This document shows, in pieces, positions 1 through 37,974 of a stretch of DNA of 37,974 nucleotides. The DNA is from Phaffia rhodozyma. Its lineage: Eukaryota > Basidiomycota > Tremellomycetes > Cystofilobasidiales > Mrakiaceae. Location of the stretch: contig JACGZH010000016.1 in the NCBI GenBank assembly GCA_014706385.1, positions 1 to 37,974 on the forward strand, read 5' to 3'. Below the pieces are notes generated by a model. That model saw only the letters and a list, made by a program, of their open reading frames with translations. It did no database searches and had not been told where the DNA came from. Position 1 is the first letter of the stretch. Each line of letters opens with the position of its first letter. The position numbers and the translations under genes are program-made.

Positions 1-133
1 TGAGTGAGAATGTGAGTGAGAAGGTGGGTGAGAATGTGGGTGTACACGTGAGACGCTTGGTATGCTGGCGGGCTGTAGAGTGTGGACTGTATGCGCAGGG
101 TATAGGACTGATGTATGTGGACCCTCCATCAAC

Positions 134-206
134 GGGATGTTCGTTATAATGGTTATTATTCCAGATTTCCATTCTGGAGACAGGTGTTCGATTCACCTAC
201 ATCTCA
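134..206 (+). tRNA. trnG-UCC: tRNA-Gly(TCC)
   Basis: Elongator glycine tRNA. The anticodon stem CCAGA/TCTGG closes a seven-base loop with anticodon TCC at 168-170. Acceptor GGGATGT pairs with ACATCTC (one G-T), A73 follows, and there is no intron or encoded CCA. The B box reads GTTCGATTC. A T5 run from 207 is the likely Pol III stop. This copy has one extra T in the D arm that copies 2-4 lack. The TCC reading rests on the clean 5-bp stem. Confidence 0.9.
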
Positions 207-372
207 TTTTTGTCATTTTTTTTTGTGCGCGTGGCGGGGGCGGAGGCGGTGGCAGTACAAGACACTGGCGGACGGCGGCAAGACTCTGAGGCACACGACC
301 GGGGCGTGGGAGGGGCTAGTTGGGTGGCGGCGTTGGTGTCTAGGGGTACGGGCCGGGCTGGGGACTATAACC

Positions 373-466
373 GCCCTGTTAGCTCAATCGGTAGAGCGTC
401 AGACTCTTACCCAGTCTCTTGACAGTTGGCATCTGAAGGCTGGGGGTTCGACCCCCCCATGGGGCT
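373..466 (+). tRNA. trnK-CUU: tRNA-Lys(CTT), 21-nt intron
   Basis: Lysine tRNA reading AAG. Acceptor GCCCTGT pairs with ATGGGGC; the D arm is GCTC/GAGC; the anticodon stem TCAGA/TCTGA is split by an intron at 410-430, after A37. The anticodon CTT is at 406-408. The T arm is five G-C pairs around TTCGACC. The base after the acceptor stem is T. The T5 stop starts at 474. It is the only lysine tRNA in the unit; no TTT isoacceptor is present. Confidence 0.93.
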
Positions 467-687
467 AGCTTCGTTTTTGTGTGTCGGTGTTGTGATTTTT
501 TGTTTCTGTTTCTGTTTCTGTTTTCGTTCTTTGTGTTTTTGTTTGCTGGCTTGGTGTGCGCTTGGTGGCCGTCGACGGTGGAAGGGGTGCATGGAGGGTT
601 GAACAGAGGTGAGAGGTGGGTCGGCTGGTGGGTCGCGCGGGCATGTCTGACGATCTGGGCTGGTAGCACGGACAGACAGACACACAC

Positions 688-760
688 GGGGATTTAGCTC
701 AGTTGGCAGAGCGCAATCTTAGCATGGTTGAGGTCGTGAGTTCGATTCTTACAATCTCCA
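688..760 (+). tRNA. trnA-AGC: tRNA-Ala(AGC)
   Basis: Alanine tRNA with anticodon AGC at 721-723 (A34 is usually converted to inosine, reading GCU/GCC/GCA). The acceptor GGGGATT/AATCTCC contains the G3-T70 wobble that alanyl-tRNA synthetase recognises, with A73. The D arm is GCTC/GAGC and the anticodon stem CAATC/GGTTG. No intron. The T6 stop is at 762-767. Confidence 0.95.
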
Positions 761-965
761 CTTTTTTGTGTCGTTTTTGTGTTTTTTGTGTTTTTTGGTA
801 GTCTTTTTTTTTTTCCGCCCCGCTGCCTTTTTGCACTCTCTTCTTTCGCTCTGCTCCTCTCGGTCATGCTCCGTCCTGCCCACCACATCACACACCATGT
901 GTTGCACCGAGACAGGCCGGCTGCTGCGAGCACACTGGCCGACCGGCCGGACAGGCCTTCATCCA

Positions 966-1058
966 GGTGAGGTGGCCGAGTGGTCTAAGGCGCTGTGTTA
1001 AGGCTCTTTCTATGCCCCGCAGTCAGTAATGGCGCGAGTTCGAATCTCGCCCTCATCA
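966..1058 (+). tRNA. trnL-AAG: tRNA-Leu(AAG), 13-nt intron
   Basis: Class II leucine tRNA. Acceptor GGTGAGG/CCTCATC with A73; A box TGGCCGAGTGG; anticodon stem CTGTG/CGCAG; anticodon AAG at 1000-1002. The intron at 1004-1016 follows G37. The variable arm is about 11 nt, and the T arm is GCGAG/CTCGC. A T4 run at 1060-1063 is the stop. It is closely related in stem and variable-arm sequence to Leu(TAG) further on, suggesting duplication followed by anticodon change. Confidence 0.93.
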
Positions 1059-1229
1059 CTTTTGTCCGGCCGGCACGGGCCGTGCCTCTCGGGTCTGCTG
1101 GCCGGGCTGTGCTCTCAGGTGCGGTGCCATGGTAGTATGATGCCACGTTGCAACACTGCCACACCCCCTTGCTGTCTGCCGGTCCGTTTGGACTGTGACT
1201 GACTGAATGAACAGACCGTACAGCATCCA

Positions 1230-1298
1230 ACAGCTGTGGTGAAATGGTATCATTGGTGCTTGCCATGCACTAGGCCGGGGTCGATTCCCGCGGTTGTA
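1230..1298 (+). tRNA. trnG-GCC: tRNA-Gly(GCC), copy with T-arm deletions
   Basis: Glycine tRNA with anticodon GCC at 1262-1264 in the loop TTGCCAT, closed by GGTGC/GCACT. Acceptor ACAGCTG pairs with CGGTTGT (three wobbles), A73. No intron. T9 stop at 1302-1310. Compared with copies 2-4 (71 nt), this copy lacks one T and one C in the T arm, so the B box is damaged; sequencing error and real decay cannot be told apart here. Confidence 0.85.
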
Positions 1299-1486
1299 TC
1301 CTTTTTTTTTCTCGTCCCACACACCGATCGGCTCTGTGCTGGCGGGTGCACATCTGCCGATCGTCCGTGTTCGGTCTCCGCTGGTGCGATGATGGTGTGT
1401 GCTGCCGTTCGGACGAGCAGTGCGTCTGTGCCGACACAGGGGCAGGACACGAAGGACGTACCGACGCGCTCGGTGGACACCAACCG

Positions 1487-1559
1487 TCCTTCTTAGCTCA
1501 GTTGGTAGAGCGCGACACTAGTAATGTCGAGGTCAGTCGTTCAAATCGGCTAGCAGGAA
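1487..1559 (+). tRNA. trnT-AGU: tRNA-Thr(AGT)
   Basis: Threonine tRNA with anticodon AGT at 1520-1522 in loop CTAGTAA, stem CGACA/TGTCG. D arm GCTC/GAGC, T arm AGTCG/CGGCT. The acceptor TCCTTCT/AGCAGGA has a T5 x C68 mismatch that is present in all four copies, so it is not a random read error. No intron. T7 stop at 1568-1574. Confidence 0.88.
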
Positions 1560-1754
1560 CATTCTTCTTTTTTTATTCTCCGTTCATTTCCGTTCATTTC
1601 TTCTTCTTCTTTTTCTGTTGTATCCTTCCCTGTCGCCCGGCGGGCGTCTGGTCGACGCGTGCTCGTTAGGGTTCCGCACAAAGCACAGCACCAACCACAC
1701 CACACACCACAAACGACACCAAAAACAACACCACAAACGCAGGGAAAGCATGCT

Positions 1755-1853
1755 GGTGAAGTGGCCGAGTGGTCTAAGGCGCTGTGTTTAGGTCTCTCTT
1801 CCGAGTCCAGACCGCAGTCAGTAATGGCGCGAGTTCAAATCTCGTCTTCATCA
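1755..1853 (+). tRNA. trnL-UAG: tRNA-Leu(TAG), 19-nt intron
   Basis: Class II leucine tRNA. Acceptor GGTGAAG/CTTCATC with A73; anticodon stem CTGTG/CGCAG as in Leu(AAG); anticodon TAG at 1789-1791; intron 1793-1811 after G37. The T arm is GCGAG/CTCGT. T4 stop at 1858-1861. Only 38 nt separate it from the next gene, Ala(CGC), the tightest spacing in the unit. Confidence 0.93.
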
Positions 1854-1891
1854 TTCCTTTTGTCCGGCCGGGGGGGCAGGGCAGGGCAGCT

Positions 1892-1973
1892 GGGGATTTA
1901 GGCTAGTTGGTAAACTGGACGCTTCGCACTGTCGATCATGTGTCATTCCTGGGTTCGATTCCCGGAGTCTCCA
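1892..1973 (+). tRNA. trnA-CGC: tRNA-Ala(CGC), 10-nt intron
   Basis: Alanine tRNA with anticodon CGC at 1925-1927. The acceptor GGGGATT/AGTCTCC keeps the G3-T70 alanine identity pair and A73. The anticodon stem GACGC/GTGTC is interrupted by a 10-nt intron at 1929-1938. The D stem GGCT/AACT contains a C-A mismatch in all copies, so folding is weaker than usual. T5 stop at 1978-1982. Confidence 0.88.
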
Positions 1974-2130
1974 TCTCTTTTTGGTGTGTTTCGGTGTGTT
2001 TTGTTTTATCTTGGCGTATTTGATTTCGTTGCATTTCATATGGCATGTTGTGTGTCGTGTTCTGTGTGTCTTCTCTTGGTCTGCTGCCCACCGGCTTGTG
2101 CTCACCGCTCACCGAGCGGCGTCCATCCAA

Positions 2131-2241
2131 GGCCGTTTGGCGGAGTGGTCTAACGCGGTAGCCTCGAACGAGTCCCCTCTGTGGGACGACGCGACAGCTA
2201 CTCTTCTCTGAAGGCGTAGGGTTCAAATCCTACAGCGGTCG
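2131..2241 (+). tRNA. trnS-CGA: tRNA-Ser(CGA), 27-nt intron
   Basis: Class II serine tRNA. Acceptor GGCCGTT/AGCGGTC, G73; anticodon stem GTAGC/GCTAC; anticodon CGA at 2165-2167; intron 2169-2195, which holds its own GTCCC/GGGAC hairpin. The variable arm folds as CTTC-TCT-GAAG, typical of serine. T-runs begin just downstream. This copy has one extra G in the T stem relative to copies 2-4. Confidence 0.92.
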
Positions 2242-2382
2242 TCCTTTCTCTTTTTCTTTTGCCCACTTCCGTTCTCTCTGCCTTCTGTCGCGTCGATCCT
2301 TCCTTGCTGTCTGTGTTTGCTGTCTCCGCATGCTCACACCCCGCCAGGCAGAGAGACAGACGGGCTGACGGGCTGCCATCGT

Positions 2383-2477
2383 GCGTGATTGGTGTAGTGG
2401 TATCACGCCAAGTTTGGGCACACTTTCTGCCGTGCACATCTCTTGGAGGTCTTCGGTTCAATCCCGGAATCCGAGCC
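2383..2477 (+). tRNA. trnP-UGG: tRNA-Pro(TGG), 22-nt intron
   Basis: Proline tRNA with anticodon TGG at 2415-2417. The anticodon stem CCAAG/CTTGG is split by an intron at 2419-2440. Consensus acceptor is GCGTGAT/ATCGCGC with C73, but here the 3' strand reads ATCCGAGC, an insertion plus change that breaks the pairing; copies 2-4 are intact. T5 stop at 2478-2482. Confidence 0.88.
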
Positions 2478-2951
2478 TTTTTGTTCGGCCCGTCTGGGCG
2501 GGTGGCGTGGTCGGTGTAGGGTTACTTGCTGTGTCAGTTGCTGGGTTGATGGGAGGTCATAGGATTACAGAAATGCGTCCGCGGTTACATATGATGGGTA
2601 CTCTTTTTTTGCGTGGGGAAGAGAAAGGGGGGGGAGGGGGAAGGGGGAGGGAAGAGGGGGGAAGAGGGGAAGAGGGGGGAAAGGAGGGGGGAAAAGAGGG
2701 GGGCCCTCTTTCCCTTCTTTTCCCTTTTTCCTTTTTTTTCTTTTCTTCTTTTTTTTCTTTTTTCTTCTTTTTTTTTCTGTCAACGATAGATGCATCAATA
2801 TAGAAAGAGAAAAAGACATATGGCAGAAAGACAACAGCATAACAATGGCAACACAGTAAAAACATAGCGAGAACACAACGAGAACACAACCATGCAATGC
2901 AATGCACCAGCAACACAGTGTCAACACAACAGAAAGACCAAAACAAAAGAA
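2478..2951. other. Gene-free spacer with low-complexity tract
   Basis: The longest gap in the unit. I find no B box or cloverleaf on either strand. It holds a degenerate telomere-like octamer TAGGGTTA at 2517, a long purine/pyrimidine tract, and an A-rich stretch with short AACACA-type repeats leading to the minus-strand Arg(ACG) gene. Confidence 0.8.
2615..2778. repeat. Homopurine run followed by homopyrimidine run
   Basis: An unbroken purine run (2615-2703) meets an unbroken pyrimidine run (2704-2778) around the palindrome GGGCCC. At the same place copies 2-4 have only pyrimidines on this strand. The purine half therefore looks like an opposite-strand copy of the tract: a fold-back sequencing or assembly artefact, or a local inversion. 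Confidence 0.85.
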
Positions 2952-3107
2952 GGCAAAGATCCTCGTAGTCAGACGCCTTACCGCTGGGCCACTCGGCCAG
3001 AGCGAATGGGTGGTGGGACCACTAGACCAAGACGGGGTTCGAACCCGCGATTTCCTGATGCATACAAGCTGGCAGCCGGCCATGACGACCGTTCCACCAT
3101 CTTTGCC
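2952..3107 (-). tRNA. trnR-ACG: Permuted tRNA-Arg(ACG) gene
   Basis: Arginine tRNA gene whose halves are swapped. Reading the minus strand: a 48-nt leader (3107-3060), the 3' half nt 38-73 (3059-3024: TCAGG, T arm GCGGG-TTCGAAC-CCCGT, CTTGGTC), a 25-nt linker (3023-2999), the 5' half nt 1-37 (2998-2963: GGCCGAG, A box TGGCCCAGCGG, D stem GCC/GGC, TCTGA, anticodon ACG at 2964-2966), and an 11-nt trailer. The acceptor GGCCGAG/CTTGGTC pairs 7 of 7 and the anticodon stem TCTGA/TCAGG 5 of 5 (wobbles included). Leader start GGCAAAGAT is the exact complement of trailer end ATCTTTGCC. T4 runs follow the trailer, so one Pol III transcript could cover both halves. Known permuted tRNAs mature through a circular intermediate; that this one does is inference. 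Confidence 0.88.
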
Positions 3108-3292
3108 TTTAGCTTTCGTCTGGTTGTGTGGATGTATGGCCAAGTGGATGTGTGGGCGTTGGCTCTGCTAGGGTTATCCGAGGCGGTGGGCGTCCGGCCG
3201 ATCCGTCCGATCGCCCATCGGATATCGGACGTCGGACGTCGGACGTCGAGCCCCGGAGTACGGAGCCCGGCGGAGAAAAGGCCGTGTCGATC

Positions 3293-3376
3293 GGTCGCCT
3301 GGTCTAGTGGTATGACGCTTGCTTCACATCTCACCCGGTGCGCAATAGGTCGCCAGTTCGATCCTGGCGGTGACCA
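3293..3376 (+). tRNA. trnV-CAC: tRNA-Val(CAC), 12-nt intron
   Basis: Valine tRNA reading GUG. Acceptor GGTCGCC/GGTGACC, A73; D arm GTC/GAC; anticodon stem CTTGC/GCAAT, with the outer C27 x T43 unpaired in every copy; anticodon CAC at 3325-3327; intron 3329-3340. T arm GCCAG/CTGGC. T5 stop at 3384-3388. A lone plus-strand gene between minus-strand neighbours. Confidence 0.9.
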
Positions 3377-3596
3377 TGACGTCTTTTTGCCCTCAGCACA
3401 CGGCCACGATGGACAGACCGAGAGAAGCCATCGCAAGATAAGATGCATGATAAGATACACAGCCAGCCGACAGAGATGGCAGATAAGATCGACAGACACG
3501 ATCGATCGGCAAGAAAGAAAGAAGATAAGATGGCGATAAAGACAAAAGACAAAAGACAAAAGATACAAGATAAAAGCCAGGTCGGCAAAAAGACAA

Positions 3597-3698
3597 GGCG
3601 CGATCCCGGGATTGAACCGAGGACCTCCGTCAGACACGTGTTTCATGCGAGCCAGCAAAGCCCGAAGAGACGGCGTGATACCACTACACCAATCCCGC
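3597..3698 (-). tRNA. trnP-CGG: tRNA-Pro(CGG), 28-nt intron, 2-nt insertion
   Basis: Proline tRNA with anticodon CGG at 3662-3664 (minus strand) and an intron at 3633-3660. The consensus anticodon stem is CCGTC/GACGG, but this copy has two extra bases next to the loop. The acceptor GCGGGAT/ATCGCGC has a G4 x G69 mismatch also seen in copy 4; C73. The A5 run at 3587-3591 is the stop on this strand. Related in sequence to Pro(TGG) and Pro(AGG). Confidence 0.85.
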
Positions 3699-3776
3699 CA
3701 GTGATCGCACAGGCCTGGCCGGTCAGTTTGTCGGTCTCCAGCCGGCCGTCCGTCCGTCCGTCCGGGAGGCAAAAGA

Positions 3777-3874
3777 TACTCCATATGAGGTTCGAACTCA
3801 TGATCCTTGTTAAGCACTAGAGGCACGGACGGCAACCTATAAGAACAATGCGATAACCACTTCGCCAATGGAGT
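3777..3874 (-). tRNA. trnI-UAU: tRNA-Ile(TAT), 25-nt intron
   Basis: Isoleucine tRNA for AUA; tRNA-Ile(UAU) commonly carries an intron in eukaryotes. Acceptor ACTCCAT/ATGGAGT pairs perfectly; D arm GCGA/TCGC; anticodon stem TTGTT/AACAA; anticodon TAT at 3839-3841; intron 3813-3837; T arm ATGAG/CTCAT; A73. An A4 run at 3771-3774 ends it. The sequence is the same in all four copies. Confidence 0.95.
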
Positions 3875-4036
3875 AAAGGTAAGCGTCGGTGGAAAAAGAC
3901 GAGACAGGACGAGACAGGACGAGACAGGACGAGAGAAGGCCGCACCGGACGGCACACGCCAGACCGGGCCGAGTCCGACAGAAGACGGCACAGGCGGCAG
4001 GAGGAAGGACGGGAAAAAGAGGGCAAAAAAAAGGAA

Positions 4037-4119
4037 AGGTCCTACTCAGATTCGAACTGGGGATTCGAGAAGGTGAGTCAATCAGAATCTCGCGTGATAA
4101 CCAACTTCACCATAGAACC
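4037..4119 (-). tRNA. trnQ-CUG: tRNA-Gln(CTG), 10-nt intron
   Basis: Glutamine tRNA reading CAG. Acceptor GGTTCTA/TAGGACC with T73, as in other eukaryotic glutamine tRNAs; D arm GTGA/TCAC; anticodon stem CGAGA/TCTCG; anticodon CTG at 4083-4085; intron 4072-4081. The T stem CCCAG/CTGAG has one C-A mismatch in all copies. A8 stop at 4025-4032. No TTG isoacceptor is present. Confidence 0.92.
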
Positions 4120-4311
4120 GGTCGTTGTCGGCCTATTGCCCTCGCGAGTCTCGTTCCGGCGGTGTGTCCGCTGGCAAGGGTCCGTCGGCGCGTGTCCGCT
4201 GGCAGGTGTGCTTACATCGCTGGCCGACCTGTCCGCCCGCCGCACGTGGCCCGGCCGGCATGACACGCACGGCCGACCCGATACACACAGCGGACATCGG
4301 AGCAAAAAGCA

Positions 4312-4384
4312 AGCCCAAACGCGGATTTGAACCACGGACCTCACCGTTACGAGCGGCGCACTATAACCACTTAGCTATTCGGGC
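4312..4384 (-). tRNA. trnT-CGU: tRNA-Thr(CGT)
   Basis: Threonine tRNA reading ACG. Acceptor GCCCGAA/TTTGGGC; D arm GCTA/TAGT; anticodon stem CGCCG/CGGTG; anticodon CGT at 4349-4351 in loop CTCGTAA; T arm CGTGG/CCGCG. No intron; T follows the acceptor. A5 stop at 4304-4308. Same sequence in all four copies. Confidence 0.93.
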
Positions 4385-4535
4385 CTGGTGCCCGTCGCCC
4401 GGTCGTGTTGTCTCTAACGGTGTTGGTGTGTCGATGTGTTGGTGTACCGGTGTGGTCAGGACCCGGCCCACACCGTCCGCTCGGCCAGACGTAGCCCATC
4501 GAGGTCGACCGCCGGGGCGGCTGGGCAGTCAACGT

Positions 4536-4622
4536 GCCTGGGTAGTTTAGTGGTAAAACGTAGGTCTCATACCGTCACCCGAGTGTGATCCTCAGCCGCG
4601 AGTTCGATTCTCGCTCTGGGCA
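4536..4622 (+). tRNA. trnM-CAU: Elongator tRNA-Met(CAT), 16-nt intron
   Basis: Methionine elongator tRNA. Acceptor GCCTGGG/TCTGGGC, A73; anticodon CAT at 4568-4570; intron 4572-4587. The anticodon stem TAGGT/TCCTC carries a T31 x T39 mismatch, also found in the animal elongator methionine tRNA, plus an unpaired outer T27 x C43. T arm GCGAG/CTCGC. T8 stop at 4627-4634. A Glu(CTC) reading fails because no 3' stem fits. Confidence 0.85.
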
Positions 4623-4870
4623 ACCCTTTTTTTTCCTCTTTTGCTGTGTTTCCCATCCTTCCTGATGGTTGGTGGGCGGCCGGGCTGGGCCAGGCGGAGG
4701 TGCGGTCGGATCCGGCCGTCAGATGGGCTGAGCATGACGGCAGTGGAAGTGGAAGTGGCGGCGGTGGCGGTGGCGGTGGCGTCGGCAGTGCTGATGACGA
4801 CGACGACTGCTGCTGCGCAGAGTCCGCTTGGACGAGAATCTATCCGGACAAACGGTGCTGGCACCATACC

Positions 4871-4957
4871 CGCCGCTTAGCTCATCTGGAAGAGCGTTGG
4901 TTTGTAAAGGATACACTTGTTCACCGAAGGCACTCGGTTCGATCCCGAGAGCGGCGA
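4871..4957 (+). tRNA. trnY-GUA: tRNA-Tyr(GTA), 14-nt intron
   Basis: Tyrosine tRNA, with the C1-G72 pair that marks eukaryotic tyrosine tRNAs. Acceptor CGCCGCT/AGCGGCG, A73; D arm GCTC/GAGC; anticodon stem TTGGT/ACCGA; anticodon GTA at 4904-4906; intron 4908-4921; T arm CTCGG/CCGAG. T7 stop at 4963-4969. Same in all copies. Confidence 0.94.
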
Positions 4958-5179
4958 TCTTGTTTTTTTGCCTTTTGCTTTTTGTTCTTTTTTGTTCTTT
5001 TTTTTCTGCCTTGTGGCTGCTTCCTCTTTGACTGCTAGGGTTCCTGCCTTCGGTCCAGTCCGGTCGCTCTCACGCAGCATGCGCACTGTCTCGGCCAGAC
5101 GGGCGATGCGACCGATGACGTTCTCCCAGCTGCTGCTGCCGATGTAGTGGTCACCGGGGCAGGGCAAGCGATCATATCT

Positions 5180-5278
5180 GGCCGATTGGTGTAGTGGCTA
5201 TCACAGCAGTTTTCGGTACTCGTCCGCAAGGTCGTCTTCGCTCGCTGCTGGTCGTCGGTTCGATCCCGACATCGGTCT
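5180..5278 (+). tRNA. trnR-UCG: tRNA-Arg(TCG), 26-nt intron
   Basis: Arginine tRNA. Acceptor GGCCGAT/ATCGGTC; D arm GTG/CAC with GGC in the loop; T arm GTCGG/CCGAC. Counting from the D arm puts the stem at GCAGT/GCTGC and the anticodon TCG at 5213-5215, G37, intron 5217-5242. Shifting the stem by one base would give Glu(TTC), but then base 26 has no place and a clean Glu(TTC) gene exists elsewhere. T5 stop at 5289-5293. Confidence 0.8.
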
Positions 5279-5504
5279 AAATGTTCACTTTTTGTGTCCC
5301 CCTTTCTTTTTTGCCCTCTTTTTTGCCCTCCTTTTTGCCCTTCTTTTTCTCTGCACGCTCTCTCTGCACTCTGTTTCTATCGGCCGTTGTGTGGGTCACT
5401 GTCTGTCCGACCGGTCTGGCCTGTGTGCGCGTGTCCACCACGGTCGAGCCAGGTCGACACAGCTCCCTGTGGTGGGGCAGGCAGACGGGCGGGAAAACAA
5501 AAAA

Positions 5505-5578
5505 AGACCCATACCCGACTTGAACGGATGACCTCAAGATTTGGAATCTTGCGCTGCTACCAACTGAGCTAATGGGTC
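5505..5578 (-). tRNA. trnW-CCA: tRNA-Trp(CCA)
   Basis: Tryptophan tRNA. Acceptor GACCCAT/ATGGGTC is perfect; anticodon stem CAAGA/TCTTG; anticodon CCA at 5542-5544; T arm ATCCG/CGGGT. The D arm reads GCT...AGC with an enlarged loop because of an extra C compared with the usual GAGC. No intron. The A-run from 5499 gives the stop. Same in all copies. Confidence 0.93.
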
Positions 5579-5737
5579 GCTTGCCCGGGGCCTCCGTGCC
5601 CAGAGGTATGTTCGAGCGCCCGGCTGGCTGCCGTACAGACGTGGCACCATGCGGCCGGCTTGCCAGGCCTCCAGCACGGACGGCCGGAGACGGGGGGCCA
5701 GGGAAAAAACCGAGGGAAAACGAGCAAAAAGACAATG

Positions 5738-5812
5738 TTGCCAAGGCCCGTCTCGATCATGGCCGACCTCCGTGTTATGAGCCCGGCGCGCTTCCCACTG
5801 CGCTACTTGGCA
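5738..5812 (-). tRNA. trniM-CAU: Initiator tRNA-Met(CAT), altered copy
   Basis: Initiator methionine tRNA, anticodon CAT at 5777-5779. Copies 2-4 show the initiator marks: three G-C pairs at the base of the anticodon stem (CCGGG/CCCGG) and a T loop ATCGAGA with A54 and A60. The acceptor TGCCAAG/CTTGGCA starts with T1-A72 instead of the usual A1-T72. This copy has an extra D-loop base, a change in the anticodon stem (C40 to A) and a rearranged T stem, so it may be non-functional or mis-sequenced. Confidence 0.85.
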
Positions 5813-6027
5813 TTGATGGGAGACCATGGCTGAGGAGTGTGTATGTGGTGTCGGCCGCAGGTCAACGTGCCGTGGTCGATGTCAGTGTACGACGTCAGTG
5901 TCGATGCCAGTGCCAGCACCAGTGTCATTACCAGATGCCAGTGTCAATGCCAGTCACACCATCGACTGTGCGACCAGACGGCTACACCCTGGCCATTGTT
6001 CTGCCGGTTGTGGCCTGACAGTCATCG

Positions 6028-6101
6028 GATCGATTAGCTCAGTTGGTTAGAGCGTGGTGCTAATAACGCCAAGGTCGCGGGTTCGACCCCCTCATTGATC
6101 A
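6028..6101 (+). tRNA. trnI-AAU: tRNA-Ile(AAT)
   Basis: Isoleucine tRNA with anticodon AAT at 6062-6064 (inosine expected). Acceptor GATCGAT/ATTGATC, A73; D arm GCTC/GAGC; anticodon stem TGGTG/CGCCA; T stem GCGGG/CCCTC with one C-T mismatch in all copies. No intron. T5 stop at 6103-6107. Confidence 0.93.
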
Positions 6102-6358
6102 CTTTTTCTTTCTTTTTCTAATTTTCGCCATCTTTTTTTGCCATCTTTTTGCACCCCTCCTGTTCTCGACACCGTTGCGGTCTGTGTGGCATTGTTGTCG
6201 ACTGGCACGCTCCATGGTGAGCGATGCAGTGTTGTGACGGTGTGACGATGTGGTGGTGCGGTGGCGACGATGGGAACGCAGATATACACCCGGCTGTGCT
6301 GGACAGTGTCCGACCAGACATGGGCCTATGGTGTCTGGGCTGGGCTGGGAGGCATCGT

Positions 6359-6447
6359 GCATGCTTGGTGTAGTGGTATCGCGCCATGTTAGGGTCTTTT
6401 GCGCCTTGTCTCATGGAGGTCCTCAGTTCAAATCCTGGGAGCGTGCC
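6359..6447 (+). tRNA. trnP-AGG: tRNA-Pro(AGG), 16-nt intron
   Basis: Proline tRNA with anticodon AGG at 6391-6393. Acceptor GCATGCT/AGCGTGC, C73; anticodon stem CCATG/CATGG; intron 6395-6410, one T longer than in copies 2-4. One extra A sits in the T loop of this copy. T6 stop at 6448-6453. All three proline genes of the unit have introns. Confidence 0.9.
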
Positions 6448-6644
6448 TTTTTTCCTTTTCCTTTCGTTCTTTGTTTCCTTTTCCCGAGCGCTTCCTGTCG
6501 CTCTTCGTTGTTTTCTGCCACTTTTCACTCACTTTTTGCCACTCTCCGCCACTTTCCTCGGCAGCAGACAAGCGATGTGTGCACCCGGTGGAGACGTCTC
6601 TGACGCATGGACAAGGTGTCTGGACACGGATGACAGCCATCAAG

Positions 6645-6717
6645 TCCTCAATTGTCTAACGGCTATGATAACCGCCTCTCACGCGGTAGGCCCGGGTTCG
6701 ACTCCCGGTTGGGGGAT
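6645..6717 (+). tRNA. trnE-CUC: tRNA-Glu(CTC)
   Basis: Glutamate tRNA reading GAG. Acceptor TCCTCAA/TTGGGGA; anticodon stem ACCGC/GCGGT; anticodon CTC at 6678-6680 in loop CTCTCAC; T arm CCGGG/CCCGG. No intron. This copy has one extra G in the 3' acceptor strand. T4 stop at 6723-6726. Confidence 0.92.
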
Positions 6718-6935
6718 CTCTCTTTTGGTCTTTTCTTTTGCTCTCGTTTCTTTTTTTTCTTTTTTCCTTGTCCTTCTTTCCTTTCGTCTTGTTTTTGTAT
6801 GTCCGTTCTGACCACTGGTATCAGCGCTGGTGTGTGCCTGCGGGTACTGTGTGGTTGAATGCACGGTATGGGGTGCATGCACCGGCCAGCTGTCCAGCCA
6901 CCTGGCGAGCGGACAAGGCTGACATCCAAACCGAC

Positions 6936-7011
6936 TCTTGGATGGTCTAAACGGTTATGATTCCTTCCGCCTGTCACGCGGGAGACCGGGGTTCGACTCC
7001 CCGTCCGGGAG
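6936..7011 (+). tRNA. trnD-GUC: tRNA-Asp(GTC), copy with insertions
   Basis: Aspartate tRNA. Acceptor TCTTGGA/TCCGGGA, G73; anticodon stem TCCGC/GCGGG; anticodon GTC at 6973-6975; T arm CGGGG/CCCCG. Copies 2-4 are 72 nt; this copy has four extra bases, one in the D loop and three just before the anticodon stem. T5 stop at 7014-7018. Confidence 0.88.
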
Positions 7012-7388
7012 CACTTTTTGCCTTTTGCTCCTCTCTTTTGTACTTGCATTTGTACTTGCATTTGTACTTGCATTTGTACTTGCATTTGCATTTGCATCTG
7101 TTCTTTCCATTCTCTTTTGCTGTACAGCTGTATGGTTGTCTTGCTTTGTTGTGTTTGTCCGTCGACGGCCATCGATCGTTATCTTTTTTTCTTTGGTCTG
7201 TATGTCTCCTTCTTTTTCTCTTTCTTTTTCTTTTGCTCTCTTTGACGGCGCATGTTTGGCAGCACACGCTCCGAAAGACGCACCGAGCACAGCACAGCAC
7301 GCCGACACGTGTGCGCTGGGCAGACCAACTGGCTGGATGGCTGTTGAGCACAGGCTATGGGCAGTCGATCGGCAGACCGAGACCATAC
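7012..7388. other. Gene-free spacer with 12-nt minisatellite
   Basis: No tRNA promoter boxes on either strand. It opens with the Asp terminator and contains four tandem copies of TTTGTACTTGCA at about 7038-7098, then T-rich and GC-rich sequence. The repeat number separates units 1-2 (four) from units 3-4 (two). Confidence 0.8.
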
Positions 7389-7471
7389 GCTGTCTTAATC
7401 AAGTGGTCTACGATGAGAGATTAGAAATCTCTTCCTCTTTGAGGGCGCAGGTTCGAATCCTGCAGACAGCT
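7389..7471 (+). tRNA. trnS-AGA: tRNA-Ser(AGA)
   Basis: Class II serine tRNA with anticodon AGA at 7423-7425 (inosine expected). Acceptor GCTGTCT/AGACAGC perfect; anticodon stem AGAGA/TCTCT; variable arm CCTC-TTT-GAGG; T arm GCAGG/CCTGC. No intron. T4 stop at 7475-7478. Same in all copies. Confidence 0.95.
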
Positions 7472-7696
7472 TTCTTTTGCACCCTGTACTTTGCCACCGT
7501 GGCCTTTGCTCTTTTTGCTTTTTTTTTTCTCCTTCTTCTTCTCTTCTATGCCTTTGCCTATGTGTGTCTATGGTTGTCGTTCATGTATGCATAGTACGCA
7601 CACACCGGGCAGCCAGCCCCCCAAAAAAAAAGACGGCCACACCATCGAAGCCATCCTCACTGACACACAGAGCGAGGACCGGAAAAAAAAAAGGGA

Positions 7697-7782
7697 TGCC
7701 GTCAGCCTGAATCGAACAGGCGACCTTATGATTGCGGACAGATGTCTTCAGTCATACGCTCCACCAATTGAGCTATGACGGC
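7697..7782 (-). tRNA. trnF-GAA: tRNA-Phe(GAA), 13-nt intron
   Basis: Phenylalanine tRNA. Acceptor GCCGTCA/TGACGGC perfect, A73; D arm GCTC/GAGC; anticodon stem TATGA/TCATA; anticodon GAA at 7747-7749; intron 7733-7745 after G37. The A10 run at 7683-7692 is the stop on this strand. Confidence 0.95.
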
Positions 7783-7977
7783 CGGTGACAGTCAGCGCCG
7801 TCCATCAGGCCATGGCCCGTCTGGGTGGCTGTCGGGCCGTCGGACCACTCAGCTGGCACTCACTCGGTCGGTCTCAGCCGGGTCGGTGTGTGTGCTGACG
7901 CGGCAGGCAAAACATGCTGGGCACTGACCGTCAGCGTGTGCTGTCTGAGTGCTCGGACACAGCAGGCGACCATCCCA

Positions 7978-8050
7978 TGCCCTGTAGCTCAGTTGGTAGA
8001 GCGTGGAGCTGTTAACTCCAAGGTCTACGGTTCGAGCCCGTACGGGGCAG
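7978..8050 (+). tRNA. trnN-GUU: tRNA-Asn(GTT)
   Basis: Asparagine tRNA. Acceptor TGCCCTG/CGGGGCA, G73; D arm GCTC/GAGC; anticodon stem TGGAG/CTCCA; anticodon GTT at 8011-8013; T arm TACGG/CCGTA. No intron. T5 stop at 8053-8057. Same in all copies. Confidence 0.95.
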
Positions 8051-8213
8051 TCTTTTTGTCGTCTTTTTGTCTCCTCATTTTTTTTCCCTCTCCCTTTCCT
8101 GTGCAGTACTTCCCCTCTCGTCTTCTGCCGTCCATGAGGTGTGCGTGTTCTTGGTATGTTCTTGCGATGGACATCATCCATCTTCCACCAGCATGCTCGG
8201 CCGGCAAGAAAAA

Positions 8214-8286
8214 AGGAGTCACCCGGGATTGAACCAGGGACCTGCTGGGTTGCAACCAGCCGCAACTACCGCTGTGCTATAACTCC
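8214..8286 (-). tRNA. trnC-GCA: tRNA-Cys(GCA)
   Basis: Cysteine tRNA with T73, the cysteine identity base. Acceptor GGAGTTA/TGACTCC; anticodon stem GCTGG/CCAGC; anticodon GCA at 8251-8253; T arm CCTGG/CCGGG. No intron. A-run 8209-8214 marks the stop. Same in all copies. Confidence 0.95.
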
Positions 8287-8554
8287 GTATGAGGCTGCCG
8301 CGCCATCGGACAGATCATCCACAGGCACGCTTGCACACATGCACACAGCACAGTGGCAGCCGCTTTGTCGTCCTGCGATCGAGTAGTGGCAGCTGTGGAC
8401 GCAACATCGCCCGGTGCGACCAGGCCGGCGTCACAGATGCTGCATCTGCACAGAGAAAACAAAAGGAACAAAGGAGCAGAAAAAAGAACAAGAAAAAAGA
8501 GCAAGAAAAAAGAGCAAGAAAAAAGAGCAAAAAGAACAAAAAGAACAAAAAGAG

Positions 8555-8627
8555 TAGTCGCACCCAGAGTCGAACTGGGGTCGTGAGTGTGTTAGACTCA
8601 AGTGATAACCGGTACAACCATGCAACT
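8555..8627 (-). tRNA. trnV-AAC: tRNA-Val(AAC), altered copy
   Basis: Valine tRNA with anticodon AAC at 8591-8593. Acceptor AGTTGCA/TGCGACT, A73; anticodon stem TGAGT/ACTCA; T arm CCCAG/CTGGG. This copy has a substitution and one extra base in the D arm compared with copies 3-4. A5 stop at 8547-8551. Preceded on the plus strand by an A-rich AAGAGC repeat. Confidence 0.9.
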
Positions 8628-8819
8628 CTGATGACTGCCGGTCTCTGCCCAGTATCCTACTCATCGACCAGGCACCGCTCGCTCCGCCGTCTGCCCGCCC
8701 GCCCGCTGTGTGTCCATCGGTCGGCCGGCCCATCAGCCCGATCGTGCGACACCGGGACCATGCCTGCCGACAAGCTGGCCCTCAGACGAGGCAGCCCGGG
8801 GAGAAAACAAAAAGGATCG

Positions 8820-8892
8820 TTCCCCATCCGGGAGTCGAACCCGGGTCCTCAGCGTGAAAAGCTGATATCGTAAACCGTTTGACCAATGAGGA
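8820..8892 (-). tRNA. trnE-UUC: tRNA-Glu(TTC)
   Basis: Glutamate tRNA reading GAA. Acceptor TCCTCAT/ATGGGGA, A73; D stem GTC/GAT; anticodon stem TCAGC/GCTGA; anticodon TTC at 8856-8858; T arm CCGGG/CCCGG. No intron. A5 stop at 8809-8813. Same in all copies. Confidence 0.95.
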
Positions 8893-9033
8893 CTAGTACA
8901 AGCACGCCGAATCGGTCGAGTCGTCTGCAGTCGTCTGCAAGTCGTGCGCAGTCGTGTGCAGCCTGCTCCGTCGTGCGGTAGGCTGTGAGCGGGTGGCCGC
9001 CGGTCAGCATGCTTCCGACCGGACGGCAAAAAG

Positions 9034-9106
9034 TGGACCCAGCAGGGATTGAACCCGCGGCCTTTCGCATGCAAAGCGAATGTGATACCACTACAACCAT
9101 AAGCCC
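9034..9106 (-). tRNA. trnA-UGC: tRNA-Ala(TGC)
   Basis: Alanine tRNA with G3-T70 in the acceptor GGGCTTA/TGGGTCC and A73. Anticodon stem TTCGC/GCGAA, anticodon TGC at 9071-9073, T arm GCGGG/CCTGC. No intron. One extra A in the D arm of this copy. A5 stop at 9028-9032. Confidence 0.92.
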
Positions 9107-9245
9107 GTGTGGGATGGAGGCGTGGTGTGTCGGCCGGTGGGGCGAAGTGCGGTGAGGTGCGGCGAGGTGAGGTCTGGTATGATGCTATCAGAAACAGAGT
9201 CTTGGTTGCAAAACCACACGGAACCTCTCGGCGGGGGGCAAAAGA

Positions 9246-9326
9246 TGAACAGAGGGGGATTCGAACCCCGCATCTTGCGATATCAGAACTTGAGTCTGAC
9301 GCCTTAGACCGCTCGGCCATCTGTCC
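9246..9326 (-). tRNA. trnL-CAA: tRNA-Leu(CAA)
   Basis: Class II leucine tRNA. Acceptor GGACAGA/TCTGTTC, A73; A box TGGCCGAGCGG; anticodon stem TCAGA/TCTGA; anticodon CAA at 9290-9292; variable arm about 13 nt; T arm GGGGG/CCCCC. No intron, unlike the other two leucine genes. This copy lacks one base of the T stem. A4 stop at 9240-9243. Confidence 0.92.
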
Positions 9327-9415
9327 GGATGGGGTGCGTGAGGTGTGTGTGGGTGCGGGAGTGTGCGGGAGTGTGGGCCGGGTAGAGCGAGTGCACCCTG
9401 CCCGGGCACACACAC

Positions 9416-9503
9416 GCCCCGTTGGCAGAATGGTAACGCGTCTCCTTCCTACTGTCTGGTGAGAGAGGTGAAGATTCTGGGTTCAAATCCCCAGGCGGGG
9501 GTT
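9416..9503 (+). tRNA. trnR-CCU: tRNA-Arg(CCT), 14-nt intron
   Basis: Arginine tRNA for AGG. The acceptor GCCCCGT/GCGGGGT has a G1-T72 wobble, as in animal Arg(CCT). Anticodon stem TCTCC/GGTGA with one T-T mismatch; anticodon CCT at 9448-9450; intron 9452-9465; variable loop AGATT; T arm CTGGG/CCCAG. The D stem is weak. An extra A (T loop) and an extra G (acceptor) distinguish this copy. T6 stop at 9508-9513. The least certain assignment in the unit. Confidence 0.75.
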
Positions 9504-9519
9504 TCTCTTTTTTGCGGCG

Positions 9520-9660
9520 GGCGTGGTTGGGGGTGTGGTTGGGGCGTGGTTGGGGTGTGAGTGGGGCGTGGTTGGGGTGTGAGTGGGGTGTGAGTGGGGT
9601 GTGAGTGAGAATGTGAGTGAGAAGGTGGGTGAGAATGTGGGTGTACACGTGAGACGCTTG
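9520..9660. repeat. G/T-rich tract at unit boundary
   Basis: Tandem variants of GGGGTGTGAGT and GGGGCGTGGTT make a G-rich top strand between Arg(CCT) and the next Gly(TCC). It recurs near 19190-19310 and 28795-28920, and the window opens inside it. Several G-runs of four could form quadruplexes. I use it only as a convenient unit boundary. Confidence 0.8.
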
Positions 9661-9735
9661 GTATGCTGGCGGGCTGTAGAGTGTGGACTGTATGCGCAGG
9701 GTATAGGACTGATGTATGTGGACCCTCCCATCAAC

Positions 9736-9807
9736 GGGATGTTCGTATAATGGTTAGTATTCCAGATTTCCATTCTGGAGACAGGTGTTCGATTCACCTA
9801 CATCTCA
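9736..9807 (+). tRNA. trnG-UCC: tRNA-Gly(TCC)
   Basis: Second copy, 72 nt. It has G at position 22 where the others have T, giving a T13-G22 wobble and a better D stem. Otherwise as copies 3-4. Confidence 0.93.
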
Positions 9808-9975
9808 TTTTTGTCATTTTTTTTTGTGCGCGTGGCGGGGGCGGAGGCGGTGGCAGTACAAGACACTGTGCGGACGGCGGCAAGACTCTGAGGCACACGA
9901 CCGGGGCGTGGGAGGGGCTAGTTGGGGTGGCGGCGTTGGTGTCTAGGGGTACGGGCCGGGCTGGGGACTATAACC

Positions 9976-10070
9976 GCCCTGTTAGCCTCAATCGGTAGAG
10001 CGTCAGACTCTTACCCAGTCTCTTGACAGTTGGCATCTGAAGGCTGGGGGTTCGACCCCCCCATGGGGCT
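9976..10070 (+). tRNA. trnK-CUU: tRNA-Lys(CTT), 21-nt intron
   Basis: Second copy; intron 10014-10034. One extra C in the D stem (GCCTC instead of GCTC) disturbs the A box. Confidence 0.9.
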
Positions 10071-10289
10071 AGCTTCGTTTTTGTGTGTCGGTGTGATTTT
10101 TTGTTTCTGTTTCTGTTTCTGTTTTCGTTCTTTGTGTTTTTGTTTGCTGGCTTGGTGTGCGCTTGGTGGGGCCGTCGACGGTGGAAGGGTGCATGGAGGG
10201 TTGAACAGAGGTGAGAGGTGGGTCGGCTGGTGGGTCGCGCGGGCATGTCTGACGATCTGGGCTGGTAGCACGGACAGACAGACACACAC

Positions 10290-10362
10290 GGGGATTTAGC
10301 TCAGTTGGCAGAGCGCAATCTTAGCATGGTTGAGGTCGTGAGTTCGATTCTTACAATCTCCA
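10290..10362 (+). tRNA. trnA-AGC: tRNA-Ala(AGC)
   Basis: Second copy, identical to copy 1; G3-T70 present. Confidence 0.95.
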
Positions 10363-10576
10363 CTTTTTTGTGTCGTTTTTGTGTGTTTTTTTGTGTTTTT
10401 TGGTAGTCTTTTTTTTTTTTCCGCCCGCTGCTGCCTTTTTTGCACTCTCTTCTTTCGCTCTGCTCCTCTCGGTCATGCTCCGTCCTGCCCACCACATCAC
10501 ACACCATGTGGTTGCAACCGAGACAGGCCGGCTGCTGCGAGCACACTGGCCGACCGGCCGGACAGGCCTTCATCCA

Positions 10577-10669
10577 GGTGAGGTGGCCGAGTGGTCTAAG
10601 GCGCTGTGTTAAGGCTCTTTCTATGCCCCGCAGTCAGTAATGGCGCGAGTTCGAATCTCGCCCTCATCA
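10577..10669 (+). tRNA. trnL-AAG: tRNA-Leu(AAG), 13-nt intron
   Basis: Second copy, identical to copy 1; intron 10615-10627. Confidence 0.93.
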
Positions 10670-10840
10670 CTTTTTGTCCGGCCGGCACGGGCCGTGCCTC
10701 TCGGGTCTGCCTGGCCGGGCTGTGCTCTCAGGTGCGGTGCCATGGTAGTATGATGCCACGTTGCAACACTGCCACACCCCCTTGCTGTCTGCCGGTCCGT
10801 TTTGGACTGTGGACTGAATGAACAGACCGTACAGCATCCA

Positions 10841-10911
10841 ACAGCTGTGGTGAAATGGTATCATTGGTGCTTGCCATGCACTAGGCCGGGGTTCGATTCC
10901 CCGCGGTTGTA
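10841..10911 (+). tRNA. trnG-GCC: tRNA-Gly(GCC)
   Basis: Second copy, 71 nt, with an intact T arm CGGGG/CCCCG; this is the form shared by copies 2-4. Confidence 0.94.
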
Positions 10912-11102
10912 TCCTTTTTTTTTCTCGTCCCACACACCGATCGGCTCTGTGCTGGCGGGTGCACATCTGCCGATCGTCCGTGTTCGGTCTCGCCGGCTGG
11001 TGCGATGATGGTGTGTGCTGCCGTTCGGACGAGCAGTGCGTCTGTGCCGACACAGGGGCAGGACACGAAGGACGTACCGACGCGCTCGGTGGACACCAAC
11101 CG

Positions 11103-11176
11103 TCCTTCTTAGCTCAGTTGGTAGAGCGCGACACTAGTAATGTCGAGGGTCAGTCGTTCAAATCGGCTAGCAGGAA
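11103..11176 (+). tRNA. trnT-AGU: tRNA-Thr(AGT)
   Basis: Second copy with one extra G in the variable loop. The T5 x C68 acceptor mismatch is kept. Confidence 0.88.
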
Positions 11177-11375
11177 CATTCTTCTTTTTTTTTATTCTCC
11201 GTTCATTTCCGTTCATTTCTTCTTCTTCTTTTTCTGTTGTATCCTTCCCTGTCGCCCCGGCGGGCGTCTGGTCGACGCGTGCTCGTTAGGGTTCCGCACA
11301 AAGCACAGCACCACACCACACCACACACCACAAACGACACCACAAACAACACCACAAACGCAGGGAAAGCATGCT

Positions 11376-11476
11376 GGTGAAGTGGCCGAGTGGTCTAAGG
11401 CGCTGTGTTTAGGTCTCTCTCTTCCGAGTCCAGGACCGCAGTCAGTAATGCGCGAGTTCAAATCTCGTCTTCATCA
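11376..11476 (+). tRNA. trnL-UAG: tRNA-Leu(TAG), 22-nt intron
   Basis: Second copy. The intron (11414-11435) is three bases longer than in the other copies and one G is missing from the variable arm. Confidence 0.9.
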
Positions 11477-11511
11477 TTCCTTTTGGTCCCGGCCGGGGGG
11501 GCAGGGCAGCT

Positions 11512-11593
11512 GGGGATTTAGGCTAGTTGGTAAACTGGACGCTTCGCACTGTCGATCATGTGTCATTCCTGGGTTCGATTCCCGGAGTCTCCA
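11512..11593 (+). tRNA. trnA-CGC: tRNA-Ala(CGC), 10-nt intron
   Basis: Second copy, identical to copy 1; intron 11549-11558. Confidence 0.88.
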
Positions 11594-11751
11594 TCTCTTT
11601 TTGGTGTGTTTCGGTGTGTTTTGTTTTAATCTTGGCGTATTTGATTTCGTTGCATTTCATATGGCATGTTGTGTGTCGTGTTCTGTGTGTCTTCTCTTGG
11701 TCTGCTGCCCACCGGCTTGTGCTCACCGCTCACCGAGCGGCGTCCATCCAA

Positions 11752-11861
11752 GGCCGTTTGGCGGAGTGGTCTAACGCGGTAGCCTCGAACGAGTCCCCTC
11801 TGTGGGACGACGCGACAGCTACTCTTCTCTGAAGGCGTAGGTTCAAATCCTACAGCGGTCG
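11752..11861 (+). tRNA. trnS-CGA: tRNA-Ser(CGA), 27-nt intron
   Basis: Second copy, 110 nt with an intact T stem GTAGG/CCTAC; intron 11790-11816. Confidence 0.94.
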
Positions 11862-12003
11862 TCCTTTCTCTTTTTCTTTTTGCCCACTTCCGTTCTCTCT
11901 GCCTTCTGTCGCGTCGATCCTTCCTTGCTGTCTGTGTTTGCTGTCTCCGCATGCTCACACCCCGCCAGGCAGAGAGACAGACGGGCTGACGGGCTGCCAT
12001 CGT

Positions 12004-12098
12004 GCGTGATTGGTGTAGTGGTATCACGCCAAGTTTGGGCACACTTTCTGCCGTGGCACATCTCTTGGAGGTCTTCGGTTCAATCCCGGAATCGCGCC
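12004..12098 (+). tRNA. trnP-UGG: tRNA-Pro(TGG), 23-nt intron
   Basis: Second copy with an intact acceptor GCGTGAT/ATCGCGC. The intron 12040-12062 has one extra G. Confidence 0.93.
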
Positions 12099-12627
12099 TT
12101 TTTGTTCGGCCCGTCTGGGCGGGTGGCGTGGTCGGTGTAGGGTTACTTGCTGTGTCAGTTGCTGTGTTACTTGCTGTGCTACTCATAGGATTACCCGCCA
12201 CATAGCGTCCGCTGTTACCCTATGCTGTGTACTCTTTTTTTTTTTCTTTTTTCTTTTTCCTCTCCCGTTTTTTCTTTGTCCTTTTTCTTTCCTTCCTCTT
12301 TTTTCCTCTTTTTTCCTTCTTTTTTCCCTTCTTTTTCCCCCTCTTTTTCCCCTCTTTTCCCTTCTTTTCCCTTCTTTTCCTTCCTCTTTTCCTTTTTTCT
12401 TCTTCTTTTTTCTCTTTCTATTTTTTCTTTCTTCTTTTTTCTTCTTTTTTTTCTGTCAACGATAGATGCATCAATATAGAAAGAGAAAAAGACATATGGC
12501 AGAAAGACAACAGCATAACAATGGCAACACAGTAAAAACATAGCGAGAACACAACGAGAACACAACCATGCAATGCAATGCACCAGCAACACAGTGTCAA
12601 CACAACAGAAAGACCAAAACAAAAGAA
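12099..12627. other. Gene-free spacer with homopyrimidine tract
   Basis: No tRNA signals. It holds short GTGTTACTTGCT-like repeats, then a 223-nt unbroken pyrimidine tract (12232-12454), then A-rich sequence before Arg(ACG). Confidence 0.8.
12232..12454. repeat. Homopyrimidine tract, 223 nt
   Basis: Uninterrupted T/C run of TTTTCC-type repeats. The same tract is 205 nt in unit 3 and 138 nt in unit 4, so its length is unstable. Such tracts can form triplex DNA; any role here is inference. Confidence 0.9.
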
Positions 12628-12783
12628 GGCAAAGATCCTCGTAGTCAGACGCCTTACCGCTGGGCCACTCGGCCAGAGCGAATGGGTGGTGGGACCACTA
12701 GACCAAGACGGGGTTCGAACCCGCGATTTCCTGATGCATACAAGCTGGCAGCCGGCCATGACGACCGTTCCACCATCTTTGCC
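12628..12783 (-). tRNA. trnR-ACG: Permuted tRNA-Arg(ACG) gene
   Basis: Second copy, identical over all 156 nt to copy 1. The 3' half is at 12700-12735, the linker at 12675-12699 and the 5' half at 12639-12674; leader and trailer ends remain complementary over 9 bases. Confidence 0.88.
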
Positions 12784-12969
12784 TTTAGCTTTCGTCTGGT
12801 TGTGTGGATGTATGGCCAAGTGGATGTGTGGGCGTTGGCTCTGCTAGGGTTATCCGAGGCGGTGGGCGTCCGGCCGATCCGTCCGATCGCCCATCGGATA
12901 TCGGACGGTCGGACGTCGGACGTCGAGCCCCGGAGTACGGAGCCCGGCGGAGAAAAGGCCGTGTCGATC

Positions 12970-13053
12970 GGTCGCCTGGTCTAGTGGTATGACGCTTGCT
13001 TCACATCTCACCCGGTGCGCAATAGGTCGCCAGTTCGATCCTGGCGGTGACCA
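12970..13053 (+). tRNA. trnV-CAC: tRNA-Val(CAC), 12-nt intron
   Basis: Second copy, identical to copy 1; intron 13006-13017. Confidence 0.9.
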
Positions 13054-13274
13054 TGACGTCTTTTTGCCCTCAGCACACGGCCACGATGGGACAGACCGAG
13101 AGAAGCCATCGCAAGATAAGATGCATGATAAGATACACAGCCAGCCGACAGAGATGGCAGATAAGATCGACAGACACGATCGATCGGCAAGAAAGAAAGA
13201 AGATAAGATGGCGATAAAGACAAAAGACAAAAGACAAAAGATACAAGATAAAAGCCAGGTCGGCAAAAAGACAA

Positions 13275-13376
13275 GGCGGCGATCCCGGGATTGAACCGAG
13301 GACCTCCGTCAGACACGGTGTTTCATGCGAGCCAGCAAAGCCCGAAGACGGCGTGATACCACTACACCAATCCCGC
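13275..13376 (-). tRNA. trnP-CGG: tRNA-Pro(CGG), 29-nt intron
   Basis: Second copy with a clean anticodon stem CCGTC/GACGG. There is one extra base in the intron (13312-13340) and one in the 3' acceptor strand, which worsens the acceptor pairing. Confidence 0.85.
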
Positions 13377-13454
13377 CAGTGATCGCACAGGCCTGGCCGG
13401 TCAGTTTGTCGGTCTCCAGCCGGCCGTCCGTCCGTCCGTCCGGGAGGCAAAAGA

Positions 13455-13552
13455 TACTCCATATGAGGTTCGAACTCATGATCCTTGTTAAGCACTAGAG
13501 GCACGGACGGCAACCTATAAGAACAATGCGATAACCACTTCGCCAATGGAGT
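13455..13552 (-). tRNA. trnI-UAU: tRNA-Ile(TAT), 25-nt intron
   Basis: Second copy, identical to copy 1; intron 13491-13515. Confidence 0.95.
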
Positions 13553-13714
13553 AAAGGTAAGCGTCGGTGGAAAAAGACGAGACAGGACGAGACAGGACGA
13601 GACAGGACGAGAGAAGGCCGCACCGGACGGCACACGCCAGACCGGGCCGAGTCCGACAGAAGACGGCACAGGCGGCAGGAGGAAGGACGGGAAAAAGAGG
13701 GCAAAAAAAAGGAA

Positions 13715-13797
13715 AGGTCCTACTCAGATTCGAACTGGGGATTCGAGAAGGTGAGTCAATCAGAATCTCGCGTGATAACCAACTTCACCATAGAACC
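13715..13797 (-). tRNA. trnQ-CUG: tRNA-Gln(CTG), 10-nt intron
   Basis: Second copy, identical to copy 1; intron 13750-13759. Confidence 0.92.
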
Positions 13798-13990
13798 GGT
13801 CGTTGTCGGCCTATTGCCCTCGCGAGTCTCGTTCCGGCGGTGTGTCCGCTGGCAAGGGTCCGTCGGCGCGTGTCCGCTGGCAGGTGTGCTTACAATCGCT
13901 GGCCGACCTGTCCGCCCGCCGCACGTGGCCCGGCCGGCATGACACGCACGGCCGACCCGATACACACAGCGGACATCGGAGCAAAAAGCA

Positions 13991-14063
13991 AGCCCAAACG
14001 CGGATTTGAACCACGGACCTCACCGTTACGAGCGGCGCACTATAACCACTTAGCTATTCGGGC
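13991..14063 (-). tRNA. trnT-CGU: tRNA-Thr(CGT)
   Basis: Second copy, identical to copy 1. Confidence 0.93.
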
Positions 14064-14214
14064 CTGGTGCCCGTCGCCCGGTCGTGTTGTCTCTAACGGT
14101 GTTGGTGTGTCGATGTGTTGGTGTACCGGTGTGGTCAGGACCCGGCCCACACCGTCCGCTCGGCCAGACGTAGCCCATCGAGGTCGACCGCCGGGGCGGC
14201 TGGGCAGTCAACGT

Positions 14215-14301
14215 GCCTGGGTAGTTTAGTGGTAAAACGTAGGTCTCATACCGTCACCCGAGTGTGATCCTCAGCCGCGAGTTCGATTCTCGCTCTGGGC
14301 A
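14215..14301 (+). tRNA. trnM-CAU: Elongator tRNA-Met(CAT), 16-nt intron
   Basis: Second copy, identical to copy 1; intron 14251-14266. Confidence 0.85.
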
Positions 14302-14550
14302 ACCCTTTTTTTTCCTCTTTTGCTGTGTTTCCCATCCTTCCTGATGGTTGGTGGGCGGGCCGGGCTGGGCCAGGCGGAGGTGCGGTCGGATCCGGCCGTC
14401 AGATGGGCTGAGCATGACGGCAGTGGAAGTGGAAGTGGCGGCGGTGGCGGTGGCGGTGGCGTCGGCAGTGCTGATGACGACGACGACTGCTGCTGCGCAG
14501 AGTCCGCTTGGACGAGAATCTATCCGGACAAACGGTGCTGGCACCATACC

Positions 14551-14637
14551 CGCCGCTTAGCTCATCTGGAAGAGCGTTGGTTTGTAAAGGATACACTTGT
14601 TCACCGAAGGCACTCGGTTCGATCCCGAGAGCGGCGA
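14551..14637 (+). tRNA. trnY-GUA: tRNA-Tyr(GTA), 14-nt intron
   Basis: Second copy, identical to copy 1; intron 14588-14601. Confidence 0.94.
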
Positions 14638-14858
14638 TCTTGTTTTTTGCCTTTTGCTTTTTGTTCTTTTTTGTTCTTTTTTTTCTGCCTTGTGGCTGCT
14701 TCCTCTTTGACTGCTAGGGTTCCTGCCTTCGGTCCAGTCCGGTCGCTCTCACGCAGCATGCGCACTGTCTCGGCCAGACGGGCGATGCGACCGATGACGT
14801 TCTCCCAGCTGCTGCTGCCGATGTAGTGGTCACCGGGGCAGGGCAAGCGATCATATCT

Positions 14859-14960
14859 GGCCGATTGGTGTAGTGGCTATCACAGCAGTTTTCGGTACTC
14901 GTCGTCCGCAAGGTCGTCTTCGCTCGCTGCTGGTCGTCGGTTCGATCCCGACATCGGTCT
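14859..14960 (+). tRNA. trnR-UCG: tRNA-Arg(TCG), 29-nt intron
   Basis: Second copy. The intron 14896-14924 is three bases longer through a duplicated GTC; the exons match copy 1. Confidence 0.8.
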
Positions 14961-15186
14961 AAATGTTCACTTTTTGTGTCCCCCTTTCTTTTTTGCCCTC
15001 TTTTTTGCCCTCCTTTTTGCCCTTCTTTTTCTCTGCACGCTCTCTCTGCACTCTGTTTCTATCGGCCGTTGTGTGGGTCACTGTCTGTCCGACCGGTCTG
15101 GCCTGTGTGCGCGTGTCCACCACGGTCGAGCCAGGTCGACACAGCTCCCTGTGGTGGGGCAGGCAGACGGGCGGGAAAACAAAAAA

Positions 15187-15260
15187 AGACCCATACCCGA
15201 CTTGAACGGATGACCTCAAGATTTGGAATCTTGCGCTGCTACCAACTGAGCTAATGGGTC
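15187..15260 (-). tRNA. trnW-CCA: tRNA-Trp(CCA)
   Basis: Second copy, identical to copy 1. Confidence 0.93.
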
Positions 15261-15417
15261 GCTTGCCCGGGGCCTCCGTGCCCAGAGGGTATGTCGAGCG
15301 CCCGGCTGGCTGGCCGTACAGACGGTGGCACCATGCGGCCGGCTTGCAGGCCTCCAGCACGGACGGCCGGACGGGGGCCAGGGAAAAAACCGAGGGAAAA
15401 CGAGCAAAAAGACAATG

Positions 15418-15489
15418 TTGCCAAGGCCCGTCTCGATCAGGCGACCTCCGGGTTATGAGCCCGGCGCGCTTCCACTGCGCTACTTGGCA
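15418..15489 (-). tRNA. trniM-CAU: Initiator tRNA-Met(CAT)
   Basis: Second copy, 72 nt, the intact form shared by copies 2-4: anticodon stem CCGGG/CCCGG, T loop ATCGAGA, T stem GCCTG/CGGGC, acceptor TGCCAAG/CTTGGCA. Confidence 0.94.
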
Positions 15490-15699
15490 TTGATGGGAGA
15501 CCATGGCTGAGGAGTGTGTATGTGGTGTCGGCCGCAGGTCACGTGCCGGTGTCGATGTCAGTGTCGACGTCAGTGTCGATGCCAGTGCCAGCACCAGTGT
15601 CATTACCAATGCCAGTGTCAATGCCAGTCACACACCATCGACTGGTGCGACCGACGGTACACCTGGCCATGGTCTGCCGGGTGGGCCTGACAGTCATCG

Positions 15700-15773
15700 G
15701 ATCGATTAGCTCAGTTGGTTAGAGCGTGGTGCTAATAACGCCAAGGTCGCGGGTTCGACCCCCTCATTGATCA
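15700..15773 (+). tRNA. trnI-AAU: tRNA-Ile(AAT)
   Basis: Second copy, identical to copy 1. Confidence 0.93.
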
Positions 15774-16029
15774 CTTTTTCTTTCTTTTTCTAATTTTCGC
15801 CATCTTTTTTTGCCATCTTTTTTGCACCCCTCCTGTTCTCGACCGTTGCGGTCTGTGTGGCATTGTTGTCGACTGGCACGCTCCATGGTGAGCGATGCAG
15901 TGTTGTGACGGTGTGACGATGTGGTGGTGCGGTGGCGACGATGGGAACGCAGATATACACCCGGCTGTGCTGGACAGTGTCCGACCAGACATGGGCCTAT
16001 GGTGTCTGGGCTGGGCTGGGAGGCATCGT

Positions 16030-16116
16030 GCATGCTTGGTGTAGTGGTATCGCGCCATGTTAGGGTCTTTGCGCCTTGTCTCATGGAGGTCCTCAGTTCA
16101 ATCCTGGGAGCGTGCC
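16030..16116 (+). tRNA. trnP-AGG: tRNA-Pro(AGG), 15-nt intron
   Basis: Second copy, 87 nt with intron 16066-16080 and a normal T loop TTCAATC; same as copies 3-4. Confidence 0.94.
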
Positions 16117-16312
16117 TTTTTTCCTTTTCCTTTCGTTCTTTGTTTCCTTTTCCCGAGCGCTTCCTGTCGCTCTTCGTTGTTTTCTGCCACTTTTCACTCA
16201 CTTTTTGCCACTCTCCGCCACTTTCTCGGCAGCAGACAAGCGATGTGTGCACCCGGTGGAGACGTCTCTGACGCATGGACAAGGTGTCTGGACACGGATG
16301 ACAGCCATCAAG

Positions 16313-16384
16313 TCCTCAATTGTCTAACGGCTATGATAACCGCCTCTCACGCGGTAGGCCCGGGTTCGACTCCCGGTTGGGGAT
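16313..16384 (+). tRNA. trnE-CUC: tRNA-Glu(CTC)
   Basis: Second copy, 72 nt, intact acceptor TCCTCAA/TTGGGGA. Confidence 0.94.
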
Positions 16385-16601
16385 CTCTCTTTTGGTCTTT
16401 TCTTTTGCTCTCGTTTCTTTTTTTCTTTTTTTCCTTGTCCTTCTTTCCTTTCGTCTTGTTTTTGTATGTCCGTTCTGACCACTGGTATCAGCGCTGGTGT
16501 GTGCCTGCGGGTACTGTGTGGTTGAATGCACGGTATGGGGTGCATGCACCGGCCAGCTGTCCAGCCACCTGGCGAGCGGACAAGGCTGACATCCAACCGA
16601 C

Positions 16602-16673
16602 TCTTGGATGGTCTAACGGTTATGATTTCCGCCTGTCACGCGGGAGACCGGGGTTCGACTCCCCGTCCGGGAG
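16602..16673 (+). tRNA. trnD-GUC: tRNA-Asp(GTC)
   Basis: Second copy, 72 nt and intact; same as copies 3-4. Confidence 0.95.
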
Positions 16674-17048
16674 CACTTTTTGCCTTTTGCTCCTCTCTTT
16701 TGTACTTGCATTTGTACTTGCATTTGTACTTGCATTTGTACTTGCATTTGCATTTGCATCTGTTCTTTCCATTCTCTTTTGCTGTACAGCTGTATGGTTG
16801 TCTTGCTTTGTTGTGTTTGTCCGTCGACGGCCATCGATCGTTATCTTTTTTTCTTGGTCTGTATGTCTCCTTCTTTTTCTCTTTCTTTTTCTTTGCTCTC
16901 TTTGACGGCGCATGTTTGGCAGCACACGCTCCGAAAGACGCACCGAGCACAGCACAGCACGCCGACACGTGTGCGCTGGGCAGACCAACTGGCTGGATGG
17001 CTGTTGAGCACAGGCTATGGGCAGTCGATCGGCAGACCGAGACCATAC
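16674..17048. other. Gene-free spacer with 12-nt minisatellite
   Basis: Same content as 7012-7388: four TTTGTACTTGCA repeats near 16699-16759, then T-rich and GC-rich sequence without tRNA signals. Confidence 0.8.
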
Positions 17049-17131
17049 GCTGTCTTAATCAAGTGGTCTACGATGAGAGATTAGAAATCTCTTCCTCTTT
17101 GAGGGCGCAGGTTCGAATCCTGCAGACAGCT
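17049..17131 (+). tRNA. trnS-AGA: tRNA-Ser(AGA)
   Basis: Second copy, identical to copy 1. Confidence 0.95.
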
Positions 17132-17357
17132 TTCTTTTGCACCCTGTACTTTGCCACCGTGGCCTTTGCTCTTTTTGCTTTTTTTTTCTCCTTCTTCTTC
17201 TCTTCTATGCCTTTGCCTATGTGTGTCTATGGTTGTCGTTCATGTATGCATAGTACGCACACACCGGGCAGCCAGCCCCCCAAAAAAAAAAGACGGCCAC
17301 ACCATCGAAGCCATCCTCACTGACACACAGAGCGAGGACCGGAAAAAAAAAAAGGGA

Positions 17358-17444
17358 TGCCGTCAGCCTGAATCGAACAGGCGACCTTATGATTGCGGAC
17401 AGATGTCTTCAGTCATACGCTCCACCAATTGAGCTATGACGGGC
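17358..17444 (-). tRNA. trnF-GAA: tRNA-Phe(GAA), 13-nt intron
   Basis: Second copy with one extra G:C in the 5' acceptor strand; intron 17394-17406. Confidence 0.92.
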
Positions 17445-17640
17445 CGGTGACAGTCAGCGCCGTCCATCAGGCCATGGCCCGTCTGGGTGGCTGTCGGGCC
17501 GTCGGACCACTCAGCTGGCACTCACTCGGTCGGTCTCAGCCGGGTCGGTGTGTGTGCTGACGCGGCAGGCAAAACATGCTGGGGCACTGACCGTCAGCGT
17601 GTGCTGTCTGAGTGCTCGGACACAGCAGGCGACCATCCCA

Positions 17641-17713
17641 TGCCCTGTAGCTCAGTTGGTAGAGCGTGGAGCTGTTAACTCCAAGGTCTACGGTTCGAGC
17701 CCGTACGGGGCAG
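17641..17713 (+). tRNA. trnN-GUU: tRNA-Asn(GTT)
   Basis: Second copy, identical to copy 1. Confidence 0.95.
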
Positions 17714-17875
17714 TCTTTTTGTCGTCTTTTGTCTCCTCATTTTTTTTCCCTCTCCCTTTCCTGTGCAGTACTTCCCCTCTCGTCTTCTGCCGTCCATGAG
17801 GTGTGCGTGTTCTTGGTATGTTCTTGCGATGGACATCATCCATCTTCCACCAGCATGCTCGGCCGGCAAGAAAAA

Positions 17876-17948
17876 AGGAGTCACCCGGGATTGAACCAGG
17901 GACCTGCTGGGTTGCAACCAGCCGCAACTACCGCTGTGCTATAACTCC
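17876..17948 (-). tRNA. trnC-GCA: tRNA-Cys(GCA)
   Basis: Second copy, identical to copy 1. Confidence 0.95.
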
Positions 17949-18218
17949 GTATGAGGCTGCCGCGCCATCGGACAGATCATCCACAGGCACGCTTGCACAC
18001 ATGCACACAGCACAGTGGCAGCCGCTTTGTCGTCCTGCGATCGAGTAGTGGCAGCTGTGGACGCAACATCGCCCGGTGCGACCAGGCCGGCGTCACAGAT
18101 GCTGCATCTGCACAGAGAAAACAAAAGGAACAAAGGAGCAGAAAAAAGAACAAGAAAAAAAGAGCAAGAAAAAAAGAGCAAGAAAAAAGAGCAAAAAGAA
18201 CAAAAAGAACAAAAAGAG

Positions 18219-18293
18219 TAGTCGCACCCCAGAGTCGAACTGGGGTCGTGAGTGTGTTAGACTCAAGTGATAACCGTTACAAACCATGCAACT
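18219..18293 (-). tRNA. trnV-AAC: tRNA-Val(AAC), copy with insertions
   Basis: Second copy with one extra base in the T stem and two in the D arm compared with copies 3-4. Confidence 0.88.
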
Positions 18294-18485
18294 CTGATGA
18301 CTGCCGGTCTCTGCCCAGTATCCTACTCATCGACCAGGCACCGCTCGCTCCGCCGTCTGCCCGCCCGCCGCTGTGTGTCCATCGGTCGGCCGGCCCATCA
18401 GCCCGATCGTGCGACACCGGGACCATGCCTGCCGACAAGGCTGGCCCTCAGACGAGGCAGCCCGGGGAGAAAACAAAAAGGATCG

Positions 18486-18558
18486 TTCCCCATCCGGGAG
18501 TCGAACCCGGGTCCTCAGCGTGAAAAGCTGATATCGTAAACCGTTTGACCAATGAGGA
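18486..18558 (-). tRNA. trnE-UUC: tRNA-Glu(TTC)
   Basis: Second copy, identical to copy 1. Confidence 0.95.
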
Positions 18559-18699
18559 CTAGTACAAGCACGCCGAATCGGTCGAGTCGTCTGCAGTCGT
18601 CTGCAGTCGTGCGCAGTCGTGTGCAGCCTGCTCCGTCGTGCGGTAGGCTGTGAGCGGGTGGCCGCCGGTCAGCATGCTTCCGACCGGACGGCAAAAAAG

Positions 18700-18771
18700 T
18701 GGACCCAGCAGGGATTGAACCCGCGGCCTTTCGCATGCAAAGCGAATGTGATACCACTACACCATAAGCCC
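18700..18771 (-). tRNA. trnA-UGC: tRNA-Ala(TGC)
   Basis: Second copy, 72 nt, intact D arm; same as copies 3-4. Confidence 0.94.
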
Positions 18772-18911
18772 GTGTGGGATGGAGGCGTGGTGTGTCGGCC
18801 GGTGGGGGCGAAGTGCGGTGAGGTGCGGCGAGGTGAGGTCTGGTATGATGCTATCAGAAACAGAGTCTTGGTTGCAAAACCACACGGAACCTCTCGGCGG
18901 GGGGCAAAAGA

Positions 18912-18993
18912 TGAACAGAGGGGGATTCGAACCCCCGCATCTTGCGATATCAGAACTTGAGTCTGACGCCTTAGACCGCTCGGCCATCTGTCC
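18912..18993 (-). tRNA. trnL-CAA: tRNA-Leu(CAA)
   Basis: Second copy, 82 nt, with the complete five-pair T stem. Confidence 0.94.
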
Positions 18994-19083
18994 GGATGGG
19001 GTGCGTGAGGTGTGTGTGGGTGCGGGAGTGTGCGGGAGTGTGGGGCCGGGTAGAGCGAGTGCACCCTGCCCGGGCACACACAC

Positions 19084-19169
19084 GCCCCGTTGGCAGAATG
19101 GTAACGCGTCTCCTTCCTACTGTCTGGTGAGAGAGGTGAAGATTCTGGGTTCAATCCCCAGGCGGGGTT
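19084..19169 (+). tRNA. trnR-CCU: tRNA-Arg(CCT), 14-nt intron
   Basis: Second copy, 86 nt, normal T loop TTCAATC and acceptor GCCCCGT/GCGGGGT; intron 19120-19133. Confidence 0.77.
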
Positions 19170-19403
19170 TCTCTTTTTTTGCGGCGGGCGTGGTTGGGGG
19201 TGTGGTTGGGGCGTGGTTGGGGTGTGAGTGGGGCGTGGTTGGGGTGTGAGTGGGGTGTGAGTGGGGGTGTGAGTGAGAATGTGAGTGAGAAGGTGGGTGA
19301 GAATGTGGGTGTACACGTGAGACGCTTGGTATGCTGGCGGGCTGTAGAGTGTGGACTGTATGCGCAGGGTATAGGACTGATGTATGTGGACCCTCCCATC
19401 AAC

Positions 19404-19475
19404 GGGATGTTCGTATAATGGTTATTATTCCAGATTTCCATTCTGGAGACAGGTGTTCGATTCACCTACATCTCA
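19404..19475 (+). tRNA. trnG-UCC: tRNA-Gly(TCC)
   Basis: Third copy, 72 nt, with T22; identical to copy 4. Confidence 0.93.
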
Positions 19476-19644
19476 TTTTTGTCATTTTTTTTTGTGCGCG
19501 TGGCGGGGGGCGGAGGCGGTGGCAGTACAAGACACTGTGCGGACGGCGGCAAGACTCTGAGGCACACGACCGGGGCGTGGGAGGGGCTAGTTGGGTGGCG
19601 GGCGTTGGTGTCTAGGGGTACGGGCCGGGCTGGGGACTATAACC

Positions 19645-19738
19645 GCCCTGTTAGCTCAATCGGTAGAGCGTCAGACTCTTACCCAGTCTCTTGACAGTTG
19701 GCATCTGAAGGCTGGGGGTTCGACCCCCCCATGGGGCT
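19645..19738 (+). tRNA. trnK-CUU: tRNA-Lys(CTT), 21-nt intron
   Basis: Third copy, identical to copy 1; intron 19682-19702. Confidence 0.93.
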
Positions 19739-19956
19739 AGCTTCGTTTTTGTGTGTCGGTGTGATTTTTGTTTCTGTTTCTGTTTCTGTTTTCGTTCTTT
19801 GTGTTTTTGTTTGCTGGCTTGGTGTGCGCTTGGTGGGCCGTCGACGGTGGAAGGGTGCATGGAGGGTTGAACAGAGGTGAGAGGTGGGTCGGCTGGTGGG
19901 GTCGCGCGGGCATGTCTGACGATCTGGGCTGGTAGCACGGACAGACAGACACACAC

Positions 19957-20028
19957 GGGGATTTAGCTCAGTTGGCAGAGCGCATCTTAGCATGGTTGAG
20001 GTCGTGAGTTCGATTCTTACAATCTCCA
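19957..20028 (+). tRNA. trnA-AGC: tRNA-Ala(AGC), 1-nt deletion
   Basis: Third copy, missing one A from the anticodon stem (CATC instead of CAATC); otherwise as the others. Confidence 0.9.
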
Positions 20029-20238
20029 CTTTTTTGTGTCGTTTTTGTGTGTTTTTTTGTGTTTTTGGTAGTCTTTTTTTTTTTTCCGCCCGCTGCCTTT
20101 TTTGCACTCTCTTCTTTCGCTCTGCTCCTCTCGGTCATGCTCCGTCCTGCCCACCACATCACACACCATGTGTTTGCCACCGAGACAGGCCGGCTGCTGC
20201 GAGCACACTGGCCGACCGGCCGGACAGGCCTTCATCCA

Positions 20239-20333
20239 GGTGAGGTGGCCGAGTGGTCTAAGGCGCTGTGTTAAGGGCTCTTTCTATGCCCCGCAGTCAG
20301 TAATGGGCGCGAGTTCGAATCTCGCCCTCATCA
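20239..20333 (+). tRNA. trnL-AAG: tRNA-Leu(AAG), 14-nt intron
   Basis: Third copy with one extra G at the exon-intron junction (intron 20277-20290) and one extra G in the variable arm. Confidence 0.9.
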
Positions 20334-20504
20334 CTTTTTGTCCGGGCCGCACGGGCCGTGCCTCTCGGGTCTGCCTGGCCGGGCTGTGCTCTCAGGTGCG
20401 GTGCCATGGTAGTATGATGCCACGTTGCAACACTGCCACACCCCCTTGCTGTCTGCCGGTCCGTTTTGGACTGTGGACTGAATGAACAGACCGTACAGCA
20501 TCCA

Positions 20505-20575
20505 ACAGCTGTGGTGAAATGGTATCATTGGTGCTTGCCATGCACTAGGCCGGGGTTCGATTCCCCGCGGTTGTA
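20505..20575 (+). tRNA. trnG-GCC: tRNA-Gly(GCC)
   Basis: Third copy, identical to copy 2. Confidence 0.94.
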
Positions 20576-20765
20576 TCCTTTTTTTTCTCGTCCCACACAC
20601 CGATCGGCTCTGTGCTGGCGGGTGCACATCTGCCGATCGTCCGTGTTCGGTCTCGCCGGCTGGTGCGATGATGGTGTGTGCTGCCGTTCGGACGAGCAGT
20701 GCGTCTGTGCCGACACAGGGGCAGGACACGAAGGACGTACCGACGCGCTCGGTGGACACCAACCG

Positions 20766-20838
20766 TCCTTCTTAGCTCAGTTGGTAGAGCGCGACACTAG
20801 TAATGTCGAGGTCAGTCGTTCAAATCGGCTAGCAGGAA
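20766..20838 (+). tRNA. trnT-AGU: tRNA-Thr(AGT)
   Basis: Third copy, identical to copy 1, with the T5 x C68 mismatch. Confidence 0.9.
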
Positions 20839-21037
20839 CATTCTTCTTTTTTTTATTCTCCGTTCATTTCCGTTCATTTCTTCTTCTTCTTTTTCTGTTG
20901 TATCCTTCCCTGTCGCCCCGGCGGGCGTCTGGTCGGACGCGTGCTCGTTAGGGTTTCCGCACAAGCACAGCACCACACCACACCACACACCACAAACGAC
21001 ACCACAAACAACACCACAAACGCAGGGAAAGCATGCT

Positions 21038-21136
21038 GGTGAAGTGGCCGAGTGGTCTAAGGCGCTGTGTTTAGGTCTCTCTTCCGAGTCCAGACCGCAG
21101 TCAGTAATGGCGCGAGTTCAAATCTCGTCTTCATCA
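21038..21136 (+). tRNA. trnL-UAG: tRNA-Leu(TAG), 19-nt intron
   Basis: Third copy, identical to copy 1; intron 21076-21094. Confidence 0.93.
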
Positions 21137-21170
21137 TTCCTTTTGTCCCGGCCGGGGGGGCAGGGCAGCT

Positions 21171-21252
21171 GGGGATTTAGGCTAGTTGGTAAACTGGACG
21201 CTTCGCACTGTCGATCATGTGTCATTCCTGGGTTCGATTCCCGGAGTCTCCA
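21171..21252 (+). tRNA. trnA-CGC: tRNA-Ala(CGC), 10-nt intron
   Basis: Third copy, identical to copy 1; intron 21208-21217. Confidence 0.88.
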
Positions 21253-21408
21253 TCTCTTTTGGTGTGTTTCGGTGTGTTTTGTTTTATCTTGGCGTATTTG
21301 ATTTCGTTGCATTTCATATGGCATGTTGTGTGTCGTGTTCTGTGTGTCTTCTCTTGGTCTGCTGCCCACCGGCTTGTGCTCACCGCTCACCGAGCGGCGT
21401 CCATCCAA

Positions 21409-21518
21409 GGCCGTTTGGCGGAGTGGTCTAACGCGGTAGCCTCGAACGAGTCCCCTCTGTGGGACGACGCGACAGCTACTCTTCTCTGAAGGCGTAGGTT
21501 CAAATCCTACAGCGGTCG
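21409..21518 (+). tRNA. trnS-CGA: tRNA-Ser(CGA), 27-nt intron
   Basis: Third copy, identical to copy 2; intron 21447-21473. Confidence 0.94.
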
Positions 21519-21659
21519 TCCTTTCTCTTTTTCTTTTGCCCACTTCCGTTCTCTCTGCCTTCTGTCGCGTCGATCCTTCCTTGCTGTCTGTGTTTGCTGT
21601 CTCCGCATGCTCACACCCCGCCAGGCAGACAGACAGACGGGCTGACGGGCTGCCATCGT

Positions 21660-21753
21660 GCGTGATTGGTGTAGTGGTATCACGCCAAGTTTGGGCACAC
21701 TTTCTGCCGTGCACATCTCTTGGAGGTCTTCGGTTCAATCCCGGAATCGCGCC
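21660..21753 (+). tRNA. trnP-UGG: tRNA-Pro(TGG), 22-nt intron
   Basis: Third copy, intact acceptor; intron 21696-21717; identical to copy 4. Confidence 0.94.
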
Positions 21754-22264
21754 TTTTTGTTCGGCCCGTCTGGGCGGGTGGCGTGGTCGGTGTAGGGTTA
21801 CTTGCTGTGTCAGTTGCTGTGTTACTTGCTGTGCTACTCATAGGATTACCCGCCACATAGCGTCCGCTGTTACCCTATGCTGTGTACTCTTTTTTTTTTT
21901 CTTTTTTCTTTTTCCTCTCCCGTTTTTTCTTTGTCCTTTTTCTTTCCTCTTTTTTCCTCTTTTTTCCTCTTTTTTCCCTTCTTTTTTCCCTTCTTTTTCC
22001 CCCTCTTTTTTCCCCTCTTTTCCCTTCTTTTCCCTCTTTTCCTTTTTTCTTCTTTTTTCTTCTTTTTCTTCTTTTTTCTTCTTTTTTTTCTGTCAACGAT
22101 AGATGCATCAATATAGAAAGAGAAAAAGACATATGGCAGAAAGACAACAGCATAACAATGGCAACACAGTAAAAACATAGCGAGAACACAACGAGAACAC
22201 AACCATGCAATGCAATGCACCAGCAACACAGTGTCAACACAACAGAAAGACCAAAACAAAAGAA
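21754..22264. other. Gene-free spacer with homopyrimidine tract
   Basis: Same layout as 12099-12627: short GTGTTACTTGCT-like repeats, a pyrimidine tract, then A-rich sequence. No tRNA signals. Confidence 0.8.
21887..22091. repeat. Homopyrimidine tract, 205 nt
   Basis: Uninterrupted T/C run at the same place as in the other units, different in length. Confidence 0.9.
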
Positions 22265-22420
22265 GGCAAAGATCCTCGTAGTCAGACGCCTTACCGCTGG
22301 GCCACTCGGCCAGAGCGAATGGGTGGTGGGACCACTAGACCAAGACGGGGTTCGAACCCGCGATTTCCTGATGCATACAAGCTGGCAGCCGGCCATGACG
22401 ACCGTTCCACCATCTTTGCC
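22265..22420 (-). tRNA. trnR-ACG: Permuted tRNA-Arg(ACG) gene
   Basis: Third copy, identical over 156 nt. The 3' half is at 22337-22372, the linker at 22312-22336 and the 5' half at 22276-22311. It lies about 460 bases left of the telomere tract. Confidence 0.88.
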
Positions 22421-22605
22421 TTTAGCTTTCGTCTGGTTGTGTGGATGTATGGCCAAGTGGATGTGTGGGCGTTGGCTCTGCTAGGGTTATCCGAGGCGGT
22501 GGGCGTCCGGCCGATCCGTCCGATCGCCCATCGGATATCGGACGTCGGACGTCGGACGTCGAGCCCCGGAGTACGGAGCCCGGCGGAGAAAAGGCCGTGT
22601 CGATC

Positions 22606-22689
22606 GGTCGCCTGGTCTAGTGGTATGACGCTTGCTTCACATCTCACCCGGTGCGCAATAGGTCGCCAGTTCGATCCTGGCGGTGACCA
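22606..22689 (+). tRNA. trnV-CAC: tRNA-Val(CAC), 12-nt intron
   Basis: Third copy, identical to copy 1; intron 22642-22653. It is the last complete gene before the telomere tract. Confidence 0.9.
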
Positions 22690-22884
22690 TGACGTCTTTT
22701 TGCCCTCAGCACACGGCCACGATGGACAGACCGAGAGAAGCCATCGCAAGATAAGATGCATGATAAGATACACAGCCAGCCGACAGAGATGGCAGATAAG
22801 ATCGACAGACACGATCGATCGGCAAGAAAGAAAGAAGATAAGATGGCGATAAAGACAAAAGACAAAAGACAAAAGACAAAGAGG

Positions 22885-22949
22885 TTAGGGTTAGGTTAGG
22901 GTTAGGGTTAGGGTTAGGGTTAGGGTTAGGGTTAGGGTTAGGGTTAGGG
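22885..22949 (+). repeat. Telomeric TTAGGG repeat tract inside the array
   Basis: Eleven tandem units: ten TTAGGG and one five-base TTAGG at 22891-22895. The G-rich strand runs left to right, the direction expected if a chromosome end lies to the right of the left-hand sequence. The tract plus a short GAGG junction replaces about 75 bases present in unit 4 (about 32421-32495), including nt 38-73 of Pro(CGG). Confidence 0.97.
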
Positions 22950-23010
22950 ACGTGTTTCATGCGAGCCAGCAAAGCCCGAAGACGGCGTGATACCACTACA
23001 CCAATCCCGC
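22950..23010 (-). pseudogene. trnP-CGG: Truncated tRNA-Pro(CGG), 3' half lost
   Basis: Only nt 1-37 and 25 of the 28 intron bases remain (intron part 22950-22974, anticodon CGG at 22976-22978). The 3' exon with the T arm and B box is replaced by telomere repeats, so this copy cannot make a tRNA and lacks its TFIIIC anchor. Confidence 0.93.
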
Positions 23011-23088
23011 CAGTGATCGCACAGGCCTGGCCGGTCAGTTTGTCGGTCTCCAGCCGGCCGTCCGTCCGTCCGTCCGGGAGGCAAAAGA

Positions 23089-23186
23089 TACTCCATATGA
23101 GGTTCGAACTCATGATCCTTGTTAAGCACTAGAGGCACGGACGGCAACCTATAAGAACAATGCGATAACCACTTCGCCAATGGAGT
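23089..23186 (-). tRNA. trnI-UAU: tRNA-Ile(TAT), 25-nt intron
   Basis: Third copy, identical to copy 1; intron 23125-23149. It is the first complete gene right of the telomere tract. Confidence 0.95.
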
Positions 23187-23349
23187 AAAGGTAAGCGTCG
23201 GTGGAAAAAGACGAGACAGACGAAGACAGGACGAGACAGGACGAGAGAAGGCCGCACCGGACGGCACACGCCAGACCGGGCCGAGTCCGACAGAAGACGG
23301 CACAGGCGGCAGGAGGGAGGACGGGAAAAAGAGGGCGAAAAAAAAGGAA

Positions 23350-23432
23350 AGGTCCTACTCAGATTCGAACTGGGGATTCGAGAAGGTGAGTCAATCAGAA
23401 TCTCGCGTGATAACCAACTTCACCATAGAACC
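23350..23432 (-). tRNA. trnQ-CUG: tRNA-Gln(CTG), 10-nt intron
   Basis: Third copy, identical to copy 1; intron 23385-23394. The flanking spacer carries the unit-4 type variants. Confidence 0.92.
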
Positions 23433-23624
23433 GGTCGTTGTCGGCCTATTGCCCTCGCGAGTCTCGTTCTGGCGGTGTGTCCGCTGGCAAGGGTCCGTCG
23501 GCGCGTGTCCGCTGGCAGGTGTGCTTACATCGCTGGCCGACCTGTCCGCCCGCCGCACGTGGCCCGGCCGGCATGACACGCACGGCCGACCCGATACACA
23601 CAGCGGACATCGGAGCAAAAAGCA

Positions 23625-23697
23625 AGCCCAAACGCGGATTTGAACCACGGACCTCACCGTTACGAGCGGCGCACTATAACCACTTAGCTATTCGGGC
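23625..23697 (-). tRNA. trnT-CGU: tRNA-Thr(CGT)
   Basis: Third copy, identical to copy 1. Confidence 0.93.
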
Positions 23698-23848
23698 CTG
23701 GTGCCCGTCGCCCGGTCGTGTTGTCTCTAAGGGTGTTGGTGTGTCGATGTGTTGGTGTACCGGTGTGGTCAGGACCCGGCCCACACCGTCCGCTCGGCCA
23801 GACGTAGCCCATCGAGGTCGACCGCCGGGGCGGCTGGGCAGTCAACGT

Positions 23849-23935
23849 GCCTGGGTAGTTTAGTGGTAAAACGTAGGTCTCATACCGTCACCCGAGTGTG
23901 ATCCTCAGCCGCGAGTTCGATTCTCGCTCTGGGCA
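23849..23935 (+). tRNA. trnM-CAU: Elongator tRNA-Met(CAT), 16-nt intron
   Basis: Third copy, identical to copy 1; intron 23885-23900. Confidence 0.85.
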
Positions 23936-24177
23936 ACTCTTTTTTTTCCTCTTTTGCTGTGTTTCCCATCCTTCCTGATGGTTGGTGGGCGGCCGGGCTG
24001 GGCCAGGCGGAGGTGCGGTCGGATCCGGCCGTCAGATGGGCTGAGCATGACGGCAGTGGAAGTGGCGGCGGTGGCGGTGGCGGTGGCGTCGGCAGTGCTG
24101 ATGACGACGACGACTGCTGCTGCGCAGAGTCCGCTTGGACGAGAATCTATCCGGACAAACGGTGCTGGCACCATACC

Positions 24178-24264
24178 CGCCGCTTAGCTCATCTGGAAGA
24201 GCGTTGGTTTGTAAAGGATACACTTGTTCACCGAAGGCACTCGGTTCGATCCCGAGAGCGGCGA
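24178..24264 (+). tRNA. trnY-GUA: tRNA-Tyr(GTA), 14-nt intron
   Basis: Third copy, identical to copy 1; intron 24215-24228. Confidence 0.94.
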
Positions 24265-24486
24265 TCTTGTTTTTTTGCCTTTTGCTTTTTGTTCTTTTTT
24301 GTTCTTTTTTTTCTGCCTTGTGGCTGCTTCCTCTTTGACTGCTAGGGTTCCTGCCTTCGGTCCAGTCCGGTCGCTCTCACGCAGCATGCGCACTGTCTCG
24401 GCCAGACGGGCGATGCGACCGATGACGTTCTCCCAGCTGCTGCTGCCGATGTAGTGGTCACCGGGGCAGGGCAAGTGATCATATCT

Positions 24487-24585
24487 GGCCGATTGGTGTA
24501 GTGGCTATCACAGCAGTTTTCGGTACTCGTCCGCAAGGTCGTCTTCGCTCGCTGCTGGTCGTCGGTTCGATCCCGACATCGGTCT
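24487..24585 (+). tRNA. trnR-UCG: tRNA-Arg(TCG), 26-nt intron
   Basis: Third copy, identical to copy 1; intron 24524-24549. Confidence 0.8.
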
Positions 24586-24805
24586 AAATGTTCACTTTTT
24601 GTGTCCCCCTTTCTTTTTCTTTTTTGCCCTCCTTTTTGCCCTTCTTTTTCTCTGCACGCTCTCTCTGCACTCTGTTTCTATCGGCCGTTGTGTGGGTCAC
24701 TGTCTGTCCGACCGGTCTGGCCTGTGTGCGCGTGTCCACCACGGTCGAGCCAGGTCGACACAGCTCCCTGTGGTGGGGCAGGCAGACGGGCGGGAAAACA
24801 AAAAA

Positions 24806-24879
24806 AGACCCATACCCGACTTGAACGGATGACCTCAAGATTTGGAATCTTGCGCTGCTACCAACTGAGCTAATGGGTC
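24806..24879 (-). tRNA. trnW-CCA: tRNA-Trp(CCA)
   Basis: Third copy, identical to copy 1. Confidence 0.93.
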
Positions 24880-25036
24880 GCTTGCCCGGAGGCTCCGTGC
24901 CCAGAGGGTATGTCGAGCGCCCGGCTGGCTGGCCGTACAGACGGTGGCACCATGCGGCCGGCTTGCAGGCCTCCAGCACGGACGGCCGGACGGGGGCCAG
25001 GGAAAAAACCGAGGGAAAACGAGCAAAAAGACAATG

Positions 25037-25108
25037 TTGCCAAGGCCCGTCTCGATCAGGCGACCTCCGGGTTATGAGCCCGGCGCGCTTCCACTGCGCT
25101 ACTTGGCA
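25037..25108 (-). tRNA. trniM-CAU: Initiator tRNA-Met(CAT)
   Basis: Third copy, identical to copy 2. Confidence 0.94.
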
Positions 25109-25316
25109 TTGATGGGAGACCATGGCTGAGGAGTGTGTATGTGGTGTCGGCCGCAGGTCACGTGCCGGTGTCGATGTCAGTGTCGACGTCAGTGTCGATG
25201 CCAGTGCCAGCACCAGTGTCATTACCAATGCCAGTGTCAATGCCAGTCACACCATCGACTGGTGCGACCGACGGTACACCTGGCCATGGTCTGCCGGGTG
25301 GGCCTGACAGTCATCG

Positions 25317-25390
25317 GATCGATTAGCTCAGTTGGTTAGAGCGTGGTGCTAATAACGCCAAGGTCGCGGGTTCGACCCCCTCATTGATCA
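25317..25390 (+). tRNA. trnI-AAU: tRNA-Ile(AAT)
   Basis: Third copy, identical to copy 1. Confidence 0.93.
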
Positions 25391-25646
25391 CTTTTTCTTT
25401 CTTTTTCTAATTTTCGCCATCTTTTTTTGCCATCTTTTTTGCACCCCTCCTGTTCTCGACCGTTGCGGTCTGTGTGGCATTGTTGTCGACTGGCACGCTC
25501 CATGGTGAGCGATGCAGTGTTGTGACGGTGTGACGATGTGGTGGTGCAGTGGCGACGATGGGAACGCAGATATACACCCGGCTGTGCTGGACAGTGTCCG
25601 ACCAGACATGGGCCTATGGTGTCTGGGCTGGGCTGGGAGGCATCGT

Positions 25647-25733
25647 GCATGCTTGGTGTAGTGGTATCGCGCCATGTTAGGGTCTTTGCGCCTTGTCTCA
25701 TGGAGGTCCTCAGTTCAATCCTGGGAGCGTGCC
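25647..25733 (+). tRNA. trnP-AGG: tRNA-Pro(AGG), 15-nt intron
   Basis: Third copy, identical to copy 2; intron 25683-25697. Confidence 0.94.
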
Positions 25734-25933
25734 TTTTTTCCTTTTCCTTTCTTTCGTTCTTTGTTTCCTTTTCCCGAGCGCTTCCTGTCGCTCTTCGTTG
25801 TTTTCTGCCACTTTTCACTCACTTTTTGCCACTCTCCGCCACTTTCTCGGCAGCAGACAAGCGATGTGTGCACCCGGTGGAGACGTCTCTGACGCATGGA
25901 CAAGGTGTCTGGACACGGATGACAGCCATCAAG

Positions 25934-26005
25934 TCCTCAATTGTCTAACGGCTATGATAACCGCCTCTCACGCGGTAGGCCCGGGTTCGACTCCCGGTTG
26001 GGGAT
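25934..26005 (+). tRNA. trnE-CUC: tRNA-Glu(CTC)
   Basis: Third copy, identical to copy 2. Confidence 0.94.
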
Positions 26006-26222
26006 CTCTCTTTTGGTCTTTTCTTTTGCTCTCGTTTCTTTTTTTCTTTTTTTCCTTGTCCTTCTTTCCTTTCGTCTTGTTTTTGTATGTCCGTTCTGAC
26101 CACTGGTATCAGCGCTGGTGTGTGCCTGCGGGTACTGTGTGGTTGAATGCACGGTATGGGGTGCATGCACCGGCCAGCTGTCCAGCCACCTGGCGAGCGG
26201 ACAAGGCTGACATCCAACCGAC

Positions 26223-26294
26223 TCTTGGATGGTCTAACGGTTATGATTTCCGCCTGTCACGCGGGAGACCGGGGTTCGACTCCCCGTCCGGGAG
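26223..26294 (+). tRNA. trnD-GUC: tRNA-Asp(GTC)
   Basis: Third copy, identical to copy 2. Confidence 0.95.
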
Positions 26295-26668
26295 CACTTT
26301 TTGCCTTTTGCTCCTCTCTTTTGTACTTGCATTTGTACTTGCATTTGCATTGCATTTGTCTTGCATTTGCATTTGCATCTTTCTTTCCATTCTCTTTTGC
26401 TGTACAGCTGTATGGTTGTCTTGCTTTGTTGTGTTTGTCCGTCGACGGCCATCGATCGTTATCTTTTTTTCTTTGGTCTGTATGTCTCCTTCTTTTTCTC
26501 TTTCTTTTTCTTTTGCTCTCTTTGACGGCGCATGTTTGGCAGCACACGCTCCGAAAGACGCACCGAGCACAGCACAGCACGCCGACACGTGTGCGCTGGG
26601 CAGACCAACTGGCTGGATGGCTGTTGAGCACAGGCTATGGGCAGTCGATCGGCAGACCGAGACCATAC
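26295..26668. other. Gene-free spacer with contracted minisatellite
   Basis: Same spacer as 7012-7388, but with only two TTTGTACTTGCA units followed by degenerate TTTGCAT repeats (about 26320-26379). No tRNA signals. Confidence 0.8.
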
Positions 26669-26751
26669 GCTGTCTTAATCAAGTGGTCTACGATGAGAGA
26701 TTAGAAATCTCTTCCTCTTTGAGGGCGCAGGTTCGAATCCTGCAGACAGCT
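26669..26751 (+). tRNA. trnS-AGA: tRNA-Ser(AGA)
   Basis: Third copy, identical to copy 1. Confidence 0.95.
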
Positions 26752-26972
26752 TTCTTTTGCACCCTGTACTTTGCCACCGTGGCCTTTGCTCTTTTTGCTT
26801 TTTTTTTTCTTCTTCTTCTCTCTTCTATGCCTTTGCCTATGTGTGTCTATGGTTGTCGTTCATGTATGCATAGTACGCACACACCGGGCAGCCAGCCCCA
26901 AAAAAAAAGACGGCCACACCATCGAAGCCATCCTCACTGACACACAGAGCGAGGACCGGAAAAAAAAAGGGA

Positions 26973-27058
26973 TGCCGTCAGCCTGAATCGAACAGGCGAC
27001 CTTATGATTGCGGACAGATGTCTTCAGTCATACGCTCCACCAATTGAGCTATGACGGC
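26973..27058 (-). tRNA. trnF-GAA: tRNA-Phe(GAA), 13-nt intron
   Basis: Third copy, identical to copy 1; intron 27009-27021. Confidence 0.95.
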
Positions 27059-27252
27059 CGATGACAGTCAGCGCCGTCCATCAGGCCATGGCCCGTCTGG
27101 GTGGCTGTCGGGCCGTCGGGCCGTCAGCTGGCACTCACTCGGTCGGTCTCAGCCGGGTCGGTGTGTGTGCTGACGCGGCAGGCAAAACATGCTGGGCACT
27201 GACCGTCAGCGTGTGCTGTCTGAGTGCTCGGACACAGCAGGCGACCATCCCA

Positions 27253-27325
27253 TGCCCTGTAGCTCAGTTGGTAGAGCGTGGAGCTGTTAACTCCAAGGTC
27301 TACGGTTCGAGCCCGTACGGGGCAG
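27253..27325 (+). tRNA. trnN-GUU: tRNA-Asn(GTT)
   Basis: Third copy, identical to copy 1. Confidence 0.95.
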
Positions 27326-27495
27326 TCTTTTTGTCGTCTTTTTGTCTCCTCTTTTTTTTTTTTTTTTCCCTCTCCCTTTCCTGTGCAGTACTTCCCCTCT
27401 CGTCTTCTGCCGTCCATGAGGTGTGCGTGTTCTTGGTATGTTCTTGCGATGGACATCATCCATCTTCCACCAGCATGCTCGGCCGGCAAGAAAAA

Positions 27496-27568
27496 AGGAG
27501 TCACCCGGGATTGAACCAGGGACCTGCTGGGTTGCAACCAGCCGCAACTACCGCTGTGCTATAACTCC
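27496..27568 (-). tRNA. trnC-GCA: tRNA-Cys(GCA)
   Basis: Third copy, identical to copy 1. Confidence 0.95.
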
Positions 27569-27836
27569 GTATGAGGCTGCCGCGCCATCGGACAGATCAT
27601 CCACAGGCACGCTTGCACACATGCACACAGCACAGTGGCAGCCGCTTTGTCGTCCTGCGATCGAGTAGTGGCAGCTGTGGACGCAACATCGCCCGGTGCG
27701 ACCAGGCCGGCGTCACAGATGCTGCATCTGCACAGAGAAAACAAAAGGAACAAAGGAGCAGAAAAAAGAACAAGAAAAAAGAGCAAGAAAAAAGAGCAAG
27801 AAAAAAGAGCAAAAAGAACAAAAAGAACAAAAAGAG

Positions 27837-27908
27837 TAGTCGCACCCAGAGTCGAACTGGGGTCGTGAGTGTGTTAGACTCAAGTGATAACCGTTACACC
27901 ATGCAACT
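27837..27908 (-). tRNA. trnV-AAC: tRNA-Val(AAC)
   Basis: Third copy, 72 nt, the intact form: D arm GTGT...TCAC, anticodon stem TGAGT/ACTCA. Confidence 0.95.
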
Positions 27909-28099
27909 CTGATGACTGCCGGTCTCTGCCCAGTATCCTACTCATCGACCAGGCACCGCTCGCTCCGCCGTCTGCCCGCCCGCCGCTGTGTGTCCATCGG
28001 TCGGCCGGCCCATCAGCCCGATCGTGCGACACCGGGACCATGCCTGCCGACAAGCTGGCCCTCAGACGAGGCAGCCCGGGGAGAAAACAAAAAGGATCG

Positions 28100-28172
28100 T
28101 TCCCCATCCGGGAGTCGAACCCGGGTCCTCAGCGTGAAAAGCTGATATCGTAAACCGTTTGACCAATGAGGA
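28100..28172 (-). tRNA. trnE-UUC: tRNA-Glu(TTC)
   Basis: Third copy, identical to copy 1. Confidence 0.95.
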
Positions 28173-28312
28173 CTAGTACAAGCACGCCGAATCGGTCGAG
28201 TCGTCTGCAGTCGTCTGCAGTCGTGCGCAGTCGTGTGCAGCCTGCTCCGTCGTGCGGTAGGCTGTGAGCGGGTGGCCGCCGGTCAGCATGCTTCCGACCG
28301 GACGGCAAAAAG

Positions 28313-28384
28313 TGGACCCAGCAGGGATTGAACCCGCGGCCTTTCGCATGCAAAGCGAATGTGATACCACTACACCATAAGCCC
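28313..28384 (-). tRNA. trnA-UGC: tRNA-Ala(TGC)
   Basis: Third copy, identical to copy 2. Confidence 0.94.
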
Positions 28385-28523
28385 GTGTGGGATGGAGGCG
28401 TGGTGTGTCGGCCGGTGGGGCGAAGTGCGGTGAGGTGCGGCGAGGTGAGGTCTGGTATGATGCTATCAGAAACAGAGTCTTGGTTGCAAAACCACACGGA
28501 ACCTCTCGGCGGGGGGCAAAAGA

Positions 28524-28605
28524 TGAACAGAGGGGGATTCGAACCCCCGCATCTTGCGATATCAGAACTTGAGTCTGACGCCTTAGACCGCTCGGCCATC
28601 TGTCC
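28524..28605 (-). tRNA. trnL-CAA: tRNA-Leu(CAA)
   Basis: Third copy, identical to copy 2. Confidence 0.94.
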
Positions 28606-28694
28606 GGATGGGGTGCGTGAGGTGTGTGTGGGTGCGGGAGTGTGCGGGAGTGTGGGCCGGGTAGAGCGAGTGCACCCTGCCCGGGCACACACAC

Positions 28695-28780
28695 GCCCCG
28701 TTGGCAGAATGGTAACGCGTCTCCTTCCTACTGTCTGGTGAGAGAGGTGAAGATTCTGGGTTCAATCCCCAGGCGGGGTT
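28695..28780 (+). tRNA. trnR-CCU: tRNA-Arg(CCT), 14-nt intron
   Basis: Third copy, identical to copy 2; intron 28731-28744. Confidence 0.77.
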
Positions 28781-29009
28781 TCTCTTTTTTGCGGCGGGCG
28801 TGGTTGGGGTGTGGTTGGGGCGTGGTGGGGTGTGAGTGGGGCGTGGTTGGGGTTGAGTGGGGTGTGAGTGGGGTGTGAGTGAGAATGTGAGTGAGAAGGT
28901 GGGTGAGAATGTGGGTGTACACGTGAGACGCTTGGTATGCTGGCGGGCTGTAGAGTGTGGACTGTATGCGCAGGGTATAGGACTGATGTATGTGGACCCT
29001 CCCATCAAC

Positions 29010-29081
29010 GGGATGTTCGTATAATGGTTATTATTCCAGATTTCCATTCTGGAGACAGGTGTTCGATTCACCTACATCTCA
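29010..29081 (+). tRNA. trnG-UCC: tRNA-Gly(TCC)
   Basis: Fourth copy, identical to copy 3. Confidence 0.93.
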
Positions 29082-29249
29082 TTTTTGTCATTTTTTTTTT
29101 GTGCGCGTGGCGGGGGCGGAGGCGGTGGCAGTACAAGACACTGGGCGGACGGCGGCAAGACTCTGAGGCACACGACCGGGGCGTGGGAGGGGCTAGTTGG
29201 GTGGCGGCGTTGGTGTCTAGGGGTACGGGCCGGGCTGGGGACTATAACC

Positions 29250-29343
29250 GCCCTGTTAGCTCAATCGGTAGAGCGTCAGACTCTTACCCAGTCTCTTGAC
29301 AGTTGGCATCTGAAGGCTGGGGGTTCGACCCCCCCATGGGGCT
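29250..29343 (+). tRNA. trnK-CUU: tRNA-Lys(CTT), 21-nt intron
   Basis: Fourth copy, identical to copy 1; intron 29287-29307. Confidence 0.93.
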
Positions 29344-29560
29344 AGCTTCGTTTTTGTGTGTCGGTGTGATTTTTTGTTTCTGTTTCTGTTTCTGTTTTCG
29401 TTCTTTGTGTTTTTGTTTGCTGGCTGTGGTGCGCTTGGTGGGCCGTCGACGGTGGAAGGGTGCATGGAGGGTTGAACAGAGGTGAGAGGTGGGTCGGCTG
29501 GTGGGTCGCGCGGGCATGTCTGACGATCTGGGCTGGTAGCACGGACAGACAGACACACAC

Positions 29561-29633
29561 GGGGATTTAGCTCAGTTGGCAGAGCGCAATCTTAGCATGG
29601 TTGAGGTCGTGAGTTCGATTCTTACAATCTCCA
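29561..29633 (+). tRNA. trnA-AGC: tRNA-Ala(AGC)
   Basis: Fourth copy, identical to copy 1. Confidence 0.95.
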
Positions 29634-29840
29634 CTTTTTTGTGTCGTTTTTGTGTTTTTTGTGTTTTTTGGTAGTCTTTTTTTTTTTTTCCGCCCGCTGC
29701 CTTTTTTGCACTCTCTTCTTTCGCTCTGCTCCTCTCGGTCATGCTCCGTCCTGCCCACCACATCACACACCATGTGTTGCACCGAGACAGGCCGGCTGCT
29801 GCGAGCACACTGGCCGACCGGCCGGACAGGCCTTCATCCA

Positions 29841-29933
29841 GGTGAGGTGGCCGAGTGGTCTAAGGCGCTGTGTTAAGGCTCTTTCTATGCCCCGCAGTCA
29901 GTAATGGCGCGAGTTCGAATCTCGCCCTCATCA
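29841..29933 (+). tRNA. trnL-AAG: tRNA-Leu(AAG), 13-nt intron
   Basis: Fourth copy, identical to copy 1; intron 29879-29891. Confidence 0.93.
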
Positions 29934-30104
29934 CTTTTTGTCCGGCCGGCACGGGCCGTGCCTCTCGGGTCTGCCTGGCCGGGCTGTGCTCTCAGGTGCG
30001 GTGCCATGGTAGTATGATGCCACGTTGCAACACTGCCACACCCCCTTGCTGTCTGCCGGTCCGTTTTGGACTGTGGACTGAATGAACAGACCGTACAGCA
30101 TCCA

Positions 30105-30175
30105 ACAGCTGTGGTGAAATGGTATCATTGGTGCTTGCCATGCACTAGGCCGGGGTTCGATTCCCCGCGGTTGTA
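30105..30175 (+). tRNA. trnG-GCC: tRNA-Gly(GCC)
   Basis: Fourth copy, identical to copy 2. Confidence 0.94.
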
Positions 30176-30366
30176 TCCTTTTTTTTTCTCGTCCCACACA
30201 CCGATCGGCTCTGTGCTGGCGGGTGCACATCTGCCGATCGTCCGTGTTCGGTCTCGCCGACTGGTGCGATGATGGTGTGTGCTGCCGTTCGGACGAGCAG
30301 TGCGTCTGTGCCGACACAGGGGCAGGACACGAAGGACGTACCGACGCGCTCGGTGGACACCAACCG

Positions 30367-30439
30367 TCCTTCTTAGCTCAGTTGGTAGAGCGCGACACTA
30401 GTAATGTCGAGGTCAGTCGTTCAAATCGGCTAGCAGGAA
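30367..30439 (+). tRNA. trnT-AGU: tRNA-Thr(AGT)
   Basis: Fourth copy, identical to copy 1, mismatch 5-68 kept. Confidence 0.9.
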
Positions 30440-30636
30440 CATTCTTCTTTTTTTTATTCTCCGTTCATTTCCGTTCATTTCTTCTTCTTCTTTTCTGTTG
30501 TATCCTTCCCTGTCGCCCCGGCGGGCGTCTGGTCGACGCGTGCTCGTTAGGGTTCCGCACAAAGCACAGCACCACACCACACCACACACCACAAACGACA
30601 CCACAAACAACACCACAAACGCAGGGAAAGCATGCT

Positions 30637-30735
30637 GGTGAAGTGGCCGAGTGGTCTAAGGCGCTGTGTTTAGGTCTCTCTTCCGAGTCCAGACCGCAGT
30701 CAGTAATGGCGCGAGTTCAAATCTCGTCTTCATCA
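30637..30735 (+). tRNA. trnL-UAG: tRNA-Leu(TAG), 19-nt intron
   Basis: Fourth copy, identical to copy 1; intron 30675-30693. Confidence 0.93.
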
Positions 30736-30768
30736 TTCCTTTTGTCCCGGCCGGGGGGCAGGGCAGCT

Positions 30769-30850
30769 GGGGATTTAGGCTAGTTGGTAAACTGGACGCT
30801 TCGCACTGTCGATCATGTGTCATTCCTGGGTTCGATTCCCGGAGTCTCCA
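30769..30850 (+). tRNA. trnA-CGC: tRNA-Ala(CGC), 10-nt intron
   Basis: Fourth copy, identical to copy 1; intron 30806-30815. Confidence 0.88.
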
Positions 30851-31007
30851 TCTCTTTTTGGTGTGTTTCGGTGTGTTTTGTTTTATCTTGGCGTATTTGA
30901 TTTCGTTGCATTTCATATGGCATGTTGTGTGTCGTGTTCTGTGTGTCTTCTCTTGGTCTGCTGCCCACCGGCTTGTGCTCACCGCTCACCGAGCGGCGTC
31001 CATCCAA

Positions 31008-31117
31008 GGCCGTTTGGCGGAGTGGTCTAACGCGGTAGCCTCGAACGAGTCCCCTCTGTGGGACGACGCGACAGCTACTCTTCTCTGAAGGCGTAGGTTC
31101 AAATCCTACAGCGGTCG
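31008..31117 (+). tRNA. trnS-CGA: tRNA-Ser(CGA), 27-nt intron
   Basis: Fourth copy, identical to copy 2; intron 31046-31072. Confidence 0.94.
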
Positions 31118-31256
31118 TCCTTTCTCTTTTTCTTTTTGCCCACTTCCGTTCTCTCTGCCTTCTGTCGCGTCGATCCTTCCTTGCTGTCTGTGTTTGCTGT
31201 CTCCGCATGCTCACACCCCGCCAGGCAAGACAGACGGGCTGACGGGCTGCCATCGT

Positions 31257-31350
31257 GCGTGATTGGTGTAGTGGTATCACGCCAAGTTTGGGCACACTTT
31301 CTGCCGTGCACATCTCTTGGAGGTCTTCGGTTCAATCCCGGAATCGCGCC
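31257..31350 (+). tRNA. trnP-UGG: tRNA-Pro(TGG), 22-nt intron
   Basis: Fourth copy, identical to copy 3; intron 31293-31314. Confidence 0.94.
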
Positions 31351-31811
31351 TTTTTGTTCGGCCCGTCTGGGCGGGTGGCGTGGTCGGTGTAGGGTTACTT
31401 GCTGTGTCAGTTGCTGTGTTACTTGCTGTGCTACTCATAGGATTACCCGCCACATAGCGTCCGCTGTTACCCTATGCTGTGTACTCTTTTTTTTTTTTTC
31501 TTTTTTCTTTTCCTCTCCCGTTTTTTTTCTTTTCCTCTTTTTTCCTCTTTTTTCCCTTCTTTTTTCCCCTTTCTTTTCCCTCTTTTCCCTTTTTTTTCTT
31601 CTTTTTTCTTCTTTTTTTTCTGTCAACGATAGATGCATCAATATAGAAAGAGAAAAAGACATATGGCAGAAAGACAACAGCATAACAATGGCAACACAGT
31701 AAAAACATAGCGAGAACACAATGAGAACACAACGAGAACACAACCATGCAATGCAATGCACCAGCAACACAGTGTCAACACAAACACAACAGAAAGACCA
31801 AAACAAAAGAA
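31351..31811. other. Gene-free spacer with homopyrimidine tract
   Basis: Same layout as 12099-12627 with a shorter pyrimidine tract. The A-rich part has an extra copy of a 12-nt GAGAACACAA-type repeat that units 1-3 lack. No tRNA signals. Confidence 0.8.
31484..31621. repeat. Homopyrimidine tract, 138 nt
   Basis: Shortest version of the tract found at the same place in every unit. Confidence 0.9.
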
Positions 31812-31967
31812 GGCAAAGATCCTCGTAGTCAGACGCCTTACCGCTGGGCCACTCGGCCAGAGCGAATGGGTGGTGGGACCACTAGACCAAGACGGGGTTC
31901 GAACCCGCGATTTCCTGATGCATACAAGCTGGCAGCCGGCCATGACGACCGTTCCACCATCTTTGCC
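31812..31967 (-). tRNA. trnR-ACG: Permuted tRNA-Arg(ACG) gene
   Basis: Fourth copy, identical over 156 nt. The 3' half is at 31884-31919, the linker at 31859-31883 and the 5' half at 31823-31858. Confidence 0.88.
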
Positions 31968-32152
31968 TTTAGCTTTCGTCTGGTTGTGTGGATGTATGGC
32001 CAAGTGGATGTGTGGGCGTTGGCTCTGCTAGGGTTATCCGAGGCGGTGGGCGTCCGGCCGATCCGTCCGATCGCCCATCGGATATCGGACGTCGGACGTC
32101 GGACGTCGAGCCCCGGAGTACGGAGCCCGGCGGAGAAAAGGCCGTGTCGATC

Positions 32153-32236
32153 GGTCGCCTGGTCTAGTGGTATGACGCTTGCTTCACATCTCACCCGGTG
32201 CGCAATAGGTCGCCAGTTCGATCCTGGCGGTGACCA
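32153..32236 (+). tRNA. trnV-CAC: tRNA-Val(CAC), 12-nt intron
   Basis: Fourth copy, identical to copy 1; intron 32189-32200. Confidence 0.9.
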
Positions 32237-32456
32237 TGACGTCTTTTTGCCCTCAGCACACGCCCACGATGGACAGACCGAGAGAAGCCATCGCAAGATA
32301 AGATGCATGATAAGATACACAGCCAGCCGACAGAGATGGCAGATAAGATCGACAGACACGATCGATCGGCAAGAAAGAAAGAAGATAAGATGGCGATAAA
32401 GACAAAAGACAAAAGACAAAAGATACAAGATAAAAGCCAGGTCGGCAAAAAGACAA

Positions 32457-32556
32457 GGCGCGATCCCGGGATTGAACCGAGGACCTCCGTCAGACACGTG
32501 TTTCATGCGAGCCAGCAAAGCCCGAAGACGGCGTGATACCACTACACCAATCCCGC
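32457..32556 (-). tRNA. trnP-CGG: tRNA-Pro(CGG), 28-nt intron
   Basis: The only copy free of small indels: 100 nt, anticodon stem CCGTC/GACGG, intron 32493-32520, T arm CTCGG/CCGGG, acceptor GCGGGAT/ATCGCGC with G4 x G69 unpaired, C73. Confidence 0.9.
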
Positions 32557-32634
32557 CAGTGATCGCACAGGCCTGGCCGGTCAGTTTGTCGGTCTCCAGC
32601 CGGCCGTCCGTCCGTCCGTCCGGGAGGCAAAAGA

Positions 32635-32732
32635 TACTCCATATGAGGTTCGAACTCATGATCCTTGTTAAGCACTAGAGGCACGGACGGCAACCTATAA
32701 GAACAATGCGATAACCACTTCGCCAATGGAGT
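32635..32732 (-). tRNA. trnI-UAU: tRNA-Ile(TAT), 25-nt intron
   Basis: Fourth copy, identical to copy 1; intron 32671-32695. Confidence 0.95.
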
Positions 32733-32898
32733 AAAGGTAAGCGTCGGTGGAAAAAGACGAGAGCAAGGGACGAGACAGGACGAGACAGGACGAGAGAAGG
32801 CCGCACCGGACGGCACACGCCAGACCGGGCCGAGTCCGACAGAAGACGGCACAGGCGGCAGGAGGGAGGACGGGAAAAAGAGGGCGAAAAAAAAGGAA

Positions 32899-32981
32899 AG
32901 GTCCTACTCAGATTCGAACTGGGGATTCGAGAAGGTGAGTCAATCAGAATCTCGCGTGATAACCAACTTCACCATAGAACC
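32899..32981 (-). tRNA. trnQ-CUG: tRNA-Gln(CTG), 10-nt intron
   Basis: Fourth copy, identical to copy 1; intron 32934-32943. Confidence 0.92.
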
Positions 32982-33173
32982 GGTCGTTGTCGGCCTATTG
33001 CCCTCGCGAGTCTCGTTCTGGCGGTGTGTCCGCTGGCAAGGGTCCGTCGGCGCGTGTCCGCTGGCAGGTGTGCTTACATCGCTGGCCGACCTGTCCGCCC
33101 GCCGCACGTGGCCCGGCCGGCATGACACGCACGGCCGACCCGATACACACAGCGGACATCGGAGCAAAAAGCA

Positions 33174-33246
33174 AGCCCAAACGCGGATTTGAACCACGGA
33201 CCTCACCGTTACGAGCGGCGCACTATAACCACTTAGCTATTCGGGC
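33174..33246 (-). tRNA. trnT-CGU: tRNA-Thr(CGT)
   Basis: Fourth copy, identical to copy 1. Confidence 0.93.
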
Positions 33247-33397
33247 CTGGTGCCCGTCGCCCGGTCGTGTTGTCTCTAAGGGTGTTGGTGTGTCGATGTG
33301 TTGGTGTACCGGTGTGGTCAGGACCCGGCCCACACCGTCCGCTCGGCCAGACGTACGCCATCGAGGTCGACCGCCGGGGCGGCTGGGCAGTCAACGT

Positions 33398-33484
33398 GCC
33401 TGGGTAGTTTAGTGGTAAAACGTAGGTCTCATACCGTCACCCGAGTGTGATCCTCAGCCGCGAGTTCGATTCTCGCTCTGGGCA
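33398..33484 (+). tRNA. trnM-CAU: Elongator tRNA-Met(CAT), 16-nt intron
   Basis: Fourth copy, identical to copy 1; intron 33434-33449. Confidence 0.85.
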
Positions 33485-33730
33485 ACTCTTTTTTTTCCTC
33501 TTTTGCTGTGTTTCCCATCCTTCCTGATGGTTGGTGGGCGGCCGGGCTGGGCCAGGCGGAGGTGCGGTCGGATCCGGCCGTCAGATGGGCTGAGCATGAC
33601 GGCAGTGGAAGTGGGTGGCGGCGGTGGCGGTGGCGGTGGCGTCGGCAGTGCTGATGACGACGACGACTGCTGCTGCGCAGAGTCCGCTTGGACGAGAATC
33701 TATCCGGACAAACGGTGCTGGCACCATACC

Positions 33731-33817
33731 CGCCGCTTAGCTCATCTGGAAGAGCGTTGGTTTGTAAAGGATACACTTGTTCACCGAAGGCACTCGGTTC
33801 GATCCCGAGAGCGGCGA
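33731..33817 (+). tRNA. trnY-GUA: tRNA-Tyr(GTA), 14-nt intron
   Basis: Fourth copy, identical to copy 1; intron 33768-33781. Confidence 0.94.
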
Positions 33818-34038
33818 TCTTGTTTTTTTGCCTTTTGCTTTTTGTTCTTTTTTGTTCTTTTTTTCTGCCTTGTGGCTGCTTCCTCTTTGACTGCTAGGGT
33901 TCCTGCCTTCGGTCCAGTCCGGTCGCTCTCACGCAGCATGCGCACTGTCTCGGCCAGACGGGCGATGCGACCGATGACGTTCTCCCAGCTGCTGCTGCCG
34001 ATGTAGTGGTCACCGGGGCAGGGCAAGTGATCATATCT

Positions 34039-34137
34039 GGCCGATTGGTGTAGTGGCTATCACAGCAGTTTTCGGTACTCGTCCGCAAGGTCGTCTTCGC
34101 TCGCTGCTGGTCGTCGGTTCGATCCCGACATCGGTCT
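34039..34137 (+). tRNA. trnR-UCG: tRNA-Arg(TCG), 26-nt intron
   Basis: Fourth copy, identical to copy 1; intron 34076-34101. Confidence 0.8.
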
Positions 34138-34353
34138 AAATGTTCACTTTTTGTGTCCCCCTTTCTTTTTTGCCCTCGCCCTTTTTGCCCTTCTTTTCTC
34201 TGCACGCTCTCTCTGCACTCTGTTTCTATCGGCCGTTGTGTGGGTCACTGTCTGTCCGACCGGTCTGGCCTGTGTGCGCGTGTCCACCACGGTCGAGCCA
34301 GGTCGACACAGCTCCCTGTGGTGGGGCAGGCAGACGGGCGGGAAAACAAAAAA

Positions 34354-34427
34354 AGACCCATACCCGACTTGAACGGATGACCTCAAGATTTGGAATCTTG
34401 CGCTGCTACCAACTGAGCTAATGGGTC
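34354..34427 (-). tRNA. trnW-CCA: tRNA-Trp(CCA)
   Basis: Fourth copy, identical to copy 1. Confidence 0.93.
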
Positions 34428-34584
34428 GCTTGCCCGGAGGCTCCGTGCCCAGAGGGTATGTCGAGCGCCCGGCTGGCTGGCCGTACAGACGGTGGCACCA
34501 TGCGGCCGGCTTGCAGGCCTCCAGCACGGACGGCCGGACGGGGGCCAGGGAAAAAACCGAGGGAAAACGAGCAAAAAGACAATG

Positions 34585-34656
34585 TTGCCAAGGCCCGTCT
34601 CGATCAGGCGACCTCCGGGTTATGAGCCCGGCGCGCTTCCACTGCGCTACTTGGCA
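34585..34656 (-). tRNA. trniM-CAU: Initiator tRNA-Met(CAT)
   Basis: Fourth copy, identical to copy 2. Confidence 0.94.
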
Positions 34657-34864
34657 TTGATGGGAGACCATGGCTGAGGAGTGTGTATGTGGTGTCGGCC
34701 GCAGGTCACGTGCCGGTGTCGATGTCAGTGTCGACGTCAGTGTCGATGCCAGTGCCAGCACCAGTGTCATTACCAATGCCAGTGTCAATGCCAGTCACAC
34801 CATCGACTGGTGCGACCGACGGTACACCTGGCCATGGTCTGCCGGGTGGGCCTGACAGTCATCG

Positions 34865-34938
34865 GATCGATTAGCTCAGTTGGTTAGAGCGTGGTGCTAA
34901 TAACGCCAAGGTCGCGGGTTCGACCCCCTCATTGATCA
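34865..34938 (+). tRNA. trnI-AAU: tRNA-Ile(AAT)
   Basis: Fourth copy, identical to copy 1. Confidence 0.93.
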
Positions 34939-35194
34939 CTTTTTCTTTCTTTTTCTAATTTTCGCCATCTTTTTTTGCCATCTTTTTTGCACCCCTCCTG
35001 TTCTCGACCGTTGCGGTCTGTGTGGCATTGTTGTCGACTGGCACGCTCCATGGTGAGCGATGCAGTGTTGTGACGGTGTGACGATGTGGTGGTGCAGTGG
35101 CGACGATGGGAACGCAGATATACACCCGGCTGTGCTGGACAGTGTCCGACCAGACATGGGCCTATGGTGTCTGGGCTGGGCTGGGAGGCATCGT

Positions 35195-35281
35195 GCATGC
35201 TTGGTGTAGTGGTATCGCGCCATGTTAGGGTCTTTGCGCCTTGTCTCATGGAGGTCCTCAGTTCAATCCTGGGAGCGTGCC
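35195..35281 (+). tRNA. trnP-AGG: tRNA-Pro(AGG), 15-nt intron
   Basis: Fourth copy, identical to copy 2; intron 35231-35245. Confidence 0.94.
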
Positions 35282-35477
35282 TTTTTTCCTTTTCCTTTCG
35301 TTCTTTGTTTCCTTTTCCCGAGCGCTTCCTGTCGCTCTTCGTTGTTTTCTGCCACTTTTCACTCACTTTTTGCCACTCTCCGCCACTTTCTCGGCAGCAG
35401 ACAAGCGATGTGTGCACCCGGTGGAGACGTCTCTGACGCATGGACAAGGTGTCTGGACACGGATGACAGCCATCAAG

Positions 35478-35549
35478 TCCTCAATTGTCTAACGGCTATG
35501 ATAACCGCCTCTCACGCGGTAGGCCCGGGTTCGACTCCCGGTTGGGGAT
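35478..35549 (+). tRNA. trnE-CUC: tRNA-Glu(CTC)
   Basis: Fourth copy, identical to copy 2. Confidence 0.94.
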
Positions 35550-35767
35550 CTCTCTTTTGGTCTTTTCTTTTGCTCTCGTTTCTTTTTTTCTTTTTTTTCC
35601 TTGTCCTTCTTTCCTTTCGTCTTGTTTTTGTATGTCCGTTCTGACCACTGGTATCAGCGCTGGTGTGTGCCTGCGGGTACTGTGTGGTTGAATGCACGGT
35701 ATGGGGTGCATGCACCGGCCAGCTGTCCAGCCACCTGGCGAGCGGACAAGGCTGACAACCAACCGAC

Positions 35768-35839
35768 TCTTGGATGGTCTAACGGTTATGATTTCCGCCT
35801 GTCACGCGGGAGACCGGGGTTCGACTCCCCGTCCGGGAG
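35768..35839 (+). tRNA. trnD-GUC: tRNA-Asp(GTC)
   Basis: Fourth copy, identical to copy 2. Confidence 0.95.
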
Positions 35840-36219
35840 CACTTTTTGCCTTTTGCTCCTCTCTTTTGTACTTGCATTTGTACTTGCATTTGCATTGCAT
35901 TTGCATCTGCATTTGCATTTTTTCTTTCCATTCTCTTTTGCTGTACAGCTGTATGGTTGTCTTGCTTTGTTGTGTTTGTCCGTCGACGGCCATCGATCGT
36001 TATCTTTTTTTCTTTGGTCTGTATGTCTCCTTCTTTTTCTCTTTCTTTTTCTTTTGCTCTCTTTGACGGCGCATGTTTGGCAGCACACGCTCCGAAAGAC
36101 GCACCGAGCACAGCACAGCACAGCACAGCACGCCGACACGTGTGCGCTGGGCAGACCAACTGGCTGGATGGCTGTTGAGCACAGGCTATGGGCAGTCGAT
36201 CGGCAGACCGAGACCATAC
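35840..36219. other. Gene-free spacer with contracted minisatellite
   Basis: As 26295-26668: two TTTGTACTTGCA units plus degenerate repeats (about 35866-35920), and a longer CAGCA repeat near 36110-36130. No tRNA signals. Confidence 0.8.
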
Positions 36220-36302
36220 GCTGTCTTAATCAAGTGGTCTACGATGAGAGATTAGAAATCTCTTCCTCTTTGAGGGCGCAGGTTCGAATCCTGCAGACAG
36301 CT
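36220..36302 (+). tRNA. trnS-AGA: tRNA-Ser(AGA)
   Basis: Fourth copy, identical to copy 1. Confidence 0.95.
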
Positions 36303-36524
36303 TTCTTTTGCACCCTGTACTTTGCCACCGTGGCCTTTGCTCTTTTTGCTTTTTTTTTTCTTCTTCTTCTCTTCTATGCCTTTGCCTATGTGTGTCTATG
36401 GTTGTCGTTCATGTATGCATAGTACGCACACACCGGGCAGCCAGCCCAAACAAAAAAAAAAGACGGCCACACCATCGAAGCCATCCTCACTGACACACAG
36501 AGCGAGGACCGGAAAAAAAAGGGA

Positions 36525-36610
36525 TGCCGTCAGCCTGAATCGAACAGGCGACCTTATGATTGCGGACAGATGTCTTCAGTCATACGCTCCACCAATTGAG
36601 CTATGACGGC
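36525..36610 (-). tRNA. trnF-GAA: tRNA-Phe(GAA), 13-nt intron
   Basis: Fourth copy, identical to copy 1; intron 36561-36573. Confidence 0.95.
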
Positions 36611-36805
36611 CGATGACAGTCAGCGCCGTCCATCAGGCCATGGCCCGTCTGGGTGGCTGTCGGGCCGTCGGGCCGTCCGGCTGGCACTCACTCGGTCGGT
36701 CTCAGCCGGGTCGGTGTGTGTGCTGACGCGGCAGGCAAAACATGCTGGGCACTGACCGTCAGCGTGTGCTGTCTGAGTGCTCGGACACAGCAGGCGACCA
36801 TCCCA

Positions 36806-36878
36806 TGCCCTGTAGCTCAGTTGGTAGAGCGTGGAGCTGTTAACTCCAAGGTCTACGGTTCGAGCCCGTACGGGGCAG
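36806..36878 (+). tRNA. trnN-GUU: tRNA-Asn(GTT)
   Basis: Fourth copy, identical to copy 1. Confidence 0.95.
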
Positions 36879-37045
36879 TCGTCTTTTTTGTCGTCTTTTT
36901 GTCTCCTCATTTTTTTTCCCTCTCCCTTTCCTGTGCAGTACTTCCCCTCTCGTCTTCTGCCGTCCATGAGGTGTGCGTGTTCTTGGTATGTTCTTGCGAT
37001 GGACATCATCCATCTTCCACCAGCATGCTCGGCCGGCAAGAAAAA

Positions 37046-37118
37046 AGGAGTCACCCGGGATTGAACCAGGGACCTGCTGGGTTGCAACCAGCCGCAACTA
37101 CCGCTGTGCTATAACTCC
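37046..37118 (-). tRNA. trnC-GCA: tRNA-Cys(GCA)
   Basis: Fourth copy, identical to copy 1. Confidence 0.95.
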
Positions 37119-37385
37119 GTATGAGGCTGCCGCGCCATCGGACAGATCATCCACAGGCACGCTTGCACACATGCACACAGCACAGTGGCAGCCGCTTTGT
37201 CGTCCTGCGATCGAGTAGTGGCAGCTGTGGACGCAACATCGCCCGGTGCGACCAGGCCGGCGTCACAGATGCTGCATCTGCACAGAGAAAACAAAAGGAA
37301 CAAAGGAGCAGAAAAAAGAACAGAAAAAAGAGCAAGAAAAAAGAGCAAGAAAAAAGAGCAAAAAGAACAAAAAGAACAAAAAGAG

Positions 37386-37457
37386 TAGTCGCACCCAGAG
37401 TCGAACTGGGGTCGTGAGTGTGTTAGACTCAAGTGATAACCGTTACACCATGCAACT
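37386..37457 (-). tRNA. trnV-AAC: tRNA-Val(AAC)
   Basis: Fourth copy, identical to copy 3. Confidence 0.95.
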
Positions 37458-37648
37458 CTGATGACTGCCGGTCTCTGCCCAGTATCCTACTCATCGACCA
37501 GGCACCGCTCGCTCCGCCGTCTGCCCGCCCGCCGCTGTGTGTCCATCGGTCGGCCGGCCCATCAGCCCGATCGTGCGACACCGGGACCATGCCTGCCGAC
37601 AAGCTGGCCCTCAGACGAGGCAGCCCGGGGAGAAAACAAAAAGGATCG

Positions 37649-37721
37649 TTCCCCATCCGGGAGTCGAACCCGGGTCCTCAGCGTGAAAAGCTGATATCGT
37701 AAACCGTTTGACCAATGAGGA
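37649..37721 (-). tRNA. trnE-UUC: tRNA-Glu(TTC)
   Basis: Fourth copy, identical to copy 1. Confidence 0.95.
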
Positions 37722-37861
37722 CTAGTACAAGCACGCCGAATCGGTCGAGTCGTCTGCAGTCGTCTGCAGTCGTGCGCAGTCGTGTGCAGCCTGCTCCGTC
37801 GTGCGGTAGGCTGTGAGCGGGTGGCCGCCGGTCAGCATGCTTCCGACCGGACGGCAAAAAG

Positions 37862-37933
37862 TGGACCCAGCAGGGATTGAACCCGCGGCCTTTCGCATGC
37901 AAAGCGAATGTGATACCACTACACCATAAGCCC
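37862..37933 (-). tRNA. trnA-UGC: tRNA-Ala(TGC)
   Basis: Fourth copy, identical to copy 2; the last gene in the window. Confidence 0.94.
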
Positions 37934-37974
37934 GTGTGGGATGGGGGTGGTGTGTGGGGGGTGAAGGTGCGGTA

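Follow-up and report, generated by a model that had tools for sequence, protein, structure and literature searches.

The window, by which we mean the whole stretch of DNA analyzed (37,974 nt, positions 1-37,974 of contig C5 in a genome of 19.77 Mb and 15 contigs), contains four tandem units of approximately 9.6 kb each, and in the first of these units, the two halves of a tRNA-Arg(ACG) lie on the minus strand in swapped order. Read 5' to 3', the 3' half comes first, with nt 38-72 at 3059-3025, and the 5' half follows, with nt 1-37 at 2998-2963 and CTACGA at its end; between nt 72 and nt 1 lies a spacer of 26 nt (2999-3024) that includes nt 73, a T at 3024; assigned to the 3' half, this residue leaves the 25 nt given in the preliminary description of the locus. 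Once rejoined, the halves form a cloverleaf in which the acceptor stem (GGCCGAG/CTTGGTC) pairs at 7 of 7 positions, wobbles included, the anticodon stem (TCTGA/TCAGG) at 5 of 5, the T stem at 5 of 5, and the D stem at 3 of 4, and in which T8, G18G19, T33, and T54T55C56 can be read from the sequence. The coordinates, the order of the halves, the stems, and the anticodon are all as first described, including the T and D arms, which had been called normal. The anticodon loop becomes CTACGAA, with the break between CTACGA and the final A, at 37/38, and the predicted sequence across this junction includes CTACGAATCAGG. This position had been said to be the intron site of the other genes of the array, whose introns do sit just after nt 37.

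Further features of the locus accord with a tRNA gene. The B box lies in the 3' half (3045-3035), as placed by a T-arm scan and a rotated covariance model (both described below), and the rejoined sequence aligns over its full length with the yeast and human tRNA-Arg(ACG). CCA is not encoded. The T at nt 73 is shared with all of the Arg(TCT) (8/8) and Arg(TCG) (4/4) genes read in this genome, while among 30 other anticodon types, nt 73 is only T in seven and partly T in one. No TTTT run occurs within the spacer or the gene; T-runs are found at the end only, where a T-rich stretch, TTCTTTTGTTTT (2940-2951, minus strand), is a likely RNA polymerase III terminator. Read from its sequence, the locus is well supported as a tRNA-Arg(ACG) gene that is circularly permuted (type II), with its break at 37/38.

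We assessed the permuted order against chance by scanning for T-arms and seeking a 5' half either upstream (conventional) or downstream (permuted), with identical rules for both orders. Among the 137 T-arms of the window, 105 had a conventional partner and five a permuted one. Four of these five are the four copies of this gene, each scoring 34 (within one unit, conventional genes range from 29 to 42), and the fifth (19714) falls inside a conventional Lys(CTT) gene, for which the normal order scores higher, at 40. The same scan returned no permuted and two weak conventional matches in 40 dinucleotide-shuffled windows (522 T-arms), and no permuted and 12 conventional matches in 43 non-array loci (145,073 bases). 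A search for permuted tRNAs had been suggested as a check, and we built a covariance model from 20 conventional tRNAs of this genome that were rotated in silico to the permuted order, with Arg(ACG) excluded and two of 22 rotated tRNAs (TTC and GAA) left out. Although it had no Arg(ACG) in its training, this model ranked the four window copies highest, at 49.9 bits each (E 2.3e-13, with E-values being rough), followed by three matches of 30.0 bits (E 4.6e-07) that overlap the T-arms of conventional genes; the search covered 57,974 bases and gave 201 matches at E up to 10. Other approaches were less telling: the Rfam tRNA model called none of three copies (two scanned at E up to 1 and one at the gathering score), a loose pattern led no further, with 990 matches versus 866 for its control, and yeast and human tRNA queries were uninformative, as they matched nothing, not even the known copies.

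The gene recurs in each unit of the window (12628-12783, 22265-22420, and 31812-31967, all on the minus strand), and a genome match search bore out the earlier statement that these three copies are identical to the first. Across the genome, a 14-mer from the 5' half has 44 exact sites, every one of them in the array, and six more sites with one mismatch versus 15 for a reversed control pattern. One stretch at a single mismatch from the Arg(ACG) 5'-half pattern, CCGTCTGGCTACGA, lies on the minus strand at C13:91421-91434. A search with the rejoined sequence (E up to 10) scored 40 of the 44 candidates, and all 80 matches listed are halves, forming 40 pairs in permuted order. With two further sites seen at full length and one seen as locus L083, the permuted order is observed at 43 of the 44 sites; the remaining one, C4:19211, is known from its 14-mer alone. 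No conventional Arg(ACG) gene was found in the assembled contigs by searches with the rejoined sequence, the 14-mer, or an intronless-gene pattern. The last of these yielded one site (C11:129521) versus one and four in controls, and this site was rejected as a conventional Arg(ACG) gene, having no tRNA shape by eye. Within that scope, the intronless form and the assembled array, this is, as noted earlier, the only ACG arginine gene seen. An ACG anticodon reads CGU and CGC once it is deaminated to inosine. These two codons account for 21 of the 131 arginine codons in three open frames that we read, and their relative usage is given as 0.25-0.51 in ribosomal and highly expressed frames of Phaffia rhodozyma (PMC4404019, Table 3).

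The array to which the gene belongs is present on the window contig and on C4, C6, C7, and C9-C13, in at least 44 units, which by arithmetic amount to approximately 0.4 Mb, or about 2% of the genome. When introns are allowed, ARAGORN finds 32 tRNA genes in unit 3; adding the permuted gene and Pro(CGG), which the program recognizes in unit 4 and misses in unit 3, brings the content of a unit to about 34. ARAGORN misnames intron-containing genes: those at 5180-5278, 3293-3376, and 7697-7782 are Arg(TCG), Val(CAC), and Phe(GAA) by the T-arm scan, and the one at 1891-1975 is probably, by eye, an Ala(CGC) with an intron. Contig C9, in which the locus occurs three times close to the right end, carries at 1.0 Mb a 1028-residue open frame with full-length 100% identity to a Phaffia rhodozyma kinesin-like protein, and because this contig also has the array, the array belongs to the P. 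rhodozyma genome. The array lies at the right end of C9, C12, and C13 (Arg gene on the minus strand) and at the left end of C11 (Arg gene on the plus strand), so that all four face outward, as subtelomeric arrays would, with no telomere seen. Contigs C9 and C13 terminate within it. Outside the array, dispersed tRNA genes include eight Arg(TCT) and three Thr(TGT) among loci L012-L022, as well as a Ser(GCT) with a 13-nt intron (L062). A draft genome of P. rhodozyma (305-343 scaffolds) reported 49 dispersed tRNAs of 12 anticodon species with tRNAscan-SE 1.23 (PMC5103461). The array may help to explain this number of species, since a repeat of this kind, which houses many of the tRNA genes, may be collapsed in draft assemblies; genes that are permuted or rich in introns, being hard to call, may be a further reason for the short list.

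The identity of the copies had been taken to argue for selection or recent homogenization. We aligned 23 copies, namely 19 of 20 fetched and the four from the window; L083 was omitted for small gaps in its 5' half (97.7% over 173 nt). Across 191 positions around the gene, 21 of the 23 are identical, the exceptions being L088, with one base inserted, and L090, with several bases inserted or lost. Several tRNA-free stretches nearby are equally invariant between units. The identity is therefore no argument for selection, and homogenization of the array, the other half of the original suggestion, suffices to explain it. A pyrimidine-rich tract beside the permuted gene (2600-2775) varies strongly between copies, with nearly invariant stretches on its flanks; in 2601-2790, microRNA and other Rfam matches were all under their gathering scores.

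Beyond the halves and the cloverleaf, which the preliminary description had right, it missed three aspects of the leader upstream of the 3' half: a box A, a helix with the trailer, and a resemblance to another tRNA. From the box A, TGGTGGAACGG (3089-3099, minus strand), forward to G53 of the B box the distance is 54 nt, and in conventional genes it is 43-82 nt, with a median of 55. The score of this box A, 11.3, equals the median of true box A sites. Outside tRNA genes, scores this high occur at 20 of 61,952 positions, and eight of these 20 are this gene's own 5' halves; such a box A would arise by chance in approximately 1% of cases in 40 positions, or 2% when 60 positions are considered under a looser mask. 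The permutation places A behind B, and the leader box A brings back the usual sequence of A followed by B. According to a review of permuted tRNA genes, an A box behind a B box is an order unsuitable for TFIIIC (PMC3978253, section 5), how permuted genes are transcribed when their A and B boxes are inverted is an open question, and homologs of TFC1 and TFC3 have not been found in Cyanidioschyzon merolae (PMC3978253). In the P. rhodozyma genome, the Tau95 domain of TFIIIC is matched, with none of 14 controls matching. The B-block family is matched as well, which is weak evidence for TFIIIC because the family also matches 4 of 14 prokaryote controls. A TATA-like site 10-60 nt upstream is found in none of the 105 conventional array genes, nor is one found at the permuted gene; in the review, most C. 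merolae permuted genes have such a site upstream, though not universally, and some green algal and nucleomorph ones have only an ambiguous AT-rich region (PMC3978253). Given the median-grade score, the normal spacing, the presence of Tau95, and the lack of upstream TATA-like sites, the leader box A likely substitutes for the displaced A box as a promoter element.

The leader and trailer also appear able to pair. With the cloverleaf imposed, folding predicts a helix of 11 bp between 3109-3099 and 2960-2950 (both minus strand), a length reached at 15 of 3000 random places of equal geometry. Under the same constraint, CTTGTA in the leader (3063-3068, minus strand) can pair with TACGAG (2967-2962), which spans the anticodon loop and the trailer. 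This pairing lies beside the 37/38 junction and resembles the pairing of introns with the anticodon, and many introns of the array pair near the anticodon. Two points count against the explanation favored below: the junction makes no strict 3-4-3 bulge-helix-bulge, and the free minimum-energy fold is preferred (-65.8 versus -56.2 with the cloverleaf imposed), retaining the 11-bp helix and losing the cloverleaf.

We consider it very probable that this permuted gene is transcribed as one RNA and spliced, via a circle, into a working tRNA-Arg(ACG). The proposed steps take the algal pathway as their model, for which circular intermediates have been shown, the enzymes being the review's proposal (PMC3978253, section 6). 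Specifically, RNA polymerase III would make a single RNA of leader, 3' half, spacer, 5' half, and trailer (approximately 3112 to 2940), probably from the leader A box and the B box of the 3' half, and leader-trailer pairing would close this precursor. The tRNA splicing endonuclease would cut on both sides at 37/38, and a Trl1-type ligase would join nt 37 to nt 38 to give the circle, from whose acceptor loop RNase P and tRNase Z would excise the 26-nt spacer, with CCA added thereafter. In the genome, splicing endonuclease domains match at two loci, one of them near the cut-off, and a Trl1-type ligase domain is matched.

The origin of the leader can be approached through its resemblance to another tRNA. 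The stretch at 3070-3106 (minus strand) gives an ungapped alignment with nt 1-37 of the tRNA-Asp(GTC) of this genome, in which 24 of 37 positions are identical, and is a possible relict 5' half. Six other 5' halves, two of which are variants of one gene, match it at 19-21 positions, and for each of them this register is the best one. The best local score, 14.0, was equaled in 7 of 1000 dinucleotide-shuffled sequences and none of 300 plain shuffles, and among 1521 overlapping tRNA-free stretches of one unit, none reach it, with some scoring up to 13.5. Read in this register, the seven would-be acceptor-strand bases all take part in the trailer pairing, and a T-run follows close behind, as after an ordinary tRNA. 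We rejected the leader as a worn copy of the 5' half of Arg(ACG) itself, for which a score of 6.5 was matched by 99 of 300 shuffles. These comparisons are suggestive of a leader derived from a 5' half of the tRNA-Asp type. Duplication with loss of the outer halves predicts remains of the same tRNA (PMC3978253, section 10), and because the leader resembles Asp and not Arg(ACG), a chimeric ancestor would be needed under that model. Tentatively, and with slightly less than even confidence, we propose that the leader is a fossil Asp-type 5' half kept for its A box, with its acceptor strand refitted to the trailer, such that an outer, tRNA-like shell would both promote transcription and close the ends of the permuted tRNA inside it.

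Other readings of the locus differ in how much of this they accept. One, which is a variant of our preferred explanation and compatible with it, holds that the permuted gene works but uses an upstream element, as proposed for algae, with the box A and the tRNA likeness of the leader being due to chance. The figures allow for this to some degree, as a box A this good is expected by chance in about 1-2% of cases in 40-60 positions, and the Asp similarity is equaled by some dinucleotide shuffles (7/1000) and approached by tRNA-free stretches (13.5 versus 14.0). Against it, an upstream TATA-like site is as absent here as it is from the 105 conventional genes, and Tau95 is present with no match in the 14 controls; we regard this variant as rather unlikely.

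A second alternative is that the locus is a dead relic, left when tRNA-Arg genes standing in tandem shed their outer halves, with working Arg(ACG) supplied by a conventional gene elsewhere. A dead element could persist among homogenized copies, the array reaches the ends of contigs C9 and C13, and the searches for a conventional gene had limits, in that one with an intron or in unassembled array could lie beyond them. Yet the stems are intact bar one D pair, the loop is the canonical one for Arg(ACG), nt 73 is like that of other Arg tRNAs, and the leader/trailer helix and the terminator are in place, and with no conventional Arg(ACG) found, we judge such a relic highly improbable. That the halves are instead separate transcripts joined in trans, as in a split tRNA, would fit the presence of one polymerase III box in each half (B in the 3' half and A in the 5' half), but separate transcription units were not found in the sequence, the 26-nt spacer having no terminator between the halves, and the leader and trailer of a joint RNA pair with each other, which leaves a split tRNA scarcely credible.

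Returning to the permuted gene as our preferred reading, it shares much with those already described. So far, permuted tRNA genes are on record for one archaeon, a nucleomorph, and a small number of unicellular algae, and one review counts 34 of them in six algae and one archaeon (PMC3978253). Like the reviewed genes, the one in P. rhodozyma has a 3' half, a short spacer, and a 5' half, a 37/38 junction, and a cloverleaf on rejoining; its spacer is inside the reported range of 1-74 nt, a T-run follows the 5' half, and CCA is not encoded (PMC3978253). Unlike them, it occurs in a fungus, is of a type, Arg(ACG), absent from the review's Table 1, is repeated 44 times in a tandem tRNA array, and has a leader box A, no upstream TATA-like site, and an 11-bp leader/trailer helix (PMC3978253). 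A later case, the trebouxiophyte Auxenochlorella, also has permuted nuclear tRNA genes, which were found after tRNAscan-SE gave an incomplete set, but it is a green alga, with no tRNA array in the described text (PMC12633428). Archaeal split tRNA genes likewise break at or near the anticodon, and the splicing system joins their halves, but these halves lie at separate loci (PMC4033280), whereas a single transcription unit is likely in P. rhodozyma. Tandem tRNA gene arrays that take up an appreciable share of the genome are also known from Entamoeba, where there are 25 unit types with up to five tRNA genes each, as opposed to one unit type with about 34 here (PMC2652664).

The suggestion that this array adds a new lineage to those with permuted tRNA genes is upheld by the kinesin identity on an array contig, which makes that lineage P. 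rhodozyma, a basidiomycete yeast (Tremellomycetes), and led us to reject a red alga as host. Among titles and abstract openings, in a search with most subscription literature outside its scope, we found no report of a fungus with a permuted tRNA. The occurrence in a yeast separates the permuted-tRNA trait from photosynthetic lineages and supports its repeated origin. Further, the leader box A offers a concrete answer, testable in yeast, to how polymerase III genes with inverted A and B boxes are transcribed. If the reading of the leader as a fossil 5' half is true, this would be the first permuted tRNA described for a fungus, and one with a lasting trace of the route by which genes of this kind originate and remain readable to TFIIIC.
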